A stretch of 64,000 nt of DNA, from assembly GCF_007752135.1 (NCBI RefSeq), contig NZ_CP036298.1, positions 6,874,501 to 6,938,500 of the forward strand, read 5' to 3'. The position numbers and the translations under genes are program-made. Positions 1 through 64,000 of the stretch are shown piece by piece. Numbering within the stretch: the stretch's first letter is position 1; each line of letters starts with the position of its first letter. A model generated the notes under the pieces. That model searched no databases, had not been told where the DNA came from, and worked only from the letters and a program-made list of their open reading frames with translations. This DNA is from Aureliella helgolandensis (GTDB lineage: Bacteria > Planctomycetota > Planctomycetia > Pirellulales > Pirellulaceae).

Positions 1-128
1 GGTGCTCGTGCTGGTAATCAATTGGGGCTGCCAATGCCAGGCCGTGTGGGGCCGAGCGATTCCATTCAGAGTCTAGGCGGTGCCATAAGAGATGCGCAAC
101 ATGGGCGAATGAAGGTCGATACCGCTTC

Positions 129-632
129 GTGCGATATGCGGACGACTTCGTAGTTACCTGCCAGACCAAGGCTGAGGCTACAGCAGCACTGACGTTGGTT
201 CAATCCATAATGACAGAACTTGGGCTCTCATTGAGTCCTGAGAAAACGAAGATCACAAGCTACGGGAAAGGTTATGACTTCCTGGGGTTTCGACTCTCTC
301 GGCTGTCGCGAACGATGCGAGCCAAGTCAGTGGAGAAATTCAAGACCAAGGTCCAGGAGATAACCCGACGCCACCATAACCTGGACGGTACCGCCATCGA
401 GAAACGGAACCAAGTCATTCGAGGAACGGCGAACTACTTCGCCACGGAATTCTCAACATGTGTCTTTCTGTTTCAGCAGCTAGACAAGTGGATTCGAATG
501 CGAGTCCGCTGCATGAAATTCAAACGGAAAAGTGTTAACGACAACTACCGGATGAAGAAACGAGTTTTTCTAAAACGGCTTGGGCTCCTGGAACTGCTTA
601 GCTTTACTGCAACAACCATGGGACACTCATGA
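129..632 (+). pseudogene. Group II intron reverse transcriptase/maturase, 3' remnant
   Basis: The 167 residues hold the end of a group II intron-encoded protein. The RT active-site motif YADD is at residues 3-6 of this piece, followed by the thumb region (LGLSLSPEKTKI, then YDFLGF) and a maturase X domain with the typical IRGTANYF motif and a basic C-terminus. The same frame stays open upstream to at least position 54, but that sequence does not look like RT palm or finger motifs, so the N-terminal part is missing or was replaced by rearrangement. No intron domain V hairpin was recognised in the 200 nt after the stop. The frame continues for about 20 codons past the TGA, which suggests decay. 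I infer a non-mobile relic. Family assignment is sure; its boundaries are not. Confidence 0.8.
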
Positions 633-1218
633 ATCGAACTCCTCTACCGCGACCAACTCCAGAATGGAGGCCGGGTTACACCGCAGAGGCAATGAGAAGG
701 GGGTCGCCCGTTGCGAGAAAGACGCACGACGGTAAATATGGGGAAACGCCCCCATTGCGAAAACGGGGAGGTGGTGGCTGGCAATCGTGCCAGCCTCCGC
801 CTTACCCACTGAGCAAGAAAAGATAGTTGCCGCTACAAGGCAGTTTGGGACGCAACCTCCGCATTAAAATTCAAATTGCGATTAAATCAACATCCCGTGA
901 AGCGAGTATCGGTAACGGGTCGTCGATGTTGACTGAAGTGCACGATTCCGTATCTAGCATCGAAAACAGTGCAACAAATCGTTCGGTGCGCCGCCCAAGC
1001 AGGCAACGAGAAACAGAGTTGGCAGCGAGACAACATCGCGTTTCACCATTATGACTTACAGAAGTTCGACGCTCCAAACACGTGGAAGCAACTGGCTGTC
1101 TTGAACCGAATCCGCAGGTCGAATTCTGCGAAGCTGTGATTCAGAACTCTGCATAGTGGCGTCACTTGCAGTTCATTTTCAACCAACGAGAATGTCCAAC
1201 CGCAACTTGTAGACTTCG
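633..1218. other. Intergenic stretch with no supported gene
   Basis: Short frames here have no recognisable family and overlap a dispersed repeat (808-897). A Gly/Pro-rich, GC-rich stretch lies at 700-800. No RNA gene was seen. Confidence 0.5.
808..897 (-). repeat. Partial copy of the dispersed terminal-inverted-repeat element
   Basis: This segment matches the right half of the element at 27368-27491: a GAGCAAG-AAAGAT block, then CCGCTACAA, CCTCCGCA, and TAAAATTCAAATTGCGATTAAA running into a decayed terminus (TCAACATCCCG in place of TCAACAGCCCG). The left terminus is missing or degraded. The orientation is opposite to the copy at 38069. Confidence 0.75.
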
Positions 1219-1914
1219 TCACTCGAGTTCCTTTAACAGCACGACCTGTCGATCCCCAAATTTCAGATTGCGGTTGGGAACTTGGATCATTGGCAGAACA
1301 GCGGTCGGCAAAGTGCGGTTTCTCTTCAAGGATTGATAGAACTTCTCCATCGCAGCAGAGGGCAGGGAAGTGGTTGGATTGAGAGCAATCTGCTGGCTCT
1401 CAATCGACCCGAGCCACAGGTTCGTCCGTCCCGTGTGAAGCTTCTGCGCGTCAGTGAATGTCAGTACGATTAAGTGCATGTTTGGTGCTTCACGCATGGA
1501 GATGAAGCCTTGTTCCGACATCAGATCGACAGACGCTACCAAGACATTCAAGTCTTTAGCTCGTATCTGCACCCCGGCTCTTTTCTTGCCGATCAACACC
1601 GATTCGACCGACAGCGCGTTTCCCGGAACAGCCTGGCCATTCTTTGGAAGCGGTGCACCTAGCGGTTGCCCATTCCACTGCAACACCATTGGATCAAACT
1701 CACTCCCCAGAACGAACGACGGCACCGATTGCAAGCCTTCGGGTAAAGCCGTTTTTTTATTGGGACGAATGATTAGAACCAATCCAGTTGCGGATTGCAA
1801 TCGAATCAATCCGCCAGTGAATTGACGGACCTCTAATTCTTGAGCAGTCGAACTGGGGGCGTTAACCGTGACCGAGCCAATGCAGACCAGTAAAATCCAA
1901 ACGACAGTCTTCAC
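1219..1914 (-). CDS. Secreted protein of unknown function
   Basis: The 231-residue product begins with a plausible Sec signal peptide (hydrophobic residues 4-19, likely cleavage after STAQ near residue 25). The rest is a soluble protein with no motif I recognise: no cysteine pairs, no catalytic signature and no transmembrane segment. It is rich in short beta-strand-like stretches such as LVLIIRP and NVLVASVDLM. It stands alone between the intron relic and degraded DNA, so context gives no functional hint. Coding seems real because of the signal peptide, the length and a normal residue composition. Product localisation is probably periplasmic. Confidence 0.6.
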   Translation of the reverse strand: MKTVVWILLVCIGSVTVNAPSSTAQELEVRQFTGGLIRLQSATGLVLIIRPNKKTALPEGLQSVPSFVLGSEFDPMVLQWNGQPLGAPLPKNGQAVPGNALSVESVLIGKKRAGVQIRAKDLNVLVASVDLMSEQGFISMREAPNMHLIVLTFTDAQKLHTGRTNLWLGSIESQQIALNPTTSLPSAAMEKFYQSLKRNRTLPTAVLPMIQVPNRNLKFGDRQVVLLKELE

Positions 1915-2036
1915 AGCTTGTCTCCTAGTGAATGGCAGGCTGAGTTGTCCTCTCCTGGCCTCTTGGCCTCAAGGATTCGATCCAAGGCAGATCCCCGCGT
2001 GTACGCCGTAGCGAATCACCTCAACCTAACAAAAAC

Positions 2037-2290
2037 TCAGCCGTTGGGGGCCTCACAAGCGGTCTCGACATCGGGCAAGGCCTCAAACTCAGCGTGTTTG
2101 GCCTCAAACCACTTCTGCATTCGCCGGGAACGTGCATCAAGCTCCCCATGTCCTCGACGGATTCCAGGTGCCCCGCCTCTCCTTGGGGACGTATTTCCGC
2201 ACCTCGGGCTTTACTCATTTCGGCGATTTCCTCGGAGGCCTCCGCGCTGAATGTCGCGTCGCAGATACTTCCCAGTTGTTTGCCCGCCAT
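2037..2290 (-). pseudogene. Frameshifted small conserved-type protein
   Basis: From ATG at 2290 the frame reads a coherent small protein (CDATFSAEASEEIAEMSK, then GHLESVEDMGSLM). Near 2120 the sensible reading jumps frame: the first frame becomes Arg/Ser/Pro-rich, while the neighbouring frame continues as RMQKWFEAKHAEFEALPD and stops at TGA 2037-2039. Together the two parts give a plausible acidic protein of about 84 residues. This resembles a family of short bacterial proteins with an SFEEIAEMS-type helix and a KWFE..KAEF C-terminus, but I cannot name the family with certainty. A one-base indel in the genome or an assembly error would both explain it. Confidence 0.5.
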
Positions 2291-2317
2291 GGTCTTCCTG
2301 GTTTGCCTCGATTTCCG

Positions 2318-2608
2318 TTAATCCGCAAGTTCAGGCAGCGCAAGCAAGCCCAGTGGCTCGTCACGGTCTGACGATGTCTTCAGGTACCTAATGCCTTCTG
2401 CATTCTCAGCGACCTCTACGAATTCGCAGACATCGCCAACGACCACGAAGAATCGATACTGCCCGAGCTCAAGCCATAAAATTGCATCTTCTTGTGATAG
2501 TAACCATCGAGATCCGCCTGAATTAAATCCGCCGATGCGGTGTATTTTCTCGTAGCAATTGCCGCTATCTGACAGCACAACAAATTGCACCTGCAGTGTT
2601 GTGTGCAT
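2318..2608 (-). CDS. DUF3892 domain protein
   Basis: The 96-residue product matches the layout of DUF3892 proteins: an IHRIGG start motif (residues 22-27), then WLLSQEDAILWLELG, a YRFFVVVG strand, EVAENAEG and the closing RYLKTSSDRDEP-LLALPE block. The function of this family is unknown; members are small, often in accessory regions, and sometimes beside mobile elements, which fits this neighbourhood. The first about 18 residues may lie outside the domain, so the true start could be later, but no better ATG is present. No signal peptide or membrane segment is visible. Confidence 0.7.
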   Translation of the reverse strand: MHTTLQVQFVVLSDSGNCYEKIHRIGGFNSGGSRWLLSQEDAILWLELGQYRFFVVVGDVCEFVEVAENAEGIRYLKTSSDRDEPLGLLALPELAD

Positions 2609-3477
2609 AGAAATATCCCATCATGCTGGTGTAAGACGCTAGCGTGGCTGTTTCCAGTGGGCAGGCTGGACGCAAACTAAAGCGACTTTGGTGGGGCAAG
2701 CATTGAACGCTTGGGTCGCTAGCGAATAAGGTAGGTAAACTGAAGTCTAGGTCTCGAAGGCAACGAATGGCCATTCGGAGCGACCAATCTCATTGGTCTG
2801 CGGCAAATGTCGTAAGTACGAAGTTTGCTACCGACCGATCTAGGTGGCAGATTGTAATCATTCGTGGGTTCGCTTGCAGGGAATCAAAGGCATCATTTAC
2901 GAGCGATTATTCACAGTCTGCTCTACGAACTAGTTCCGGTTGGGATAGGAGACAGGCCAAGTCGAGCGACTAACGTGGAAGTTGGCACCACTTAGGTGTT
3001 GGCAAGCCCTGAAGAGCCTTGCACAGGATCGAATCCAGCGACTCGATGGAACTCAACACAACAGCACACCATCCAGCCGCTCTGGACTGGTCTCGCGGCA
3101 GGCTCCCTTTCCAATCGAGACTCGCATCCAGCGTGGAGAGGCGCCGAACCGCAACCTCAGGTGGCTTCTCGATGCGGCCTCACCTTCTCGGTAGCCATGC
3201 AAGTCGTCGCTGCAAACGGCAAGGAGCCTCACTCTTCCATTGAGCATTAAGGACCGTCGGAACAATTATTGGCGGATATTCGCCGAAACGCTCCGCCGGT
3301 TCGTTCGGGAAAATTACGATCGGCGGAGCGATTTGGCGGCTCTTATTGTTCCGACGGTCCTCAGCACTAAGCCGCCCGCCTTAGACTCGGCCTTCAGTCG
3401 AGTCTGGTTGAGCAAGTGTCTGAGCGTTGGTTGGTGAGGGTACACGCTCTGTAAGTCGTGTGGTCCAGGGGCTGACG
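2609..3477. other. Long intergenic stretch, no gene recognised
   Basis: Only short frames without family resemblance are present. The one clear structure is the 110-bp palindrome at 3251-3360, just past the 3' end of the convergent minus-strand gene at 3478. Confidence 0.5.
3251..3360. repeat. 110-bp palindromic element, copy 1
   Basis: The outer arms GGACCGTCGGAACAAT (3251-3266) and ATTGTTCCGACGGTCC (3345-3360) are perfect 16-bp inverted repeats. Inner arms CGCTCCGCCG (3289-3298) and CGGCGGAGCG (3321-3330) are a perfect 10-bp pair. The whole can fold as one long interrupted hairpin. A second 110-bp copy lies at 37680-37789 (14 differences counted by eye). It may be a MITE-like or REP-like repeat; a terminator role for the gene ending at 3478 is possible. 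Confidence 0.9.
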
Positions 3478-4662
3478 CTACTCGGCGGGCCAATCGGGTA
3501 GATCGAACTTTTTGACAGTATTACCGGTGTGCTCGGCGTAATGAGCTTCCATCTGGACCAACAAGGCGCGCAGCGTGGGCCAGCGGCTTCCAGGAGCCTG
3601 ACTGTCGACCGCGATGCCATCCAAGAGGTAGGCAAACCGCCGACAGAATGCTCCCACACGTTCGATTTGCCGAGCCTCTTCCGCTCCATCCCACTCAGGA
3701 TGGGCGGCCGTGTAATCGGGTGGCATTTGCTGAGGGTTCAGATCCAGGACGGGAATGGTTGGATCAACCGCATGATAGATCTGGGAAAAAAAGAGGAGCT
3801 GACGCCCCATCATGTGCTCAGTGTTCCATCGCGGAGTATGAGTTCCATTGGCGGGTTTAAAATTCATTTGTTTCGCCGATAGCTTAGCAAAGACGGCTTG
3901 CGATTCACGCGCCGCTTGCTCCATGGCCTCGAAGAGCTCCTCGAGCTCAGCGGGCATCTTCCACGGTTCCTCCCCCAAAACCACAACTTGAGTCGAAGCC
4001 GACGGATGCTCTGCAACAGCAGCAATGGCAAATGCATTGTGCTCGCGAGTTGCGACCTGCGATTCAGGCGAGATGTGCGACTGCAGCGAGCTCGCCCATT
4101 CAGCGGCGTCTCCTGGCGAGTTGGATATCAAGACGAAGCGTGGGCTCAGCTGCTGAAACACTTTCGCTAGTTTGGGCGGCAGCTCTTGCGAATGCTCGTT
4201 CGCCAGCAGGACGCATGCATCAACTCGCAACTCGGGCAGCGAGGCCACGTCGAGTTGCGTAAAAGCCAGCGGAGCACCAACCAACAGCTGCACACCGTCG
4301 GTTTGGATCAGCAAACCCACGTCTGTCCCCGCGGCCACAGACTGCACCTGCACTGAGGCAGCCTTGCTATCGACGGCGGCATCTAGAGGTTGCCATGTAG
4401 GCCGAGCGACGTTCGCAGGTCGAGACAGTGCATGTCGGTAGCTCTGCTCTGATAGCAGCAACGTTTGATCGTCCGAGGGCGTCGAGTCCTGGGGCGTGGG
4501 CGTTTCTCCCACGACTCGCAGCCGCAGTCCGTTCAAGGTTTCGATCGTAGCCACACCTTCCGGCTCAATGCGAATTCCGATGGGGTCTCCATCCGCAGCA
4601 GAGGCGAGGGCAGTGGTGAGCATGGCGAATAGTAGAAGACCGCAGTGGCAGCGAGGAAGCAT
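3478..4662 (-). CDS. Secreted two-part protein with C-terminal DinB-like domain
   Basis: The 394-residue product has a signal peptide (LLLFAMLTTALASA, residues 9-22). Residues about 30-230 contain beta-rich sequence with no confident family (possibly a degenerate metallo-beta-lactamase-like fold, since QLLVGAPLAFTQLDV and CVLLANEHS resemble its strands, but the HxHxDH motif is absent). Residues about 245-390 look like a DinB four-helix domain: RWNTEHMMGRQLLFFSQIY, then WDGAEEARQIERVGAFCRRF and QMEAHYAEHTGNT. The histidines in the helices could form the DinB metal site. The role is unknown; export suggests it works in the periplasm. It is transcribed alone. Confidence 0.7.
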   Translation of the reverse strand: MLPRCHCGLLLFAMLTTALASAADGDPIGIRIEPEGVATIETLNGLRLRVVGETPTPQDSTPSDDQTLLLSEQSYRHALSRPANVARPTWQPLDAAVDSKAASVQVQSVAAGTDVGLLIQTDGVQLLVGAPLAFTQLDVASLPELRVDACVLLANEHSQELPPKLAKVFQQLSPRFVLISNSPGDAAEWASSLQSHISPESQVATREHNAFAIAAVAEHPSASTQVVVLGEEPWKMPAELEELFEAMEQAARESQAVFAKLSAKQMNFKPANGTHTPRWNTEHMMGRQLLFFSQIYHAVDPTIPVLDLNPQQMPPDYTAAHPEWDGAEEARQIERVGAFCRRFAYLLDGIAVDSQAPGSRWPTLRALLVQMEAHYAEHTGNTVKKFDLPDWPAE

Positions 4663-5149
4663 GGTGGACTCGTTTTCAACGGAACAGGGGTTTCAGGGGA
4701 ACAAGGAAAATCCAACACGACGGAATTTCGCTTCAGACTACCGTTTCTGGGAGGGCTACGCCAGCACGTGGGCATGAGGTTGCCGCGTATCCGGCAAGCA
4801 ACAGGCTGACTGCCTGCAACTTTAAATCTCGATCGCATGTACGTCTTATAGGCTTTGGGGGTTTCCACACTTCTCTTGGCGAGTTGTGGGCTCCTAAACT
4901 ATGGCTTCTCAGCTCACCAGCGTTGATGGCCCAAGCGTTTGTCAAATGCGTGCCATCTCAACATCCCCAATCGCGCAGCTGCGGAAACACCTCTGCCTTG
5001 TTCAGCCAACGGGTTTAAAGGAGTGTACTTCCAAGAGGTCAGGAGACGCGACAACTTCAGAACAGATTTACAACCGCGAAAGACGCGAAAAAGGAGCGGC
5101 AGGAAGATGGGATGCGTGAGGGGGAGCAGCAATCCAGTCCAGCTTGCTG
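4663..5149. other. Intergenic stretch before the tandem array
   Basis: No gene or RNA was recognised. The stretch separates two minus-strand genes together with the 92-bp array that follows it. Confidence 0.4.
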
Positions 5150-5882
5150 CTTGCTGCCATGGTTGCACTCGGAGCGCGTTGTAGCGGTGAGCACTCGTCC
5201 TTGCTTACACAGCGGGTTACGATTGATGTGCGGTTGCTAGGCTGCTGCCATGGTCGCACTCGGAGCCGCGTTGTAGCGGTGAGCACTCGTCCTTGCTTAC
5301 GCAGCGGGTTGCGATTGATGTGCGGTTGCTAGGCTGCTGCTATGGTTGCACTCGGAGCCGCGTTGTAGCGGTGAGCACTCGTCCTTGCTTACGCAGCGGG
5401 TTACGATTGAAGTGCGGTTGCTAGGCTGCTGCCATGGTTGCACTCGGAGCGCGTTGTAGCGGTGAGCTCTCGTCCTTGCTTACGCAGCGGGTTGCGATTG
5501 AAGTGCGGTTGCTGGGCTGCCGCCATGGTCGCACTCGGAGCGCGTTGTAGCGGTGAGCACTCGTCCTTGCTTACGCAGCGGGTTACGATTGATGTGCGGT
5601 TGCTAGGCTGCTGCCATGGTCGCACTCGGAGCCGCGTTGTAGCGGTGAGCACTCGTCCTTGCTTACGCAGCGGGTTACGATTGATGTGCGGCGGCTGGGC
5701 TGCCGCCATGGCCGCACTCCGAGCGCGTTGTAGCGGTGAGCTCTCGTCCTTGCTTACGCAGCGGGTTACGATTGATGTGCGGTTGCTAGGCTGCTGCCAT
5801 GGTCGCACTCGGAGCCGCGTTGTAGCGGTGAGCACTCGTCCTTGCTTACGCAGCGGGTTGCGATTGAAGTGCGGTTGCTAGG
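5150..5882 (+). repeat. Tandem array, eight copies of a 91/92-bp unit
   Basis: The core GTAGCGGTGAGC recurs at 5181, 5273, 5365, 5456, 5547, 5639, 5730 and 5822, giving spacings of 92, 92, 91, 91, 92, 91 and 92 bp. Each unit reads GCTGCTGCCATGGTCGCACT, a GTTGTAGCGGTGAGCACTCG block, TCCTTGCTTACGCAGCGGGT and TGCGGTTGCTAG. Units differ by a few substitutions and there are no spacers, so it is not a CRISPR. The last unit supplies the stop codon of the minus-strand gene ending at 5878. Its core is homologous to single copies elsewhere (10143, 34896, 38069). Confidence 0.95.
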
Positions 5883-6555
5883 GGCTGTCTCCGACTGCAT
5901 CCGCATCGTTCTGCAAGGTCTTGGAGCAGGCGTTCCGCAGATCTACGACCACTTCGTCTAGCTTGTTGGCAGAGATGTCATCGGCATGGAAGCGGTGTAC
6001 ATAATGGAGCTCCGCAAAGGAGCGTTTGGACGACTCTGGAGGCGCAATGAGAGCAACAATTGTCTCCCCTTGCTCCAAGAAGCCAAGTTTAAGTTTGCGA
6101 CGTACCACCTGTGCTGGCACAGGGGCTCGCTCCAGAACTCCCAACGAGAGGGAACGCAGGGACTGCTTACTGGCCAGCAATTCCAACTCCTTCAACTGAG
6201 CGTTGAATTCCTCGTCGGTCGGTCGTGGATCGTTTTCATGGCTCACCAGCACGAACGACCACTTCAACGCATCCTGTTCCGCCACAACCGCATCCAAGGC
6301 TTTGAGCAACTCGACCACCGCAGGCGTTACCGCGCGGGTGTAGACGGCCACTTTCGGACTTTTGCGATTTAGCAGGACAGGGCAGGCCACGCGGGGTTGC
6401 GGATCCGCCCAAGGCCCCGTGACAAACCGGGCCACGGCACTACTCGGAGCCCTATCCCCCACGCTGAAGCTGGGCTGTTTCTCAGATTCATCACCATGCA
6501 GCCTGGGTACAGCCAGGGTGGCGATAGCAAGTACCAACATTTTAAGACGGTTCAT
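5878..6555 (-). CDS. Secreted protein of unknown function
   Basis: I chose the ATG at 6555 because it starts directly before a signal peptide (MNRLKMLVLAIATLAVPRLHG); an in-frame ATG at 6600 would add 15 polar residues. The mature protein of about 205 residues begins with SFSVGDRAPSS, reminiscent of the start of peroxiredoxin/thioredoxin-like domains, and contains beta-alpha stretches such as KVAVYTRAVTPAVVELLKAL and WSFVLVSHEND. No CxxC redox pair is present, so a thioredoxin-like fold is only a guess. The stop codon (CTA on the plus strand) falls inside the last 92-bp repeat unit, so the C-terminus has been set by the repeat. Confidence 0.65.
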   Translation of the reverse strand: MNRLKMLVLAIATLAVPRLHGDESEKQPSFSVGDRAPSSAVARFVTGPWADPQPRVACPVLLNRKSPKVAVYTRAVTPAVVELLKALDAVVAEQDALKWSFVLVSHENDPRPTDEEFNAQLKELELLASKQSLRSLSLGVLERAPVPAQVVRRKLKLGFLEQGETIVALIAPPESSKRSFAELHYVHRFHADDISANKLDEVVVDLRNACSKTLQNDADAVGDSP

Positions 6556-6650
6556 CGACCTCTCCACGCTCATGGGTTTGACGGACTTCAGCGCTCTCAA
6601 TCTCCATCATCCTAACAGATCGTTCGCTCCGCACTTGCGCTTACCGCAAG

Positions 6651-7673
6651 CTACTTCCAACGATCTGGCGTGGGAATGAATTGATCAATCGCTTCTAACG
6701 CAGAACCTCGGACGGTAGCGGCGAAACGCACTCCGACTTTGGCAATCTGATCGGCAGCGGTGGTCAGTTGCTCGCGATTGTTGAGTTTCAACTGCACTCC
6801 CGCGTAGGTGTTCAATGCCTCCTCGAGCAACGGTTGGTTCAGTTTGGATTGAGCCGCTGCTAAGCGCTTGGCAGCTCGCGCTGATCGCTGGGCAGCACCA
6901 ATACCAAAGGCAGCCTTTTCAGTAGCATCCGCCGTAGCGCGCAAGCTGAACTCGAGTTCGGCGATCATGCCGGCGACGAACATTTCTCGCAAGCGATTGC
7001 GATCCGAGGGTTGATTGCTGGTACCGTCGGACCGGACAAAATTGTGTCGCACGGTACCTTGAGACCACGAAACCAATTCGAAATCCAGGCTGCCGGCATT
7101 GTGTCCTCCGACATTCACCAATCTTTCGTTGGGCACGGTATGACACCTCAAACAACTTTGTGCCACCATGTATACATTGACCGGGTTGCGCATTCCCGCC
7201 GAAATACTCGACCGCAGGCGTTGGATGCGATGCTCGGGAGTTTCTGAATCACGCGTGGCCCCAGCGCCCCCATAATCGTTGTGCACGGAGATCCAGTCGC
7301 GGGCTGCACCATGGCACGATTCACAGGAGACGCCTGAGATTGCGGACAATTCTCCCGCGTCGTCTTGCATGGTGTAGTGGCATTGGATGCAGGCGGCATC
7401 TTCGCGGAAGGAGCCGATCCCCAGCTTGGATGCGATAGCCTTGGCTTCGGGCTTGCGATGCAGCGTTTTGAATGTTGCACTGTGCGGCGTTTGCTTCCAG
7501 ATTTGCACCTCTGAGGCATGGCATTTCTCGCAACTTTCATACCCCATCACTTTATGGGGATCAATATTCAGATGCAACTCACTGTTGCGTGGATCTTCGA
7601 CCGCCTGCCCAACGGCAGGCAGTGGAGCGAGAGTTACCAGGATCGTCGTGGCGAGGAGGAGCAACTTGTTCAT
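6651..7673 (-). CDS. Tetrahaem cytochrome c, c554-like
   Basis: Starting at the ATG at 7673, the product has a signal peptide (LLLLATTILVTLAPLPAVGQ) and four CXXCH haem-binding motifs: CEKCH, CIQCH, CESCH and CLRCH. The layout (MGYESCEKCH, then HSATFKTLH, then SGVSCESCHGAARDW) is typical of the cytochrome c554 / multihaem family that carries electrons in the periplasm. The C-terminal about 120 residues are helical and Ala-rich and lack haem motifs. A frame open up to 7865 would add 64 residues before the signal peptide and overlap the upstream gene; I regard that start as wrong. The upstream neighbour is a flavin/2Fe-2S reductase in the same orientation, suggesting a redox pair. Confidence 0.88.
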   Translation of the reverse strand: MNKLLLLATTILVTLAPLPAVGQAVEDPRNSELHLNIDPHKVMGYESCEKCHASEVQIWKQTPHSATFKTLHRKPEAKAIASKLGIGSFREDAACIQCHYTMQDDAGELSAISGVSCESCHGAARDWISVHNDYGGAGATRDSETPEHRIQRLRSSISAGMRNPVNVYMVAQSCLRCHTVPNERLVNVGGHNAGSLDFELVSWSQGTVRHNFVRSDGTSNQPSDRNRLREMFVAGMIAELEFSLRATADATEKAAFGIGAAQRSARAAKRLAAAQSKLNQPLLEEALNTYAGVQLKLNNREQLTTAADQIAKVGVRFAATVRGSALEAIDQFIPTPDRWK

Positions 7674-7857
7674 AGAATGCAAATTTTGAATAGATGAATC
7701 TGAATAAAGGAAAACGCTATCAAGTGAACAATGGATTGAGGTCTGCAGCTTCGTAGTCGGGTAACCCACTAGTTCGGCGAATGCGCGGAATGCATGGCAG
7801 GATTCGGGGCAGAACGAATTCCTGAGCGATGCCGCCCGGGCTGAAGTTTCGGGCGCG

Positions 7858-9279
7858 TTAGACATCCAAAGTTACAGCGCAAGTCGGCCGCCCAACGCAG
7901 GTGAGGCATTCGTCCTCCGAGAGTTCGATGGAGATTTTTCGGTCGTACTCCACTTGGCCGCTGAGCAATTTGACGCGACAACCGCCGCACACCCCACTCA
8001 GGCAACCACTCGGAATTTCCACTTGGCTGGCCCGGGCTAATTCCCACAAGGATTGCTCGGGGTCGGTCCATTCCACCTCCACGTCACTGTGTGCAAACCG
8101 CACGGCAACCGCGGAGTGTTCTCCTGCAGGCTTGGACGAAGGTTGGCTACCAACTCCTCCAAAGGATTCCCAGTGGATGCGATCTGGTTGAATTCCAGCG
8201 GCCACCAGTCCCTCGCGCATCGACTCCATCCATGCATCGGGGCCGCACATGTAGAAATCGCTATCGCTGGCATGGTCGACATTCGCCACGCTGTCCAAAT
8301 CGATTCGTCCGCTGGAAAAATCTCCGGAGTACTCGTCTTTCAAAAGCTGGAGATCTGCGGAATCCAATCGGCTAAAAAAGGTACGCACTTGGCAGTGGGG
8401 AAAACTGGCTTGCCAGCGGTGGACGTTCTCCCCGAGTGGCCAGCGAGTTGTATCTTTGGCCTGATAGAACAAGGTCACGGGCCGCCCAGGAGTTTTCTCG
8501 AGCGACCATCGCAGCATGCTAGCCATGGGAGTAATGCCCACTCCAGCGGCAAGGAGCACCAGGGGTTTTCGATTCTCTGCGGGCAGATAAAACGCACCGC
8601 CCGGGCCACCGATCAACAGGCAATCCCCACTACGGATCGTATCATGCAGCCAAATGCTGAGCCCGCCCCCGCGCTTCGACTCGGTAACTCCTGCGGGCAA
8701 CTCTTGGCGTTTAACGGTGATGCGCCAGTAACGGGGATCGGGAGCTGCCGACAACGAGTAGCAGCGCGTGGTCTGGAATGCGCCCGCTATGGCGGGGCGA
8801 ACCATCAAGTACTGTCCCGGACGAAAATCGGGCAGGGCCTGTCCGTAGGGATCCACCAAGTAAAACGAGCGACAATCGTCGGACTCTTGAATCACTTGAG
8901 CGACTTCCATGACCCTCCACTGCATCTCCGACCCATTCGCCACCGAATGCAACTCGCTTTTGAGTCGAGCCACTTGGGCCGCCTGGCGCAGTTGGTACAT
9001 CTCACGGCTACGCGACGTGCGCGCACGCTTGCTGGCCCTAGCCACTGAAAACCCGGTCATGGCAAATTGAGTGCCGGAGACGAGTAGCAGCGTGATGGCG
9101 GCAACGGAGAGTGCGAGGGTAGCGAACAAGGTACCTGCTCCTAGTGGCCCATTAGGGGTGCAAAGTGTATATAGATGTACTTGTGGCAAGGAAGAGTAGC
9201 TTACCCTCGCGCAGGAATCGCAATTCTTCGATATATTTACGGCTGTTTGGCAGAACAGCCGGACGAAAACCGCTTCCAA
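7858..9279 (-). CDS. Membrane-anchored FAD/NAD(P)-2Fe-2S oxidoreductase
   Basis: Domain order is one N-terminal transmembrane helix (around GTLFATLALSVAAITLLLVS), an FAD-binding barrel of the ferredoxin reductase type (PGQYLMVRP, RCYSLSAAP), an NAD(P)-binding domain (LLAAGVGITPMASMLR, FYMCGPDAWM) and a C-terminal plant-type ferredoxin domain with CLSGVCGGC (C-x4-C-x2-C) and a later Cys for the fourth ligand. Such proteins pass electrons from NAD(P)H through FAD to a one-electron acceptor. The architecture resembles Hcr or dioxygenase reductases with an added membrane anchor. The start is uncertain: the first about 45 residues are unconvincing and a start near 9130 would still keep the helix. 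It probably belongs with the downstream cytochrome gene. Confidence 0.85.
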   Translation of the reverse strand: MEAVFVRLFCQTAVNISKNCDSCARVSYSSLPQVHLYTLCTPNGPLGAGTLFATLALSVAAITLLLVSGTQFAMTGFSVARASKRARTSRSREMYQLRQAAQVARLKSELHSVANGSEMQWRVMEVAQVIQESDDCRSFYLVDPYGQALPDFRPGQYLMVRPAIAGAFQTTRCYSLSAAPDPRYWRITVKRQELPAGVTESKRGGGLSIWLHDTIRSGDCLLIGGPGGAFYLPAENRKPLVLLAAGVGITPMASMLRWSLEKTPGRPVTLFYQAKDTTRWPLGENVHRWQASFPHCQVRTFFSRLDSADLQLLKDEYSGDFSSGRIDLDSVANVDHASDSDFYMCGPDAWMESMREGLVAAGIQPDRIHWESFGGVGSQPSSKPAGEHSAVAVRFAHSDVEVEWTDPEQSLWELARASQVEIPSGCLSGVCGGCRVKLLSGQVEYDRKISIELSEDECLTCVGRPTCAVTLDV

Positions 9280-9359
9280 CTCGTCAGAAACGCATCCCTC
9301 CCCCCAATCGAGGCTGATGCCATCCGTTCCCCAACTCTCATCGATAAAAACCGTAGTGC

Positions 9360-10088
9360 ATGTCCGACGTACCTCCTAGCCTGACCGATCTTGAGAAAGT
9401 TGAGCTATGCCAGGAGCGTATTGGCTACGTTTTCAAAGACAGCGGGCTACTGCTCTCCGCCCTGACACACGCTTCTGGGGCAGCCAACCGCCTGGCATCG
9501 AACGAGCGACTTGAGTTTCTGGGGGATGCCGTACTGGGCTTTACGATCTGCGGCTGGCTGTACGAACACCACACCGAGTATTTAGAAGGGGAGCTAACCC
9601 AGATTAAATCGACGGTCGTTAGTCGCCGAGTGTGCGCGCGGGTTAGCCGAGAATTGTGTCTGGAGGAGTGCCTGATCCTGGGACGGGGAATGCAGCAGTC
9701 CACCGGCGTCCCCCGAAGCTTGCTGTCCGATGTCTATGAAGCGATTATCGCGGCCATTTATCTAGATGGTGGTGTTAAGGCGGCCAGCGAGTTTATCTTG
9801 CGGACGATTCACGACGAACTTCAGCAAGCCGTACTGGGACATTCGGTGGGTAACCACAAATCAGCCCTTCAACAACTCGCGCAGCGGGAGCACGGTGCAG
9901 CTCCCGTCTACCGCTTGGTAACGGAATCGGGACCAGACCACAGCAAGATGTTTCAGATTGCCGCTGAAATTAAGAACCGCAAATTCACTCCCGCGTGGGG
10001 GCGCACGAAGAAGGATGCGGAACAGCGGGCCGCTGGCAATGCACTTGCAGAGATTGCCAACAACCCTCCTCCCTTTCGCGACCTCTAA
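9360..10088 (+). CDS. rnc: Ribonuclease III
   Basis: The 242-residue product is full length for RNase III. It has the catalytic signature NERLEFLGDAVLG (residues 48-60), the second acidic cluster SDVYEAIIAAIYLDGG, and a C-terminal double-stranded RNA-binding domain (KSALQQLAQ... through KKDAEQRAAGNALAEI). It cleaves double-stranded RNA and would process rRNA precursors and structured transcripts in the cytoplasm. It diverges from the oxidoreductase gene at 9279. A dispersed repeat follows its 3' end at 10143. No neighbours of the common rnc-era operon are present. Confidence 0.97.
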   Translation: MSDVPPSLTDLEKVELCQERIGYVFKDSGLLLSALTHASGAANRLASNERLEFLGDAVLGFTICGWLYEHHTEYLEGELTQIKSTVVSRRVCARVSRELCLEECLILGRGMQQSTGVPRSLLSDVYEAIIAAIYLDGGVKAASEFILRTIHDELQQAVLGHSVGNHKSALQQLAQREHGAAPVYRLVTESGPDHSKMFQIAAEIKNRKFTPAWGRTKKDAEQRAAGNALAEIANNPPPFRDL

Positions 10089-10142
10089 ATCCGATACGTC
10101 GCTCATTAGCCCGACAGCCTGGCCTAGCGGCTTGCCGATTTA

Positions 10143-10245
10143 AGCGTATTGAGGCTTGCTGCCATGGTTGCACGCGGAGCCGCGTTGTAGCGGCGACGAC
10201 TCGTCCTTGCTCACGCGGCGGGTTGCGATTGGAGAGGGGCTTACT
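10143..10245 (+). repeat. Single copy related to the 92-bp tandem unit
   Basis: The stretch reads GCTTGCTGCCATGGTTGCAC, then GGAGCCGCGTTGTAGCGGCG, then TCCTTGCTCACGCGGCGGGT and TGCGATTGGAG, matching one unit of the 5150-5882 array almost throughout. It lies between rnc and the convergent oxidoreductase gene. Confidence 0.85.
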
Positions 10246-10321
10246 GAATTGATAAGCCGGCAGCGAGTGGGGGGCTGATCCCTCCACTCGCTTACATTCC
10301 AAGTCCTACGCTCAGGAAGCG

Positions 10322-11860
10322 TTAGACGTTTTCCGCGGTTGGACAAACGAAATCATCTCGATATTCGCGTGTTAGCCACGGATTGGCAGCCTCCAAGTTG
10401 GTGAACTTTTCAGCCTCTGGATCAAACTCGAGATGAGGTCCCAGCGAGATCGGATATTTTTCGAGGTCCACTCCGTTGTCGGTCAGGTGCTTAACGGTGC
10501 GCTCGAGCGTAGCGGCGTTGTCGTCCAAGCTCTTGATACCATCGACGGCAGCTTGCAATTCGTCTACCGATGCGTGGTTGTTCTCTCCCATGTAGTAGGA
10601 GATATTGCCCAGGTGGCTCATGCCTGCCGACAAATGGCCTTCGCGAACATCGGCATTGAGGACGTTGCGATCTCGGCGACGGCAAGCGTCGATGAAGTTG
10701 CCAAAGTGATCTCCACCGCCTTTGAAGTCACGAATTTGGTTGAAGTCTTTGTCCATAGCTACGCAGTACGAATACTCACGTTGAACAATGTAGCCCTTCG
10801 TGCCATAGAAAATGACACCAATTTTGTTGCCCGAAGTCGAGTCAAAGAGGCGGTTAATCTCGGTGTCCGCCGAGTTATCGACACTCAAGCCACGAGTTTC
10901 AAACACGATGCTCTTGTCGCCATAGTTGTAAAGCGTGACTTCGGTATTGGCCGTATCGCCGGCATCGACGTAGTTGGGATCCTTTTTCTCGGCTTGATAA
11001 CCGAGTCGTCCTCCATAGCTAATGATCGAAGTGGGATGTGTGTCGATCCCCAGTCCCCAGCGAGCGATGTCGGTTTGGTGGGGACCTTGATTGCCCAAGT
11101 CACCGTTGCCGTATTGTCGCTGCCAGTGCCAATCATAGTGGAATCTCTCGCGGGTTAAACGCGGGTCGGTGTACTGTGCCGGTCCACTCCACAGGTTGAA
11201 ATCAACGTTGCTAGGAATTGCGTAGTCGCCCAACGCGCCGATCGACTTACGGCGTTTGTAGCACAGGCCGCGCGCGAACTTCACCTCTCCGATACCGCCT
11301 TCATTCATAAACTTGAAAGCTTCGATGATGGCTTGACTACTTCGACATTGCGTTCCCACCTGGCACATTTTGTCGTACTTCCGCGACGCAGCGATCAGGG
11401 CAGTGCCCTCTGCAATGTTGTGGCAAACGGGTTTTTCGATGTACGTATCCTTGCCGGCTTGCATCGCCCAAATACCAGCCAAAGCATGCCAGTGGTTGGG
11501 TGTTGCGATGGTCACCATATCGATTGACTTGTCGTCCAACACGCGGCGAAGGTCCGTTTCGAAGATCGGACGCTTGCCCTGTTTTTCCTCGATCAGCTTG
11601 CCGCGGCGATCACCGGCTCCCGCGTCGATGTCGCATATATGCGTAATGTTGACACCGTCGGCCTCCAACATGGCAGAAATGTGCGAGCCACCTCTTCCTC
11701 CGACTCCCACGATGGCCACACTCATTTGGGAATTGGGGCTTTTCGTGGTGCCGGCAGCGGCATCTTGTGCGTGCACGAACCGACTGCTGGCCAACAGCGA
11801 GGCTGCAGTGGTAGTGGCTGCTGTTTTGCGAAGAAAATCACGTCTATTTTGGTTGGTCAT
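10322..11860 (-). CDS. Tat-exported Gfo/Idh/MocA family oxidoreductase
   Basis: The ATG at 11860 places a twin-arginine signal (NRRDFLRKTAATTTAASLLA) at the N-terminus; an earlier ATG at 11908 would add 16 residues. After cleavage near FVHAQ the protein has the Rossmann motif VAIVGVGGRGGSHISAML, the DID after strand 2, ATPNHWHALAGIWAMQAGKD and YIEKPVCHNIAEG, which contains the conserved EKP motif. The C-terminal part is the GFO_IDH_MocA C-terminal beta-sheet domain. Such exported paralogues are numerous in planctomycetes and are thought to act on sugars or glycans, but the substrate is not visible here. It stands alone, convergent with rnc. Confidence 0.92.
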   Translation of the reverse strand: MTNQNRRDFLRKTAATTTAASLLASSRFVHAQDAAAGTTKSPNSQMSVAIVGVGGRGGSHISAMLEADGVNITHICDIDAGAGDRRGKLIEEKQGKRPIFETDLRRVLDDKSIDMVTIATPNHWHALAGIWAMQAGKDTYIEKPVCHNIAEGTALIAASRKYDKMCQVGTQCRSSQAIIEAFKFMNEGGIGEVKFARGLCYKRRKSIGALGDYAIPSNVDFNLWSGPAQYTDPRLTRERFHYDWHWQRQYGNGDLGNQGPHQTDIARWGLGIDTHPTSIISYGGRLGYQAEKKDPNYVDAGDTANTEVTLYNYGDKSIVFETRGLSVDNSADTEINRLFDSTSGNKIGVIFYGTKGYIVQREYSYCVAMDKDFNQIRDFKGGGDHFGNFIDACRRRDRNVLNADVREGHLSAGMSHLGNISYYMGENNHASVDELQAAVDGIKSLDDNAATLERTVKHLTDNGVDLEKYPISLGPHLEFDPEAEKFTNLEAANPWLTREYRDDFVCPTAENV

Positions 11861-12191
11861 CTGGGGCTCCAAAATCGGGAGACTAGGTGGGAGAAAAATT
11901 GAGCGCACTCCCAGTACTGGGCGAGTGCGTGGTGGAGATGCTGGGCGTTGCTAAGCCAACTTCCCTTACATCGGCATCAGGGCCTTGAATGTCCCAGCGG
12001 AGTCATGCGACAACTCAAAAGAACTATAAGGGGCGCATCCAGGCCGTTGCGGACTTCAAGTAGAACAGGAATCTATGATAGCACGATTGGCGGGTGCGTT
12101 GGGAAAAATTGGGTTTTACTCGCCGGTCGTGCCCAATAATAATGCAGGCTCACAAGAATTCGAGTGCTCGAGACCTAGGGGAGTGTAGAAC
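11861..12191. other. Divergent intergenic region
   Basis: About 330 nt separate the divergent oxidoreductase and nth genes and must hold both promoters. No clear -35/-10 pair, operator or RNA was recognised. Confidence 0.4.
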
Positions 12192-12845
12192 GTGCGCAAA
12201 CAGGAGCGAGCCGATTGGATCTTGCAGCGACTGACTGAGCTTTATCCCGCGCCCCCAATTCCTTTGGACCATCGCGACCCCTACACGCTACTCGTAGCAG
12301 TTTTGCTAAGCGCCCAGTGCACCGACAAAATGGTGAATACGGTTACCCCCGCGCTGTGGGAACTGGCCGACAACCCGCTCGACATGAGCCAGCGAAAAGA
12401 GGAGGAGATCCTGTCGGTCATTCGCAGGTTGGGGCTGGCCCCTCGCAAATCCAAGGCCATCAAAGGGCTGTCACAAATCTTGGTGGACGAGCACCAGGGA
12501 CAGGTGCCAGCCGATATGGAGCAACTGGAACGATTGCCGGGGGTGGGGCACAAGACCGCTTCGGTGGTAATGGCGCAAGCCTTTGGCGCACCCGCGTTTC
12601 CCGTCGATACGCACATCCATCGCTTGGCCCAGCGTTGGGGGCTGACTAACGGCAAGAATGTCAAGCAAACGGAGGCCGACCTCAAAGCACTCTTCCCGGC
12701 AGAGACCTGGAATCTGCTCCATTTGCAGATCATCTATTACGGGCGCGAGTTCTGTTCGGCGCGCGGCTGTGACGGCACCCGCTGCGAAATTTGCCGCACC
12801 CTCTATCCCAGTCGAAAAAAACCGTTCGTCGCGAATAAGCCCTAA
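12192..12845 (+). CDS. nth: Endonuclease III
   Basis: The 217-residue product has the helix-hairpin-helix LERLPGVGHKTASVV, in which the Lys is the Schiff-base catalytic residue, and the VDTHIHRLAQRWGL segment with the catalytic Asp. It removes oxidised pyrimidines and nicks the abasic site (base excision repair). The C-terminal [4Fe-4S] loop is unusual: FCSARGCDGTRCEICRTLYPS gives C-x4-C-x4-C-x2-C, not the usual C-x6-C-x2-C-x5-C, and Ser occupies the place of the last Cys. Four cysteines remain, so a cluster is still possible. GTG is used as start (GTGCGCAAACAG). Confidence 0.95.
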   Translation: MRKQERADWILQRLTELYPAPPIPLDHRDPYTLLVAVLLSAQCTDKMVNTVTPALWELADNPLDMSQRKEEEILSVIRRLGLAPRKSKAIKGLSQILVDEHQGQVPADMEQLERLPGVGHKTASVVMAQAFGAPAFPVDTHIHRLAQRWGLTNGKNVKQTEADLKALFPAETWNLLHLQIIYYGREFCSARGCDGTRCEICRTLYPSRKKPFVANKP

Positions 12846-12888
12846 ATGTCTGGGGATTGCACTTGCGACCAACGGACGATTTATGGGA

Positions 12889-13031
12889 TAGCGAACGGTT
12901 AGGCAGCAGGCTAGTCAGGGAGCCGTAGGGGAAATCCCCGATCGACGATTGAAGAAGGCTCCGTTGGATGCATGGAACCATGGGCAGTGGCCCCAGAGTT
13001 TCACAGGCTCCCTGGACAGGCTAGTTCGCTA
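12889..13031 (+). ncRNA. Candidate structured RNA or leader
   Basis: This intergenic stretch has nested inverted repeats: TAGCGAA (12889-12895) with TTCGCTA (13025-13031); CTAG (12911-12914) with CTAG (13021-13024); CAGGGAGCC (12916-12924) with GGCTCCCTG (13006-13014); and an inner GGGG-AAAT-CCCC hairpin (12928-12939). The nesting fits a single closed RNA structure of 143 nt ending 41 nt before the ketoacyl synthase start. I do not recognise a known riboswitch or 6S pattern. It could also be a degraded DNA repeat. Confidence 0.35.
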
Positions 13032-13072
13032 AACACCAAACGGCACGCTCCTCTCAAACAAACCGTTGAAAC

Positions 13073-14419
13073 ATGGTCCAAGTCGCTTCCAACATACTGA
13101 AATTCCCGCATCCACAACTCGTGGATGAGGATCCGATCGTCATTACCGGTATTGGGATGGCGGCCAGCTTAGGCGCAGACCGGGAAACGTTGTGGCAGAA
13201 TATTCAACGGGGGCGAAGTGGCATTCGCATGACCGAAGCCGCCGATGACGTGGGCCCCCTGCGGCTGCCATGCGGGATGGTCGATTGGCTGGGGGGAGAT
13301 CCGCAGCGTCTGAAGTCGATTCGCTTGAGCGAGCACGTTGCTGGGGAAGCCATTGCCGACGCATGCATCCCCATGGAAGAGATTGATCGCGAACGCTTTG
13401 CCTGTAGCATCTCCGCTCAGTTTGGTGATGTGGGGTATTCTTACCTCCCACCGGAAACGCGAGACACCTGTCCCACAAACGCCAGCGGCCATCCCTGGTG
13501 GGACGAATTCCTACCCTGTGCAGCGACGACGCTGGTGGCACGCAAGTACGACTTGCGTGGCCCTCGCTTGTGCCACACGACGGCTTGCGCCAGTGGTTTG
13601 GTCAGCACGATTGCTGCCGCCAGAATGCTCAAAAGCGATCAATGCGATTTTGCCTTGTGTGGAGCGGCGGACGCCGTTACCAAACTGGTATTTGCAGCAT
13701 TTCATCGCATGGGGGTCCTATCCACTGGCCCAACTCCCGAACAGGCCTGCCGTCCCTTCGACGTGGACCGCAGTGGTTTTGTGATGGGAGAAGGAGCTGC
13801 CATGATGGTGCTTGAGCGGCGATCTTCGGCCGTCGCTCGGGGAGCGAGGATCTACGCTGAAATTGCCGCGACCCAAACTCTCTGCCAAGCTCATCATGTG
13901 ACCGGCTTAGATGGAGATGGAGACACTCTAAAAGAACTAATCAGTCGCTTGGTGGATCGTGCCGGATGGGGATTCCAAGGGCCTCAATACATCAATGCGC
14001 ATGGCACGGGAACGACCCAAAACGATCGCAGTGAATTGCTGGCAATCCGTGCGGCCCTGGGTCCAATGGCCGACCAAGTCATTGCGAGTAGCAACAAGGC
14101 CGTGCTCGGGCATTTGATCAATGCCGCCGGTAGCATTGAATTGGCACTCACCGCGATGTCTTTGCGCGACGGCTTCGCCCCGCCGACCATGAACTTAGAC
14201 AATCCCGAAAAGATTGGACGCGTCAACTGCTTGCCAATGTACGGAGAGCAACGCGAGTTGGATCGCGCCCTGAAACTCTCGCTAGCCTTTGGCGGACACT
14301 TGGTCGGCATCGCATTGCGTCGCTGTCCCTTGGAGGAAGCGCAACGCACCGCCGAACCGCTCGTGGCCGATGCACGCATCCGCACTACCGAACGGGTTGC
14401 ACAGCGAGTCGCTGCCTAG
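13073..14419 (+). CDS. Beta-ketoacyl-ACP synthase II-like protein
   Basis: The 448-residue product has the thiolase-fold ketosynthase motifs: PIVITGIGMA near the start, the nucleophile Cys172 in TACASG, HGTGT with His310, and NKAVLGH with Lys342 and His347, then LSLAFGGH. The Cys-His-His triad is therefore complete, so a condensing enzyme with malonyl-ACP is expected. It is closest in layout to FabF. No acyl carrier protein or other fab genes are adjacent, so it could serve either fatty acid elongation or a specialised lipid or polyketide. An N-terminal tail of about 20 residues and a 40-residue C-terminal tail extend beyond the usual fold. A possible RNA structure precedes it. Confidence 0.88.
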   Translation: MVQVASNILKFPHPQLVDEDPIVITGIGMAASLGADRETLWQNIQRGRSGIRMTEAADDVGPLRLPCGMVDWLGGDPQRLKSIRLSEHVAGEAIADACIPMEEIDRERFACSISAQFGDVGYSYLPPETRDTCPTNASGHPWWDEFLPCAATTLVARKYDLRGPRLCHTTACASGLVSTIAAARMLKSDQCDFALCGAADAVTKLVFAAFHRMGVLSTGPTPEQACRPFDVDRSGFVMGEGAAMMVLERRSSAVARGARIYAEIAATQTLCQAHHVTGLDGDGDTLKELISRLVDRAGWGFQGPQYINAHGTGTTQNDRSELLAIRAALGPMADQVIASSNKAVLGHLINAAGSIELALTAMSLRDGFAPPTMNLDNPEKIGRVNCLPMYGEQRELDRALKLSLAFGGHLVGIALRRCPLEEAQRTAEPLVADARIRTTERVAQRVAA

Positions 14420-14542
14420 CCAGCTTCCCATACGTTTGACGCCTCGGTTCCCCGACCTGGGAACATCTCACCGGAACCGGACGACCGTGATTCCGAGTCT
14501 CGGTTGAACGCTCATTGCTGAAGGGGCCTAGCGGCAGTTGAC

Positions 14543-15877
14543 ATGACACCTGTCCAGAAAAAGTACTTCGTTGCATTGCTCGTTGGAGCATGCTTGGTTC
14601 GCATCGTAGCCGCCGTGGCTTGGCAACCCAGCGGGGACACTCCAGAACAACTCTTTCGGTTGGGAGACAGCCTCAGCTATTGGGTGCTCGCCGAACAATT
14701 GGGACAAGGGCTACCCTACCAATACGGGAGTGAGAATGCTCGAGTTTTTCGCGCCCCCTTATACCCGTTGCTGCTTACCCCGTGCACCTGGATTCCAGAC
14801 GCGCGTTCAGCCGTATTCACCGCCAGAATTCTAGGCTGCCTACTGGGTACGCTGGCGGTGGGATTGCTGTTCGTCCTAGCGCGCCGGCTGGGAGGCACCA
14901 CAGCCGCTCTGTGGGCGGCCACTTTGGGAGCATGCTACCCAAGTGCCATTGGGATGAGCATTGCCGTGCTGAGCGAAGCGCTCTTTATGCCGCTCATGGT
15001 TGGGAACCTTCTGCTGTGGCAATCGGCTTGGAATAGCGGGACGACGCGGCGGGCTTGGAGCTGGAGTTTGGCGGCGGGGGCCTGCGCGGGCCTCGCCATT
15101 TTGGCCCGTCCCAGTTGGTTGCTGTACACACCGTTTGCGGCCGTAGTAGGTTGGCTGTGGGGGCCACGCCGCTCTCGCCATTTGTTGGTTGCTGCTGGCA
15201 CGGCGCTGGGGATCTGCTTGGTGATGAGCCCCTGGTGGGTTCGCAATGCATCGGTTACCGGAAAATTCGTCCTCACAACACTGCAGGTCGGTCCGAGTCT
15301 TTACGACGGTTGGCATCCGGGGGCAACCGGCGCCAGCGATGAAGGGATGGCCTTCATGGGGGACATGTACGCAGCGCAGCTCGCCGAAGATGCTCTCACT
15401 CCGCAACCGTTGGAGAGCACCCTGGAGTGGCGTCTGAACCACCGCGCCCAAACCGCTGCGCTGCGTTGGGCTGGACAGCATCCGTGGGAGGTCGTGCAGC
15501 TTGCCGGCCAAAAATTCCAGCGCACTTGGAGCGTATGGCCTGGTGGTGGAGAGCTGGGATCGCTCACCAGCCGACTGGTGCTAACCTTGGGTTGCTTCAC
15601 CATTCTGTTGCTAGCATTCGTGCACTCACTGCAACGATTTTGGCAATTCGATTGGTTAACCGCCATCTGTTGGATGCCTTGTCTTTACTTCACCGCGTTG
15701 CACATGGTATTTGTGGGATCGATTCGCTATCGCGAGCCGGCCATGTTTGCTTTGTGTGCGTTGGCCGGCTGCGCAGTGGCGCAGCAACTCGGGTACTCGA
15801 GCCGTGTGGCAGGTACCGACATCCCCTCCCATCCAAGTGAACTTCCCAGTGCCTCACCTGAGCGTGAACACGGTTAG
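14543..15877 (+). CDS. ArnT/GT39-like membrane glycosyltransferase
   Basis: The 444-residue product is an integral membrane protein with about ten hydrophobic segments (residues 8-22, then repeated from about 85 onward). The first periplasmic loop contains GDSLSYWVLAEQL and an RAPLYPLLLTP segment, as in polyprenyl-phosphate sugar transferases of the GT39/GT83 superfamily, where an acidic residue in the first loop is catalytic. It would transfer a sugar from a lipid carrier to a protein or lipid outside the cytoplasmic membrane; donor and acceptor cannot be read from the sequence. Its 3' end overlaps the following AsmA-like gene by 14 nt. Confidence 0.78.
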   Translation: MTPVQKKYFVALLVGACLVRIVAAVAWQPSGDTPEQLFRLGDSLSYWVLAEQLGQGLPYQYGSENARVFRAPLYPLLLTPCTWIPDARSAVFTARILGCLLGTLAVGLLFVLARRLGGTTAALWAATLGACYPSAIGMSIAVLSEALFMPLMVGNLLLWQSAWNSGTTRRAWSWSLAAGACAGLAILARPSWLLYTPFAAVVGWLWGPRRSRHLLVAAGTALGICLVMSPWWVRNASVTGKFVLTTLQVGPSLYDGWHPGATGASDEGMAFMGDMYAAQLAEDALTPQPLESTLEWRLNHRAQTAALRWAGQHPWEVVQLAGQKFQRTWSVWPGGGELGSLTSRLVLTLGCFTILLLAFVHSLQRFWQFDWLTAICWMPCLYFTALHMVFVGSIRYREPAMFALCALAGCAVAQQLGYSSRVAGTDIPSHPSELPSASPEREHG

Positions 15878-18800
15878 TACGTCGACGTCTCGCGGCCGCG
15901 AAACGCGGCTAACTGCTGCGCAGGACGCTCCCCTAGTAAGCCTGGAATCCCGACCAGCCAGCAAGCGCGAGGACAGCCATTTTGCCGTCACCCTGTTGAT
16001 CGTGGCCTTGGCGTGCTTTGCCACGCTCCTGTGTTATCAAGTCTTCATACGCAAGTATGACAGCGGCTTGCGGAGGACCGTCGCCCTGCAACTCAAGCAG
16101 CTCTTTCCTGGGACGATTCCACGTATTGGGCGCATTGTCAGCGACGGAACCGATTCCATCGTCCTGAGCGATGTGGCACTCATTGATGCTAAATCGCGAG
16201 ATGGTCGCGAAGTCTTCATGGCTCAGCGCGTCGTGTTGCATGGCGACTTGGACATTTCGCACTGGGCCCAACAAACGACCCGCGTTCGGCAAGTGGATTT
16301 GCATGGCGCCAAGCTGGAGTTATGGAGGCAAGCCGATGGCAGTTGGTCGGTCGAGTGCCTCAAGCCTCACCTCCCCACCGATTCGCGCAATCCACCACCC
16401 GCCATCACCATCTATCAAGCGATTCTGCGGTTGCATCAGTCGATGTCACCCGATGCGGCTGTTGTTGAGCTGCATGACATCGAAGGCCAAGTCACCTCGG
16501 AACCCAGCCCCTTGGGTGCCGAAAAGCGGCCCGCCATGGTGGCGCATCTGACGGGCCGCAGCAGCGGTTTGGTAGGTGCGTTGGACCTCACCGGCAGCTT
16601 TCTACCCGACAGCGGTTTTTGGCATGTAACTGGCAGCGTCGAACGCTTTCGATTTTCCCCAACATTGATCCGACAGCTTCCGCCCCAGATTGGCCAATAC
16701 CTTAGCCAAGTCTCGGGCTTTGAGTGCCTTGCCTCGTGTCACTTCGAGGTCAATTCAAGTGAGACCGCGGCGCCCACCTTCGAAGTTAAGGGAGAAATCT
16801 CCTCGGGTCGCCTTCAGGATCCCCGACTTCCCTATCCGCTGGAGTCGGTCGCAGGAAGCTTCCACTGCAAAAACACGTTGCTTCAACTGAGATCGATGCA
16901 TGCCAGCAGCGGTGGCACCCAAGTCGATCTCCATGCCGATGTCCATGGCTTCAGCATACGCAGCCCGCTGGTCGTTCGAGCACGGGTTGTCGATTTGGAA
17001 CTCGACAGCCAACTGTACCGCTCTCTTCCTCCGAAGCTGCAAGAGATGTGGGATCGTTTGAACATTGGCGGCAGGGTAGGGGGGGACATCCAACTCTTGT
17101 ACGACGGTTTGCACTGGACCCCCTCCGCCGTATTGCAGTGCGAGGATGTGTCGATCCAACCTTGGCTATTCCCCTATCCTTTGACCAAAATCCACGGCCC
17201 TCTGAAGTATCAAAACGGTACGGTCAGCAGTGCCCAAATGCAGGGACAAGCTGGAGGCCAGGTGATTTTGAGCAGCTTCAGTTTCACTCAACAAGAACAG
17301 GAGTGGTTGGGAAGACTGCAGGTCGAATCGCAGGGAACGATTGCGATCGACGAACAATTGCTGTCGGCTCTAACCCCTGCGGACAAAGAAACTTCGGCCG
17401 GTGAGACCTTCGTTCGATCCCTGCACCCCACCGGAGCAGTCTCTCTGACCCAAGTTGCATTTGAACGCACTTCCGTTGCCGATTCGACGTGGCACCGCAC
17501 GATCGACGTCAGCGTTTTCGGCATGAGCATCAACTACGACGGCTTCCGCTATCCGATCTTTGACGTCCGCGGACGCATCTTCGGACAGGACAATTACTGG
17601 ATGCTAGATCGGTTTGAGGGACGCAACGACAGTGGCCGAATTCTGTGCTCTGGGAATTGGCAGACGCCCCCCGATGCCCCTACGCTTCCATTCTCACTCA
17701 ACTTTCAGGCGTTTGCCGTGCCCATGGTGGAGAGCTTGAAGCATGCATTGCCCAGTGATGCCCAGCGTGTGTGGGAAGAGTTTCAACCGTCCGGTTCCGT
17801 GGACACCGTACTGGTTTCCATCGATCGCCCTCCCGGAGCCACCGAGGTTTCCACCCATGTCACTGTGGAGGAGGACAACACCTCCAACAGCGATGTCGGA
17901 CGCTCGCTGAACCTCCTCCCACGCACGCTGCCGTACCGCTTGTCCGACATCGAATGCAAGATCGAGTACATCGCCGACCGCGTCATCATTCACAAAGCAT
18001 CGGGCTACAACAACGCCAGCCGCATCTCCCTGCAAGGGGAATGCACCCCGCAGCAAGACGGGCGTTGGAAGGCCGATTTGGACTGGCTTCCACAAACGCG
18101 TTTGATGGTCGATGCCCAATTCCTCAAGGCGCTACCGCGCTCGGTGCGAGACTCTCTGGTGCGACTCGATTTTAGCGGGCCAGTCAGCGTGTTTGGCAAG
18201 AGTCAGGTGATCTTCTCCGACGAAATCGACACGCTGCCAGTCACGGTTTGGGATTGCCAATTTGATGTCGAGAATGGGCGACTAGCCGATGGTCGTGGGA
18301 TCGGCAATCTACGTGGAACGGTTTGGATGCAAGGCTCCAGCGACGGCACGCGTTTGCAGGGCTCCGGAGACGTGGCCATGGAAGCGTTAACGGTCAACGG
18401 AATTCCCGTTTCCAACCTGCGCGGCCCTTTCGCACTCGTCGATAGCACGCTGTACTTCGGCTCGAAAGTCGCGGACGTACTGCCGTCAGAATCCCATGCG
18501 ATTGCCATGACCGCCAGCGCCCTGTCAGGCGATCTGTCTCTGGGGGGATTTGGACGACTCGATACCGGCAAGTTCTACTGCGAAGCGCAGCTCCGCCACG
18601 CCGAGCTGGCGGGCTTACTGCAAGATGTCGGTGTCGAACAGGCCTCCACCCAAGCCCGCTGCGACGCCAGCTTGGCCTTCGACGGCATCCCGTGGAATAC
18701 CCAAACCTGGTCGGGGGAAGGGCGGGTTCACCTGAGTGACGCACAACTGTTTCAGTTGCCGTTCATGATTCGCTTTCTACGGACGGCAAGTATTAGCGCG

Positions 18801-19136
18801 AACGACGACTCGGCCTTTCAGAGCGCCGACATCCTCTTTCGTATTGATGGAGATCGAATTCCATTGCAAATCGCCTGTGACGGCGAGGTTTTGCGGTTGT
18901 TTGGTGATGGTTGGACCAATTTGCGGCGTGAAGTCGATTTGAAACTCTATAGTTATGTTGGGCGACGTGTTCCGATCTCGCGGGTCATCTCACCGATTAT
19001 GCCCGACTCGCGATACTCCGCTTTGATGATGTTTGAAGTAACGGGCACGCTGGACAACCCACAGATGCTCCGGCGCCCCTTCCCCCAACTGACTTCGATT
19101 CAAGAGATGTTTCCAGAAATGGCCACTGCCGACTGA
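15864..19136 (+). CDS. Very large AsmA-like membrane-anchored protein
   Basis: I chose the in-frame GTG at 15864 (VNTVSTSTSRGRETRL); upstream codons lie inside the glycosyltransferase gene. The product of about 1090 residues has a transmembrane helix (HFAVTLLIVALACFATLLCYQVF) and then a long series of beta-strands with repeated sentences of the type VSNLRGPFALVDSTLYF and QVDLHGAKLELWRQ, typical of AsmA/TamB-like bridge proteins. The C-terminus has the AsmA-like pattern LFGDGWTNLRREVDLKLYS...FEVTGTLDNPQM. Relatives span the periplasm and move or organise lipids at the outer membrane. Overlap with the preceding gene suggests co-translation. Assignment rests on architecture, so moderate confidence. 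Confidence 0.75.
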   Translation: MNTVSTSTSRGRETRLTAAQDAPLVSLESRPASKREDSHFAVTLLIVALACFATLLCYQVFIRKYDSGLRRTVALQLKQLFPGTIPRIGRIVSDGTDSIVLSDVALIDAKSRDGREVFMAQRVVLHGDLDISHWAQQTTRVRQVDLHGAKLELWRQADGSWSVECLKPHLPTDSRNPPPAITIYQAILRLHQSMSPDAAVVELHDIEGQVTSEPSPLGAEKRPAMVAHLTGRSSGLVGALDLTGSFLPDSGFWHVTGSVERFRFSPTLIRQLPPQIGQYLSQVSGFECLASCHFEVNSSETAAPTFEVKGEISSGRLQDPRLPYPLESVAGSFHCKNTLLQLRSMHASSGGTQVDLHADVHGFSIRSPLVVRARVVDLELDSQLYRSLPPKLQEMWDRLNIGGRVGGDIQLLYDGLHWTPSAVLQCEDVSIQPWLFPYPLTKIHGPLKYQNGTVSSAQMQGQAGGQVILSSFSFTQQEQEWLGRLQVESQGTIAIDEQLLSALTPADKETSAGETFVRSLHPTGAVSLTQVAFERTSVADSTWHRTIDVSVFGMSINYDGFRYPIFDVRGRIFGQDNYWMLDRFEGRNDSGRILCSGNWQTPPDAPTLPFSLNFQAFAVPMVESLKHALPSDAQRVWEEFQPSGSVDTVLVSIDRPPGATEVSTHVTVEEDNTSNSDVGRSLNLLPRTLPYRLSDIECKIEYIADRVIIHKASGYNNASRISLQGECTPQQDGRWKADLDWLPQTRLMVDAQFLKALPRSVRDSLVRLDFSGPVSVFGKSQVIFSDEIDTLPVTVWDCQFDVENGRLADGRGIGNLRGTVWMQGSSDGTRLQGSGDVAMEALTVNGIPVSNLRGPFALVDSTLYFGSKVADVLPSESHAIAMTASALSGDLSLGGFGRLDTGKFYCEAQLRHAELAGLLQDVGVEQASTQARCDASLAFDGIPWNTQTWSGEGRVHLSDAQLFQLPFMIRFLRTASISANDDSAFQSADILFRIDGDRIPLQIACDGEVLRLFGDGWTNLRREVDLKLYSYVGRRVPISRVISPIMPDSRYSALMMFEVTGTLDNPQMLRRPFPQLTSIQEMFPEMATAD

Positions 19137-19176
19137 AATCCCTAGTAGGTAGTCTAGTAAGATTGGAGCGAAACCG

Positions 19177-19482
19177 ATGCATATTCCTCCCTCGTCCGCT
19201 GCCGCGTCTGCCGCTAGCATATTAGCCCAGTCGACCTCGAAAGATTCGGCTTCGGGCAGCCCCACCAGCCCGGGAGCGACGAGCAAAAGCACGGATAGCC
19301 AACTAGAGAAAACCAGCGAAGCCAATCCCGATCGCGATGCTCAGGGACAGGCAGATGGCCTGCCGCACGAGGAGTTGGAGCCAGACGAAAACGACACGGT
19401 GCATGAGGAGTCAGTCTCTAGCGAAGCCGCCGCGTCCGACGAACCGGATCTCCCCACCGAGCATCTTGATATCACGGGTTAG
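19177..19482 (+). CDS. Small acidic Ser-rich protein of unknown function
   Basis: The 101 residues are low in complexity: a Ser/Ala-rich start (HIPPSSAAASAASILAQS), then Thr/Ser/Glu-rich sequence with NPDRDAQGQADG and a closing PTEHLDITG. No signal peptide, membrane segment or Cys is present and the chain is probably disordered. A GGAG element lies about 12 nt before the ATG, and it follows the AsmA-like gene by 40 nt on the same strand, which favours real coding. I do not recognise the function; the SAASILAQS and DRDAQGR-like blocks recall short conserved planctomycete proteins. Confidence 0.5.
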   Translation: MHIPPSSAAASAASILAQSTSKDSASGSPTSPGATSKSTDSQLEKTSEANPDRDAQGQADGLPHEELEPDENDTVHEESVSSEAAASDEPDLPTEHLDITG

Positions 19483-19696
19483 GGCAGCCTGAGGATCCCA
19501 GCCGTTCGCACTGTGGAGCCAACAGGCTTGTGCGTGGACGGCCCAGTCCTGGATCCCAACTGCCGCTGCATCCCGTGCAACCCAATAAACAAGCTTTGAC
19601 GAAGCACAAGTCTCCTTAGCGCGCAGGAAAGAACGGTTTACGATCAAGGGATTGCGGGCGGCACATCAGTCCTAGTTTTGAGAATTTCGAGAAATC

Positions 19697-20533
<837 letters not shown>

Positions 20534-20615
20534 TCGCTAGGCAGCCCCCTCTCTGGCGCCGTCCCAGCAGCGCCAACAGCTACTCCTTTGAAAACCACGC
20601 AACGGCAAATCCATC

Positions 20616-21479
20616 ATGGCTAAACTCTCGCTTCGCACCCGACAGTTTCTGCGTCGGCAAAAGCCCCCTGCAGTATTTTGGCGCCTGAGTGGATTCTTGA
20701 TGATCAAGTTTCTGAATACTTGGATGTCGACCCTCAGCTATCGGATGGTGCGTTACGAGCGCGAGGCCGACCCAGCGGACGAATTGTTCACCGGCCCCGT
20801 GATCTTCGTTTTCTGGCATGAGTACATTCCCTTCCCCATTTACACTCGCCCCCACTGCCGCTTGGCAATGTTGCTCAGCCAACACCAAGACGCCGAGATC
20901 CTCTCGCACGTCGCCCACTTTGCAGGGCTAGAGGCAGTCCGAGGTTCGACCAGTCGCGGTGGTACCGCCGCACTGCGTGAGCTGATCGATCGCGGAAGCG
21001 GAATGAGTTTGGCGATTACACCGGATGGCCCCCGCGGGCCGCGCCGACAACTGGCCCAAGGAGCCGTGTACCTGTCGAGCCGCCTGCAAATCCCGATCGT
21101 TGCAATCGGAATCGGCTACGACCGCCCCTGGAGAAATCACAGTAGTTGGGATAAGTTTGCCATCCCGCGGCCGTTCAGCCGCTGTCGCGCCGTGCTGGGG
21201 CCGCGCATGCAGATCGCGGCAGATCTCGACCGTACGCAAATTGAATCCGAGCGAGTGCGGATCGAGTCTCAATTGAACCAACTGACGACCCTGGCCGAAG
21301 ATTGGGCCGATTCCAAAATCGAAATGCAAGGGTCCGAGAAGCTCTTTCGCAGCCCTCCACGATCCGACAAGACAAGCCGCATCCAGCAGCCCAACCAGCC
21401 AACCACGGCAGGCCACCCCTCGCTTCACGGCACGCCTCCCACCGCCAGCGGATTACCTTCGTTGCGAACAGCAAGTTAG
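20616..21479 (+). CDS. DUF374 lysophospholipid acyltransferase-like protein
   Basis: The 287-residue product carries the DUF374 layout: VIFVFWHEYIPFP, then LLSQHQDAEILSHVAHFAGLEAVRGSTSRGG, and the TPDGPRGPRRQLAQGAVYLSS block that is specific to this family. The H in FWHEY is in the place of the acyltransferase HX4D-type histidine. Family members sit at the inner membrane and are related to lipid A or phospholipid acyltransferases; the exact substrate is unknown. The last 55 residues are Pro/Ser/Arg-rich and probably disordered. The gene ends 8 nt before xseA, so the two are likely co-transcribed. Confidence 0.85.
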   Translation: MAKLSLRTRQFLRRQKPPAVFWRLSGFLMIKFLNTWMSTLSYRMVRYEREADPADELFTGPVIFVFWHEYIPFPIYTRPHCRLAMLLSQHQDAEILSHVAHFAGLEAVRGSTSRGGTAALRELIDRGSGMSLAITPDGPRGPRRQLAQGAVYLSSRLQIPIVAIGIGYDRPWRNHSSWDKFAIPRPFSRCRAVLGPRMQIAADLDRTQIESERVRIESQLNQLTTLAEDWADSKIEMQGSEKLFRSPPRSDKTSRIQQPNQPTTAGHPSLHGTPPTASGLPSLRTAS

Positions 21480-21487
21480 AACCTCAG

Positions 21488-22744
21488 ATGCAAGCCCACG
21501 AAGACGAAGATGAGTTCGAGCCCCGCGGTCACCAGGCTGAGACACCGCTGAGCATCAGTCAATTAAACTGGTTCATCAAGAACCTGCTGGAACGCTCCTT
21601 GCCAAGCGTTTGGGCAGAAGGAGAAATTTCCGACTTGAGCCGTCCCAGTAGCGGACACATCTATTTCACGCTCAAGGACGATCGGAGCCAGATCCGAGCC
21701 GTCATGTGGCGGTCAACTGCCGAACGATTGAAGTTCCGTCCTGAGGACGGCATGGCCGTCGTCTGCCGTGGTGCGGTCGAGGTTTACCCGCCACGCGGTA
21801 GTTACCAGTTAATTGTCCAAGCTCTACAGCCCCAGGGTGTAGGCCCCTTGCAACTGGCTTTCCAGCAGCTGCATGCAAAATTGACAGCCCAAGGTTTGTT
21901 TGCTCCCGAGCGCAAATCTCCACTCCCTAAATTCCCGCGACGCATCGGATTTGTGACCAGCCCAAGCGGCGCGGCCATCCACGATTTTCTGGAAGCGGCC
22001 AAGTCGCTGTGGAACGATTTCCAACTGTTCATCATTCCAGCCCGAGTCCAGGGCGAACAGGCAACCCAAGAGTTGGTGAATGGAATTGAACTCGCGCAAC
22101 GCATCAATCCCCCCCTCGACTTGCTCATCGTCGGGCGTGGTGGCGGCAGCATGGAAGATCTATGGTGTTTTAACGAGGAAGCCGTCGTGCAGGCATTGGC
22201 CAAGTGCTCTATTCCGACGGTATCGGCAGTCGGCCATGAGATTGATGTCACGCTATCCGATTTGGTGGCAGATGCTCGAGCACTCACCCCAACCCATGCT
22301 GCCCAATTGGTGTTTCCCAATCGCTCCGAAATCCAAGTTCACTTGGAGCAGTTGCAGCGTCGGCTGAACCAGGGAATTTGGAATCGTGCCATAGCTCTCA
22401 AACGTCGATTGGAGAACATCCAGGATCGCTCCGTAATCGCCAGGCCTCACGACGTCCACCGCATGCGTCGACAGCTTACGGATGAATGGGAGCTTAGGGG
22501 CCGCGCAGCGATTTGGAATCTCCTGCGTCGAAAACGAGAGAAATTGAGCAGCTTAGCCCGCGCCACGGAAGCTCTCTCGCCGCTGGGAGTGCTCGCCCGA
22601 GGTTACAGTTTGACCCGCTCCGCCGCCTCACAACAGCCCGTTCGGTCGGTGGACGAGTTGCAAGTCGGCCAGACACTCGAAACCGTACTGGCAGATGGCA
22701 CAATTCTCTCGCGCATTGAAGAGATTGCGCGAGAGAAGGCTTAA
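21488..22744 (+). CDS. xseA: Exodeoxyribonuclease VII large subunit
   Basis: I chose the ATG at 21488, which follows the upstream stop by 8 nt and leaves an acidic leader (QAHEDEDEFEPRG) before the OB-fold; a frame open from 21302 lies inside the upstream gene. The 418-residue product has the OB-fold (LPSVWAEGEISDLSRPSSGHIYFTLKDD), the catalytic domain (RRIGFVTSPSGAAIHDFLEA, VGRGGGSMEDLWCFNEEAV, AVGHEIDVTLSDLVADARA) and a coiled-coil C-terminus. With XseB it degrades single-stranded DNA. No small-subunit gene follows, so xseB must be elsewhere or absent. Confidence 0.95.
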   Translation: MQAHEDEDEFEPRGHQAETPLSISQLNWFIKNLLERSLPSVWAEGEISDLSRPSSGHIYFTLKDDRSQIRAVMWRSTAERLKFRPEDGMAVVCRGAVEVYPPRGSYQLIVQALQPQGVGPLQLAFQQLHAKLTAQGLFAPERKSPLPKFPRRIGFVTSPSGAAIHDFLEAAKSLWNDFQLFIIPARVQGEQATQELVNGIELAQRINPPLDLLIVGRGGGSMEDLWCFNEEAVVQALAKCSIPTVSAVGHEIDVTLSDLVADARALTPTHAAQLVFPNRSEIQVHLEQLQRRLNQGIWNRAIALKRRLENIQDRSVIARPHDVHRMRRQLTDEWELRGRAAIWNLLRRKREKLSSLARATEALSPLGVLARGYSLTRSAASQQPVRSVDELQVGQTLETVLADGTILSRIEEIAREKA

Positions 22745-22822
22745 TACAAACGGCAGGCCGACGGTTCGCTAGTGCCCGCTGCGTTGTGCACACGATGGCA
22801 CTGCGATTCGACCACTTGCGTT

Positions 22823-23284
22823 TTAGAATGCTTGCGTTTGCGAGGTGTATTTCACAACCGGCGCGTCGGCCTCGAAATACGGATTCTCAATCACCAACGG
22901 TGGCGTTGGAGCTTTGCGGGCAACCTCACCAACTGGACAAACTGGGGCATGGCCTTCATAGTGCGGATTGATCACGGTGGCAGCTCGGTTTACATGCGGT
23001 TCTGGCATGTAGGCCGAATTGGTTTGCAACTGAGAGGGAGCCGCAAATGGACTTACGCCATAGGGACGCGTGTAGCGTTTGCCGTAGTAAACTGGCGGAT
23101 GCATCGCAAAGTAAGGCATCGAAGCATTGTAGCCGCCGTAAGCAAAGCTATTGTACAAACCGCCGTACCCTGCGTATCCATAGCCAGCGTAACCGTAGCC
23201 GTTAAGGCCACCTGCAGCACTGGCCGTACTGGCGGTGAGCAACATCAACAAACAGGGGAGGAGATAGCGTTTTAGTTTCATCAA
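22823..23284 (-). CDS. Secreted Gly/Tyr-rich protein
   Basis: The 153-residue product starts with a signal peptide (LKRYLLPCLLMLLTASTASA). It is followed by a Gly-Tyr repeat tract (GYGYAGYGYAGYGGLYNSFA) and a segment rich in Pro, Tyr and His (YFAMHPPVYYGKRYTRPYGV). One Cys (APVCPVGEV) and VIENPYFE near the end. The composition suggests a flexible, surface-associated or self-associating protein; similar small secreted proteins with a HPPVYYGKRYTRPYG-like motif seem characteristic of planctomycetes, but no function is known to me. It converges with xseA. Confidence 0.7.
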   Translation of the reverse strand: MMKLKRYLLPCLLMLLTASTASAAGGLNGYGYAGYGYAGYGGLYNSFAYGGYNASMPYFAMHPPVYYGKRYTRPYGVSPFAAPSQLQTNSAYMPEPHVNRAATVINPHYEGHAPVCPVGEVARKAPTPPLVIENPYFEADAPVVKYTSQTQAF

Positions 23285-23611
23285 ATCTGTTCCGTCGCGC
23301 GAAATTCAAGTTAAATCAGCCGATCCCTGCCGTAAATGCCACGCTCACATGGCCTCCTAGAGATAGCAGCCAGGCTCCGTCCCAGCTCGCTAGATTGCGC
23401 CCGCGCAATCCAGCGTTAGGAATGGGAAACGATACCTGCCGCTCTCCCGATATCATGCATCTCCACTCCACGCTAGTTAGCGCACGCCCAAGGTCAATAG
23501 ATAGCGGTTACTTAAGCTGTGCAGGAAATACCCAATCGGCTCGCCTCTAGCTAAACTGACGATTGTAACGATTGTCCGACTTAGGACTAAACCACGGAAG
23601 TACACGGACCT
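23285..23611. other. Divergent intergenic region
   Basis: About 330 nt between the divergent Gly/Tyr-rich gene and queG. No repeat, RNA or clear promoter was recognised. Confidence 0.4.
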
Positions 23612-24886
23612 GTGCAACGACTGACCGATGAGCTCAAGAAACAGGCGCAAGAACTTGGCTTTGTATTATCTGGCGTCACGGCCAGTGCGAGTCCCGGTCG
23701 CTTGGCTGCCTTCCACCGTTGGTTGGATGCTGGTTACGCGGGGCAGATGCACTACATGCACACGCGGCGGGAAGCCTACGCCGATCCGAAGTCCGTTTTG
23801 GAGGGCTGCCGCTCGATTGTCATGCTGGCCTTGCCCTATACCACCGCTGAGCCAACTACGGCGGAAAGTCCAACTCAGGCTGCTGGGCCTGTCGAGACGC
23901 CGGAGCCAGCCGCAGCCCCCCTTTTAGTGACGGCAACTTCTGGCCCACAAGACGCTTTTGTCGAGCAGCCCGCTGCTGCTTGGCCGGCTGGAAGGTCCGC
24001 CAACGACCAAGGCCGCTCAGGTCGAATTGCCCGCTATGCTCAAGGACAGCTGGACTACCACGACGTTATCCATGGACGGCTAAAAGAGTTAATCGCGTGG
24101 CTTTCCGCACAGCAGCCGACCGCCTCCGTTCGCGGTGTCGTCGATACCGCCCCTCTGCTGGAGCGCGAATTTGCTGAAAGCGCAGGTCTTGGATGGATCG
24201 GTAAAAACACGTTGCTGCTCAATCGCCAGTGGGGCAGCTACTTTTTTCTGGCGGCGCTGCTGACCGACTTGCCGCTAGCGGTCGATCCTCCACAGGAAAA
24301 AGGCTACTGTGGAACCTGCACGGCCTGCCTCCAAGCTTGTCCGACCGATGCGTTTCCGGCCCCTTACATCCTGGACGCCTCTCGCTGCATCAGTTACTTG
24401 ACCATTGAGCACCGCGATCTCATTGCCCCCGATTTGCTACCGAGCATGCAGAACTGGGTGTTCGGCTGTGACATCTGCCAGGAAGTGTGTCCTTGGAACC
24501 GCAAGGCAGAGCAGGGGAGTGAAAACTGTTTCGCTCCTAGCCGTGAACTCCAAGACTTCGACGTCCCCCAAGTCTTGCAGTTCACAGACGAAGAGTTCCG
24601 TCAACATTTTCGAAAAACTCCCCTGTGGCGTTCGAAACGCAGAGGAATCCTCCGCAACGCAATTCTCTGTGCTGGCAATCAACGCATGGCTCAAACACAC
24701 TCGAATATCGTTAAGCTACTAGGAGATGTTGAGCCCTTAATACGCGGCGCTGCCGCCTGGACCTTAAGCAAATTGCAGATGGGGCCCTGGCGCGAGCAGA
24801 TCGCTGCAGCACTCGAACTGGAAGTCGACGACCAAGTAAAATCCGCCATGCAGCGCATCGTTGTAGAGGCCACCCCAAACGTGTAG
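23612..24886 (+). CDS. queG: Epoxyqueuosine reductase
   Basis: The product is a cobalamin-dependent reductase that makes queuosine from epoxyqueuosine in tRNA. Visible features are the GVVDTAPLLEREFAESAGLGWIG segment (with the conserved Asp), two ferredoxin-like [4Fe-4S] motifs (CGTCTACLQACPTDAF and CDICQEVCPWNRK) and a C-terminal HEAT-like part (AAWTLSKLQMGPWREQIAAAL). At 424 residues it is longer than usual because of an Ala/Pro/Thr-rich insert of about 50 residues (around residues 73-125) between SIVMLALPY and GRIARYAQGQLDYH. The start is a GTG (GTGCAACGACTG). It is transcribed alone. Confidence 0.95.
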   Translation: MQRLTDELKKQAQELGFVLSGVTASASPGRLAAFHRWLDAGYAGQMHYMHTRREAYADPKSVLEGCRSIVMLALPYTTAEPTTAESPTQAAGPVETPEPAAAPLLVTATSGPQDAFVEQPAAAWPAGRSANDQGRSGRIARYAQGQLDYHDVIHGRLKELIAWLSAQQPTASVRGVVDTAPLLEREFAESAGLGWIGKNTLLLNRQWGSYFFLAALLTDLPLAVDPPQEKGYCGTCTACLQACPTDAFPAPYILDASRCISYLTIEHRDLIAPDLLPSMQNWVFGCDICQEVCPWNRKAEQGSENCFAPSRELQDFDVPQVLQFTDEEFRQHFRKTPLWRSKRRGILRNAILCAGNQRMAQTHSNIVKLLGDVEPLIRGAAAWTLSKLQMGPWREQIAAALELEVDDQVKSAMQRIVVEATPNV

Positions 24887-25345
24887 TGAGCTCGGCGCCT
24901 TGCAGAGTCCAGTCGTCGGCCGCCGCTGGATCGCGACCTTACGGCAAGGGAGCCATGTTGCCGGAGAAGCCATGTTGCCGGAGAAATGGCAAGCCGAACC
25001 TCCCGGTCAGGCTGTCCCTGCCCGCGGGCCGGTTAAAACAGCAACCCGCAGCGAGAGAGTATGTTGCAATCGCCCCCCGCCGCTTGACGGGCTGTCGAAA
25101 TAGTAACCGCTGCGTGAGCAAGGAAAGGTGGTCCCCGCCATAGGATAATTAGGAACGCCGCCTTCGCGTTAAAGCTGAAGGCGATCTCCACTCAACAAGC
25201 CGCCAATCAGTGGGGCGCGATGGGTAGTTGCTGACTGAAGTCAGCGAATTCCCAGTTTCAATGTAAACGTCGCTCTTCAAACCTACCCGCAGCGATGACC
25301 ACTACGGCCTTGCTCGCGCGGCGGGTTGCGATGGGGACCGTCGGG
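24887..25345. other. Intergenic region with repeat fragments
   Basis: It holds a 17-bp perfect direct repeat (AGCCATGTTGCCGGAGA at 24951 and 24968), a degraded reverse-strand repeat copy at 25090-25140 (GGGCTGTCGAAATAGTAACC then GTGAGCAAGGAAAG) and a forward fragment at 25277-25340 (CCTTGCTCGCGCGGCGGGTT). No gene was recognised. Confidence 0.6.
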
Positions 25346-26827
25346 CTAAGATTTGATCCAGTCTTTGCGCTGCCGACTGCTCGGGATCCCTAGCTTCTTT
25401 CGATACTTGGTAATGGTTCGACGCGCTACGGTCAGTCCCAATTTGGATAGTTCTTTTACCAAGTCGTCGTCGCTGTACGGCTTTTGCTTATCCTCCTTAT
25501 CGACCAGATCAGTCAGTTTCAGGCGAATGGTTTCCCAGGCGACATCCTCGCCGTCTTCACTGCGTGTGCCGTGAACGAAAAAGCGTTTGAGTGGGAAGAT
25601 ACCACGCGGCGTTTGAATCCATTTATCGTCCACCGCGCGACTGATCGTAGTCACGTGAACTCCCACCACATCCGCAATTTGCTGCATTTTCAACGGTTCA
25701 ATGAACTCGGGACCGTCGTCTAGAAACTTCTTTTGGTATTCAACAATCGACTGCGCTACCTTTTGGACCGTATTCCGCCGCTGCTGAATCGCTTCGATCA
25801 ACCAATTGGCAGACTCAATCTTGCGGCGAATAAACTCTCTCTCTTCGGCGGTCGCATTCGGGTCCGCCAAGCGCTTTCGGTAATAATCGCTGATCCGCAG
25901 AGTAGGCACACGGTCATCTTCGAGCTTGACGGTGTATTGCCCGGAAGAATCCATTTCAACAACCACGTCGGGGCTGACAATGGGGACGTGCGTTTCGAGA
26001 AAGGCTGCACCCGGCTTGGGATTCAGGTGGTGGAACTCTTGGCGCGCCTGTTGAATCTGCTCGATCGACACTCCCATTTTCTTTTCGATCAAGGGGAGAC
26101 GATTCTCCGCCAGATCTTCCAAGTGGTCTTTAATCAAGACAGTCAGGATGTCGTAGTAGTCAAAATCTGGCGTCAGTTGATTTAACAAGCACTCGCTGAG
26201 GGTGCGTGCGGCGATCCCCGGGGGATCTAAGGATTGCACGATTTCCAGCGCCTCTTCCGCCTTCCCCAAATCCTCTTCGGTGTGCCCAGGTTGCAGCAAG
26301 TCGCGCAGGCTGGTTTTAAAATACCCGCCGTTGCGGGCGTCCAACGTCGAGATAATCCGTTCGGCAATGGCCTCAAGCTCCGAATCAATGTCCATCTCTG
26401 CCAATTGATGCATGAGGTAGTCATTGAGCGATTCGGGCCGCTCCATGGCATTGGCCATCAAATCATGCTGGCGATCGGAGGCTTCCTGAGTACGGTTGGA
26501 GGAGGTGCGAAAATCATCGAAATTCTGCGGCATCTCGCTGTCCATATTGTCCAGCCGCTCAAAATCCTCCGTGTTCGATTGATTGTCCTTGACCACCAAC
26601 TCCTTCTCGTCTTCGGTGGGACGATTTGGATCTTCCTTCTCTTCGGTGTTCCCGGATAGATCCTCATCCTCTTGGACTTCGAGCATGGGATTCTCGTTGA
26701 TCTCCTGCTCCACACGCTCTTGGAGCGCCAGCACGGGCAACTGCAGAATCTCCATCGACTGAATCATCTTCGGGGACAACTTCTGCGTTTGAAGTTGACG
26801 GGTTTCCATTCCAAAGGAAAGTCGCAT
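25346..26827 (-). CDS. rpoN: RNA polymerase sigma-54 factor
   Basis: The ATG at 26827 begins the family-typical MRLSFGMETRQLQTQKLSPK; a frame open to 26914 adds an unlikely 29-residue leader. The 493-residue product has the Gln/Leu-rich activator region I (SPKMIQSMEILQLPVLALQE), an acidic region II (residues 55-130), the core-binding domain, the HTH domain (EPLKMQQIADVVGVHVTTIS) and the RpoN box ARRTITKYRKKLGIPSSRQR close to the C-terminus. It directs transcription at -24/-12 promoters and needs an ATP-dependent activator. No hpf, ptsN or kdpE-type neighbours are present. It is transcribed alone. Confidence 0.97.
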   Translation of the reverse strand: MRLSFGMETRQLQTQKLSPKMIQSMEILQLPVLALQERVEQEINENPMLEVQEDEDLSGNTEEKEDPNRPTEDEKELVVKDNQSNTEDFERLDNMDSEMPQNFDDFRTSSNRTQEASDRQHDLMANAMERPESLNDYLMHQLAEMDIDSELEAIAERIISTLDARNGGYFKTSLRDLLQPGHTEEDLGKAEEALEIVQSLDPPGIAARTLSECLLNQLTPDFDYYDILTVLIKDHLEDLAENRLPLIEKKMGVSIEQIQQARQEFHHLNPKPGAAFLETHVPIVSPDVVVEMDSSGQYTVKLEDDRVPTLRISDYYRKRLADPNATAEEREFIRRKIESANWLIEAIQQRRNTVQKVAQSIVEYQKKFLDDGPEFIEPLKMQQIADVVGVHVTTISRAVDDKWIQTPRGIFPLKRFFVHGTRSEDGEDVAWETIRLKLTDLVDKEDKQKPYSDDDLVKELSKLGLTVARRTITKYRKKLGIPSSRQRKDWIKS

Positions 26828-27644
26828 GATTATGAACTCAATTCGAGGAGAAACGGGCTGCACCAGCTGCGGCGAAAGTCCGTAGCTGGGAGACGCTAGT
26901 CTGAATTTTATCATTTTCTATCGAAGTTGATGCCTAAATTTGACAAAAAGGCACAGAAGTTGCGTCCAATCGTTCAATAACGCCACACTTTCCAGCTCTT
27001 GAGAGCGACAGAGGTGCTCTTAACCGCATCCTCAGTACATTCGCCAGCACAAGTACGGGAGCTGAGAGCTCGCCAACCAATTGGCGAGACCCCCTGTTTT
27101 AAGGGCACGATAGGAACGATTGCCTGGCGAGACCACCTTCCGCTCAATTCATAGCGATGCCGCCAGCCGTGCAATCATTTTCAGAGGCTACTGCCGGCGA
27201 GAGCGTCTGGTCCCTCCACCTGTGCATCAACCACTTCTAGCACTTCCTCTCGCTCTAACGTTTTTGGTTGCAACCTCGTGTGGCTGGGGCCACGAAGGTT
27301 AGGGTCAAGAATGGGCCGCCAGAGCAGGCCGATTCCAGAGTCCAATAGAGTTGAAGCAGCCCGTTCGTATACGGGCTGTTGAAATAGTAACCCGCCGCGT
27401 GAGCAAGGAAAGATAACCTCCGCTACAAGTCAATTAAGGATGCTACCTCCGCACTAAAATTCAAATTGCGATTAAATCAACAGCCCGTATAGCAGCAGAG
27501 ACGCGGTTCGGTAACGGACCAGCGGCCCGGTCGGTGAGCGATTTTGGTGAGCACCTCTGCGGCCGCCCGCAGAAACAGACAGGGTAACAGACAGGAGACA
27601 GCAACAGCGGCAGAGCGGTTGCCAGGCGAGGTGTGCAACTCTGG
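26828..27644. other. Long intergenic region with one mobile-type repeat
   Basis: No gene was recognised. The only structure is the element with terminal inverted repeats at 27368-27491, lying between recR and rpoN. Confidence 0.5.
27368..27491 (-). repeat. Complete terminal-inverted-repeat element (MITE-like)
   Basis: The 124-bp element is bounded by perfect 15-bp inverted repeats, TATACGGGCTGTTGA (27368-27382) and TCAACAGCCCGTATA (27477-27491). The interior carries AATAGTAACCCGCCGCGTGA, GCAAGGAAAGATAACCTCCG, CTACAAGTCAATTAAGGATG and the AAAATTCAAATTGCGATT block. It encodes nothing. The outermost TA on both sides could be a target duplication. A near-identical copy in opposite orientation lies at 38069-38184. 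Confidence 0.88.
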
Positions 27645-28247
27645 CTAGTGCATTCGCTGACGCCCAGACATCGCGTCGGCCAGGATTTCGCGGTTGGTGT
27701 GCTCCAACACACTACCGGTCGTAATGCCGCGGGCCAGCCTCGAAACCTGCACGGGGAAATCGGCTAGCTGGTTGGTGATGTACAGCGCCGAACCATCCCC
27801 TTCCACCGTTGGATTGGTAGCCATGATGATCTCGCTGAAATTCCCCTTGCGAACCCGCTCTACCAATTCATCAATGGTCAGCTGATCGGGCCCGATTCCA
27901 TCCAGGGGTGCAATGCGTCCTAGCAGAACGTGGTAGAGACCGCGGAAAACGCCCGCTTGCTCCATGGCCATCAAATCGCGTGGTTGCTCGACGATACACA
28001 GCAGACTGGTATCGCGCGACAGATCCGTACAGATGGAGCACAACGGCCCCTCGGACAAGTTGAAGCACTCGCTGCAGTACCGGACGTTCTCGCGGACGTT
28101 GCGTATCGCCTCACTCAGGGCAAGCGCCTCCCCCTTGCTAACGCGTAGCAGATGGTAGGCCAAACGTTCAGCCGATTTGCGACCGATTCCGGGTAAACGC
28201 CCTAGTTGGTCAATCAATTCATTGATGGAACTTGATTCTTGGGCCAT
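27645..28247 (-). CDS. recR: Recombination protein RecR
   Basis: The 200-residue product has the N-terminal helix-hairpin-helix (LPGIGRKSAERLAYHLL), a C4 zinc finger (CSECFNLSEGPLCSIC), a Toprim domain (LLCIVEQPRDLMAMEQAG) and the conserved IIMATNPTVEGD motif. RecR forms a clamp that with RecO (and RecF) loads RecA at gaps. It is the last gene of the ffs-dnaX-ybaB-recR cluster on the minus strand, an arrangement also known from Bacillus. The gap to ybaB is 52 nt. Confidence 0.97.
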   Translation of the reverse strand: MAQESSSINELIDQLGRLPGIGRKSAERLAYHLLRVSKGEALALSEAIRNVRENVRYCSECFNLSEGPLCSICTDLSRDTSLLCIVEQPRDLMAMEQAGVFRGLYHVLLGRIAPLDGIGPDQLTIDELVERVRKGNFSEIIMATNPTVEGDGSALYITNQLADFPVQVSRLARGITTGSVLEHTNREILADAMSGRQRMH

Positions 28248-28299
28248 ACGGCGTGCGCTTGTTTACGGAGGAAAGCTGGAGCGGTCCAGCGCGAACATG

Positions 28300-28641
28300 T
28301 TAGAGGCTGGATAGAGCGTCATCCAGTCCCGGAAGATCGATCCCACCTGTAATTTGACGCATCTTTTCAACACTCAGCTTCCTGACTTTGGTCAGCGCTT
28401 CATTCATGGCCGCAGGAATGAGCTCCTCGAGCATCTCTTGATCATTCTTGTCAAACAACTCGGGAGAAATCCGTAGGCTCATGACCTGCCCCACTCCATT
28501 GATCTCGACGATCACCATATCTCCGCCCGCACTACCGGTGGCTAGTTCGGCAGCTAGTTCTTCGCGCATCTCTTTGACGCGTTCCCCCATGGAACCAGCA
28601 TTGCGCATGAGTTGGGCCAGGCCGTTTAGATTCTTAAACAT
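28300..28641 (-). CDS. ybaB: YbaB/EbfC family nucleoid-associated protein
   Basis: The 113-residue product matches the family: an N-terminal helix (MFKNLNGLAQLMRNAGSM then RVKEMREELA), the central GDMVIVEINGVGQVMSLRIS sheet, and the C-terminal helix with MNEALTKVRKLSVEKM. Members form dimers that bind DNA and are commonly found between dnaX and recR, exactly as here. The C-terminal GGIDLPGLDDALSSL matches the usual GG-PGL ending. Confidence 0.95.
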   Translation of the reverse strand: MFKNLNGLAQLMRNAGSMGERVKEMREELAAELATGSAGGDMVIVEINGVGQVMSLRISPELFDKNDQEMLEELIPAAMNEALTKVRKLSVEKMRQITGGIDLPGLDDALSSL

Positions 28642-28771
28642 CGTTCTACCTCAAGGAAAAAAGTATGATTTCAAACTGACCAACGCACTTCAGCGCCAGA
28701 TAGCGATGCCCCTTCGAGATGGGCATCTTAAAAGATTCCCAGCTGGGACGGAGACCTATCTGCCACACGTC

Positions 28772-30805
28772 TTAGCCCGGCGGTGGAATTCTAGGGGGAT
28801 CCACTCGCACGACTTCAGCATCCAAGACTTCGCAGACTTTCTTTACGAACGGATCCTCGGAGACTTGCCGCAATTTCTGCACGCGAATGGTGGCTTGGGG
28901 TGTTGCGGCGACCAGCTTTGGCGGCTCACCAGGTGCACAGGAAAAACTAATGCGTACCGTACGCCCCAGGGATTGGTCCAAGGTCTGTTGCAGTAGTGCC
29001 CGGCGATCCGCCTGCTCACAATAGTCGGTAATTTTAGTGGCGCCTGGCGGATAAACGACGTTCCAACTATCACTCCCCTGGGGCTCCACCGCGATGGCCA
29101 TCCCGGCAAAATCAGCCAACATCCCGTCAATCGAACTCACCGCCTTTTTCCAAGCGGCAAGCGCTTCCGTCGAGCCGTGGATTGGGGCTGCGGGCTGGCG
29201 TTGGGCAGCAGATGCGCTGGCAGGTGTCGCTGCTGGTTCCGTCGCAGGTGCAGCGGGTGCGGGTTTGGTCTGGGCCGAGGTGGACGATTCGAGGGCAGGT
29301 GTCGCGACCGCATTCGCTAAGGTTTGTGACGGCGGTGATACGGCGTTCGCAACGGCAACCGACTCTGGTGGAGCAGGGGCAGGGGCAGAGTTGCCTGGCG
29401 GCGACGGATTGCTCACTGGCGGTGCTGCCGATTTTGCCGCGACGGGAGTTGCGACCGATGCAGTGGGCGCAGAGGCAGGCTGGGTTTCCCCCCGGTCCGC
29501 ATCGTGGCGTTCTGCTGGCCGAGCAGCTGCGGGGATCGCTGGGATCGGGCGAGCTGGTGGCGTCGAAACGGGCTCGGCTACGTTGGGGCTATTGTTTTTT
29601 TTTTCGCCTGCACTCGCCGCTGCCGGCCCACCGCCCGTCGTAGTACCAAGTCGCAATGCGGCCTCCAACAGTGCTGGAATCGATGCCAATTTTTCCAATT
29701 GACAGATCTGCACCAAGGCGACTTCCAACAGAGTGACTGCCGAAACGCTGGTCCGCATGCGAACCAACGATTCGTCAACGATCTGAATCGCCGACAGAAT
29801 CGTCTGCAACCCCCAGCGACTCGCCAACTCCTGGAGTTGCGGATGCCCCACGGGATTGGCTAGCTTCAGCAAGTCGGGGCCACCGCCTACCCCCACGGCC
29901 ATGATATCCCTGAAGTAGTTCAAGAGCTGCTCTGCTAGCTGCCCGGGATCTGCGCCAGATCGGGTCGCTTCCTCGGCAATGGACAACGCTTTGAGCGCGT
30001 CGGCGTCACAGAGCGCTTCGGCAATTGCCAACAAGCGTCCCTCATCGGCGGTTCCCAGCAATTGATGCACTTGTTCGACCGAGATGCGATCGGTGGAAAA
30101 GCTCATCACCTGCTCAAGCAGCGACTGACTGTCGCGCATCGACCCGGCCGCGCGACGCGCTAACAGCGCCAGGGCTTCATCATCGGCCGTAAAGCCTTCA
30201 GCGGTAGTAATTTCTTTGAGGCGTTTTTGAATCGCTTCAAATTTGACCGGAGCGAAATCAAATCGCTGGCAACGGGAGAGAACCGTGATGGGAATTTTGT
30301 CGGGGTCGGTCGTACAGAAGATAAATTTGACGTGTGCCGGCGGCTCCTCCAATGTCTTCAACAGAGCGTTGAAGGCTTGGTTGGTCAGCATGTGGACTTC
30401 GTCAATGATATAGATTTTGTACCGCGATCGACTCGGCCGTACGTTGACGTTGGCGCGCAGCGTGCGAATCTCTTCGATACCACGATTGCTCGCACCGTCG
30501 ATCTCGATCACATCCATGTCCTCTCCAGCGTCGACCGCTTGCGCGATGTCGGCGGCCAATTCGGGGGCAATGCCCTCGGGAGAGTTTAATGCCTTGGCAA
30601 ATATTCGTGCCGTCGATGTTTTGCCGACACCACGCGCGCCGGTGAACAGATAGGCATGTCCAACGCGACCGGTCGCAATGGCTTTTTCGAGCGCCTGAGC
30701 GACGTGCCCCTGCCCAACAAGCTCATCAAATGCGAGCGGACGATAACGCCGCGCTACGACGGTGTATCCGGCGGCGGAGTTGGAATCAGTGGCTTCGGTA
30801 ACCAT
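28772..30805 (-). CDS. dnaX: DNA polymerase III subunit gamma/tau
   Basis: The ATG at 30805 gives the usual start (MVTEATDS...YTVVARRYRP); an ATG at 30856 would add 17 residues. The 677-residue tau form has the clamp-loader ATPase: Walker A GARGVGKT (56-63), IYIIDEVHML Walker B, SRC sensor (LSRCQRFDF), and the collar domain to about residue 370. An Ala/Pro-rich linker (about 400-560) follows, then a C-terminal domain. Two oddities: the cysteines of the usual zinc module between Walker A and EIDGAS are all absent (ALNSPEGIAPELAADIAQAV), and ten consecutive A (minus strand, 29604-29595) form codons E401-K-K-N. One extra A (or a -1 shift) gives a stop after 405 residues, one A less a stop after 408, so a gamma form is likely. 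Confidence 0.96.
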   Translation of the reverse strand: MVTEATDSNSAAGYTVVARRYRPLAFDELVGQGHVAQALEKAIATGRVGHAYLFTGARGVGKTSTARIFAKALNSPEGIAPELAADIAQAVDAGEDMDVIEIDGASNRGIEEIRTLRANVNVRPSRSRYKIYIIDEVHMLTNQAFNALLKTLEEPPAHVKFIFCTTDPDKIPITVLSRCQRFDFAPVKFEAIQKRLKEITTAEGFTADDEALALLARRAAGSMRDSQSLLEQVMSFSTDRISVEQVHQLLGTADEGRLLAIAEALCDADALKALSIAEEATRSGADPGQLAEQLLNYFRDIMAVGVGGGPDLLKLANPVGHPQLQELASRWGLQTILSAIQIVDESLVRMRTSVSAVTLLEVALVQICQLEKLASIPALLEAALRLGTTTGGGPAAASAGEKKNNSPNVAEPVSTPPARPIPAIPAAARPAERHDADRGETQPASAPTASVATPVAAKSAAPPVSNPSPPGNSAPAPAPPESVAVANAVSPPSQTLANAVATPALESSTSAQTKPAPAAPATEPAATPASASAAQRQPAAPIHGSTEALAAWKKAVSSIDGMLADFAGMAIAVEPQGSDSWNVVYPPGATKITDYCEQADRRALLQQTLDQSLGRTVRISFSCAPGEPPKLVAATPQATIRVQKLRQVSEDPFVKKVCEVLDAEVVRVDPPRIPPPG
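29595..29604 (-). promoter_or_regulatory. A10 slippage site in dnaX
   Basis: On the coding strand the reading is GGC GAA AAA AAA AAC AAT AGC. Adding one A gives GAA AAA AAA AAA CAA TAG; removing one gives GAA AAA AAA ACA ATA GCC CCA ACG TAG. Both shifted frames end almost at once, right after the collar domain, as expected for gamma. This parallels the A9 transcriptional slippage site known in Thermus thermophilus dnaX. No separate Shine-Dalgarno or stem-loop stimulator was identified. Confidence 0.65.
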
Positions 30806-31061
30806 CAACCTAATTGCTTGCTCAAGGAGTCGCTGGATGCAAACGGGAGAGCCCACAGTCTAACGCGCAGCCATCGGCTCGCAGAGGCCCGTCGAACGAT
30901 GCTTGGAAGAAAAACGCAAGGCATCTACCCAGCCGGCACTGCACATGCTTCAGATGGGGGAGCCAGACAGGCAGCCAAAGATATGGAGACGGCAGCGTGG
31001 GACGCCATAATTGGCCAACCACCCCCAACCATCACCGCGAGAGCTATTTATTCCCCAGAAT

Positions 31062-31178
31062 GATCCACCTGCCCAACAGAGGCCCTCGCACAAGAGTACC
31101 CCGCTTATGGCTGCTACAATTAAGTCCTGACCAGGTTCACGGCTCCCCCTCGCGAGAGCCACTGTCAGGCAGGTGATC
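31062..31178 (-). ncRNA. ffs: Signal recognition particle RNA (4.5S type)
   Basis: On the minus strand the conserved SRP core GTGAACCTGGTCAGG ... GTAGCAGCCATAAGCGG is visible. Terminal arms pair: CACCTGCC near the 5' end with GGCAGGTG near the 3' end, then GGCTCTCGC with GCGAGGGCC, and GAG with CTC flanking the core. The RNA is a single hairpin of about 117 nt without an Alu domain. It binds Ffh for co-translational targeting to the membrane. The apical loop reads ACTTAATTGT in place of the common TCCGGAAGGA, so the usual GGAA tetraloop is missing. It lies upstream of dnaX-ybaB-recR, the same order as Bacillus subtilis scr-dnaX-yaaK-recR. The ends are estimated to a few nt. Confidence 0.92.
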
Positions 31179-31258
31179 TAACATCTCTTCCCTAACAATG
31201 TACGCGAGTTAACTCAGTTTAGAAGCCTAGATCCGAAGAATTCTGGATTCTGCACCAA

Positions 31259-31386
31259 GTTAAATTCGCACACAGTTAAATTCGCACACAGTTAAATTCG
31301 CACACAGTTAAATTCGCACACAGTTAAATTCGCACACAGTTAAATTCGCACACAGTTAAATTCGCACACAGTTAAATTCGCACACA
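31259..31386. repeat. Short tandem repeat, eight copies of 16 bp
   Basis: GTTAAATTCGCACACA is repeated eight times without a mismatch from 31259 to 31386, followed by GTACTG. It lies between the stop of the minus-strand Arg-rich gene (31402) and the 5' end of the SRP RNA (31178). The 16-bp unit is not a multiple of three and is not within a gene. Perfect identity suggests recent expansion. Confidence 0.97.
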
Positions 31387-31401
31387 GTACTGCGGGGCAG
31401 C

Positions 31402-33261
31402 TTAGCGTCGGCCGCGGGAACGTCCACCGCGTGGTCCACCACGATGCTCATGCTTCTTGTGGTTGTCGATGTTGGCGGTGACCAAGGTTTCCAACGAGTC
31501 TTGCCAGGTTGGAATGTTGCGGTGTTTTTCTTCATCCTCGGCCATCGCATCGTCATCGCCATCATCTACGACGCGTGGGCTACTCTTGCGTGGTGGTCGA
31601 TCGTCGCGGGACCGCTCTTCACGAGGTCCTCGCACTGGCTCCGAACCTGCTTCACCATCCTTGCGGCGTGCTTCGGCGGGACGGCGACGTCTACGACGAC
31701 GGCTTGAATCCCGTTCGCCTCCACGATCGTCTTCGCCATCACCGGCATCTTCGCGAGCGGCATCGGTGTCGGGCAGGACTTCTGCATCTGCTGCATCCCC
31801 CCGAGGAGCACGACTCGTGGGTGCTGCTGACTCCTCGCCCGAAACTTCCGTTGTCTCTTCGCTGGTGCGGCCACGGCCTCGGCCACGACGACGACGGCGG
31901 TTCGAACGACGCTCGGAAATACTTGGGCTCTCCTCGGTGGCTGGCACCTCGGCTGCGGCATCGAGTTGATCCGCTTCGAACGAATCGGGTTCGTCCCAAT
32001 TTCCGGAGGATTCCACGGGAGCGTATAACTCAGCCCCGCCCCAGACTTTGGAATCTGAGGAAGTGGGCTGGTTACCACCATTCCGTCTGCGCGAATCGGC
32101 ACGGTCTCTTCCTTCGCCTCGTGCGCCGGCTTCTTTGCGAGCTGGTGAGTCGCCCCGGCTGCTTCCGCGACGGCCTCTGGAATCCTCGCGAGAGCGACCT
32201 TCACTGCGTCCGCGCGAATCGCTGCGTGGAGAATCCGCTTCTGAGCGACCGGCACTCTCACGTCTGGAAGATGGCTCTTGGCGGCGTGGTCGCTCGCGAG
32301 CGACGGGCTCTTCTTCAGGCTCAGCCTCGGCAGCTTGCAAGCCTCGGCCGAACGAATCTCCTTTGGAATCGACCGCTTCGGTAGACTCATCAGAGCTGTC
32401 GGCACCACTGCGACCACGTCCGCGGCGACGCCGCCGTCGACCGCGTCGCTCGTCGCTTCCCTCTTCAACGTCACCGCTTTTAGCGTCGGCGCGGCTGACT
32501 TCTTCACCAAGCTCAGCTTCGGGCAGTTCGACGACCGCTTCCACATCCTCCACGGGACTGATGTCGTCAACTACGCGACGCTTCCGCCCCCAACCTTCAC
32601 TGCGATCACGTGGAGCATCGCCGAAGAGGGCGTCCAAGGCAGCGTTCGAATCTTTACTCTTGGCCGACTCACCAAAGCCCGGAACCTCTGCGCGAGGTGG
32701 CTTCGAGCGGAATGAGATCATCTCATCGGAAATTTCTGGGGCAGCTTCGGGAGATGTCGGTGCTTTCTTCGCCCGAGGCGGTTCTGAAACGACATCTGCC
32801 CTAGGTGCCTGTTCAACCGGCGTCGGAACAGGGGCAGGGGCTTCTCGCGCACTGCGATCCCCCGGCAAATTGAACATACTCGCCAATTTGTCCCAGGAAG
32901 ACTTGCGTTTCTTCGGGGGCTCTACGATGGGCTCGGCCGCAACCGGCTCGGGCAAGGATGGGGGCGAATCACTTTCGAACATTCGGTCAGATCTCTTTGT
33001 ATGAGGTACCGAAGGCTCCGAATCGGGAACGCTTTGGCGAGGAGGTGATATCTCCGCCTGCTCAACATCCGGTGTGGACGTGGACAAGGCTGGAGGTTCA
33101 GCTGTCGGCTTGGCCGAATCAGCTATTGGGGACGCAGTGGGCTTTTTTTCAGCTGCCACTTTCGTCGATTTTGGCTTGGGCGCAGAGGAACCCTCAACAT
33201 CAGGAGTACCTAAACCAGGAGCGCCCAGAACATTTGCGATCGATTTCCAATGATCCGCCAT
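31402..33261 (-). CDS. Large disordered Arg/Ser/Glu-rich protein
   Basis: The ATG at 33261 starts MADHWKSIANVLGAPGLG; the frame is open upstream, but that part is Cys/Ser-rich and unlikely. The about 619-residue product is mostly low-complexity: Pro/Ala/Glu-rich to residue 250, then blocks of GRRRRRRGRGRSG type, RSRE-type stretches and RRRRGRGRGR. The C-terminus holds a more conserved-looking segment, RNIPTWQDSLETLVTANIDNH, before a Gly/Arg tail (RGGPRGGRSRGRR). RGG-type tails usually bind RNA, so an RNA-associated role (as in RNase E-type scaffolds) is an inference. The upstream W-rich segment DKLASMFNLPGDRS may be a short docking motif. The coding direction is supported by the conserved-type C-terminus; the opposite strand also has long open frames caused by base composition. 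Confidence 0.7.
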   Translation of the reverse strand: MADHWKSIANVLGAPGLGTPDVEGSSAPKPKSTKVAAEKKPTASPIADSAKPTAEPPALSTSTPDVEQAEISPPRQSVPDSEPSVPHTKRSDRMFESDSPPSLPEPVAAEPIVEPPKKRKSSWDKLASMFNLPGDRSAREAPAPVPTPVEQAPRADVVSEPPRAKKAPTSPEAAPEISDEMISFRSKPPRAEVPGFGESAKSKDSNAALDALFGDAPRDRSEGWGRKRRVVDDISPVEDVEAVVELPEAELGEEVSRADAKSGDVEEGSDERRGRRRRRRGRGRSGADSSDESTEAVDSKGDSFGRGLQAAEAEPEEEPVARERPRRQEPSSRRESAGRSEADSPRSDSRGRSEGRSREDSRGRRGSSRGDSPARKEAGARGEGRDRADSRRRNGGNQPTSSDSKVWGGAELYAPVESSGNWDEPDSFEADQLDAAAEVPATEESPSISERRSNRRRRRGRGRGRTSEETTEVSGEESAAPTSRAPRGDAADAEVLPDTDAAREDAGDGEDDRGGERDSSRRRRRRRPAEARRKDGEAGSEPVRGPREERSRDDRPPRKSSPRVVDDGDDDAMAEDEEKHRNIPTWQDSLETLVTANIDNHKKHEHRGGPRGGRSRGRR

Positions 33262-33603
33262 ACTTTGCAGACTCTTACAACGACAACATGAGTGTATTGA
33301 TTGCGACGACTTTAAGACTGAAAACGCCAGGTTTCCAGTTGCACCGCAGCTTCGGGAGCCTGAGCTCACGATTCAGCTCCCAACAACCACCGAAATCTGG
33401 CAATGCCAGGCATTTCCAGTCGGGCCGCCATTCGCAAATCAACCTTTATCAAAGGGCCATGCGAGGGCATCGGGCAGCTTAGCGGTAGGGGCGATTATAC
33501 TGCCCCCAAGCGCTGGCGGAAGCCGAAACGGTCCCTCCTGAGCATCTCTCTCCTAAATTTCAAGGGGGGCTCGCTCCACAGACTTACTCCCCACCTCGCC
33601 AAT
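33262..33603. other. Intergenic region before the Arg-rich gene
   Basis: About 340 nt without a gene. A TATAAT-like hexamer on the minus strand (33499-33494), inside a GGGGC/GCCCC inverted repeat, could be a -10 element for the Arg-rich gene, but no -35 match is present. Confidence 0.35.
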
Positions 33604-34785
33604 TCAAACCTTTTCGAGCTTGGTAATCCTGCCCGTTTTTACCCATTCGGCAACATAAATGCTCCCATCTGCGGCAAAACAAGCGTCGTGCGGGTGGACA
33701 AACTTGCCCGCTTGCCAATCTGCGGGGGTTTCACGAATCTGCCGCCGACGATCTGCCGAAATCCGTGCAACATCCTCCCCTAATCTAGCTACGACTTGAT
33801 TGTCCTTGTCCAGGATCGTCACGCGAGCCACCAATTCTGGAACTAACATCAGATCTCCGCAGATATCGACGTTGGCCGGTAGGCCGAACCCATCGATCGT
33901 ATCGATATAATCGCCTGACAAGCTCAAGCGTTGCAGGGTATGGTGGGCGCGATCCGCCACAATGATGATGGGCTCCGCCCCGCGGGCATCGATCCAGATA
34001 CCGTGGGGCGTATCAAAGGTGCCTTGCCCCTTGCCAGGCCCCCCAAAACAACTTTGCCACTGGCCAGCGGCGTCATAGCGATGGATAAAATACGATCCGT
34101 AGCCATCGGCGAGTAGAAAACCACCGTCGGGCAGAAATGCGAAATTGGTCGGCAAAAAGTGGTCGCGGCCCCAGGCTCGCTGCGGATGCTCGGCTTCCCC
34201 AGCCGCATATTTGTCACTTGCCATAGGGGCGAACTGCTGCCAAACCACCTCCCCGGTGAGAGTCAGCTTGGCCAAACACTTCACTTGCTGATAGGCGGCA
34301 ATGTACAGGAATTCCTCGCCCCCCTCTTCGTGAACTTCAATCCCATGGCCCCCTCCCTGGAATTGCTGTCCAAAGGCTCTGACGAACTGCCCCTGCTCAT
34401 CAAACACAAAGATGGCGGGATGGTCGGACTGCTTCTCGAGCCCCTCATGGATCACGTACAGGTTGCCCGCTTTATCCACAGCCACATTGTGAGTGGTTTG
34501 CCAAGAGTATTTGTCTGGGAGCTGCGGCCAATGGTGATGCACGCGATAGGTGAACTCTCCTGCGCCAATAATGACTTCCGAATCTACTTTGCTGGCTGTG
34601 GCGATCCGGGGTGCACTTCCATGCGCCGCCATAACACCGACAGTGGCAAGGCCGGTGCTCGTCAAAAAACGTCTTCGACTGGAGCCTTGAGTCGGGCAGC
34701 GCTGGGAATCCGATGGGTGGGTATCATTCACGATATAGCTCGCCTTCAATGCAAAACGGAAAACAGCCCCAAAACCAGAAGCCAC
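33604..34785 (-). CDS. Tat-type exported NHL/beta-propeller protein
   Basis: The 393-residue product carries a twin-arginine motif (SSRRRFLTSTGLATVGVMAA) at residues 35-54, so the first about 30 residues may be a longer leader or the start may be internal. The mature protein has repeated NHL-type blades: NVAVDKAGNLYVIHEG, GGGHGIEVHEEGGEEFLYIA, NFAFLPDGGFLLADGYGS, PHGIWIDARGAEPIIIVAD and HDACFAADGSIYVAEW. A six-bladed propeller is likely, similar to peptidylglycine alpha-amidating lyase-type or sugar lactone-type folds. The substrate is unknown. It is transcribed alone. Confidence 0.82.
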   Translation of the reverse strand: MASGFGAVFRFALKASYIVNDTHPSDSQRCPTQGSSRRRFLTSTGLATVGVMAAHGSAPRIATASKVDSEVIIGAGEFTYRVHHHWPQLPDKYSWQTTHNVAVDKAGNLYVIHEGLEKQSDHPAIFVFDEQGQFVRAFGQQFQGGGHGIEVHEEGGEEFLYIAAYQQVKCLAKLTLTGEVVWQQFAPMASDKYAAGEAEHPQRAWGRDHFLPTNFAFLPDGGFLLADGYGSYFIHRYDAAGQWQSCFGGPGKGQGTFDTPHGIWIDARGAEPIIIVADRAHHTLQRLSLSGDYIDTIDGFGLPANVDICGDLMLVPELVARVTILDKDNQVVARLGEDVARISADRRRQIRETPADWQAGKFVHPHDACFAADGSIYVAEWVKTGRITKLEKV

Positions 34786-35382
34786 CAGCGCGGGGCCAGT
34801 GGTCGGTCAATTCTACCAGCGCCAGCGGCGGCCTGCTCAACAACCTCGGTTTGGGCCCCCTAGGCGCAGGCCTATCGTCGCCATACTTCGCCTTACGGGA
34901 CTGTTGATTTAATAGCGATGTGCAATTCCACGCGGAGCGTAGCATCCCTAAATGCCCTGTCTGTAGCGGTAACCACCGTTCCTTGCTCACGCAGCAGGTT
35001 ACTATTTCCGCAGATCGTTCCAAGGCGGGCCAAGCCCCTGCGCACCAACCGCGCGCCCAAGCGGTTAACAACTCTGCGCCACGCGAGAAAGGGACTCCCC
35101 AGCACGCTCTACTGGCGGTTCCTCTCTGCTGACGGCCCACCGCTGCTGCACTTTTCTGGCCGCGAAACGGCTTGAGCATACCGCTGAATCTCGAGAAGTT
35201 GCCGCGGCATTTCTCAAGTTCTGGTTTCGCAGACTTAAAAATGCCCCTCTTCCAGACTTCCCACTCCGAATCGAGGCAGTGAGTGCCCTGCTGCGTCTCC
35301 CGCTCTCCAGCTCTTCTTTTTATAATCAGCCGGCAGTGTTGACGCAGCCCATCGCTTCCCTCGGAACCAGAAGACCGAATTC
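34786..35382. other. Divergent intergenic region with a repeat copy
   Basis: About 600 nt between the propeller gene and tdh. It contains the degraded repeat at 34896-35016. No other gene or RNA was recognised. Confidence 0.5.
34896..35016 (+). repeat. Degraded copy of the terminal-inverted-repeat element
   Basis: CGGGACTGTTGATTTAATAG at the left matches the element end with one change, followed by GCGGAGCGTAGCATCCCTAA, TGTAGCGGTAACCACCGTTC, CTTGCTCACGCAGCAGGTTA and CTATTTCCGCAGATCG, where the right terminus has decayed. This copy resembles both the TIR element and the 92-bp unit and so links them. Confidence 0.75.
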
Positions 35383-36429
35383 ATGAAAGCACTTGTCAAA
35401 AGCCAAGCCCAAGTCGGCCTGTGGCTCGAAGACGTCCCTGAGCCCACCGTTGGCATCAATGACGTCTTAATTCGTGTCGACCGCACCGGGATTTGTGGCA
35501 CGGACATGCACATCTACCAATGGGACAACTGGGCTCAAAAGACCATTCCCGTGCCCTTGGTCGTGGGGCACGAATTCGTAGGAGAAGTTGTCGAAGTCGG
35601 CTCGAACGTCAACGATTTCCACCCTGGTGAAATTGTCAGTGGTGAAGGACATGTCGTGTGCGGACGCTGTCGGAATTGCCTAGCAGGGCGACGCCATTTG
35701 TGCGCTGCGACCACGGGCGTTGGGGTCAATCGCTCGGGTGCCTTTGCTGAGTACATTTCGCTTCCCATGTCAAACGTGTGGCATCACCATGCAGGCATCG
35801 ACCTCGATGTAGCTTCTATCTTCGACCCCTTCGGAAATGCCGTCCACACCGCACTCTCCTTTCCGATCTTAGGAGAAGACGTGCTGATCACCGGCGCCGG
35901 TCCGATCGGCTGCATGGCTGCGGCGGTCGCGCAGTACGCTGGCGCACGATTTGTCGTCGTGACGGACGTCAATCCTTGGCGTCTGGATTTGGCCAAGCGC
36001 ATGGGGGCCACGCGCACCGTCAATGTCAAGCATGAGAGTCTGGCGGAGGTGCAGGCCGACCTCGGCATGACGGAAGGCTTTGACGTGGGACTGGAGATGT
36101 CCGGCAACCCCAGCGCGTTCCGACAAATGCTCGACAACATGGCCCACGGAGGAAAGATCGCCATGCTCGGTATCCCCGCCGAGCCCATCGCTATCGATTG
36201 GAACCAAGTCGTGTTTAACATGCTCTCCATCAAGGGTATCTACGGGAGAGAGATGTACGAAACCTGGTACAAGATGACCGTCTTACTCCAGGGCGGATTG
36301 GATATTTCCCCAGTCATTACCAATCGCCACCATTACACCGATTTCCAACTCGCCTTCGACGAGATGGCTACAGGTCAAACCGGCAAGTCGATTCTGTACT
36401 GGCGCGATGCGCCACCTGCCAAGCCCTAG
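35383..36429 (+). CDS. tdh: L-threonine 3-dehydrogenase
   Basis: The 348-residue product is a zinc medium-chain dehydrogenase: catalytic zinc ligands GICGTDMH and GHEF, structural zinc cysteines [15 protein letters not shown], and the NAD-binding [16 protein letters not shown]-specific features are [13 protein letters not shown] and the ending [17 protein letters not shown]. It oxidises threonine to 2-amino-3-ketobutyrate with NAD+. The kbl gene follows 69 nt later, completing threonine degradation to glycine and acetyl-CoA; an operon is very likely. No Lrp-type binding site was recognised upstream. Confidence 0.96.
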
Positions 36430-36498
36430 ACTCCACCATTGCCCAACACCGTTGCCTAAGTCACTGCCACCAGGCCTAGCCCCCAGAGACCAAGTCCT

Positions 36499-37680
36499 AT
36501 GTTCGGAAAATTCCAAGACCATCTCCAACAACAGCTCAGCGAAATCGAAGCAGCCGGACTCAAGAAGTCCGAGCGAGTTCTTCAGTCGGCTCAGCAAGCG
36601 ATGGTCAACGTCAAGGGACAACGCGTCCTAAACATGTGCGCCAACAACTATCTGGGCTTAGCCTCCCATCGCGTGGTGCGCGACGCAGCCACGGAAGCCA
36701 TTGAAAAGTGGGGCTATGGGCTGGCGAGCGTCCGCTTCATATGCGGTACCCAACAATTGCACCAAGAACTCGAACTCAAGCTCAGCCAATTTTTGGGCAC
36801 CGAAGACACCATTCTGTACTCCTCCTGCTTCGACGCCAACGGCGGTCTCTTCGAGACGCTGCTCACCGCCGAGGATGCAATCATTTCCGATGAACTCAAT
36901 CATGCCAGCATTATTGATGGCGTCAGATTGTGCAAAGCACAGCGTTTTCGCTACAAGAATAACAACATGCAGGACCTGGAAAGCCAACTCCAAGCGGCAC
37001 AGGGAGCTCGGTTCCGCATGATTGCCACCGACGGGGTCTTTTCGATGGATGGCACCATCGCAGACCTGCCCAGCATCTGCGACTTGGCGGACAAGTACCA
37101 GGCTCTGGTCATGGTGGATGATTCCCACGCCGTCGGCTTCATGGGACAGCAAGGGCGTGGCACGCATGAATTTCATGATGTAATCGACCGCATCGACATC
37201 CTGACCGGTACGCTCGGTAAAGCCCTCGGTGGCGCCAGTGGTGGTTACACCTCGGGCAAGCAGGAGATCGTTGATCTCCTACGGCAACGCTCGCGCCCCT
37301 ATTTGTTTTCGAATTCACTGGCTCCGCCCATCGCCGCCGCGTCTATTGCAGCACTTGAGCTCCTCCAGCACTCAACCCAACTCCGCGATCAACTCCAAGA
37401 GAACACGCAATATTTCCGGCAGGCCATTACTAAGCTAGGTTTCAATCTGGTTCCCGGTGAACACCCCATTGTCCCGATCATGCTGGGAGACGCGAGATTG
37501 GCTAGCGAGCTGGCTGACCGCCTGTTGGAGAAGGGGGTCTACGTCATCGGTTTCTCCTACCCCGTAGTGCCGCAAGGCAAAGCTCGCATTCGGACGCAAA
37601 TCTCCGCAGCCCATTCACGCGAAGATCTGGAATTCGCAGTAGAAATGTTCGGCCAAGCCAAATCTGAAATGGGGCTTTAG
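36499..37680 (+). CDS. kbl: Glycine C-acetyltransferase (2-amino-3-ketobutyrate CoA ligase)
   Basis: The 393-residue product is a PLP enzyme of the alpha-oxoamine synthase family. Visible are [13 protein letters not shown], the [16 protein letters not shown] segment, [19 protein letters not shown] (PLP-contacting Asp and His) and the Schiff-base lysine in [16 protein letters not shown]. It cleaves 2-amino-3-ketobutyrate with CoA to glycine and acetyl-CoA. It is co-oriented with tdh. Its TAG stop (37678-37680) shares its last base with the start of a 110-bp palindromic element. Confidence 0.96.
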
Positions 37681-37789
37681 GTCCGTCGGAACAATTATTG
37701 GCGGATAGTCGCCGAACTGCTCCGCCGGTTCGTTCGGGAAAACACCGATCGGCGGAGCGATCTGGCGACACATATTGTTCCGAAGATTC
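37680..37789. repeat. 110-bp palindromic element, copy 2
   Basis: It is colinear with the copy at 3251-3360: GGTCCGTCGGAACAATTATT at the left, the conserved GGTTCGTTCGGGAAAA centre, CGGCGGAGCG, and ATTGTTCCGAAGATTC at the right. The right outer arm has drifted. The inner GCTCCGCCG/CGGCGGAGC stem is intact. It starts on the last base of the kbl stop codon, so it will be transcribed and may act as a terminator or mRNA-protecting hairpin. Confidence 0.9.
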
Positions 37790-38310
37790 TTAAAGGGGAA
37801 GTGGCTCCACACCTTCTTCAACCTGAGAAATCCTCTGCAGCGCGAGGAGGGCATGAAGCAACCGCGAAAGGGGGGGGGCGACCTTGCTATTGCTCGATGA
37901 CGCCACAAAATTGCTGGACGGCATGCAAAGCAAAAGCCTGCAAATGCCTTCCCTTAAATCCAACCGTCACCTAACTCTAATTTCACCGTGACAGTGAGTG
38001 AGCCACGACGACTAGTGATACGCTATGGCCAGGCAATCCAGTCAGGCAGCAGTAAGCCCCGAACTATCCGGGCTGTTGATTAAATGGCAATTTGAATTTT
38101 AATGCGGAGGTAGCATCCTTAATTGACTTGTAGCAGAGGTTATCTTTCCTTGCTCACGCGGCGGGTTACTATTTCAACAGCCCGTATCGACCAGGGCCTC
38201 AACACCAGGGCGCCTGCGAACGGATTTTCTTGGCCGCACCGTTGGGCTTAAAGCGGCCCCCGGGAGTAACCATCCCTGCATGGCAAATTCCCTGCGACGG
38301 CCGATTGAAT
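37790..38310. other. Intergenic region with a repeat copy
   Basis: No gene was recognised. It contains the element at 38069-38184. Confidence 0.5.
38069..38184 (+). repeat. Terminal-inverted-repeat element, second good copy
   Basis: It runs from CGGGCTGTTGA (38069-38079) to TCAACAGCCCG (38174-38184), a perfect 11-bp terminal inverted repeat. The inside carries TGGCAATTTGAATTTTAATG, GGAGGTAGCATCCTTAATTG, TAGCAGAGGTTATC and TTCCTTGCTCACGCGGCGGG. It is the reverse-complement orientation of the copy at 27368-27491. It has no coding capacity. Confidence 0.88.
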
Positions 38311-38805
38311 TTAAGAGGCGTTAGGGGTAGCACCCGGTAGATTCTGCAATTCGGCTAGGAGCTTGGGACCGGCCGCGACCAGCATGTCGAGCACTTCGTC
38401 GAAGCCCTCGTCACCTCCGTAGTATGGGTCGGGGACTTCTTCGGGCCAGCTGTCATCCAGATAGTCGCTGAGTAACCGCAGCTTCCCCTCTCCCCCATTG
38501 GCCAAGCCATGCAACTCTCGCAAATTGCTCTTGTCCATCGCAACGATAAGGTCGAAGGCGGCAAAATCACGAGAGGAAGCCATGCGGGAGCGGCTGGTCA
38601 GTTCGATTCCTCGTTTGGCGGCAGCAGTTCGCATGCGTTTATCGGCTGGTTCACCGATATGATAGCTGCTCGTGCCAGCCGAATCGACTTCGAGCTCATC
38701 CTGCACTCCCAACTGTTCGGCTAAATGCTGTAGCACTCCCTCAGCAGCTGGACTTCGGCAGATATTCCCCAAGCACACAAACAAAATTCGCTTCTTAGTG
38801 GTCAT
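38311..38805 (-). CDS. Low-molecular-weight protein-tyrosine phosphatase
   Basis: The 164-residue product has the P-loop VCLGNICRS at the N-terminus (C-x5-R nucleophile loop) and the general acid Asp in VPDPYYGG. The length and order fit the LMW-PTP family. Such enzymes dephosphorylate tyrosine residues, in bacteria often on polysaccharide-export kinases, although some act as arsenate reductases. No Wzc/Wzb-type or ars neighbours exist, so the substrate is open. It is transcribed alone. Confidence 0.94.
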   Translation of the reverse strand: MTTKKRILFVCLGNICRSPAAEGVLQHLAEQLGVQDELEVDSAGTSSYHIGEPADKRMRTAAAKRGIELTSRSRMASSRDFAAFDLIVAMDKSNLRELHGLANGGEGKLRLLSDYLDDSWPEEVPDPYYGGDEGFDEVLDMLVAAGPKLLAELQNLPGATPNAS

Positions 38806-39275
38806 CTACCAACTCGCTAAGTCAAAAAACGGAGTCCCAACAAGCAGCTGGAGCTGAGGACACACTTCGAACGGTTCGTCAACGACTTGCAAACCTCCAA
38901 CATTGCGGAGAGCCCAGCGAAGCTTGAGTACCTGAAGAGTCAGAGGCGACTACAGTCTTACCGCGAAGGTAGCCCCCCAATCAACGATAGCGGCAATCCC
39001 TCTCTCTCGCTCTCGCGGTGGGTTGATATTGTAACCTGCCAGATAATGACTTGTTGATTGAACCGCAATTTTCATTTCAGTGCGGCGGCAGTTCCGCCAA
39101 TTACTCTGTAGGCGCAATCAAACTCTCTTGCTCACGCCGTGAGCTGCTACCTGAACAAACCGGTAAGCAAGCTTGAACTTGCTGTTGCTACAATTCGATT
39201 CTGATCGCAATTTTAGTATTGAGATTCAAAATCCAACGAAGTCAACAAGTCTCTTTCGCCAAGAACGAATCAAGC
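38806..39275. other. Intergenic region with a degraded repeat
   Basis: No gene was recognised. It contains the degraded element at 39049-39160. Confidence 0.45.
39049..39160 (+). repeat. Strongly degraded copy of the dispersed element
   Basis: ACTTGTTGATTGAACCGCAA, TTCATTTCAGTGCGGCGGCA, TCTGTAGGCGCAATC and CTCTTGCTCACGCCGTGAGC appear in the same order as in the 38069 copy. Both terminal repeats are eroded. Confidence 0.55.
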
Positions 39276-39878
39276 TTAGGGAAGCTGGGGCGCTCGCGCC
39301 GTGAGAACCGCAGCAGACACGCGTGCGGAACGCTCGGGGTCGAGCGTGGGACGACGACCGGCGATCGTGAGTGCCGCGGAAACTTGAGTTCCAGCCTCAG
39401 GCATGCGGGAAACCGGTGAGGACACTGCACCAGCCAAGACATTAGTACCGCCGAGCGTCTCTGGCGTCTCAAGGTCCGCTGTATAGTATTCGAACGGTAC
39501 GCGTTGATCCTGTTGAACTTGTGCATGATGTCCGTGACGCAGTCCGTGGTGTGTGCAACACGTGGTACAGATCGTTTTGATAGACCAATCGTACTTGCAA
39601 ACCGTGATCTCTTTCTTCACCTCCTCCAGCACGCACACTCGCCGCACCTCTCCGCCACGACGCGGGCCGCACTTATCCCACGGAAACTTGATGCCAGGAA
39701 TGCAGATCTCCTTGGATTTCACTTCGAAGGCGGCCACATCCTCTTGTGCTTGAGACACCTCCAACACGCAGACCTGCTTCCCGCACACGCAGCAGCATCG
39801 GTGTCCACCGGCCCAGGCGGAAGCCATGGTGGAGGAAGCCAACAACAATGCAATGCTCAATAGATAACCAGATTTCAT
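39276..39878 (-). CDS. Secreted Cys-rich protein of unknown function
   Basis: The ATG at 39878 is followed at once by a signal peptide (MKSGYLLSIALLLASSTMAS). The mature part of about 180 residues is Cys-rich in its first half: HRCCCVCGKQVCVLEV, KEICIPGIKFPWDKC, RRVCVLEEVKKEITVCKYDW and TICTTCCTHHGLRHGHH. The two VCVLEV motifs indicate an internal repeat. Cys/His clusters could bind metal or make disulfides. The C-terminal 60 residues are Ala/Thr-rich. I do not recognise the family. It lies 59 nt downstream of the porin gene on the same strand, so it may be co-expressed with it. Confidence 0.7.
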   Translation of the reverse strand: MKSGYLLSIALLLASSTMASAWAGGHRCCCVCGKQVCVLEVSQAQEDVAAFEVKSKEICIPGIKFPWDKCGPRRGGEVRRVCVLEEVKKEITVCKYDWSIKTICTTCCTHHGLRHGHHAQVQQDQRVPFEYYTADLETPETLGGTNVLAGAVSSPVSRMPEAGTQVSAALTIAGRRPTLDPERSARVSAAVLTARAPQLP

Positions 39879-39937
39879 TTGACAGCCCTTTTGCAAACGA
39901 CTTCGAGGAATTTGGGAGACCGCTTCGAATTGTCCAC

Positions 39938-41512
39938 CTAGAAATCGCACATAAATCTTGTGCCTAGAATCCAATAGTCTCCCCCGTCAAAACCTCCGAC
40001 AAGTTTGTGATCTCGGATATCTCCGCAGATCAGATTGGTCTGCACTTTTGAGTAGGCATTCCAATGCCAGTTGAGTCCCATCGTACAACTCTGCCCCACA
40101 CCGCCCCGAATGTCCGCGTCCGACAGGTCGAGGTAGTCGTAGCGCGCGGCGAGTTGCCAGGCTCCCCAGCCACTGCCCGTGCCACCACTCAAGCGATCCA
40201 CGAGGAAGAAGTTTTCATGTGGCTTCACGCGTCCGAGGGTACCGCTGCTTCGAGAAATTGGTAAATGCTCGCCGGTCAGGAAGTAGGAGGCGTACACGTA
40301 GAACCCGTGAAAGAATAAATCATCTCCCGTACCAGGAGTCACGTTGTCGCGTTGCATGAAGTTCGTCATGTATTCGCCGGTCAATTGGAATCGTCCCAAA
40401 TTCAAGACGCTTTCCAATGCGATGATTTCGTACCAATCCGCGCCAGCAATGCGACCAGTGTCGAGCCAACGGGAGTCGCTACGTGCTTCGGGGCGCGTTC
40501 GGAAACGTCCTTCATTGGCGTTGGTGGCTGCGTCGCCAGCATTTCCATCGGGGTTGGAAATGGCACCAGCCAGGGCACAGTGATAGTAGCCGCGGCCCCC
40601 AGAAGCTTGGTCATACCAAGGCGTTGCGGCCAGGCGGCCATAGCCACCCATCTGCAAGGAGTCTCCGATGAAACGACCATCCGTAGAGGTATTCTCTAAA
40701 TTAAAAATCCCATACCGCCAATTCACCGACTCGTCCTCGGTCACACCGTAGAAGCAAGCTCCTACACGACGTGCATCTTCATTGAACGACTCCACCACCA
40801 GAGGACGCTCGGCAAAAACGTTGTACCGCGAGCTATTGAGGTGATCGAGCCCCAACGGTCGCTTTTGATTGCCCAGTAGCAGCGTCTGATTGCCCGGTAA
40901 ATGGTTCCAACCGAAATATGCATCTTTGTATTCAGGAGTCCCGGGATTGTTGAAGTCGAGTTGGATCTTCCACTCCATGTTTTGTGGGATGGCTCCATCG
41001 AACTCTAAGCGAATGCGGCGAAACTGAAAGCGATCCTCTGGATCGGTACCGTACGCGGCGGAGGTGGGATCAGAATGCTCGAGGTAGCCAATTCCGGGAT
41101 CATTGTTCAAGAAGCCCCAGTAGTCCATGTGGATCCGGCCGCCCACATCGAACGTCGGCTTCTTCTGGGCATCGGCCTTGGCCTGCTTCTCGCCGTCAAG
41201 CCGATCCTTGTATTGCTCTTCAAGATCGGCGAGACGCTTATCCAGGTCAGCCTGCATCTTCGCCAAGGCGTCAACCTCACTGGCAGGCACTTTCTCCGCC
41301 AGCCCCCCAGGCTCGGTTTCCCAGGGAAGTGCCGCCATACGCATTCCATCTACCGCTGGCCCGGCCCGTTCAGCGGAATCAAAACCAGCAGCATTTGCCC
41401 CCTCCGGCCCCATTGAAAATGCTTGCTGAGCGTACCCAGAGCGACATTCCCAGCCCGCCCCCACCGCCACCAAGGCGCCCAGGAACAGTGCTATCCGCGT
41501 TATGCGTTTCAT
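39938..41512 (-). CDS. OprP/OprO-type porin
   Basis: The ATG at 41512 opens a signal peptide (MKRITRIALFLGALVAVGAG); a frame open to 41596 adds an unlikely leader. The 524-residue product has a coiled-coil stretch after cleavage (EVDALAKMQADLDKRLADLEEQYKDRLDGEK), then a beta-barrel of the phosphate-selective porin family: GRIHMDYWGFLN, RFQFRRIRLEFDGAI, WKIQLDF, DAYFGWNHLPGNQTLLLGNQ, LARYDYLDLSD-type strands, and a terminal aromatic residue (CDF) as needed for barrel assembly. It forms an outer membrane channel; the anion selectivity is not readable here. The coiled coil could trimerise or link to peptidoglycan. Confidence 0.88.
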   Translation of the reverse strand: MKRITRIALFLGALVAVGAGWECRSGYAQQAFSMGPEGANAAGFDSAERAGPAVDGMRMAALPWETEPGGLAEKVPASEVDALAKMQADLDKRLADLEEQYKDRLDGEKQAKADAQKKPTFDVGGRIHMDYWGFLNNDPGIGYLEHSDPTSAAYGTDPEDRFQFRRIRLEFDGAIPQNMEWKIQLDFNNPGTPEYKDAYFGWNHLPGNQTLLLGNQKRPLGLDHLNSSRYNVFAERPLVVESFNEDARRVGACFYGVTEDESVNWRYGIFNLENTSTDGRFIGDSLQMGGYGRLAATPWYDQASGGRGYYHCALAGAISNPDGNAGDAATNANEGRFRTRPEARSDSRWLDTGRIAGADWYEIIALESVLNLGRFQLTGEYMTNFMQRDNVTPGTGDDLFFHGFYVYASYFLTGEHLPISRSSGTLGRVKPHENFFLVDRLSGGTGSGWGAWQLAARYDYLDLSDADIRGGVGQSCTMGLNWHWNAYSKVQTNLICGDIRDHKLVGGFDGGDYWILGTRFMCDF

Positions 41513-41966
41513 CGAGACTTTGCTTCCATGCAAAGGAGTGGATAACGAAAGCTCCGCAAATACTCCCAGCCCCAAACGAGTTGCAATCCATTGCACTTCG
41601 CCAGCTGGGGCGGTTTTAGATATCGCGTTGGTACTCCGCAGGTAACCCCATCACTTCGACGACCTTAGAATTCCCAGGACCAGGCTGACGAAGCGGCCAG
41701 TGGAAAACCGGCACGGCTCTGCCCATCGGTCGCATGGCGGAGGTCAGTGAAGGGATCGATTGCGGAAGATTGAGCTGGGCGTTCGAACTTTAATCGTTAC
41801 AAGCAATGCGCCAACTACGGTAAGATTTCGTGAGAATGCAGTAAACGCGGTATTCTGGAGGTAAGACCAGTATTGCAACAACTACAACCCTCATAGTTTT
41901 ACGCCCATGCCGCGAACGCCGATGGCGCGCTCGCGCACTCGTCAATAGACGAATTACCGGCAAACT
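41513..41966. other. Intergenic region between nagA and the porin gene
   Basis: About 450 nt. No gene, RNA or clear repeat was recognised; it should hold the porin promoter. Confidence 0.4.
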
Positions 41967-42878
41967 CTACGCAAACCACTTAGCAGCATTGTCGTACAAG
42001 AGAGCCTGACGCTGTTTGTCATCCAAGCTCAGCGAAGTTGACAGCCAGTGATCCGCATCCTGCATCGTCGCTGCGGAGCCCACGAAATGGTCTCCCGAAA
42101 CATCGCGAGCCGCCTTATCGGCCCCCACATGAACGGTACGTCCCCCCAAGGGGTATTCCCCGGGGCCAAGTCCTGCAGCACTGATAGCATCGGAGACCAC
42201 CGCCAGGCGGTCGGCGGGCAGCCAATCCAGCAGGTGCCGGAAGAGCAGGGAGGGAACGTGGAAGCCATCTGCGATCACCGTAAACCGCAATTGCGAACGT
42301 TTCGCCAACGCGCGCAACAAGATGTTGTCATGACGTGGGAGCAGGGGGGGACAGCCGTTTCCAAAATGCGTGAAGAGGTCGAGCCCCTGTTCCATGCAGA
42401 CCTCGAGCTCCTGCAACGACGCATTGGTATGGCCCGCCGCAACGTGCACCCCTTGCGCAACGCAGTACCGGGTCAGGGCCCCAGCCTGGTCCACTTCGGG
42501 CGCGAGGGTCACCAGCCTCAGGAAGCCCTCGGTTGCCTCATGCAAACGTTTCAGGAGATCAAGATTCGCTGGCGAAGCGTGCTGCTTGGGATGCGCACCG
42601 ATATAGCCGGACTCCGGTGACAGGAACGGCCCCTCAAGGTGAATTCCACGAAAGACTTGGCCGGCAGCCCCACCGGCCTGGATCGCTGCGAGCAAATTCG
42701 CCACGCACCCAGTCATGGTCTGCTCCGAAGCAGTGATGACCGTCGGAAATGCAGTTACTACACCATGCGATTGCATCGTTCGAGCCGCCAATTCGACTTG
42801 CTCGACCGACGTGCCGGGGTCATTGAAATCGACCCCGACGTAACCGTTAATTTGCACATCAAAGTAGTGGTTCTGCAT
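41967..42878 (-). CDS. nagA: N-acetylglucosamine-6-phosphate deacetylase
   Basis: The 303-residue product carries the amidohydrolase motifs of NagA: YFDVQINGYVGVDF at the start, GIHLEGPFLSPESGYIGAH (metal-binding Glu), VAAGHTNAS and LFTHFGNGCPP (His ligands), VIADGFHV, and the catalytic Asp in VVSDAIS. It converts GlcNAc-6-P to GlcN-6-P. At 303 residues it is shorter than the usual about 380, because it begins directly at the barrel and lacks most of the N-terminal beta-domain. The gene follows nagB by 65 nt; together they channel GlcNAc-6-P into fructose-6-P. Confidence 0.92.
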   Translation of the reverse strand: MQNHYFDVQINGYVGVDFNDPGTSVEQVELAARTMQSHGVVTAFPTVITASEQTMTGCVANLLAAIQAGGAAGQVFRGIHLEGPFLSPESGYIGAHPKQHASPANLDLLKRLHEATEGFLRLVTLAPEVDQAGALTRYCVAQGVHVAAGHTNASLQELEVCMEQGLDLFTHFGNGCPPLLPRHDNILLRALAKRSQLRFTVIADGFHVPSLLFRHLLDWLPADRLAVVSDAISAAGLGPGEYPLGGRTVHVGADKAARDVSGDHFVGSAATMQDADHWLSTSLSLDDKQRQALLYDNAAKWFA

Positions 42879-42943
42879 GGCATCGCTTCAGATTTTACGG
42901 TTTGTCGGAGTTGCAAGTGGGCGTCTCGAAAGGGGCGCGATGG

Positions 42944-43720
42944 CTAGGCTAGAGGAGCATCGGTATGCCGACAGCCCGCGCGCACATCGTCACTCAACAA
43001 GCTTGCACTCGGCTCGTCCAATACCAGCGTCACATCCTGATGTTGGCGGAGTGCGGTGGCGGGACAGTTCGGGGAAATTTCGCTTTCAATACTGGCCTTC
43101 ACGGCCTCTGCCTTGCGACGGTCGGGAACCGAGCAGTAGATTTTGTCAGCCCGCAGAATCTGGCTGACGGTCATGCTAATCGCCCGCGTCGGTACGGACT
43201 CGAGACTATCAAACCATCCCTCCCCAACCTGCTGTCGGCGGCAGGCCTCGTCCAAGTCAACGAGGTGGTAGCAAGCTTTGGCCGAAAAATCGGCAGGTGG
43301 ATCATTGAACGCCAAATGGCCATTCTCGCCAATGCCGCACAGCAGCAGGTCAATTTGCCGACCTTGCAACATCTGCTCCGCGTTCGCTTGGAGCGTTTCA
43401 GGTGGAAGTAGACCATCCAGATAATAGAAAGACTTCAGGGGAAGGCGATCGACAAATCGCGACGCGAGGTAACCACTGAAGGAAGCTGCGTGATCGCGGC
43501 CGATTCCTAGATATTCATCCAGATGAAAACCATTTACGCGAGACCAATCAATATCGGGTTGTTGTGTCAGACTATCTAACACCTCAAATTGACTAGAACC
43601 GGTAGCAATCACAAGATTGCATTCATCCCGGCTTGCGAGTGCATCGCGCAGGGTCTCAGCGGCCCGCTGGGCGGTAAAATGACCGAGTTCCGCTCGATCT
43701 GGCGCAATTACAATCTTCAT
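42944..43720 (-). CDS. nagB: Glucosamine-6-phosphate deaminase
   Basis: The 258-residue product shows the NagB/RpiA fold motifs: LVIATGSSQFEVLDSL near the start, the catalytic segment GFHLDEYLG and the LLCGIGENGHLAFNDPPADF loop. It turns GlcN-6-P into fructose-6-P and ammonia. It is the first gene of the nagB-nagA pair. No nagE, regulator or transporter is adjacent, so control and uptake are encoded elsewhere. Confidence 0.95.
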   Translation of the reverse strand: MKIVIAPDRAELGHFTAQRAAETLRDALASRDECNLVIATGSSQFEVLDSLTQQPDIDWSRVNGFHLDEYLGIGRDHAASFSGYLASRFVDRLPLKSFYYLDGLLPPETLQANAEQMLQGRQIDLLLCGIGENGHLAFNDPPADFSAKACYHLVDLDEACRRQQVGEGWFDSLESVPTRAISMTVSQILRADKIYCSVPDRRKAEAVKASIESEISPNCPATALRQHQDVTLVLDEPSASLLSDDVRAGCRHTDAPLA

Positions 43721-44155
43721 CAGTTCAATATCCCTTGCGTAAAATCAGCATTTGCCCAGGCGGAGACTCGCCAGCATGGCAGGTGTTTCGTGGTTTGCGT
43801 GGAGCATTTCAAGCCAACACCCATGCTTTGATCGGTATTCATGAGCGGTAATCGTACTGGCTCGGATGCGAATATGAAGAGCCCCCTCGTCCGGTGGCAA
43901 CTCCCTCCCAACGTCCAGTGCTATCATTTTCGAGATTAGAATAACAGACGCCAAAAATGAACTTTGGATGAATAGACGGCGCAAACACGCCAATCAAGGA
44001 ACGATTCACCCCGTTAAACCATTGACTCCCTCTTGTGATCTTCGCATAATACGGCTGCGACATGAGAGTTGCATCCGCCAAACCAGGCCTGAAATTTCGA
44101 GGATTATGGAACATTGCTGGCAGGGATCTAGCCCGTCCAACCGCAGTGCTTAGAT
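43721..44155. other. Divergent intergenic region
   Basis: About 435 nt between nagB and the zinc-ribbon gene. Apart from a promoter-like pair at 44022-44051, nothing was recognised. Confidence 0.4.
44022..44051 (+). promoter_or_regulatory. Putative sigma-70-type promoter
   Basis: TTGACT (44022-44027) is followed after 18 bp by ATAATA (44046-44051). It points towards the zinc-ribbon gene starting at 44156 and would leave a leader of roughly 100 nt. Consensus matching only. Confidence 0.4.
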
Positions 44156-44398
44156 ATGGAGACAGCCATGGCTTCTGGTACCTTTTTCGTTCGAGATTGC
44201 CCCACGTGTGGTCGCAAGCTGGAGGTTCGCGTCGAGCTGTTAGGGCGCGACGTCGAGTGCATCCACTGTGGGGCAGGTTTCAATACTCGCGAAAGCTCTC
44301 AAACGGCCTGCGATGACCTCAGGATTGAGCAGATCATTGCCCGCGCCCAGCAATACGTCGCATCAACCCAATCGCTCAACTCGACAACCACTGAATAG
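44156..44398 (+). CDS. Small zinc-ribbon protein
   Basis: The 80-residue product has two CxxC knuckles, DCPTCGRKLEV and ECIHCGAGF, spaced as in a zinc ribbon (MJ0042-like), with the strand-rich RVELLGRDV between. The C-terminal 35 residues form a polar helix (RIEQIIARAQQYV). The start may be the second Met (MASGTFF) at residue 5. Function unknown; such ribbons bind nucleic acid or proteins. Its 3' end overlaps the convergent aroA gene by 36 nt. A plausible promoter lies about 100 nt upstream. Confidence 0.75.
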   Translation: METAMASGTFFVRDCPTCGRKLEVRVELLGRDVECIHCGAGFNTRESSQTACDDLRIEQIIARAQQYVASTQSLNSTTTE

Positions 44399-45670
44399 CT
44401 CCAGGTCGCGCCAGAACTCTGGGTAGGTTTTAGCAGTGCAATCGGGATCCAGAATTTCAATTCCAGAGCATTGCAGCCCGACCAGAGCCATGCTCATGGC
44501 CATGCGATGATCGCGATAAGTTTCGATTTGGGCGGGCTTCAGCTTCGTGGGTGGAATCATTCGCAAGCCGTCATGGAACTCTTCAACCTCGGCCCCCAGC
44601 TTTTCCAATTCTCTTGCTAAGTCTGAAATCCGGTCGGTTTCTTTCACGCGGTTGTGGGCTACGCCTCGTACCGACGTTGCCCCCTCAGCAAACAGTGCCA
44701 CGGCGGCCAGCGTCTGCACGGTATCGCTGATGTCGGCCATATTGACGCTAACGCCACGCAGGGGCCCAGCGGCAGTCACCTCGATTGCGTCCCGCTCATA
44801 CTTAACGTGACACCCCATCTGTTCCAAGACTTCACAAAAACGCACGTCCCCCTGCAAACTGGATTGGGACAGCCCCTCAACTCTTGCGCGGCCACCGGTA
44901 ATGGCCGCCGCGCCCCAAAAGTAGCTGGCCGCGGAGGCATCGGGCTCTATGGAGTAATCCGTCCCCACATAGCGATGGTTGACGTCGATGGAGAAAGGCC
45001 CACTCACCGGTCCGCGGATGGAAGCGCCGAAGGCACGCATGACTTCTGCGGTCATCTCCACATAGGGGACGGAGACCAACGCGCCCTCGACAAGCAGATT
45101 CACATCTTGACGCGCCAGCGGTGCGGCCATCATGAGGCCCGACAGAAACTGACTAGAGATATTGCCAGCCACCGTTGCACTGCCACCGGCCAGCCCTTGG
45201 GCTTGTAGATGCACGGGTGGACACCCCGGGTTGTCCAGATTCACGCTTTCAACGTTCGCCCCTAACTGCCTCAAGGCGTCTAACAAATCAGCGATGGGGC
45301 GCTCATGCATGCGGGGCACCCCCGATAGTCTAAATTCTCCGTGACAGGCAGCCAGTGCCGCCGTTAGAAAGCGAATCGTTGTTCCACTATTGGCAACATA
45401 CAGATCGGCTGCGGAAATTGGCAGAGCTCCACCGCATCCGTCAATCTCGACAGTGGCCGCTGAGCGATCATGCCGCAATTTCACCCCCAGCTGTTGCCAA
45501 GCCCCGATCATGACCTCGGTGTCCTCGCTGTCGAGCACCCCTCTCAGACAACTTGGTCCCTCCGCCAAGGCAGCGCAGATCAACGCGCGATTGGTGATAC
45601 TCTTGCTTCCAGGTGGGCGGATCGAGGCATCCACGGGAGGGCAGGCATGCAGTCGCACGGCGTGTGTCAC
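44363..45670 (-). CDS. aroA: 3-phosphoshikimate 1-carboxyvinyltransferase (EPSP synthase)
   Basis: The 435-residue product has the family signatures: PPGSKSITNRALICAALAEG (shikimate-3-P binding), YVANSGTTIRFLTAALA, the VKETDRISDLARELEKLGA loop, and YRDHRMAMSMALVG near the C-terminus. It transfers the enolpyruvyl group of PEP to shikimate-3-phosphate, the sixth step of the aromatic pathway. The SGTTIRFLTA segment around the binding loop should decide the glyphosate class but I cannot type it safely by eye. No other aro genes are near. It converges with the zinc-ribbon gene, overlapping it by 36 nt. Confidence 0.96.
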   Translation of the reverse strand: MTHAVRLHACPPVDASIRPPGSKSITNRALICAALAEGPSCLRGVLDSEDTEVMIGAWQQLGVKLRHDRSAATVEIDGCGGALPISAADLYVANSGTTIRFLTAALAACHGEFRLSGVPRMHERPIADLLDALRQLGANVESVNLDNPGCPPVHLQAQGLAGGSATVAGNISSQFLSGLMMAAPLARQDVNLLVEGALVSVPYVEMTAEVMRAFGASIRGPVSGPFSIDVNHRYVGTDYSIEPDASAASYFWGAAAITGGRARVEGLSQSSLQGDVRFCEVLEQMGCHVKYERDAIEVTAAGPLRGVSVNMADISDTVQTLAAVALFAEGATSVRGVAHNRVKETDRISDLARELEKLGAEVEEFHDGLRMIPPTKLKPAQIETYRDHRMAMSMALVGLQCSGIEILDPDCTAKTYPEFWRDLELFSGCRVERLG

Positions 45671-46047
45671 TGGTCTAGGATCTCTCAGGGAAAAAGGAAG
45701 AACGAAATCGATTGGCCATCAATGGTAACATCCACACCGTATTTTCCAATTCGATGGGAAGGGGATTCCAAACACAATTGGAACGAGCAGCTCATCCAAG
45801 GTTAATTTGCGGGTTATTCGGGAATAACATATCGGGCAGGCGTTGCCTCCCCATCCCCCCGCGGCGTCAATGCTCCAGCAGCGCATCACCTTGAGCGACG
45901 CCTTCATCTTACCGCACTGGCAGCCCCCCCCCCTAATCACGCTCTAGGAACAATGCCTCCGGCCTTGCCCACGCTGCGACTTGCGATTTCAATAAGCCGT
46001 GACGTGGCGAGTTGCCAATTCAACAAGCGGGCTGCGACGAGGACAAC
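45671..46047. other. Intergenic region between aroA and cinA
   Basis: About 380 nt with no recognised gene. A weak trace of the dispersed repeat (CTTGCCCACGCTGCG, then CAATTCAACAAGCGGGCTG) occurs at about 45970-46035. Confidence 0.35.
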
Positions 46048-47415
46048 TCACTGGCCGTTGTTCGCTAGGCCGTTGCGCGTCAAGCCCTCGTTTGCCAGAT
46101 AGCGCCGCACGATATCAAGCCCCGTTTTGGCAACGCGTGGGCCTAGGACATCGGGATGTCCTCCCATAGCTCGCCTCTCCAAATGAACGGTCGTGCTGGT
46201 AGCCAGCGCGAACACGAAGTCGAACGTCCCGTTGGTGCATTCCATTTCCTTAACGGATGGATAGACACCGACCACGAGCGCCAACTCCGCTCCAAATCGC
46301 TCTGCAGCCAATCTCGCAATGGCCGTCCAGCGCTCGTCTTCGAGTGTTTCCGAAGCGTTTTCCATCTCGCCGCAACCACTCGTGATGGTCTTGGATTCCG
46401 CTGCGGGCTCCCGCTCCAACCAACGCTCAGCGGCACTCCGATTGGGAAATGCGACGCCACCAGCAAAGCAACGACACTGGGGCTCATCCACCTTCAGCAA
46501 CCAATCGCTAATCCAACTCGCAGCTCCCACTTCCACGCAGGCAAGAGTCCGCCCCTGCTGCTTCAGATTTCGAGCCACCACGTGCTCCAATTCGTCGTCC
46601 CCGGCACCGAAAACGAGATCCCCCAACGCCGATTCGATCTCGCCCAGCGTCGGAGCAATCTGATGCTGGAAGGTGGCGGCATCGGTGGCCCGACCGGCAA
46701 CTCTCAGCGTGATCGTGGCGCGACTGACCGTAATACCGACCGTCGGCGTCCGCTGCCTCGCAATCAATTGCGGCAACTTGACTTCCACATCACTTTCGCC
46801 AATCCCAAAGACTTTGACGGCGTGATAGTGAAGTCGCCCAAGTTGACTCCCGAGCAGGAGTTCCAAACGCGGCGCTACGGTCTCCAGCCACATCTGCCTC
46901 ATCTCGGCCGGCACTCCTGGAAGAGCGAACACGCGGCAGCTGCGATTGACGTTCCCTGGTGACTCCCCGGTGCGGGCCTGCTGGGGCGCGGCAACCTGTA
47001 GATCGATGCCGGGGGCGGATCCATGGGGGTTGGGCACGATTTGACTGCCGCGTGGAAACATCGCTTGCACGCGATTGTTTTCAGGCATCTCTCGGTTGCG
47101 GCTTGCAAACATCGCCACAATTTTATCGAGCGACTCCTGATCCAGTTCCAAAGGCAGCTGGAACGCGTCGGCCATGGCTTGACGCGTCAAATCATCGAGC
47201 GTTGGTCCTAGTCCACCCGTGCAGACGACCACCTCGGCACGTGCCACGGCCCGCTGCAAGGCCTCGACATTGTCGCTCAGGCTGTCGCCGATCGTGGTAT
47301 GGCGAGCGGTCTGAATCCCCAGGTCGCCGAGTTGTTGGCTGAGCCAACGGGAATTGGTATCAAGACGTTGCCCACTGGTGAGCTCGTCACCAATGGCAAT
47401 AATTTCAGCGTGCAC
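46048..47415 (-). CDS. cinA: CinA-like protein (MoaB/Mog fold plus C-terminal domain)
   Basis: The 455-residue product has the CinA N-terminal molybdopterin-binding-like domain: AEIIAIGDELTSGQRLDTNS, VVCTGGLGPTLDDLTR, NRVQAMFPRGSQIVPNPHGSAPG and FALPGVPAEMRQMW. The C-terminal domain (residues about 290-455) is diverged from the usual nicotinamide nucleotide amidase; typical TGG-AES and GVPG motifs are hard to see, though AASWISDWLL could be the helix start. CinA proteins hydrolyse ADP-ribose and deamidate NMN in nucleotide repair. It is the third gene of a minus-strand set with DUF6702 and M1 peptidase; the gap to the upstream gene is 12 nt. Confidence 0.88.
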   Translation of the reverse strand: MHAEIIAIGDELTSGQRLDTNSRWLSQQLGDLGIQTARHTTIGDSLSDNVEALQRAVARAEVVVCTGGLGPTLDDLTRQAMADAFQLPLELDQESLDKIVAMFASRNREMPENNRVQAMFPRGSQIVPNPHGSAPGIDLQVAAPQQARTGESPGNVNRSCRVFALPGVPAEMRQMWLETVAPRLELLLGSQLGRLHYHAVKVFGIGESDVEVKLPQLIARQRTPTVGITVSRATITLRVAGRATDAATFQHQIAPTLGEIESALGDLVFGAGDDELEHVVARNLKQQGRTLACVEVGAASWISDWLLKVDEPQCRCFAGGVAFPNRSAAERWLEREPAAESKTITSGCGEMENASETLEDERWTAIARLAAERFGAELALVVGVYPSVKEMECTNGTFDFVFALATSTTVHLERRAMGGHPDVLGPRVAKTGLDIVRRYLANEGLTRNGLANNGQ

Positions 47416-47427
47416 ATAAATTCCTTT

Positions 47428-48171
47428 TTAGTTCTCTGCCCAAGCCTTAGAGAACTTGGCCCACGGCTGCTTGGCAGTCATCTTTAACGCGGTTCGTTTT
47501 CCAGCATTCCTCACCGAAACAGTGTTGATTTGCCCAGACGTCCAATCGACTAACACGGAATTGACCAACACTTGCGGCTGCCCCGAGTCCTTCAGAGGCG
47601 TAATCTCGAAGTAGACCCACAACCAGTTCGTATCGAGCTCCTTGCCTACCCAATGCAGGCTGGAACGGTTCTCGGCCAACTTGGATGCGACGCCCTCCCC
47701 GGAGGTCGCAGCGGCATCCGCCTTGGCTCCCTCGTTAGTGGCCGGGCTCTGCACATCACGCTGCAGTTCTTCTGAGTTTTCCCGTGCAACCAGCACGTCC
47801 GCCTGCTCAGCCAGATAGAAATGCCCGGAAAGGTAGGCTGTTAGCAGTTCGTCGATGCGCGCTTCTTTTTCCAGATTGATTTTGCGTTTCAGTTGAGCGC
47901 TGAGCGATTGTTCCACGTCGACCGCTTGCAACTTCAAAGCGATCTCCCAACGACCAGATTTCTTATTGAACTCCATCTCCGCTGTACTGATGTGAAACGG
48001 ATGGGCCAGCACCGTACTAGTGAGCATCCACACTCCACACACGCCTACAACGATTCTAGCAATCGCAGTGGTGAACCAGCTACGTTGGCATGGCTGCACC
48101 ACGGTGCTTAAGCCCAGGTACTTGGCAATCATTTCGAGCAACACAAAACCCCTTTGGTTCAATCGAGCCAT
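47428..48171 (-). CDS. DUF6702 family protein
   Basis: The 247-residue product has a hydrophobic segment at residues 35-55 (AIARIVVGVCGVWMLTSTVLA) that is probably a signal sequence; the first 30 residues may be a misplaced start. The mature N-terminus HPFHISTAEMEFNKKSGRWEIALKL is the signature of DUF6702 proteins, which often sit next to M1 peptidases. An inserted linker (about 140-165) is Ala/Gly/Glu-rich. The C-terminal DTNWLWVYFEITPLK and WTSGQINTVSVRNAGKRTAL complete the domain. Role unknown, periplasmic. It lies 37 nt after the peptidase gene and 12 nt before cinA. Confidence 0.85.
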   Translation of the reverse strand: MARLNQRGFVLLEMIAKYLGLSTVVQPCQRSWFTTAIARIVVGVCGVWMLTSTVLAHPFHISTAEMEFNKKSGRWEIALKLQAVDVEQSLSAQLKRKINLEKEARIDELLTAYLSGHFYLAEQADVLVARENSEELQRDVQSPATNEGAKADAAATSGEGVASKLAENRSSLHWVGKELDTNWLWVYFEITPLKDSGQPQVLVNSVLVDWTSGQINTVSVRNAGKRTALKMTAKQPWAKFSKAWAEN

Positions 48172-48208
48172 ATCGCGTAATGGAACATTTCTTCAGCCCG
48201 CCGACTTC

Positions 48209-50836
48209 CTACGCATCGTCGGCATTCGCAGTTGGACGGACCTCAGCGGCTGGCTCAGCCGGCTGCGCTTCGCTCTCCGACGCGGCTCCGTCGGTCGAAT
48301 CAGTGGTCGCTTCGGGCTGGCTATTTTTGGTCTCGCCCGCGACCTCCTCCTTAGCTGCATCAGCAGCATTGGGATTGTCGGTAGCGGCCGGCTTTTTGCT
48401 GTCCGCAGCAGGAGCAGCCTTCTCTGCAGCATCCTTCTCGGTAGCATCCTTCTCCGACTCGGCCTGCTCTTTTTCAGCCGCCTTCTTGGCCTCACTCTCT
48501 TTTCGCTTGCGCTCGGCTTCCGCCTTGCGTGCAGCGGACTTCATGGGGTTGTCGGCACTCCGCGGCTTATCATTCTTATACAACTGGAAGCGGCTGGGCT
48601 CAAACCGTGGAGGAAAGTAATTATTATCACGATTGGTATCCGCCGATTCTCGGTAGGGGTCGAGTTCAAAACTCTTCACCACCTTGTCAGACAGCACCGA
48701 CGTGCTCGCCGTTTGATTGTTGCGGCGCCAAATTTCGGCTGGCAGCCTGAGAATCTCCTCGCTCTCGTCTTCGTATAAAACACGCAGCGTCATGGGCATC
48801 ACCAACCCCCCAAGATTTTTGAAGGTGATGGTGTAGAAGTTCTGCTGGTTAGCGAGCAACTCCCTCTCTTCTTCTGTGAGTTTTTCCAACATGCGCGCGT
48901 ACGCTTTGCGCGATTCGGGAGTCACCTCAAAGGGATCGTCGTTGTTGTAGAAATCCTTCAATTCGGGGAATTCATCGATGCGTTTGGCGAGCTCTTGATT
49001 GCGGACATCGGAAAGAGTTGGTGTGCGGTCCGCTTTTTCTTGCCGCTTACGATCGGAGATGGCATCCGGGTCTCCCTCATCGGGGACCTTCCAACTCACG
49101 CTATCAATGGCAATATCACAGTGATCGGTCGTGTAGAACCAACCTCGCCAAAACCAATCCAAATCAACTCCAGATGCATCCTCCATGGTGCGAAAGAAAT
49201 CGGCCGGCATGGGGCGTTTGAATTTCCAACGCCGCGCATACTCCTTGAAAGCAAAGTCGAACAATTCGCGCCCCAGGATTGACTCTCGCAAAATATTGAG
49301 AGCCGTCGCGGGTTTTCCGTAGGCGTTGGCCCCCAGGTTCAAGACCGATTCGCTGTTGGTCATGATAGGAACTTGCTGGGAGCTGCGCATGTAGCCCGTG
49401 ATCGCACTTGGCTCTCCACGCTGCGACGGATATTCGTCTTCCCACTCCTGTTCAGCCAAGTATTGCAAGAAGGTATTCAGCCCTTCGTCCATCCAAGTCC
49501 ACTGGCGTTCGTCGCTATTGACGATCATTGGGAAGTAATTGTGGCCCACTTCATGGATTACCACGGAGATCAAACCGTACTTGGTGCGTTCCGAGTACGT
49601 GCCGTCCTCATCGGGACGCGGGCCGTTGAAGCAAATCATGGGATATTCCATACCATACACAGGCCCATTCACGCTAATGGCAGTGGGGTAGGGGTATCCG
49701 AAGGTGTAGCGGCTGTAAACATTCAGGGTATGGATAATCGAATGCGTCGAATACTGGCTCCACAGCGGTTCCGCTTCATTGGGGTAGAAGGACATGGCCA
49801 TCACGGAATTGCCTTCGACAGCGTGTCCCTGGGCGTCCCAGATAAACTTTCGGCTGCTGGCCCAGGCAAAGTCCCTGACGTTTTGAGCATGAAAAACCCA
49901 AGTCTGCTCCCCTTCGGCTTGTTCCTTCTGGTTCGCCAAAGCCTCGTCGGGTGTCACCACAAAGACCGGTCGCTTGGCGGTTCGCGCTCGTTCCAACCGT
50001 CCCTTCTGCTCTTCCGACAAGACTTCGCCTGCGTTTTGAAGCACTCCAGTGGCGGCAACGATATGATCCTTCGGTACAGTGATGCGGACTAAGTAATCGC
50101 CCAACTCAAGGGTGAACTCGCCCGTTCCCAAGTACTGCTTATGCTGCCAGCCGTTCGCATCGGTGTAGGCCACCAAGCGGGGAAACCACTGGGCAATTTC
50201 GTAAATGTAGTTTTTGTCCTTTTCAAAATACTCACACCCCGTGCGTCCCTTGACGATGTCGGAGTCGTTGACTTGGTAGTTCCAATCGATGCTGAATTTG
50301 AACTGTTCTCCAGGTGCGATCGCTTGCGGCAAGTCGATGCGCATCATCGTTTTGACGAGCGTGTAGGGAAGCGGGCTGCCTGATTCATCGACGACTTTGG
50401 TGATTTCGGCACCGCCATCGAACGCCTGCTTGGCTTGCAGCTTCCGAAATGCCTCCAGCGAGAGTCGCGAATCGGGCTTAAACGTCTGCAGCTTGTTGGC
50501 ATCGGAATCGGGACTGAACAGGTTCGCGTCAACCTGCAACCACAAGTAGCGCAATGCGTGGGGAGAATGATTGTGGTACGTCACCGTTTCGCGGCCGGTC
50601 ACATGCTGTTTCTGATCATCGAGTTGCACATCGATGACGTAGTCAGCACGCTGCTGCCAGTACGCGGGGCCTGGCTCGCCAGAAGCATTGCGGTAGGTAT
50701 TGGGTGTTGGCAAAGACTCTTCCAACTGTCGGAACTTGTCCTCTTGACCGTATTTTTCATTGCGCACCACCTGCCCCCAGGCGGGCCCAATACAGAGGTG
50801 TGCCATTAAAATCACGAACAAAATACTGCGGACCAT
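48209..50836 (-). CDS. Secreted M1-family zinc metallopeptidase with charged tail
   Basis: The 875-residue product starts with a signal peptide (SILFVILMAHLCIGPAWGQ). An N-terminal beta-domain (YVIDVQLDDQKQHVTGRETVTYHNHSP) is followed by the catalytic domain with HEVGHNYFPMIVNSDERQWTWMDEG, i.e. HExxH with the third ligand Glu 19 residues later, as in gluzincins of the M1 family. A TIR-like Ala/Lys/Glu-rich tail of about 110 residues ends the protein (residues 765-875). It cleaves N-terminal residues of peptides, presumably in the periplasm. It is the first of three closely spaced minus-strand genes with DUF6702 and cinA. Confidence 0.9.
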   Translation of the reverse strand: MVRSILFVILMAHLCIGPAWGQVVRNEKYGQEDKFRQLEESLPTPNTYRNASGEPGPAYWQQRADYVIDVQLDDQKQHVTGRETVTYHNHSPHALRYLWLQVDANLFSPDSDANKLQTFKPDSRLSLEAFRKLQAKQAFDGGAEITKVVDESGSPLPYTLVKTMMRIDLPQAIAPGEQFKFSIDWNYQVNDSDIVKGRTGCEYFEKDKNYIYEIAQWFPRLVAYTDANGWQHKQYLGTGEFTLELGDYLVRITVPKDHIVAATGVLQNAGEVLSEEQKGRLERARTAKRPVFVVTPDEALANQKEQAEGEQTWVFHAQNVRDFAWASSRKFIWDAQGHAVEGNSVMAMSFYPNEAEPLWSQYSTHSIIHTLNVYSRYTFGYPYPTAISVNGPVYGMEYPMICFNGPRPDEDGTYSERTKYGLISVVIHEVGHNYFPMIVNSDERQWTWMDEGLNTFLQYLAEQEWEDEYPSQRGEPSAITGYMRSSQQVPIMTNSESVLNLGANAYGKPATALNILRESILGRELFDFAFKEYARRWKFKRPMPADFFRTMEDASGVDLDWFWRGWFYTTDHCDIAIDSVSWKVPDEGDPDAISDRKRQEKADRTPTLSDVRNQELAKRIDEFPELKDFYNNDDPFEVTPESRKAYARMLEKLTEEERELLANQQNFYTITFKNLGGLVMPMTLRVLYEDESEEILRLPAEIWRRNNQTASTSVLSDKVVKSFELDPYRESADTNRDNNYFPPRFEPSRFQLYKNDKPRSADNPMKSAARKAEAERKRKESEAKKAAEKEQAESEKDATEKDAAEKAAPAADSKKPAATDNPNAADAAKEEVAGETKNSQPEATTDSTDGAASESEAQPAEPAAEVRPTANADDA

Positions 50837-50954
50837 GAGAACTCCTTCAACTACGGATCACCTAACATCGCTGCAATGCATTAGAATTGGGACGTGGCCT
50901 GCATTCAACGCGCACACGCGTCCCATCTTGGATATTCCTCAACAAGTGTACAAA

Positions 50955-52181
50955 ATGTCGCAGTCAACCTACCCATTTGGCTATTGCACCAATGTTCACG
51001 CTGGTACGACCCTTGAGCAGGCACAGCAGAATTTGCTGCAGCATGCTGCGGCGGTGCGGCAGCAGGTCGTTCCCACTGGCCAGCTGCCGGTTGGACTGTG
51101 GCTGGCGGAAGACGCGGCCAACAGCCTCTTGGAAGAAGGGGCTCTCGAGCGTTTCCGTGGCTGGTTGAATGAGCACCACTTCTTCCCTTATACCCTGAAT
51201 GGCTTTCCTCAGGGGGATTTTCACCAACCGATCGTGAAACACCAGGTCTATGAGCCGACCTGGACCTGCCACTCCCGTGCTCGTTACACAATGTGCTTGG
51301 CAGAAATCCTCGATGCGATCCTCCCTGCCGGTGCGACGGGCTCCATTTCGACCTTACCGCTTGGCTGGCCCCACGCTCCGTGGCACGCAGAAAACTTCAA
51401 AGAAGCGGCCGACCACCTTCACGAAGTCGCCAAGTTCTGCGATCGCTTGGCGCAAAACAGTGGCCGTGAAATTGTGATTGCCATCGAACCCGAACCGGGT
51501 TGTGTGCTCAATACAGCGCCCGAGATGGTCGAATTCTTCGAACACTTTTTGTTTCGTGGTCCCGATGCAGAACTCGCCCGACGCTATCTGTCCGTCTGCC
51601 ATGACGTGTGCCACAGCGGTGTCATGTTCGAGCCGCAAACCACCGCACTGGAACTCTACCGCCAGAATGGAATCCGCGTTGGCAAGGTTCAAATTTCTTC
51701 TGCCGTACACGTCCCCTGGTCGCTGCACGCGGGCGATGCCTCCCGTGGCGGCGAAATGCTGGCTCAATTGAAGGCGTTCAACGAACCTAAATATTTGCAC
51801 CAAGTCACACGCTGCAACCCAGACGGTACGTTCCAAGCACTCGTGTCCGACCTGCCCCAAGCGCTGGAGAACTGGCTGCCGGAGGATGGCACGATGCCTC
51901 AACAAGACTGGAGAATCCATTTTCACGTGCCAATCTTTGTTGAGCAATTCGAGCTGCTGCGAACAACGCAAAGCGACATCCGCGATGCCACTCGCTACTT
52001 AACGGAATATAAATACGATCGGGTTGCCGATTCCGCTTGGTTTACGGGGCACTTTGAAGTAGAAACCTATGCTTGGCCGGTGCTTCCCGAGTCAATGCAA
52101 GCGGCCACTCTTTCCGAGGGGATCGCCCAAGAGTTGCAGTACTTCCACACGTTACTCGAGGAAGAGGATCTTCGATGCTAA
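50955..52181 (+). CDS. eboE: Metabolite traffic protein EboE
   Basis: I chose the ATG at 50955 (MSQSTYPFGYCTNVHAG), since the frame before it is not protein-like. The 408-residue product is a TIM-barrel of the xylose isomerase-like superfamily with EboE-type segments: YCTNVHAGTTLEQ, TLNGFPQGDFHQPIVK, TLPLGW, EIVIAIEPEPGCVLNT and LSVCHDVCHSGVMFE, RIHFHVPIFVE. In other bacteria the ebo genes (A-F) act together to export hydrophobic metabolites; no other ebo genes are here. It diverges from the peptidase gene and overlaps the next gene (glutaminyl cyclase) by 7 nt. Confidence 0.88.
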   Translation: MSQSTYPFGYCTNVHAGTTLEQAQQNLLQHAAAVRQQVVPTGQLPVGLWLAEDAANSLLEEGALERFRGWLNEHHFFPYTLNGFPQGDFHQPIVKHQVYEPTWTCHSRARYTMCLAEILDAILPAGATGSISTLPLGWPHAPWHAENFKEAADHLHEVAKFCDRLAQNSGREIVIAIEPEPGCVLNTAPEMVEFFEHFLFRGPDAELARRYLSVCHDVCHSGVMFEPQTTALELYRQNGIRVGKVQISSAVHVPWSLHAGDASRGGEMLAQLKAFNEPKYLHQVTRCNPDGTFQALVSDLPQALENWLPEDGTMPQQDWRIHFHVPIFVEQFELLRTTQSDIRDATRYLTEYKYDRVADSAWFTGHFEVETYAWPVLPESMQAATLSEGIAQELQYFHTLLEEEDLRC

Positions 52182-52987
52182 AGCGAATCTGGTGGCTAGC
52201 ATTCCCCATCGTGGGGCTCCTGCTGTTTGCAGTGATTTCCGCCAATGCGCAACCCGACAATGCATCGGTAACCACCACTTACGCTGAAGTTATCGCAAGC
52301 TACCCTCACGACTCCCAGGCGTTCTCACAAGGGCTCGTTGTCGAGGGCGACACCCTCTACGAAGGCACCGGACACTACGGCACTTCAACGCTCCGTCGCG
52401 TAGACCTGAAGACGGGCCGCGTCCTCCAGCAGATCCCCCTCGACGCAAGATTTTTTGGGGAAGGGATTACGATTCTGGGAGATCGCATCTACCAACTCAC
52501 TTGGAAGGAACGCGTCTGCATGGTGTATGACAAAGCCACGCTGAAGCCGATTGGCGCATTGCAATACTCCGGCCAAGGCTGGGGATTGGCCGACGATGAA
52601 GAGCGACAAATTTTCATGAGTGATGGCTCCAGCACCATTCGAGTTCTCGACCCGCAGACCTTCCAAGAAATCCGACGCATCCGTGTCAAACAGGGGCGGC
52701 GTTACATCGACCAGCTCAACGAATTGGAATACGTCAATGGCGAACTACTGGCCAACATTTGGTATTCCGACAAGATCGCACGGATCGATCCTGCGTCGGG
52801 ACAGATCTTGGGCTGGATCGATTGCAGTGCCATCTACCCCTTCCGGCAGCGTCCTAGTCGCGAGCACGTTCTCAACGGCATCGCCTTCGATGCTGAATCC
52901 CAAAAAATGTATGTCACCGGCAAGAATTGGCCCCAGCTGTTTGAAATTAAGAATCCATTGGCCACATCCCCAGCACTCAGCCCCTAG
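52175..52987 (+). CDS. Glutaminyl-peptide cyclotransferase
   Basis: The ATG at 52175 overlaps the eboE stop (ATG-C-TAA), a sign of translational coupling; an earlier frame start would lie within eboE. The 270-residue product has a signal anchor (RIWWLAFPIVGLLLFAVISANA), then the five-bladed propeller of plant-type glutamine cyclotransferases: SYPHDSQAFSQGLVVEGDTLYEGTG, FFGEGITILGDRIYQLTW, QGWGLADDEERQIFMSDGSS and LNELEYVNGELLANIWYSDKI, HVLNGIAFDAESQKMYVTGKNWPQ. It converts N-terminal Gln to pyroglutamate outside the cytoplasm. Confidence 0.9.
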   Translation: MLKRIWWLAFPIVGLLLFAVISANAQPDNASVTTTYAEVIASYPHDSQAFSQGLVVEGDTLYEGTGHYGTSTLRRVDLKTGRVLQQIPLDARFFGEGITILGDRIYQLTWKERVCMVYDKATLKPIGALQYSGQGWGLADDEERQIFMSDGSSTIRVLDPQTFQEIRRIRVKQGRRYIDQLNELEYVNGELLANIWYSDKIARIDPASGQILGWIDCSAIYPFRQRPSREHVLNGIAFDAESQKMYVTGKNWPQLFEIKNPLATSPALSP

Positions 52988-53294
52988 ATTCTCCGCAGAA
53001 GAGGGTTGCCAGGCGGGGAGCACCTGCACCAACGCCTCGGCATTGGTGTTGCAGATCGCTCCACTCCGCAGCTCTGCCAAATGGAGCTGAGAATGCCTCG
53101 ATTCCCCAGTTTCAACCCCACAGCGGTCCCCCGTTGTCGCCCAAGCGGGTGAACCCGATAGGCGAATTGCATGTCGGGTGTTAATATTTGAGCAACTTCA
53201 GCAACTAGGGCGGACGGTCTCCCTAGGGAGTTGTTGAGCTGGCTGGGTGGGCCGAATCGCGGTCCCCCGTTTCCGTTGGAAGTAAGAATCAAAC
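52988..53294. other. Intergenic region before pdxJ
   Basis: About 300 nt. No gene, RNA or repeat was recognised. Confidence 0.4.
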
Positions 53295-54038
53295 ATGGCG
53301 TATCTGGGTGTCAATATTGACCACGTTGCCACCGTTCGACAAGCGCGTCGAACCTATGAACCCGATCCCGTACTCGCCGCAGGGCAGGCACTTTTGGGTG
53401 GTGCGAAAGTTATCACCATTCACTTGCGCGAAGACCGTCGGCATATTATCGATCGCGATGTGCGAATTCTGCGTGAGACGGTGCCCAGCGGGTTGAATCT
53501 AGAGATGGCGTGCGAGGCTGAAATTGTCGACATCGCTTGCCGAACCATTCCCGACCAAGCAACCCTCGTGCCTGAAAAGCGCGAGGAGGTAACGACCGAA
53601 GGCGGACTGGATGTGATCGGAGAAGAAGCCCGTGTGCGCAGTGCTGTAGAACGCCTGCATGGCGTTGGAATACCAGTCAGCCTGTTCATCGATCCCGACT
53701 TGCCGCAAATCGAGAAATCAGCGGAATTAGGGGTCGCCGCCATTGAACTCCACACCGGAACTTACGCCCTGGCTAAGGGAGATGAGCAACAACGCGAGCT
53801 TCAACGATTGATCGAAGCGGGACGCCTCGCCGTTGAATTGGGGCTGAAGCTCCACGCTGGCCACGGCCTAAACTACCTCAACGTTCAACCCGTGGCGGCG
53901 ATCGCCAACATGCGAGAATTGAACATTGGGCATAGCATCATCGCGCGGGCCATTTTCACGGGACTTCGTGAGGCTGTCGCCGAGATGAAACAGCTGGTCG
54001 ATCAAGCGAGCACCTATCCCGCCTTGCAATCCCCTTAA
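53295..54038 (+). CDS. pdxJ: Pyridoxine 5'-phosphate synthase
   Basis: The 247-residue product matches Pdx[24 protein letters not shown] at the start, [72 protein letters not shown] and [12 protein letters not shown] with the closing [13 protein letters not shown]. It joins 3-hydroxy-1-aminoacetone phosphate and deoxyxylulose 5-phosphate to pyridoxine 5'-phosphate, the key step of DXP-dependent vitamin B6 synthesis. The downstream dapA gene lies 64 nt away on the same strand. Confidence 0.97.
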
Positions 54039-54102
54039 CCTCCGCTGCTACCCGCTCAATACTACTTTACAGCACATACTTCACCCTACGAATTTTAGAC
54101 AC

Positions 54103-54999
54103 ATGACACAACGCAAAGGCTCCGAGTACGCTGGACTATCCGTCGCAATTGTCACCCCACTCAAAGACAACGCGCTCGACGTGGGACGCTTGCGGGAGCA
54201 AGTGGAATTTCAAATTGAGGCGGGTACGACCAGTATTGTTCCGGTGGGCACCACTGGCGAATGCCCCACTCTGTCCCACGAAGAGCACGAGCGGGTCATT
54301 AGTGAAGTCGTGCAGATCGTCGCTGGGCGGATCAAGGTCATGGCCGGCACAGGCAGCAATTCGACCTCCGAAGCCATCCGTCTCACCCGCTGGGCGGCCA
54401 AGGAGGGGGCCGATGCTTCCCTGCAAGTCGCCCCGTACTACAACAAACCGACCCAAGAGGGTTTCTACCAGCACTTCAAAGCGGTTGCTGAGGATGTTGG
54501 GTTGCCTATCTGTGTTTACAACATTCCCGGCAGAACGGGGAAGAACATCGAGCCCGAAACGATCGCTCGCTTGGCTGAAATTGAAAACATCACCATGGTC
54601 AAGGAAGCCACGGGATCTCTGGATCAGTGCTCCCAAATCCTCAACACAACCAACTTGACGGTGCTCAGCGGCGATGACAGCCTAACGCTTCCGATGATGA
54701 GCATCGGGGCAGAAGGGATTATCTCCGTTGCGGGAAACATAGTGCCCCATGATGTGATTGCCATGGTTGCAGCGGCGGCGGCAGGCGACTTTGCGACCGC
54801 CCAACAATGGCACCACAAGCTGTTTCCACTCTGCCGTGACATGCTTGGCCTGAGCACCAACCCAATCCCACTCAAAATGGCAATGGCCCTCCTGGGGCGA
54901 GACACTGGGGAATTGCGGCTGCCGATGACTCCCTTGGATGCAGAGCAGACGAAAGCGCTGCGAAAAACTCTCGTCAACTACGGACTGCTGAACTCCTAG
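54103..54999 (+). CDS. dapA: 4-hydroxy-tetrahydrodipicolinate synthase
   Basis: The 298-residue product has the DapA motifs: [30 protein letters not shown] (TTGE motif), [39 protein letters not shown] with the catalytic Tyr, and the Schiff-base Lys in [13 protein letters not shown]. It condenses pyruvate with aspartate semialdehyde, the first step towards diaminopimelate and lysine. dapF is at 19697. It probably forms a unit with pdxJ. Confidence 0.97.
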
Positions 55000-55151
55000 T
55001 GCCGGGGCACTGACATAATCGGCATGTTCGCGCAAGTTGCTCCTCGTCGTGGCCGATTCCGAACGTTCAGCTGAGATCCGAGCAATGTGCCCCATGAGGT
55101 AACGTACTGTATGGCGGAATGCAATACAGCCCTCATGGAGCCGGCCGATTG

Positions 55152-55487
55152 ATGAATGCGTCACATCTCATTGAACAACTCGCACAGCTTTACCCTGTTT
55201 ACGACACTTCAGATTTGCTGCGACTGGCATTGCTGCTCTCACTCCAGCACCCTGGGCTGGAGGAGCTGGAAGATGGGGCGGTGCTGCAGCAACAGTGCAA
55301 CGAGATTGCCCTGCAGCTGAGCGCATCGTCCGACCAACACGCGGCTGTGGCCGATGAACTCGATTCTCTGGCGGCCACTTCTCCCTGCGATTTCTCTCCA
55401 GACCATCTGTGGACCCTGATCCGTGCCATCAAGGTGCAGAGTCAGATTCTTAATCTCTACCTCGGCCCCTCCGAATCCCCTGCCTAG
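55152..55487 (+). CDS. Small protein of unknown function
   Basis: The ATG at 55152 follows a GGAG element at about 55136; an in-frame ATG at 55119 is also possible. The 111-residue product is helical and acidic, without Cys-pair motifs or signal peptide (HLIEQLAQLYPVYDTSDLLR then LLSLQHPGLEELEDGAV). It lies between dapA and the TonB receptor on the same strand. I recognise no family. Low-complexity is absent, so it is probably a real gene. Confidence 0.5.
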   Translation: MNASHLIEQLAQLYPVYDTSDLLRLALLLSLQHPGLEELEDGAVLQQQCNEIALQLSASSDQHAAVADELDSLAATSPCDFSPDHLWTLIRAIKVQSQILNLYLGPSESPA

Positions 55488-55653
55488 CAGCGCCCCCTCC
55501 CGCGGGCCACTCCAGACAGCACGGTTTACCGCAATTGCGGCACCGCAATCCAACTGGCGACAGGAGATGACCCGATACCGAAGGGGATAGAGGGAGAATT
55601 ACAATTCTGTGGCTTGCACTCATTGCACCGCAGGCAACTGCAGGGAGGCAATT

Positions 55654-57735
55654 GTGACCCACGCGAAAACGCGTCTCGCCCACGCTCGGATCTGGCTGTG
55701 CAGCCTAGCGTTAGCGATGGCCTTCCAGGGAACGATGGTTGGCCAAACGCGGCCCCCCACTCCTGCCACCACGGAAGATTCAAACTCAGCAAATTTGGCG
55801 ACGGAGGATTTAGATTCTGAGGACATCTTGGATCTCGACATTGAAGCGCTCGGGAAAGTGGATGTCGTCGTCAATTCATTCGACGTGGAAGTCACCTCGG
55901 TAACGCGTAGCGAGAGCACGGTTGGCCGCTCGCCCGCGGCCGTCTTCGTATTGACCAATGAGATGATTCGTCGCAGCGGCGCGACCAGTATTCCGGAGGC
56001 CTTGCGTCTGGTGCCAGGACTCACCGTCGCGCGACTGACCGCCAACAAATGGGCCGTTTCATCGCGAGGCTTCAGCGGGGAATATGCCAACAAGCTCCTC
56101 GTGCTGCAGGATGGTCGCTCTCTCTACTCCCTCTCCCACTCAGGGGTCACGTGGGGCCAGCAAGACGCCATCTTGGAAGACATCGAGCGGATCGAAGTCA
56201 TTCGCGGTCCAGGAGCGAGCGTCTGGGGATCCAATGCAGTGAACGGTGTGATCAACATCATCACCAAGGATGCGTCGCAAACGCAAGGCACCCTGATCAG
56301 TGCAGGTGGAGGGAGTGAGGACAAAACGATCACTTCGCTGCGTCACGGCAATCAACTCTCAGATCGACTCCACTACCGTATTTACGGAAAGCACTTTGAG
56401 CGGGACCGGGCGTATTCTGGTAATTCGATCGCTGCCGACGACTGGCGCATGGGACGCGTCGGTACACGCGCGGATTGGTCTTCCGATGACCACGACACTC
56501 AACACCTGACAGTAATGGCCGAATTGCATTCGGCGGTCCTCGGCGAATACGTGGACAATGCCCCCATCCCGACCGCTCCCTTCATCGAGCAGGGGCCTTA
56601 CGATGACCGAATCCATGGTGGCTTTGCCTCCCTGCGGTGGCGGGAAATGCTCTCCGAGGATTCCCAATATTCATTTCAAACCTATTTCGACCGCCGACAT
56701 CTATCGCCAAGTACGCTCGCTACAGACCAGGACATTCTAGATGTCGATTTTCAGCACGTGTACAAGCTGCTCGAGAATCACACTTGGACGTGGGGGACCG
56801 GCTATCAATGCATTTGGACCTCCCTAAATTCGGAATATGACTATCGCAGCCAAGCTTCTCCTGCGCTTCGTCAAACCAACCTCTACAGTGGATTCTTCCA
56901 GGATCAGATCGAACTTCGCGAAGATCTGCAGTTGGTGCTAGGATGCAAATTCGAACACAACACCTATACGCAGTTCGAGTACCAGCCGACGGTGCGGTTA
57001 CTTCATGCGATCAGCGATCGTCAGGTGGTTTGGGGAGCGGTTTCTCGCGCCATTCGAACTCCCAACCGAACGGAGTCCGATTTGACGATTCGCTTGGCCA
57101 CCGAATACTCACCTCTCACGGTACTCGTTTCCCCAAACGATAATCTGGAGGCGGAAGACTTGCTTTCGTTTGAGTTGGGATATCGCGCCCAACCCCATCA
57201 AGTATTCTCGTGGGATGCTGTCGGTTTTATCCATCGCTACGAAGACCTGATTGTGCCCACAGCCACCGCGGGGCTGACAGGCTCCCCGCCGATCTTGCCG
57301 CTCCAGTTTCGCAACGACTCCAGTGGCACGTCCTACGGTACCGAATGGTTCGCGCGCTGGCAGCCCGATGAAAGTTGGAATTTTTCCTCGGGATACTCCT
57401 TCATTGCCATGGACCTGACCGAGACGTTGTACGGAAAAGCGACTCAGATTTACACTCGCAACCAGCTTACTTTTCAGTCACTGTGGAATGTTACGGAAGA
57501 TGTTGAGCTGGACAGCACGCTACGTTATGTGGATAACATTCCAGGCTTGGAGTCCCCATCGTACATCGCACTCGATCTTCGCCTCGGCTGTCGCCTGACT
57601 CCCAACTGCAACCTCAGCCTAGTAGGGCAAAATCTGCTGGATTCCCATCGGCAAGATTCAGTCCTGGCTACGGTCTACAGCAATCACACCGAGGTGCAAC
57701 GCGGTGTGTACGGACAATTGACTTGGGAGTTTTAG
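55654..57735 (+). CDS. TonB-dependent outer membrane receptor
   Basis: I chose the GTG at 55654 because GGGAGG lies 6 nt before it; an ATG at 55609 adds 15 Cys-rich residues. The 693-residue product has a signal peptide (IWLCSLALAMAFQGTMVG), an acidic linker, a plug domain (VTSVTRSESTVGRSPAAVFV, IPEALRLVPGLTVAR, DGRSLYS, IERIEVIRGPGASVWGSNAV, NGVINIITK) and a 22-strand barrel ending in LTWEF with a terminal Phe. It brings a ligand (siderophore, cobalamin or carbohydrate) across the outer membrane; the substrate is not readable. ExbB/TonB genes are not nearby. Confidence 0.92.
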   Translation: MTHAKTRLAHARIWLCSLALAMAFQGTMVGQTRPPTPATTEDSNSANLATEDLDSEDILDLDIEALGKVDVVVNSFDVEVTSVTRSESTVGRSPAAVFVLTNEMIRRSGATSIPEALRLVPGLTVARLTANKWAVSSRGFSGEYANKLLVLQDGRSLYSLSHSGVTWGQQDAILEDIERIEVIRGPGASVWGSNAVNGVINIITKDASQTQGTLISAGGGSEDKTITSLRHGNQLSDRLHYRIYGKHFERDRAYSGNSIAADDWRMGRVGTRADWSSDDHDTQHLTVMAELHSAVLGEYVDNAPIPTAPFIEQGPYDDRIHGGFASLRWREMLSEDSQYSFQTYFDRRHLSPSTLATDQDILDVDFQHVYKLLENHTWTWGTGYQCIWTSLNSEYDYRSQASPALRQTNLYSGFFQDQIELREDLQLVLGCKFEHNTYTQFEYQPTVRLLHAISDRQVVWGAVSRAIRTPNRTESDLTIRLATEYSPLTVLVSPNDNLEAEDLLSFELGYRAQPHQVFSWDAVGFIHRYEDLIVPTATAGLTGSPPILPLQFRNDSSGTSYGTEWFARWQPDESWNFSSGYSFIAMDLTETLYGKATQIYTRNQLTFQSLWNVTEDVELDSTLRYVDNIPGLESPSYIALDLRLGCRLTPNCNLSLVGQNLLDSHRQDSVLATVYSNHTEVQRGVYGQLTWEF

Positions 57736-57770
57736 GACTGCATCATCGATGCACACAGCCACGCTTCGTC

Positions 57771-59126
57771 CTACACAGGCCCCAGGATTAACCGCGCGAT
57801 GTTGACATAGACCACAATGCCGAGCAGGTCGTTGATCCCCGCGACAAAGGGATTGCTCATCAACGCCGGGTCCCAGCCAAGTCGCTGGAAGAGCAGTGGC
57901 AAGATCGAGCCACTAAATGTCCCGCAAATCACGACGAAGAAGACCGTGATTGGGACAATGCAACCCGCTTGCCATGTGGGCGCGAGATACATGGCGGGGA
58001 TCAGTCCCAACACTCCCAGGAAAATGCCTAGCAGCACACCGGTGGCTACTTCGCGATAGATAATTTTCATCCAGTCGCTTACCTTTACATCGCCGGTGGC
58101 CATCGCAGCGATAATCAGTGTTGAGGACTGCGCACCGGAGTTTCCGCCGGAACCGATGATCAACGGGATGAACCACACCAGCCAAGCGAACGATTCGAAT
58201 TCAGTCTCGTAGCTGCGCAGCGCCAGGGCGGTCAGGAGCCCGGCAAAAAACAGGATCCCCAGCCACATCCCTCGCTTCCAAGTCAGCGTGAGAATTGGGG
58301 TGCGGGCATAGCTATCTTTCAGCGGTTCAACGGCCGCAATTCGCTGAACATCTTCCGCAGCTTCCTCGAGAACGACATCGATCACATCATCGTGCGTGAT
58401 GATCCCCAACATGTGCCGCTGGGCATCGACCACCGGAATGGCTAACAAGTCGTACTTGGCAACAATATTGGCCACATCCTGCTGGTCGTCGGATGCCTGG
58501 ACCGTCAAAATATCAGTGTCCATCAATTCTGCCAGAGTTGTCTGCTGCTTCCCAAAGGAAGAAACCAACATGCGCGTGCTAACGACACCCCGTAGATGAT
58601 TGGTTTCATCCACCACATAAATGTAGTAGATCGTCTCGACATGCTCCGCCTGCCGACTCAGTTGTTCAAGCGCTTCGCGAACCGTCAGACGCTCATCGAG
58701 ACAAGCTGCCTCGGTCGTCATGATCGATCCAGCGGTGCCCTCTGCAAAAGTCTGTAGACGCCGGATATCGCGTCGGTCGGGGGCCGGCACCAATGCCAAC
58801 ACCTGTTCGACTCGGGAATCGGGGAGTTCGCTGAGCAGGTCACAAGCGTCATCTGCGGGAACATGAGTGATCAAGTCGGCAACTTGCCGCTCGTTTTCAC
58901 GCTCTAGCATTTCGAGTTGGCGGTCATAGTCGAAGTAGCTGAAAATCTCAGCCCGCAATTTGCGATCGGCATGCTGCAACACCCGCCATGCCTCACTCGA
59001 CTCCAAGCCTTCCATGAACTCCGCGGTTCGCGCTGGGTGGAGTGCCGTGCAAAACTCGCGCAGCCCGGAGGTGTTGTCCTCGACCAACATCTCGCGCAGT
59101 TCGGGTAAAAAGAGGGTATTGATCAT
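57771..59126 (-). CDS. mgtE: MgtE-type magnesium transporter
   Basis: The 451-residue product has the MgtE domains in order: a superhelical N-domain (LREFCTALHPARTAEFMEGL, LITHVPADDACDLLSELPDS), a pair of CBS domains (IMTTEAACLDERLTVREAL; LMDTDILTVQASDDQQDVAN... MLGIITHDDVIDVVLEEAAED) and a C-terminal five-helix membrane part with the pore segment IPLIIGSGGNSGAQSSTL and RLGWDPALMSNPFVAGINDLLG. It is a Mg2+-gated channel. No magnesium riboswitch was recognised upstream of it. Confidence 0.95.
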   Translation of the reverse strand: MINTLFLPELREMLVEDNTSGLREFCTALHPARTAEFMEGLESSEAWRVLQHADRKLRAEIFSYFDYDRQLEMLERENERQVADLITHVPADDACDLLSELPDSRVEQVLALVPAPDRRDIRRLQTFAEGTAGSIMTTEAACLDERLTVREALEQLSRQAEHVETIYYIYVVDETNHLRGVVSTRMLVSSFGKQQTTLAELMDTDILTVQASDDQQDVANIVAKYDLLAIPVVDAQRHMLGIITHDDVIDVVLEEAAEDVQRIAAVEPLKDSYARTPILTLTWKRGMWLGILFFAGLLTALALRSYETEFESFAWLVWFIPLIIGSGGNSGAQSSTLIIAAMATGDVKVSDWMKIIYREVATGVLLGIFLGVLGLIPAMYLAPTWQAGCIVPITVFFVVICGTFSGSILPLLFQRLGWDPALMSNPFVAGINDLLGIVVYVNIARLILGPV

Positions 59127-59371
59127 GAAGAAGGCTTCGCCAACGATGCTTGCTCAGGACTCTTACCATCTCAGCGGAATGAAGACGCGTCGGCTGAGAA
59201 TCGACAGGCGTGTACAGTACCAGAGGGATCGCAACTGAGCTAGATAGCGGCAGGCAGACACCCCACGGATCTCTCGTACCCTCGGAATCCCCGAGGAACC
59301 CAGTAGAATCGGAGTTTGGTTGCAATCAACCTCATTCCCCCCTAAACCCTGGACTAGCGAGGATTATTCCC

Positions 59372-59836
59372 ATGCCACTTGACGCTCAAACCCAACAGAT
59401 CGTCGACGAATTGACCGTAGCCTATTTCATGGAACTGGAAACGGTGATGAATTACATCGCCAACAGCGTCCATTTGGATGGAGTGCGGGCTGAAGAAATC
59501 AAGAAGAGCCTAGCTGCCGACGTCACCGCCGAAGTCGGACACGCCCAACTGCTAGCCGATCGCATCAAAACCATTGGAGGCAAGCTTCCCGGAAGCCTCG
59601 AATTCAAGGCAACTCAAAAAACGCTGCAACCGCCCGCCGATTCGACCGATTTAGTCGCTGTCATCAAAGGGGTCATCGACGCTGAACACGGCGCGTGCGA
59701 ACAGTACACCAAAATCATTAAGCTGTGTGATGGTTTTGACTACGTAACTCAGGACATGTGCATTACCATCCTGGCCGACGAGCAGCATCATCGACGCGAG
59801 TTCAAGGGTTTTCTGACCGAGTACGAAAAAGCTTAG
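59372..59836 (+). CDS. Ferritin-like diiron protein
   Basis: The ATG at 59372 is preceded by GAGGA about 12 nt upstream; an open frame back to 59210 looks non-coding. The 154-residue product is a four-helix bundle with Glu and His spaced as in ferritin-like proteins: YFMELETVMNYIANSVHLDG (helix A), EVGHAQLLADRIKTIGG (ExxH), GVIDAEHGACEQYTKIIKL and TILADEQHHRREFKGF (ExxH). It resembles bacterioferritin/Dps-like or DUF-type ferritin-like proteins and may store iron or use a diiron site. No haem-binding Met is evident. Confidence 0.82.
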   Translation: MPLDAQTQQIVDELTVAYFMELETVMNYIANSVHLDGVRAEEIKKSLAADVTAEVGHAQLLADRIKTIGGKLPGSLEFKATQKTLQPPADSTDLVAVIKGVIDAEHGACEQYTKIIKLCDGFDYVTQDMCITILADEQHHRREFKGFLTEYEKA

Positions 59837-60467
59837 TTCCGCTTTGCTATTGCTCCCCCAGCCTTCGGGTTTGAAGCAATCCGCCTCAGGGCGCGTGCTC
59901 GAAACCAACCAATGCTGCAACAGAGCGGCGTCAGCGACTTGCCTCCTTTAGCAACTCAAAGCGTGCAAGCCCCACGAGACCGCTACGCGTGCACCGACTT
60001 GTTGAGATCGCAAGTTGCTATGCTGCGGCCTGGCGATTCTTTGGGCATTCCCCACTTTGCTACACAGGCAGCCCCCGAATCACTCTGTCGCGCCAACCAA
60101 GCTTCCCTGCCAACCAAGCTTCCCTGCGCACCCGACTATCGCTCGGGGGCTGCCCTCGCACAGGGCCCCCGTTGGGCTGAGTCCCCACGGGAGACGCCGT
60201 ACGACGATGGGTACGCCCAGCGAGATTCTGAAAAAACCGAGGAGAATCAGCGCGCGACCACGGGTGCCCGCAACCGCCTTAACCGCCAGTAATGCCCTCC
60301 AACCACCCAATGAAGCAACGGATTTGCTAGCCACCCCCTAGCTGCGGCACTTGCGTGATCCCTTAGCAACGCTTCTGGTAAGCACAATCGTCGCGGGCAT
60401 CGGCTGAGCGAACACTGGGTTGGCCCCGAGTGCCGAGTTTTTAACTCAACGAATAAGGGAGTGCAAA
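59837..60467. other. Long intergenic region
   Basis: About 630 nt with no supported gene. A perfect 17-bp direct repeat (GCCAACCAAGCTTCCCT, twice in tandem) is at about 60093-60126. No RNA was recognised. Confidence 0.4.
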
Positions 60468-60815
60468 ATGCGATCGATCTTCGGTTTCGTATTGGGAATC
60501 ACCGTATCACTAGGGCTCGCCGGCACCGCGCTGGCGCAACAAGTGTGCCCTCGATGTGGTGTCGTTCACACCCAACCTCAAGTCTTAGGAAACAGCTTGC
60601 AAGCTGAGGCACAGTCGGAAGCTACCGCAATGGCCTCGCGTGGTTACAAGGGACACGTTCGCGGAACGATTTCTGGAGTTCGTTTTTGTGGCGTCGGTTG
60701 GAGCTCGTCGAGCTCCAATGCTCCCACTTGCACCCCGGGCGGCGGCATGACCCTCGTGGCCGATGCAGTAGCTCGCGGCGCCGACGGCTGGTACCGCGTT
60801 CGCTACTGGCGCTAA
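60468..60815 (+). CDS. Small secreted protein with N-terminal CxxC motif
   Basis: The ATG at 60468 follows GGGAG by about 9 nt. The 115-residue product has a signal peptide (SIFGFVLGITVSLGLAGTALA), then QQVCPRCGVVH right after the cleavage site. The rest is Gly/Ser-rich (VGWSSSSSNAPTCTPGGGM, ADGWYRVRYWR) with four Cys in total. Function unknown; similar short secreted Cys proteins with a CPRCGxxH start and a YRVRYWR-type ending appear to be common in planctomycetes. A 10-bp hairpin follows 85 nt downstream. Confidence 0.7.
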   Translation: MRSIFGFVLGITVSLGLAGTALAQQVCPRCGVVHTQPQVLGNSLQAEAQSEATAMASRGYKGHVRGTISGVRFCGVGWSSSSSNAPTCTPGGGMTLVADAVARGADGWYRVRYWR

Positions 60816-60899
60816 CCCGCATCCCTGACAGCCTCCCCCGTGTCGGTCTGCTGACGATAGTAGGGAGGGTTCAAGGGTTGAGAAATGCTAGCAAACCAG

Positions 60900-60935
60900 T
60901 CCCGCGTCCCTGAACTTGGCTTCCAGGACGCGGGA
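60900..60935 (+). terminator. Candidate hairpin after the small secreted gene
   Basis: TCCCGCGTCC (60900-60909) and GGACGCGGGA (60926-60935) form a perfect 10-bp stem with a 16-nt loop. There is no T-tract, so intrinsic termination is uncertain. Confidence 0.35.
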
Positions 60936-61099
60936 ACTTGAGTTTGTCGACTTAAGTTTGCCGACTTGGGTTTTGCCCTCAACACCGCTAGAATTGAGCG
61001 ACGTCACGATTGCCCGGCTGGATTTCCAGTGGCCTCAATGGCCCGAGATTCCAGGGTGATCGCTTCCACTTCATCGCCGCTCTGCCCACGAAGCCCCCC

Positions 61100-62266
61100 A
61101 TGCCTTCATCAAACCGCAAGATTCCGTGCGCTTGGATTCCGTCGACTTGGACTTCAAGAACTGAAATTTCGCGACTTCGGAGCAACGCCGCGTGTCGTTG
61201 GCTGGCTCTGGCCTGCTGCAGCCTTGCCAGCTGGGGGACACTTCCCTGCGGATTTGCACAACAACCCGGCACCGTAGCGACCGGCAATGCAGCGACAGGC
61301 AATGCGGCTCCGGTTGACCTCTCCATTGCCGACAATGCGGACGCTGACGCATTGGAAGCGGTCGTCAAGCGCGCCAAAAGCATGCGTCCGTCCTCTCCTC
61401 AAGAGTATCAGGCGATGCAAAACGCCATTCGTGACGCGTCCAAGCGATTGATCAAGTTGCTCGAAAGCGACCAGAGCTCGCCTCGCTTTCAACAAGCGGA
61501 ACTCGATGCCATTAGCTCATCGGTTGCCCTGATGACCTATTTTGGCGAGGACGCCAAGAAAAGAACGGTCGAACAGGTACACAATTTTCTGAAAGCTCGC
61601 AAGAAACTGCAGCTGCAAGACATTCAGACCGGCATGCTGGCCGCAGCCATGATCGAACTCCAAGCCAATAAACAACCGGCTCGTGACACCTATCAATTGC
61701 TGGATGATTTGCTCAAGGAAGATGAGCGGGAAGAGATGCAACAACTGCGTCTTACACTCCAAGCCTCTATCAGGCGGCTCGACTTGCTTGGAAATAAATT
61801 CGAACTGCAGGCCAAGTCGCTCGACGGTAAAGAGATAGCAACCGAGGACTTTGCTGGCCAGTATGTATTGGTGGACTTTTTGGCTACCTGGTGCGAACCA
61901 TGCCTGCTGGAGGTACCGCGTTTGAAGAATCACTATGCAAAATACTACGACCGCGGATTGCGCATCCTCACGATCAGCATCGATGAAGATACCGAAGCAC
62001 TTCAGCAATTTCTTGCAAAAGCAGATCTACCTTGGCCGGTAATCCACGACAACGCCGAAGACCCGTTGGCTCGCCTCCAGATGAAGTTTGGCGTCTCAAC
62101 CTTGCCCTGCATCTTGCTGCTCAATAAGGAAGGCACGGTCGTATCACTGGAAGCTCGTGGCGCAGAGCTCGATCGACTGATGCAATTGCTGTTTGACTCG
62201 CCGACGCCAGCCGCCCCTCCCGCGGTTTCAGCTGAGCCCGCTGCGGCCAAACCGGATCCCCAATAG
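61100..62266 (+). CDS. TlpA-like thioredoxin-domain protein
   Basis: I chose the ATG at 61100; a frame open from 61010 gives a long non-signal leader. The product of about 388 residues has a hydrophobic export segment (CRWLALACCSLASWGTLPC), a helical middle (about residues 60-250) and a C-terminal thioredoxin domain with active site DFLATWCEPCLLEVPRL, IDEDTEALQQFL and the cis-Pro region VSTLPCILLLN. It would be an exported reductase. The next gene encodes a second protein of the same architecture, so the pair probably arose by duplication or acts together. Confidence 0.85.
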   Translation: MPSSNRKIPCAWIPSTWTSRTEISRLRSNAACRWLALACCSLASWGTLPCGFAQQPGTVATGNAATGNAAPVDLSIADNADADALEAVVKRAKSMRPSSPQEYQAMQNAIRDASKRLIKLLESDQSSPRFQQAELDAISSSVALMTYFGEDAKKRTVEQVHNFLKARKKLQLQDIQTGMLAAAMIELQANKQPARDTYQLLDDLLKEDEREEMQQLRLTLQASIRRLDLLGNKFELQAKSLDGKEIATEDFAGQYVLVDFLATWCEPCLLEVPRLKNHYAKYYDRGLRILTISIDEDTEALQQFLAKADLPWPVIHDNAEDPLARLQMKFGVSTLPCILLLNKEGTVVSLEARGAELDRLMQLLFDSPTPAAPPAVSAEPAAAKPDPQ

Positions 62267-62392
62267 TCGAAACCGAGGTGACGCAAACCGCGGACCAGCC
62301 ACCTCCTTCTGCAACTTGTTGTCCACCAGTGCAGCTACCCGCGATCGGGAACCTTCTTCCCTCGCCAGCCACTTAACTCAGAGACGAATATT

Positions 62393-64000
62393 ATGGGCCT
62401 CTCCCCGCACATCTCCGCCGTAGTTTCACTTTCTATCGTGCTCGGACTCCAACTGGGCTGCAACAAAGTCCAACCGGAGACAGCCAGCAACGCGGCTGGA
62501 CAGCCCAATGCCACGGAGGCAACCGGCGAAGCCCCCATACCCGGCAATGCGGCCCCAGCTGCCGCTTCAACGCACACCACCGAAAACGCTTCCCCAGCGA
62601 ACACACCGACACCGACAGACGCGGACTCTGCTCAGAGCGTCTCCAGCGAACTCCCTGCGAGCAGTGGTGCAGATTCGAAGCCGGAGTCTGCGGCAGCCAA
62701 CAGCCAGCCAATCGCGGAAGCCGAATTCCAATCGCGCCCCTTCATGACGCTGCAGGAGAATCCAACCAACGCCCCTGAGGAATTGGTCCAGCACCTCACC
62801 GACGTGGATTACGCGCTCCAGGACCTTGTCCGCTACGGGGCGTCGAATATGGTTCCCGAAGAGGTTTACGTCTCTGCAGGCTTGCGTTTGGGACGCATGA
62901 AACTCGCGGCTGGCCAACGTCTTGCAACTGCCGCTGAGGCAACGACAAGCCAGGTTCGCGCTGGGCTGCTGGCCCAATTGGTCGCCCTGTCTCACCTGAG
63001 TGGATTGCGAGATGTTGAAGCAGCCAAAGAGCTGGAGCGTTTCGCGGGAAAACTGTCTCAAACCGACGATCCCGATTTAGCGCACCAAAGCCGCGTGGTG
63101 TTGATGGGATTTGAAGTTCAAGCACTTCAGAACGGCCTAAAATCCGACCCCAACGCGCTGCTCGCTCAGGCCGAGGGGCTTTTCGCGCGACCGGAAGATC
63201 GCAACTTCCCCGAATTTATGACGCTACAGAATGCAGCCCAAGTCCTGGACCAAATGGGATTTGCGGACGCAGCGCAGCGGGTCATGGAGATCCTAACCAG
63301 CGAATACTTGAATTCGGATGATCCTCAATTGCGAGGCCAAGCCTGGGCGCTCGCAACCCGAGACAGTGCAGCGGTTGAAGAATTTGTGACCACGATGAAC
63401 TCCATCGGAAGCCCCCAAGTCGATCTGGAAGCCATCGATCGTGGCGCACGCAAATTGATCGCTGCCCACCCCAATGCCACGACTCTCGAACAAATCTCGG
63501 GGATGATCGGCAATGTAGAGTACAACGGGCACCTCGCAGTCAGCCAGCAGCTTGCGACGGTGGTACGCGAATCCATGCCCACGATCGAGGCGACCGAACA
63601 GCAGCGTCAAGCCATTGAGTCGGTGGTGAGTGCTCACGAAGCGCGGGGCGCCTTGGTGGGACAACCGCTGCCATTGAACGATGTCGTCGATTTTTCCGAC
63701 CAACCACTGGTGTGGGACGACTTCCAAGGAAAAGTGGTCTTGGTCGATTTCTGGGCGTCTTGGTGCAAGCCATGCCTGCAAGAAATCCCGAACATTCGCC
63801 GCGCCTATGAAGAACTGCATGCCGAGGGGTTTGAAGTGGTCGGGGTAAATATGGATGACAAGTTTGATGCGGCCCAAGCCATTGTGACTCAACAGAAACT
63901 CCCATGGCGCACCTTTCACTCCCAAGATCCCAACGCGGCAGGTTTTAAAGCCTCGTTTGCGAAGCAGTTCGGTATCAATATGATTCCATTTATGCTATTG
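62393..64000 (+). CDS. Thioredoxin-domain protein with N-terminal lipoprotein-like signal (partial)
   Basis: The reading frame is open from ATG 62393 to the end of the window (536 codons), so the 3' end is missing. It has a hydrophobic leader ending in LQLGC, which could be a lipobox though the -3 residue is atypical, then a Thr/Ala/Ser/Pro-rich spacer (about residues 25-105), a helical repeat region and a thioredoxin domain beginning VLVDFWASWCKPCLQEIPNI with the CxxC pair. The active site is WCKPC, compared with WCEPC in the preceding protein. A role in disulfide or haem-protein maturation at the membrane is inferred from TlpA relatives. Confidence 0.82.
   Translation, partial: MGLSPHISAVVSLSIVLGLQLGCNKVQPETASNAAGQPNATEATGEAPIPGNAAPAAASTHTTENASPANTPTPTDADSAQSVSSELPASSGADSKPESAAANSQPIAEAEFQSRPFMTLQENPTNAPEELVQHLTDVDYALQDLVRYGASNMVPEEVYVSAGLRLGRMKLAAGQRLATAAEATTSQVRAGLLAQLVALSHLSGLRDVEAAKELERFAGKLSQTDDPDLAHQSRVVLMGFEVQALQNGLKSDPNALLAQAEGLFARPEDRNFPEFMTLQNAAQVLDQMGFADAAQRVMEILTSEYLNSDDPQLRGQAWALATRDSAAVEEFVTTMNSIGSPQVDLEAIDRGARKLIAAHPNATTLEQISGMIGNVEYNGHLAVSQQLATVVRESMPTIEATEQQRQAIESVVSAHEARGALVGQPLPLNDVVDFSDQPLVWDDFQGKVVLVDFWASWCKPCLQEIPNIRRAYEELHAEGFEVVGVNMDDKFDAAQAIVTQQKLPWRTFHSQDPNAAGFKASFAKQFGINMIPFMLL

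Follow-up and report, generated by a model that had tools for sequence, protein, structure and literature searches.

An A10 run in a planctomycete dnaX gene is a probable site of programmed transcriptional slippage

The dnaX gene in the stretch of planctomycete DNA analysed here (64 kb, hereafter the window) contains a run of ten A which is very probably a programmed transcriptional slippage site, yielding both tau and a shorter, gamma-like protein. Judged by comparison of sequences, the run is no accident. RNA polymerase is proposed to realign on the A10, giving rise to mixed dnaX mRNAs with 10, 11, 12, 9 or other numbers of A. Transcripts with 10 A, or with a number differing from 10 by a multiple of three, would encode tau of 677 residues or nearly so, while frame-shifted transcripts would stop 1 or 5 codons past the run, giving gamma-like proteins of about 405–409 residues. 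These would keep the clamp-loader core, without the linker and C-terminal part. In E. coli, domains IV and V of tau contact the helicase and the polymerase (PMC11470591; this and the other papers are cited from excerpts), and gamma would be a clamp-loader subunit without the parts that make these contacts. We infer polymerase slippage, together with any tau:gamma ratio and the role of gamma, from sequence.

The dnaX open reading frame (ORF) runs from an ATG at 30805 to a stop codon ending at 28772. It spans 677 codons, the length originally predicted for tau. When the whole genome was searched with profiles, this gene was the sole match to TIGR02397 above the cut-off (417.7 bits against a cut-off of 250). 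Its Pfam layout consists of a delta2-type AAA domain (residues 32–187), the DnaX lid (192–237) and domain III (241–374); the tau-only part gave no Pfam match at an E-value of 0.001. The T10 of the forward strand is an A10 on the coding (minus) strand of dnaX, in the context GGC GAA AAA AAA AAC AAT AGC CCC, and agrees exactly with the ten A of the original prediction. It lies 59% of the way through the gene (E401 of 677). Domain III ends 27 residues before the run, and an Ala/Pro linker and the C-terminal part follow it, so that both shifted frames do end, as had been proposed, after the clamp-loader core and before the linker. The stops of these frames lie 1 and 5 codons past the A10. Recomputation gave the same product lengths as before: with one extra A, 405 residues ending in ...EKKKQ, and with one A less, 408 residues ending in ...EKKTIAPT. 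Coordinates are collected in the table.

Table. Coordinates in the window of dnaX, its predicted slippage products and the adjoining genes
Feature	Position	Strand	Remarks
dnaX, DNA polymerase III subunit tau, 677 aa, ATG start	28772..30805	-	TIGR02397, PF13177, PF22608, PF12169
Clamp-loader core region, common to tau and the putative gamma	29684..30805	-	Pfam domains 32-187, 192-237, 241-374
A10, putative slippery run, codons E401 K402 K403 N404	29595..29604	-	A9-A11 in 87/93 usable Pirellulaceae genomes
TAG ending the predicted 405-aa product (one extra A)	29589..29591	-	Also the stop after a -1 ribosomal shift
TAG ending the predicted 408-aa product (one A less)	29578..29580	-	Frame same as with two extra A
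Tau-only part, Ala/Pro-rich linker and C-terminal part	28772..29588	-	C-terminal residues match relatives
ybaB/ebfC, adjoins dnaX downstream	28300..28641	-	TIGR00103, 77.8 bits
recR, third gene of the dnaX-ybaB-recR cluster	27645..28247	-	TIGR00615, 236.8 bits

Residues 70–103 of this DnaX (window 30497–30598, minus strand; AKALNSPEGIAPELAADIAQAVDAGEDMDVIEID) lack the usual four cysteines, which at this place we take to be a zinc module. At least four Cys are present there in 20 of 67 pattern-matched Pirellulaceae genomes, and in 18 of 18 genomes of a second planctomycete family of the same class (f3).

Conservation of the run and of the near stops across relatives had been set beforehand as a test of the prediction, and both were found. 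For the Pirellulaceae (f1), dnaX loci were taken from 97 genomes of 50 genera, out of 199 family genomes searched; they were picked by match rank and genus spread, with an addition mostly from genera g45, g46 and g67 that includes some short open frames, and none was chosen by its A run. A run of A9–A11 between codons 370 and 460 occurs in 87 of the 97 loci, or 87 of 93 usable genomes once three loci whose contig ends before the site (L011, L090, L146) and one gene disrupted close to the end of its contig (L164) are set aside. Breakage of the run by synonymous G, named in advance as the contrary case, is thus not what the relatives display. The run is kept in 44 of 49 usable genera. Within the source genus, all ten genomes with a contig spanning the site carry it (nine A10, one A9), a count that leaves out G002, which ends before the site, and G001, G003, G008 and G013, whose fragments do not span it. 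Across the 87 loci the length is A10 in 57, A9 in 28 and A11 in 2, and the run starts at codon position 2, 3 or 1 in 67, 16 and 4 loci, respectively. Its presence in all three codon phases indicates that nucleotides, not one peptide, are being kept. Six intact Pirellulaceae dnaX genes from five genera have no such run (L065 and L144 from one genus, L067, L068, L072 and L091; g19 twice, g21, g23, g33 and g60), so that the device must be dispensable or replaced there. Some loci carry two runs: in L165 (f1) two A10 lie 38 codons apart at the dnaX site, both within codons 370–460, and in five f3 loci (L122, L126, L127, L128, L130) two A9/A10 runs lie four codons apart (CAA AAA AAA ATT GAA AAA AAA A..).

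Beyond the Pirellulaceae, the run was found in 18 of 20 f3 genomes. In a phylum-wide sample it is present in 121 of 181 genomes and 11 of 38 families, a sample in which f1 weighs heavily (93 genomes) and families other than f1 and f3 are represented in part by loci selected for short open frames. The loci beyond f1 comprise 30 best-scoring matches, 20 picked for short open frames and 39 among the matches listed; given this selection, the frequency of short or swapped genes beyond f1 and f3 is no population estimate. In family f32, two runs of at least nine A are found at codon 453, in loci that are AT-rich (GC 0.39 and 0.45); they may be unrelated. A titled set of 80 dnaX loci, which overlaps the other relatives' sample in at least three genomes, has A>=9 at the same place in 15: ten are planctomycete, Gemmata and Phycisphaerales among them, and five lie outside. 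These five are from Ignavibacteria/Ignavibacteriae (L217, L259), Bacteroidetes (L234, L242) and Verrucomicrobia (L268), and their A9 or A10 runs have both shifted frames closed within nine codons. On a dnaX tree (FastTree, 157 rows, 110 with the run) presence of the run changes repeatedly, 13 times in all. The tree was used for this reading only; f1 stands at 85 of 91 in it, since two contig-end loci with the run (L161, L162) were left out.

Long A runs are also rare in the source genome. The dnaX run is the sole stretch of at least eight A on either strand of the window and accounts for all three overlapping A8 matches there. This count, with 2.34 expected, was reached in 36 of 100 dinucleotide shuffles; being ordinary, it was dropped as an argument, and it is counts over the genome and across relatives, not window composition, that carry the case. 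The 8.44 Mb genome holds 18 A9 matches, which form 16 runs of at least nine A; two are A10 (dnaX and C1:3610156) and none is longer. Among the other 15 (14 stretches), five fall outside any mechanical ORF of at least 120 codons, and six are inside the first 18 codons of an ORF, one of which, in L102, is also at codon 38 of another ORF. The remaining four lie deep in ORFs, at codon 164 of 223 (L099), 387 of 466 (L101), 286 of 290 (L103) and 148 of 193 (L107). dnaX is one of few ORFs, though others exist, with an internal run of this length. The other genomic A10 (G000:C1:3610156, in L103) is at codon 286 of its 290-codon mechanical ORF, directly before the ORF end.

The near stops were examined with one full-length gene per genus (n=44), reshuffling the downstream synonymous codons 500 times and scoring a stop within 13 codons. 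In the -1 frame such a stop is present in 43 of 44 Pirellulaceae genera (23.9 expected, maximum 33), and in the +1 frame in 39 of 44 (15.7 expected, maximum 24). A near stop in each of the two frames is found in 38 of 44 genera, compared to 8.7 expected and a maximum of 15 in 500 draws. The exceptions are one -1 frame stop 30 codons off and five +1 frame stops at 14, 16, 28, 40 and 47 codons. Family f3 has both frames closed in nine of ten genera (1.9 expected, maximum 6 in 300) and a +1 frame stop in nine of ten (2.3 expected), while the excess is weaker in the other run-bearing families, with both stops in 7 of 9 (2.2 expected, maximum 5). Kinship was handled by the choice of one gene per genus alone, and genera are not independent; against this can be set an f1 control point, 40 codons downstream, which has the same relatedness among genera yet no excess of double stops (5 of 43, 6.3 expected). 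A polymerase adding one or two A, or dropping one, needs both stops, whereas a ribosome slipping back by one needs only that in the -1 frame.

This distinction bears on programmed -1 ribosomal frameshifting of the kind known from E. coli dnaX, in which the ribosome would slip on A_AAA_AAA or A_AAA_AAC and run into the TAG that closely follows, which would produce the 405-residue form. In the ribosomal FRAMESHIFTING test the window dnaX has both heptamers in frame, and they are unavoidable in any run of at least nine A. The near-universal -1 frame stop (43 of 44 genera) would suit such a shift, as would the genes of other planctomycete families in which an exact A7 stands in heptamer phase and the zero frame gives the short form (L180–L183, described below). 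Yet the +1 frame stop, useless to a ribosome slipping back, is in excess too (39 of 44 against 15.7; in f3, nine of ten against 2.3), and the runs are 9–11 long in any phase though seven would be enough. There is no conserved Shine–Dalgarno (SD)-like element upstream and no conserved hairpin downstream. None of six SD-like motifs scanned occurs in the 20 bases upstream of the run in the window dnaX, and SD-like tetramers occur there in only 4 of 44 Pirellulaceae genera. Over the 70 bases downstream, the mean folding z is -0.37 with 2 of 44 genera below -2, compared with -0.20 and 2 of 44 at a control place; for the window dnaX itself, z ranges from +0.68 to -0.53 over four window sizes. Codon phase was considered as an argument against the ribosome and dropped, because any A>=9 run holds an in-frame A_AAA_AAA; it serves here only to show that nucleotides, not peptide, are kept. 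Taken together, the excess of both stops and the missing SD-like element and hairpin fit polymerase slippage of the Thermus type better than ribosomal frameshifting of the E. coli type, which we regard as improbable.

The source genome has tRNA-Lys genes for both UUU and CUU (L288, L296). Thermus thermophilus has two lysine tRNAs as well, which may be relevant to slippage by the polymerase rather than the ribosome (PMC5009743). The rarity of long runs in the genome (16 of A>=9, two of A10), the two tRNA-Lys species and the T. thermophilus precedent thus count for polymerase slippage. Both tRNA-Lys also figure in a dense array of tRNA genes on one strand, which extends over 5547376-5554901 and of which the 3 kb of L304 (G000:C1:5551395-5554467) hold 28 (ARAGORN); both occur singly elsewhere too.

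Codon choice argues further that the site is programmed. Outside the run, Lys in Pirellulaceae dnaX is encoded by 944 AAG and 896 AAA codons, and despite this usage the run stays unbroken; with codons for the same residues drawn at gene usage, A>=9 would be kept in 6.5 of the 44 run-bearing genera. Slippage might instead be tolerated and non-programmed, if the run arose as a side effect of Lys-rich coding and the near stops served only to limit damage. Off-frame stops beside a slippery site would serve damage limitation too, and slippage in vivo on runs of nine A or T has been reported (PMC5009743). However, a single synonymous A-to-G change would abolish the hazard, yet 44 of 49 genera keep the run, and no dnaX ORF of the 93 usable genomes has A>=9 anywhere but in codons 370–460 (an A9 lies past the stop of L074, and an A8 inside L079). 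We therefore consider tolerated slippage very improbable. A short DnaX could also arise by proteolysis of tau, as described for gamma in Caulobacter crescentus (PMC5009743), with the run unrelated. Proteolysis could act in the six Pirellulaceae genes that have no run, but it leaves the conservation of the run and of its two stops unexplained, and as the source of a short form here it is barely credible.

Transcriptional slippage at the run would also bear on dnaX genes in which the two products appear to be swapped. Four Pirellulaceae loci (L082, L083, L115, L160) have a stop in the genomic frame no more than seven codons from the run, and their tau C-terminus, with 89 to 102 matches among other tau ends, is encoded in a shifted frame. 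Having the short product in the genomic frame, these genes are counted against the slippage reading of the window dnaX. They may be assembly errors, as most genomes are drafts in many contigs in which an A10 length could be off by one; L082 and L160 resemble the A10 sites of same-genus genomes minus one A. L173, from another family, has the swapped arrangement too (7 matches to tau ends), whereas in L184 just the open frame points to it (0 matches). In another four genes, L180 (f39), L181 and L182 (f4) and L183 (f56), an exact A7 lies in heptamer phase, the zero frame ends within six codons and the -1 frame is long. Matches of the -1 frame to tau ends number 3 (L180, weak), 10 and 6 in three of these genes and 0 in L182. 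Each of L181, L182 and L183 has one of two windows under a folding z of -2, and L180 has none, in a group of only four genes. These four are candidates for -1 ribosomal frameshifting with reversed polarity. The dnaX zero frame of L171, L175 and L176 (f10) and L170 (f36) ends at codon 387–403 and another frame has 5 to 17 tau-end matches, with no A run; these could be split or coupled genes.

If the polymerase supplies all three frames, the genomic length of the run may drift by one base, swapping which of tau and gamma is the unslipped product. It is conceivable, at somewhat less than an even chance, that the A run of Planctomycetia dnaX is a frame-agnostic two-product module. The four swapped Pirellulaceae genes would then already have changed over, and other planctomycete families would rely on ribosomal shifting at an A7, with gamma as the zero-frame product. 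Both mechanisms and both polarities would in that case be found within a single phylum, along with lineages that have neither.

Larsen et al. are said to have described, in 2000, transcriptional slippage on A9 in Thermus thermophilus dnaX. The precedent invoked by the original prediction agrees with what the excerpts of two papers say of this system (PMC1088944, PMC5009743). Like T. thermophilus, the present gene has tau in the genomic frame, nine or more A in its coding strand, a near stop in each of the other two frames and two tRNA-Lys species in its genome. The T. thermophilus run lies seven-eighths of the way through dnaX (PMC1088944), in contrast to the A10 here, which is at 59%, just past the clamp-loader core. 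The proposal that this planctomycete uses the Thermus arrangement is upheld by comparison with its relatives, with two refinements: the run sits at a different place in the gene, and it is not universal, six intact genes being without it.

Other known dnaX systems differ in further respects. In E. coli a -1 ribosomal frameshift occurs at A_AAA_AAG with an SD element and a hairpin (PMC5009743, PMC3711429); the window gene shares truncation to a gamma-like form soon past the shift site, and differs in its longer run, in having both shifted frames closed and in having no SD-like element or hairpin. PMC3711429, in excerpt, gives a two-ORF dnaX in 17 fs-genes of 12 genera, 12 of them with poly-A and nine of those with A10. 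There too poly-A lies between gamma and the tau-only part and transcriptional slippage is proposed, but, unlike in the window gene, gamma is read in the genomic frame and it is tau that depends on the shift. This polarity is found only in some relatives (L082, L083, L115, L160 and L173; less clearly L184 and L180–L183). The excerpted text of PMC3711429 names planctomycetes once, in a genome-count table, and its A10 species may include a planctomycete. In Blochmannia a homopolymer in dnaX has its frame perhaps set by transcriptional slippage; that run falls within the tau-only region, and the slippage proposed for it would repair a frameshift, not supply gamma (PMC3017870). The literature matches listed hold no report of slippage in planctomycete dnaX. 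The type of slippage is already known from T. thermophilus and PMC3711429, and the planctomycete case would be a new instance of it, well supported by comparison.

A mechanism shown in Thermus would thereby be extended to a large part of a bacterial phylum. Where slippage yields the shorter product, comparison is said to predict its functional importance only with difficulty (PMC1088944); the excess of stops in both frames over synonymous expectation offers a sequence test for telling polymerase slippage apart from a -1 ribosomal shift. In these planctomycetes dnaX may have a second product besides the annotated long DnaX, and dnaX genes that seem frameshifted at the run need not be broken.
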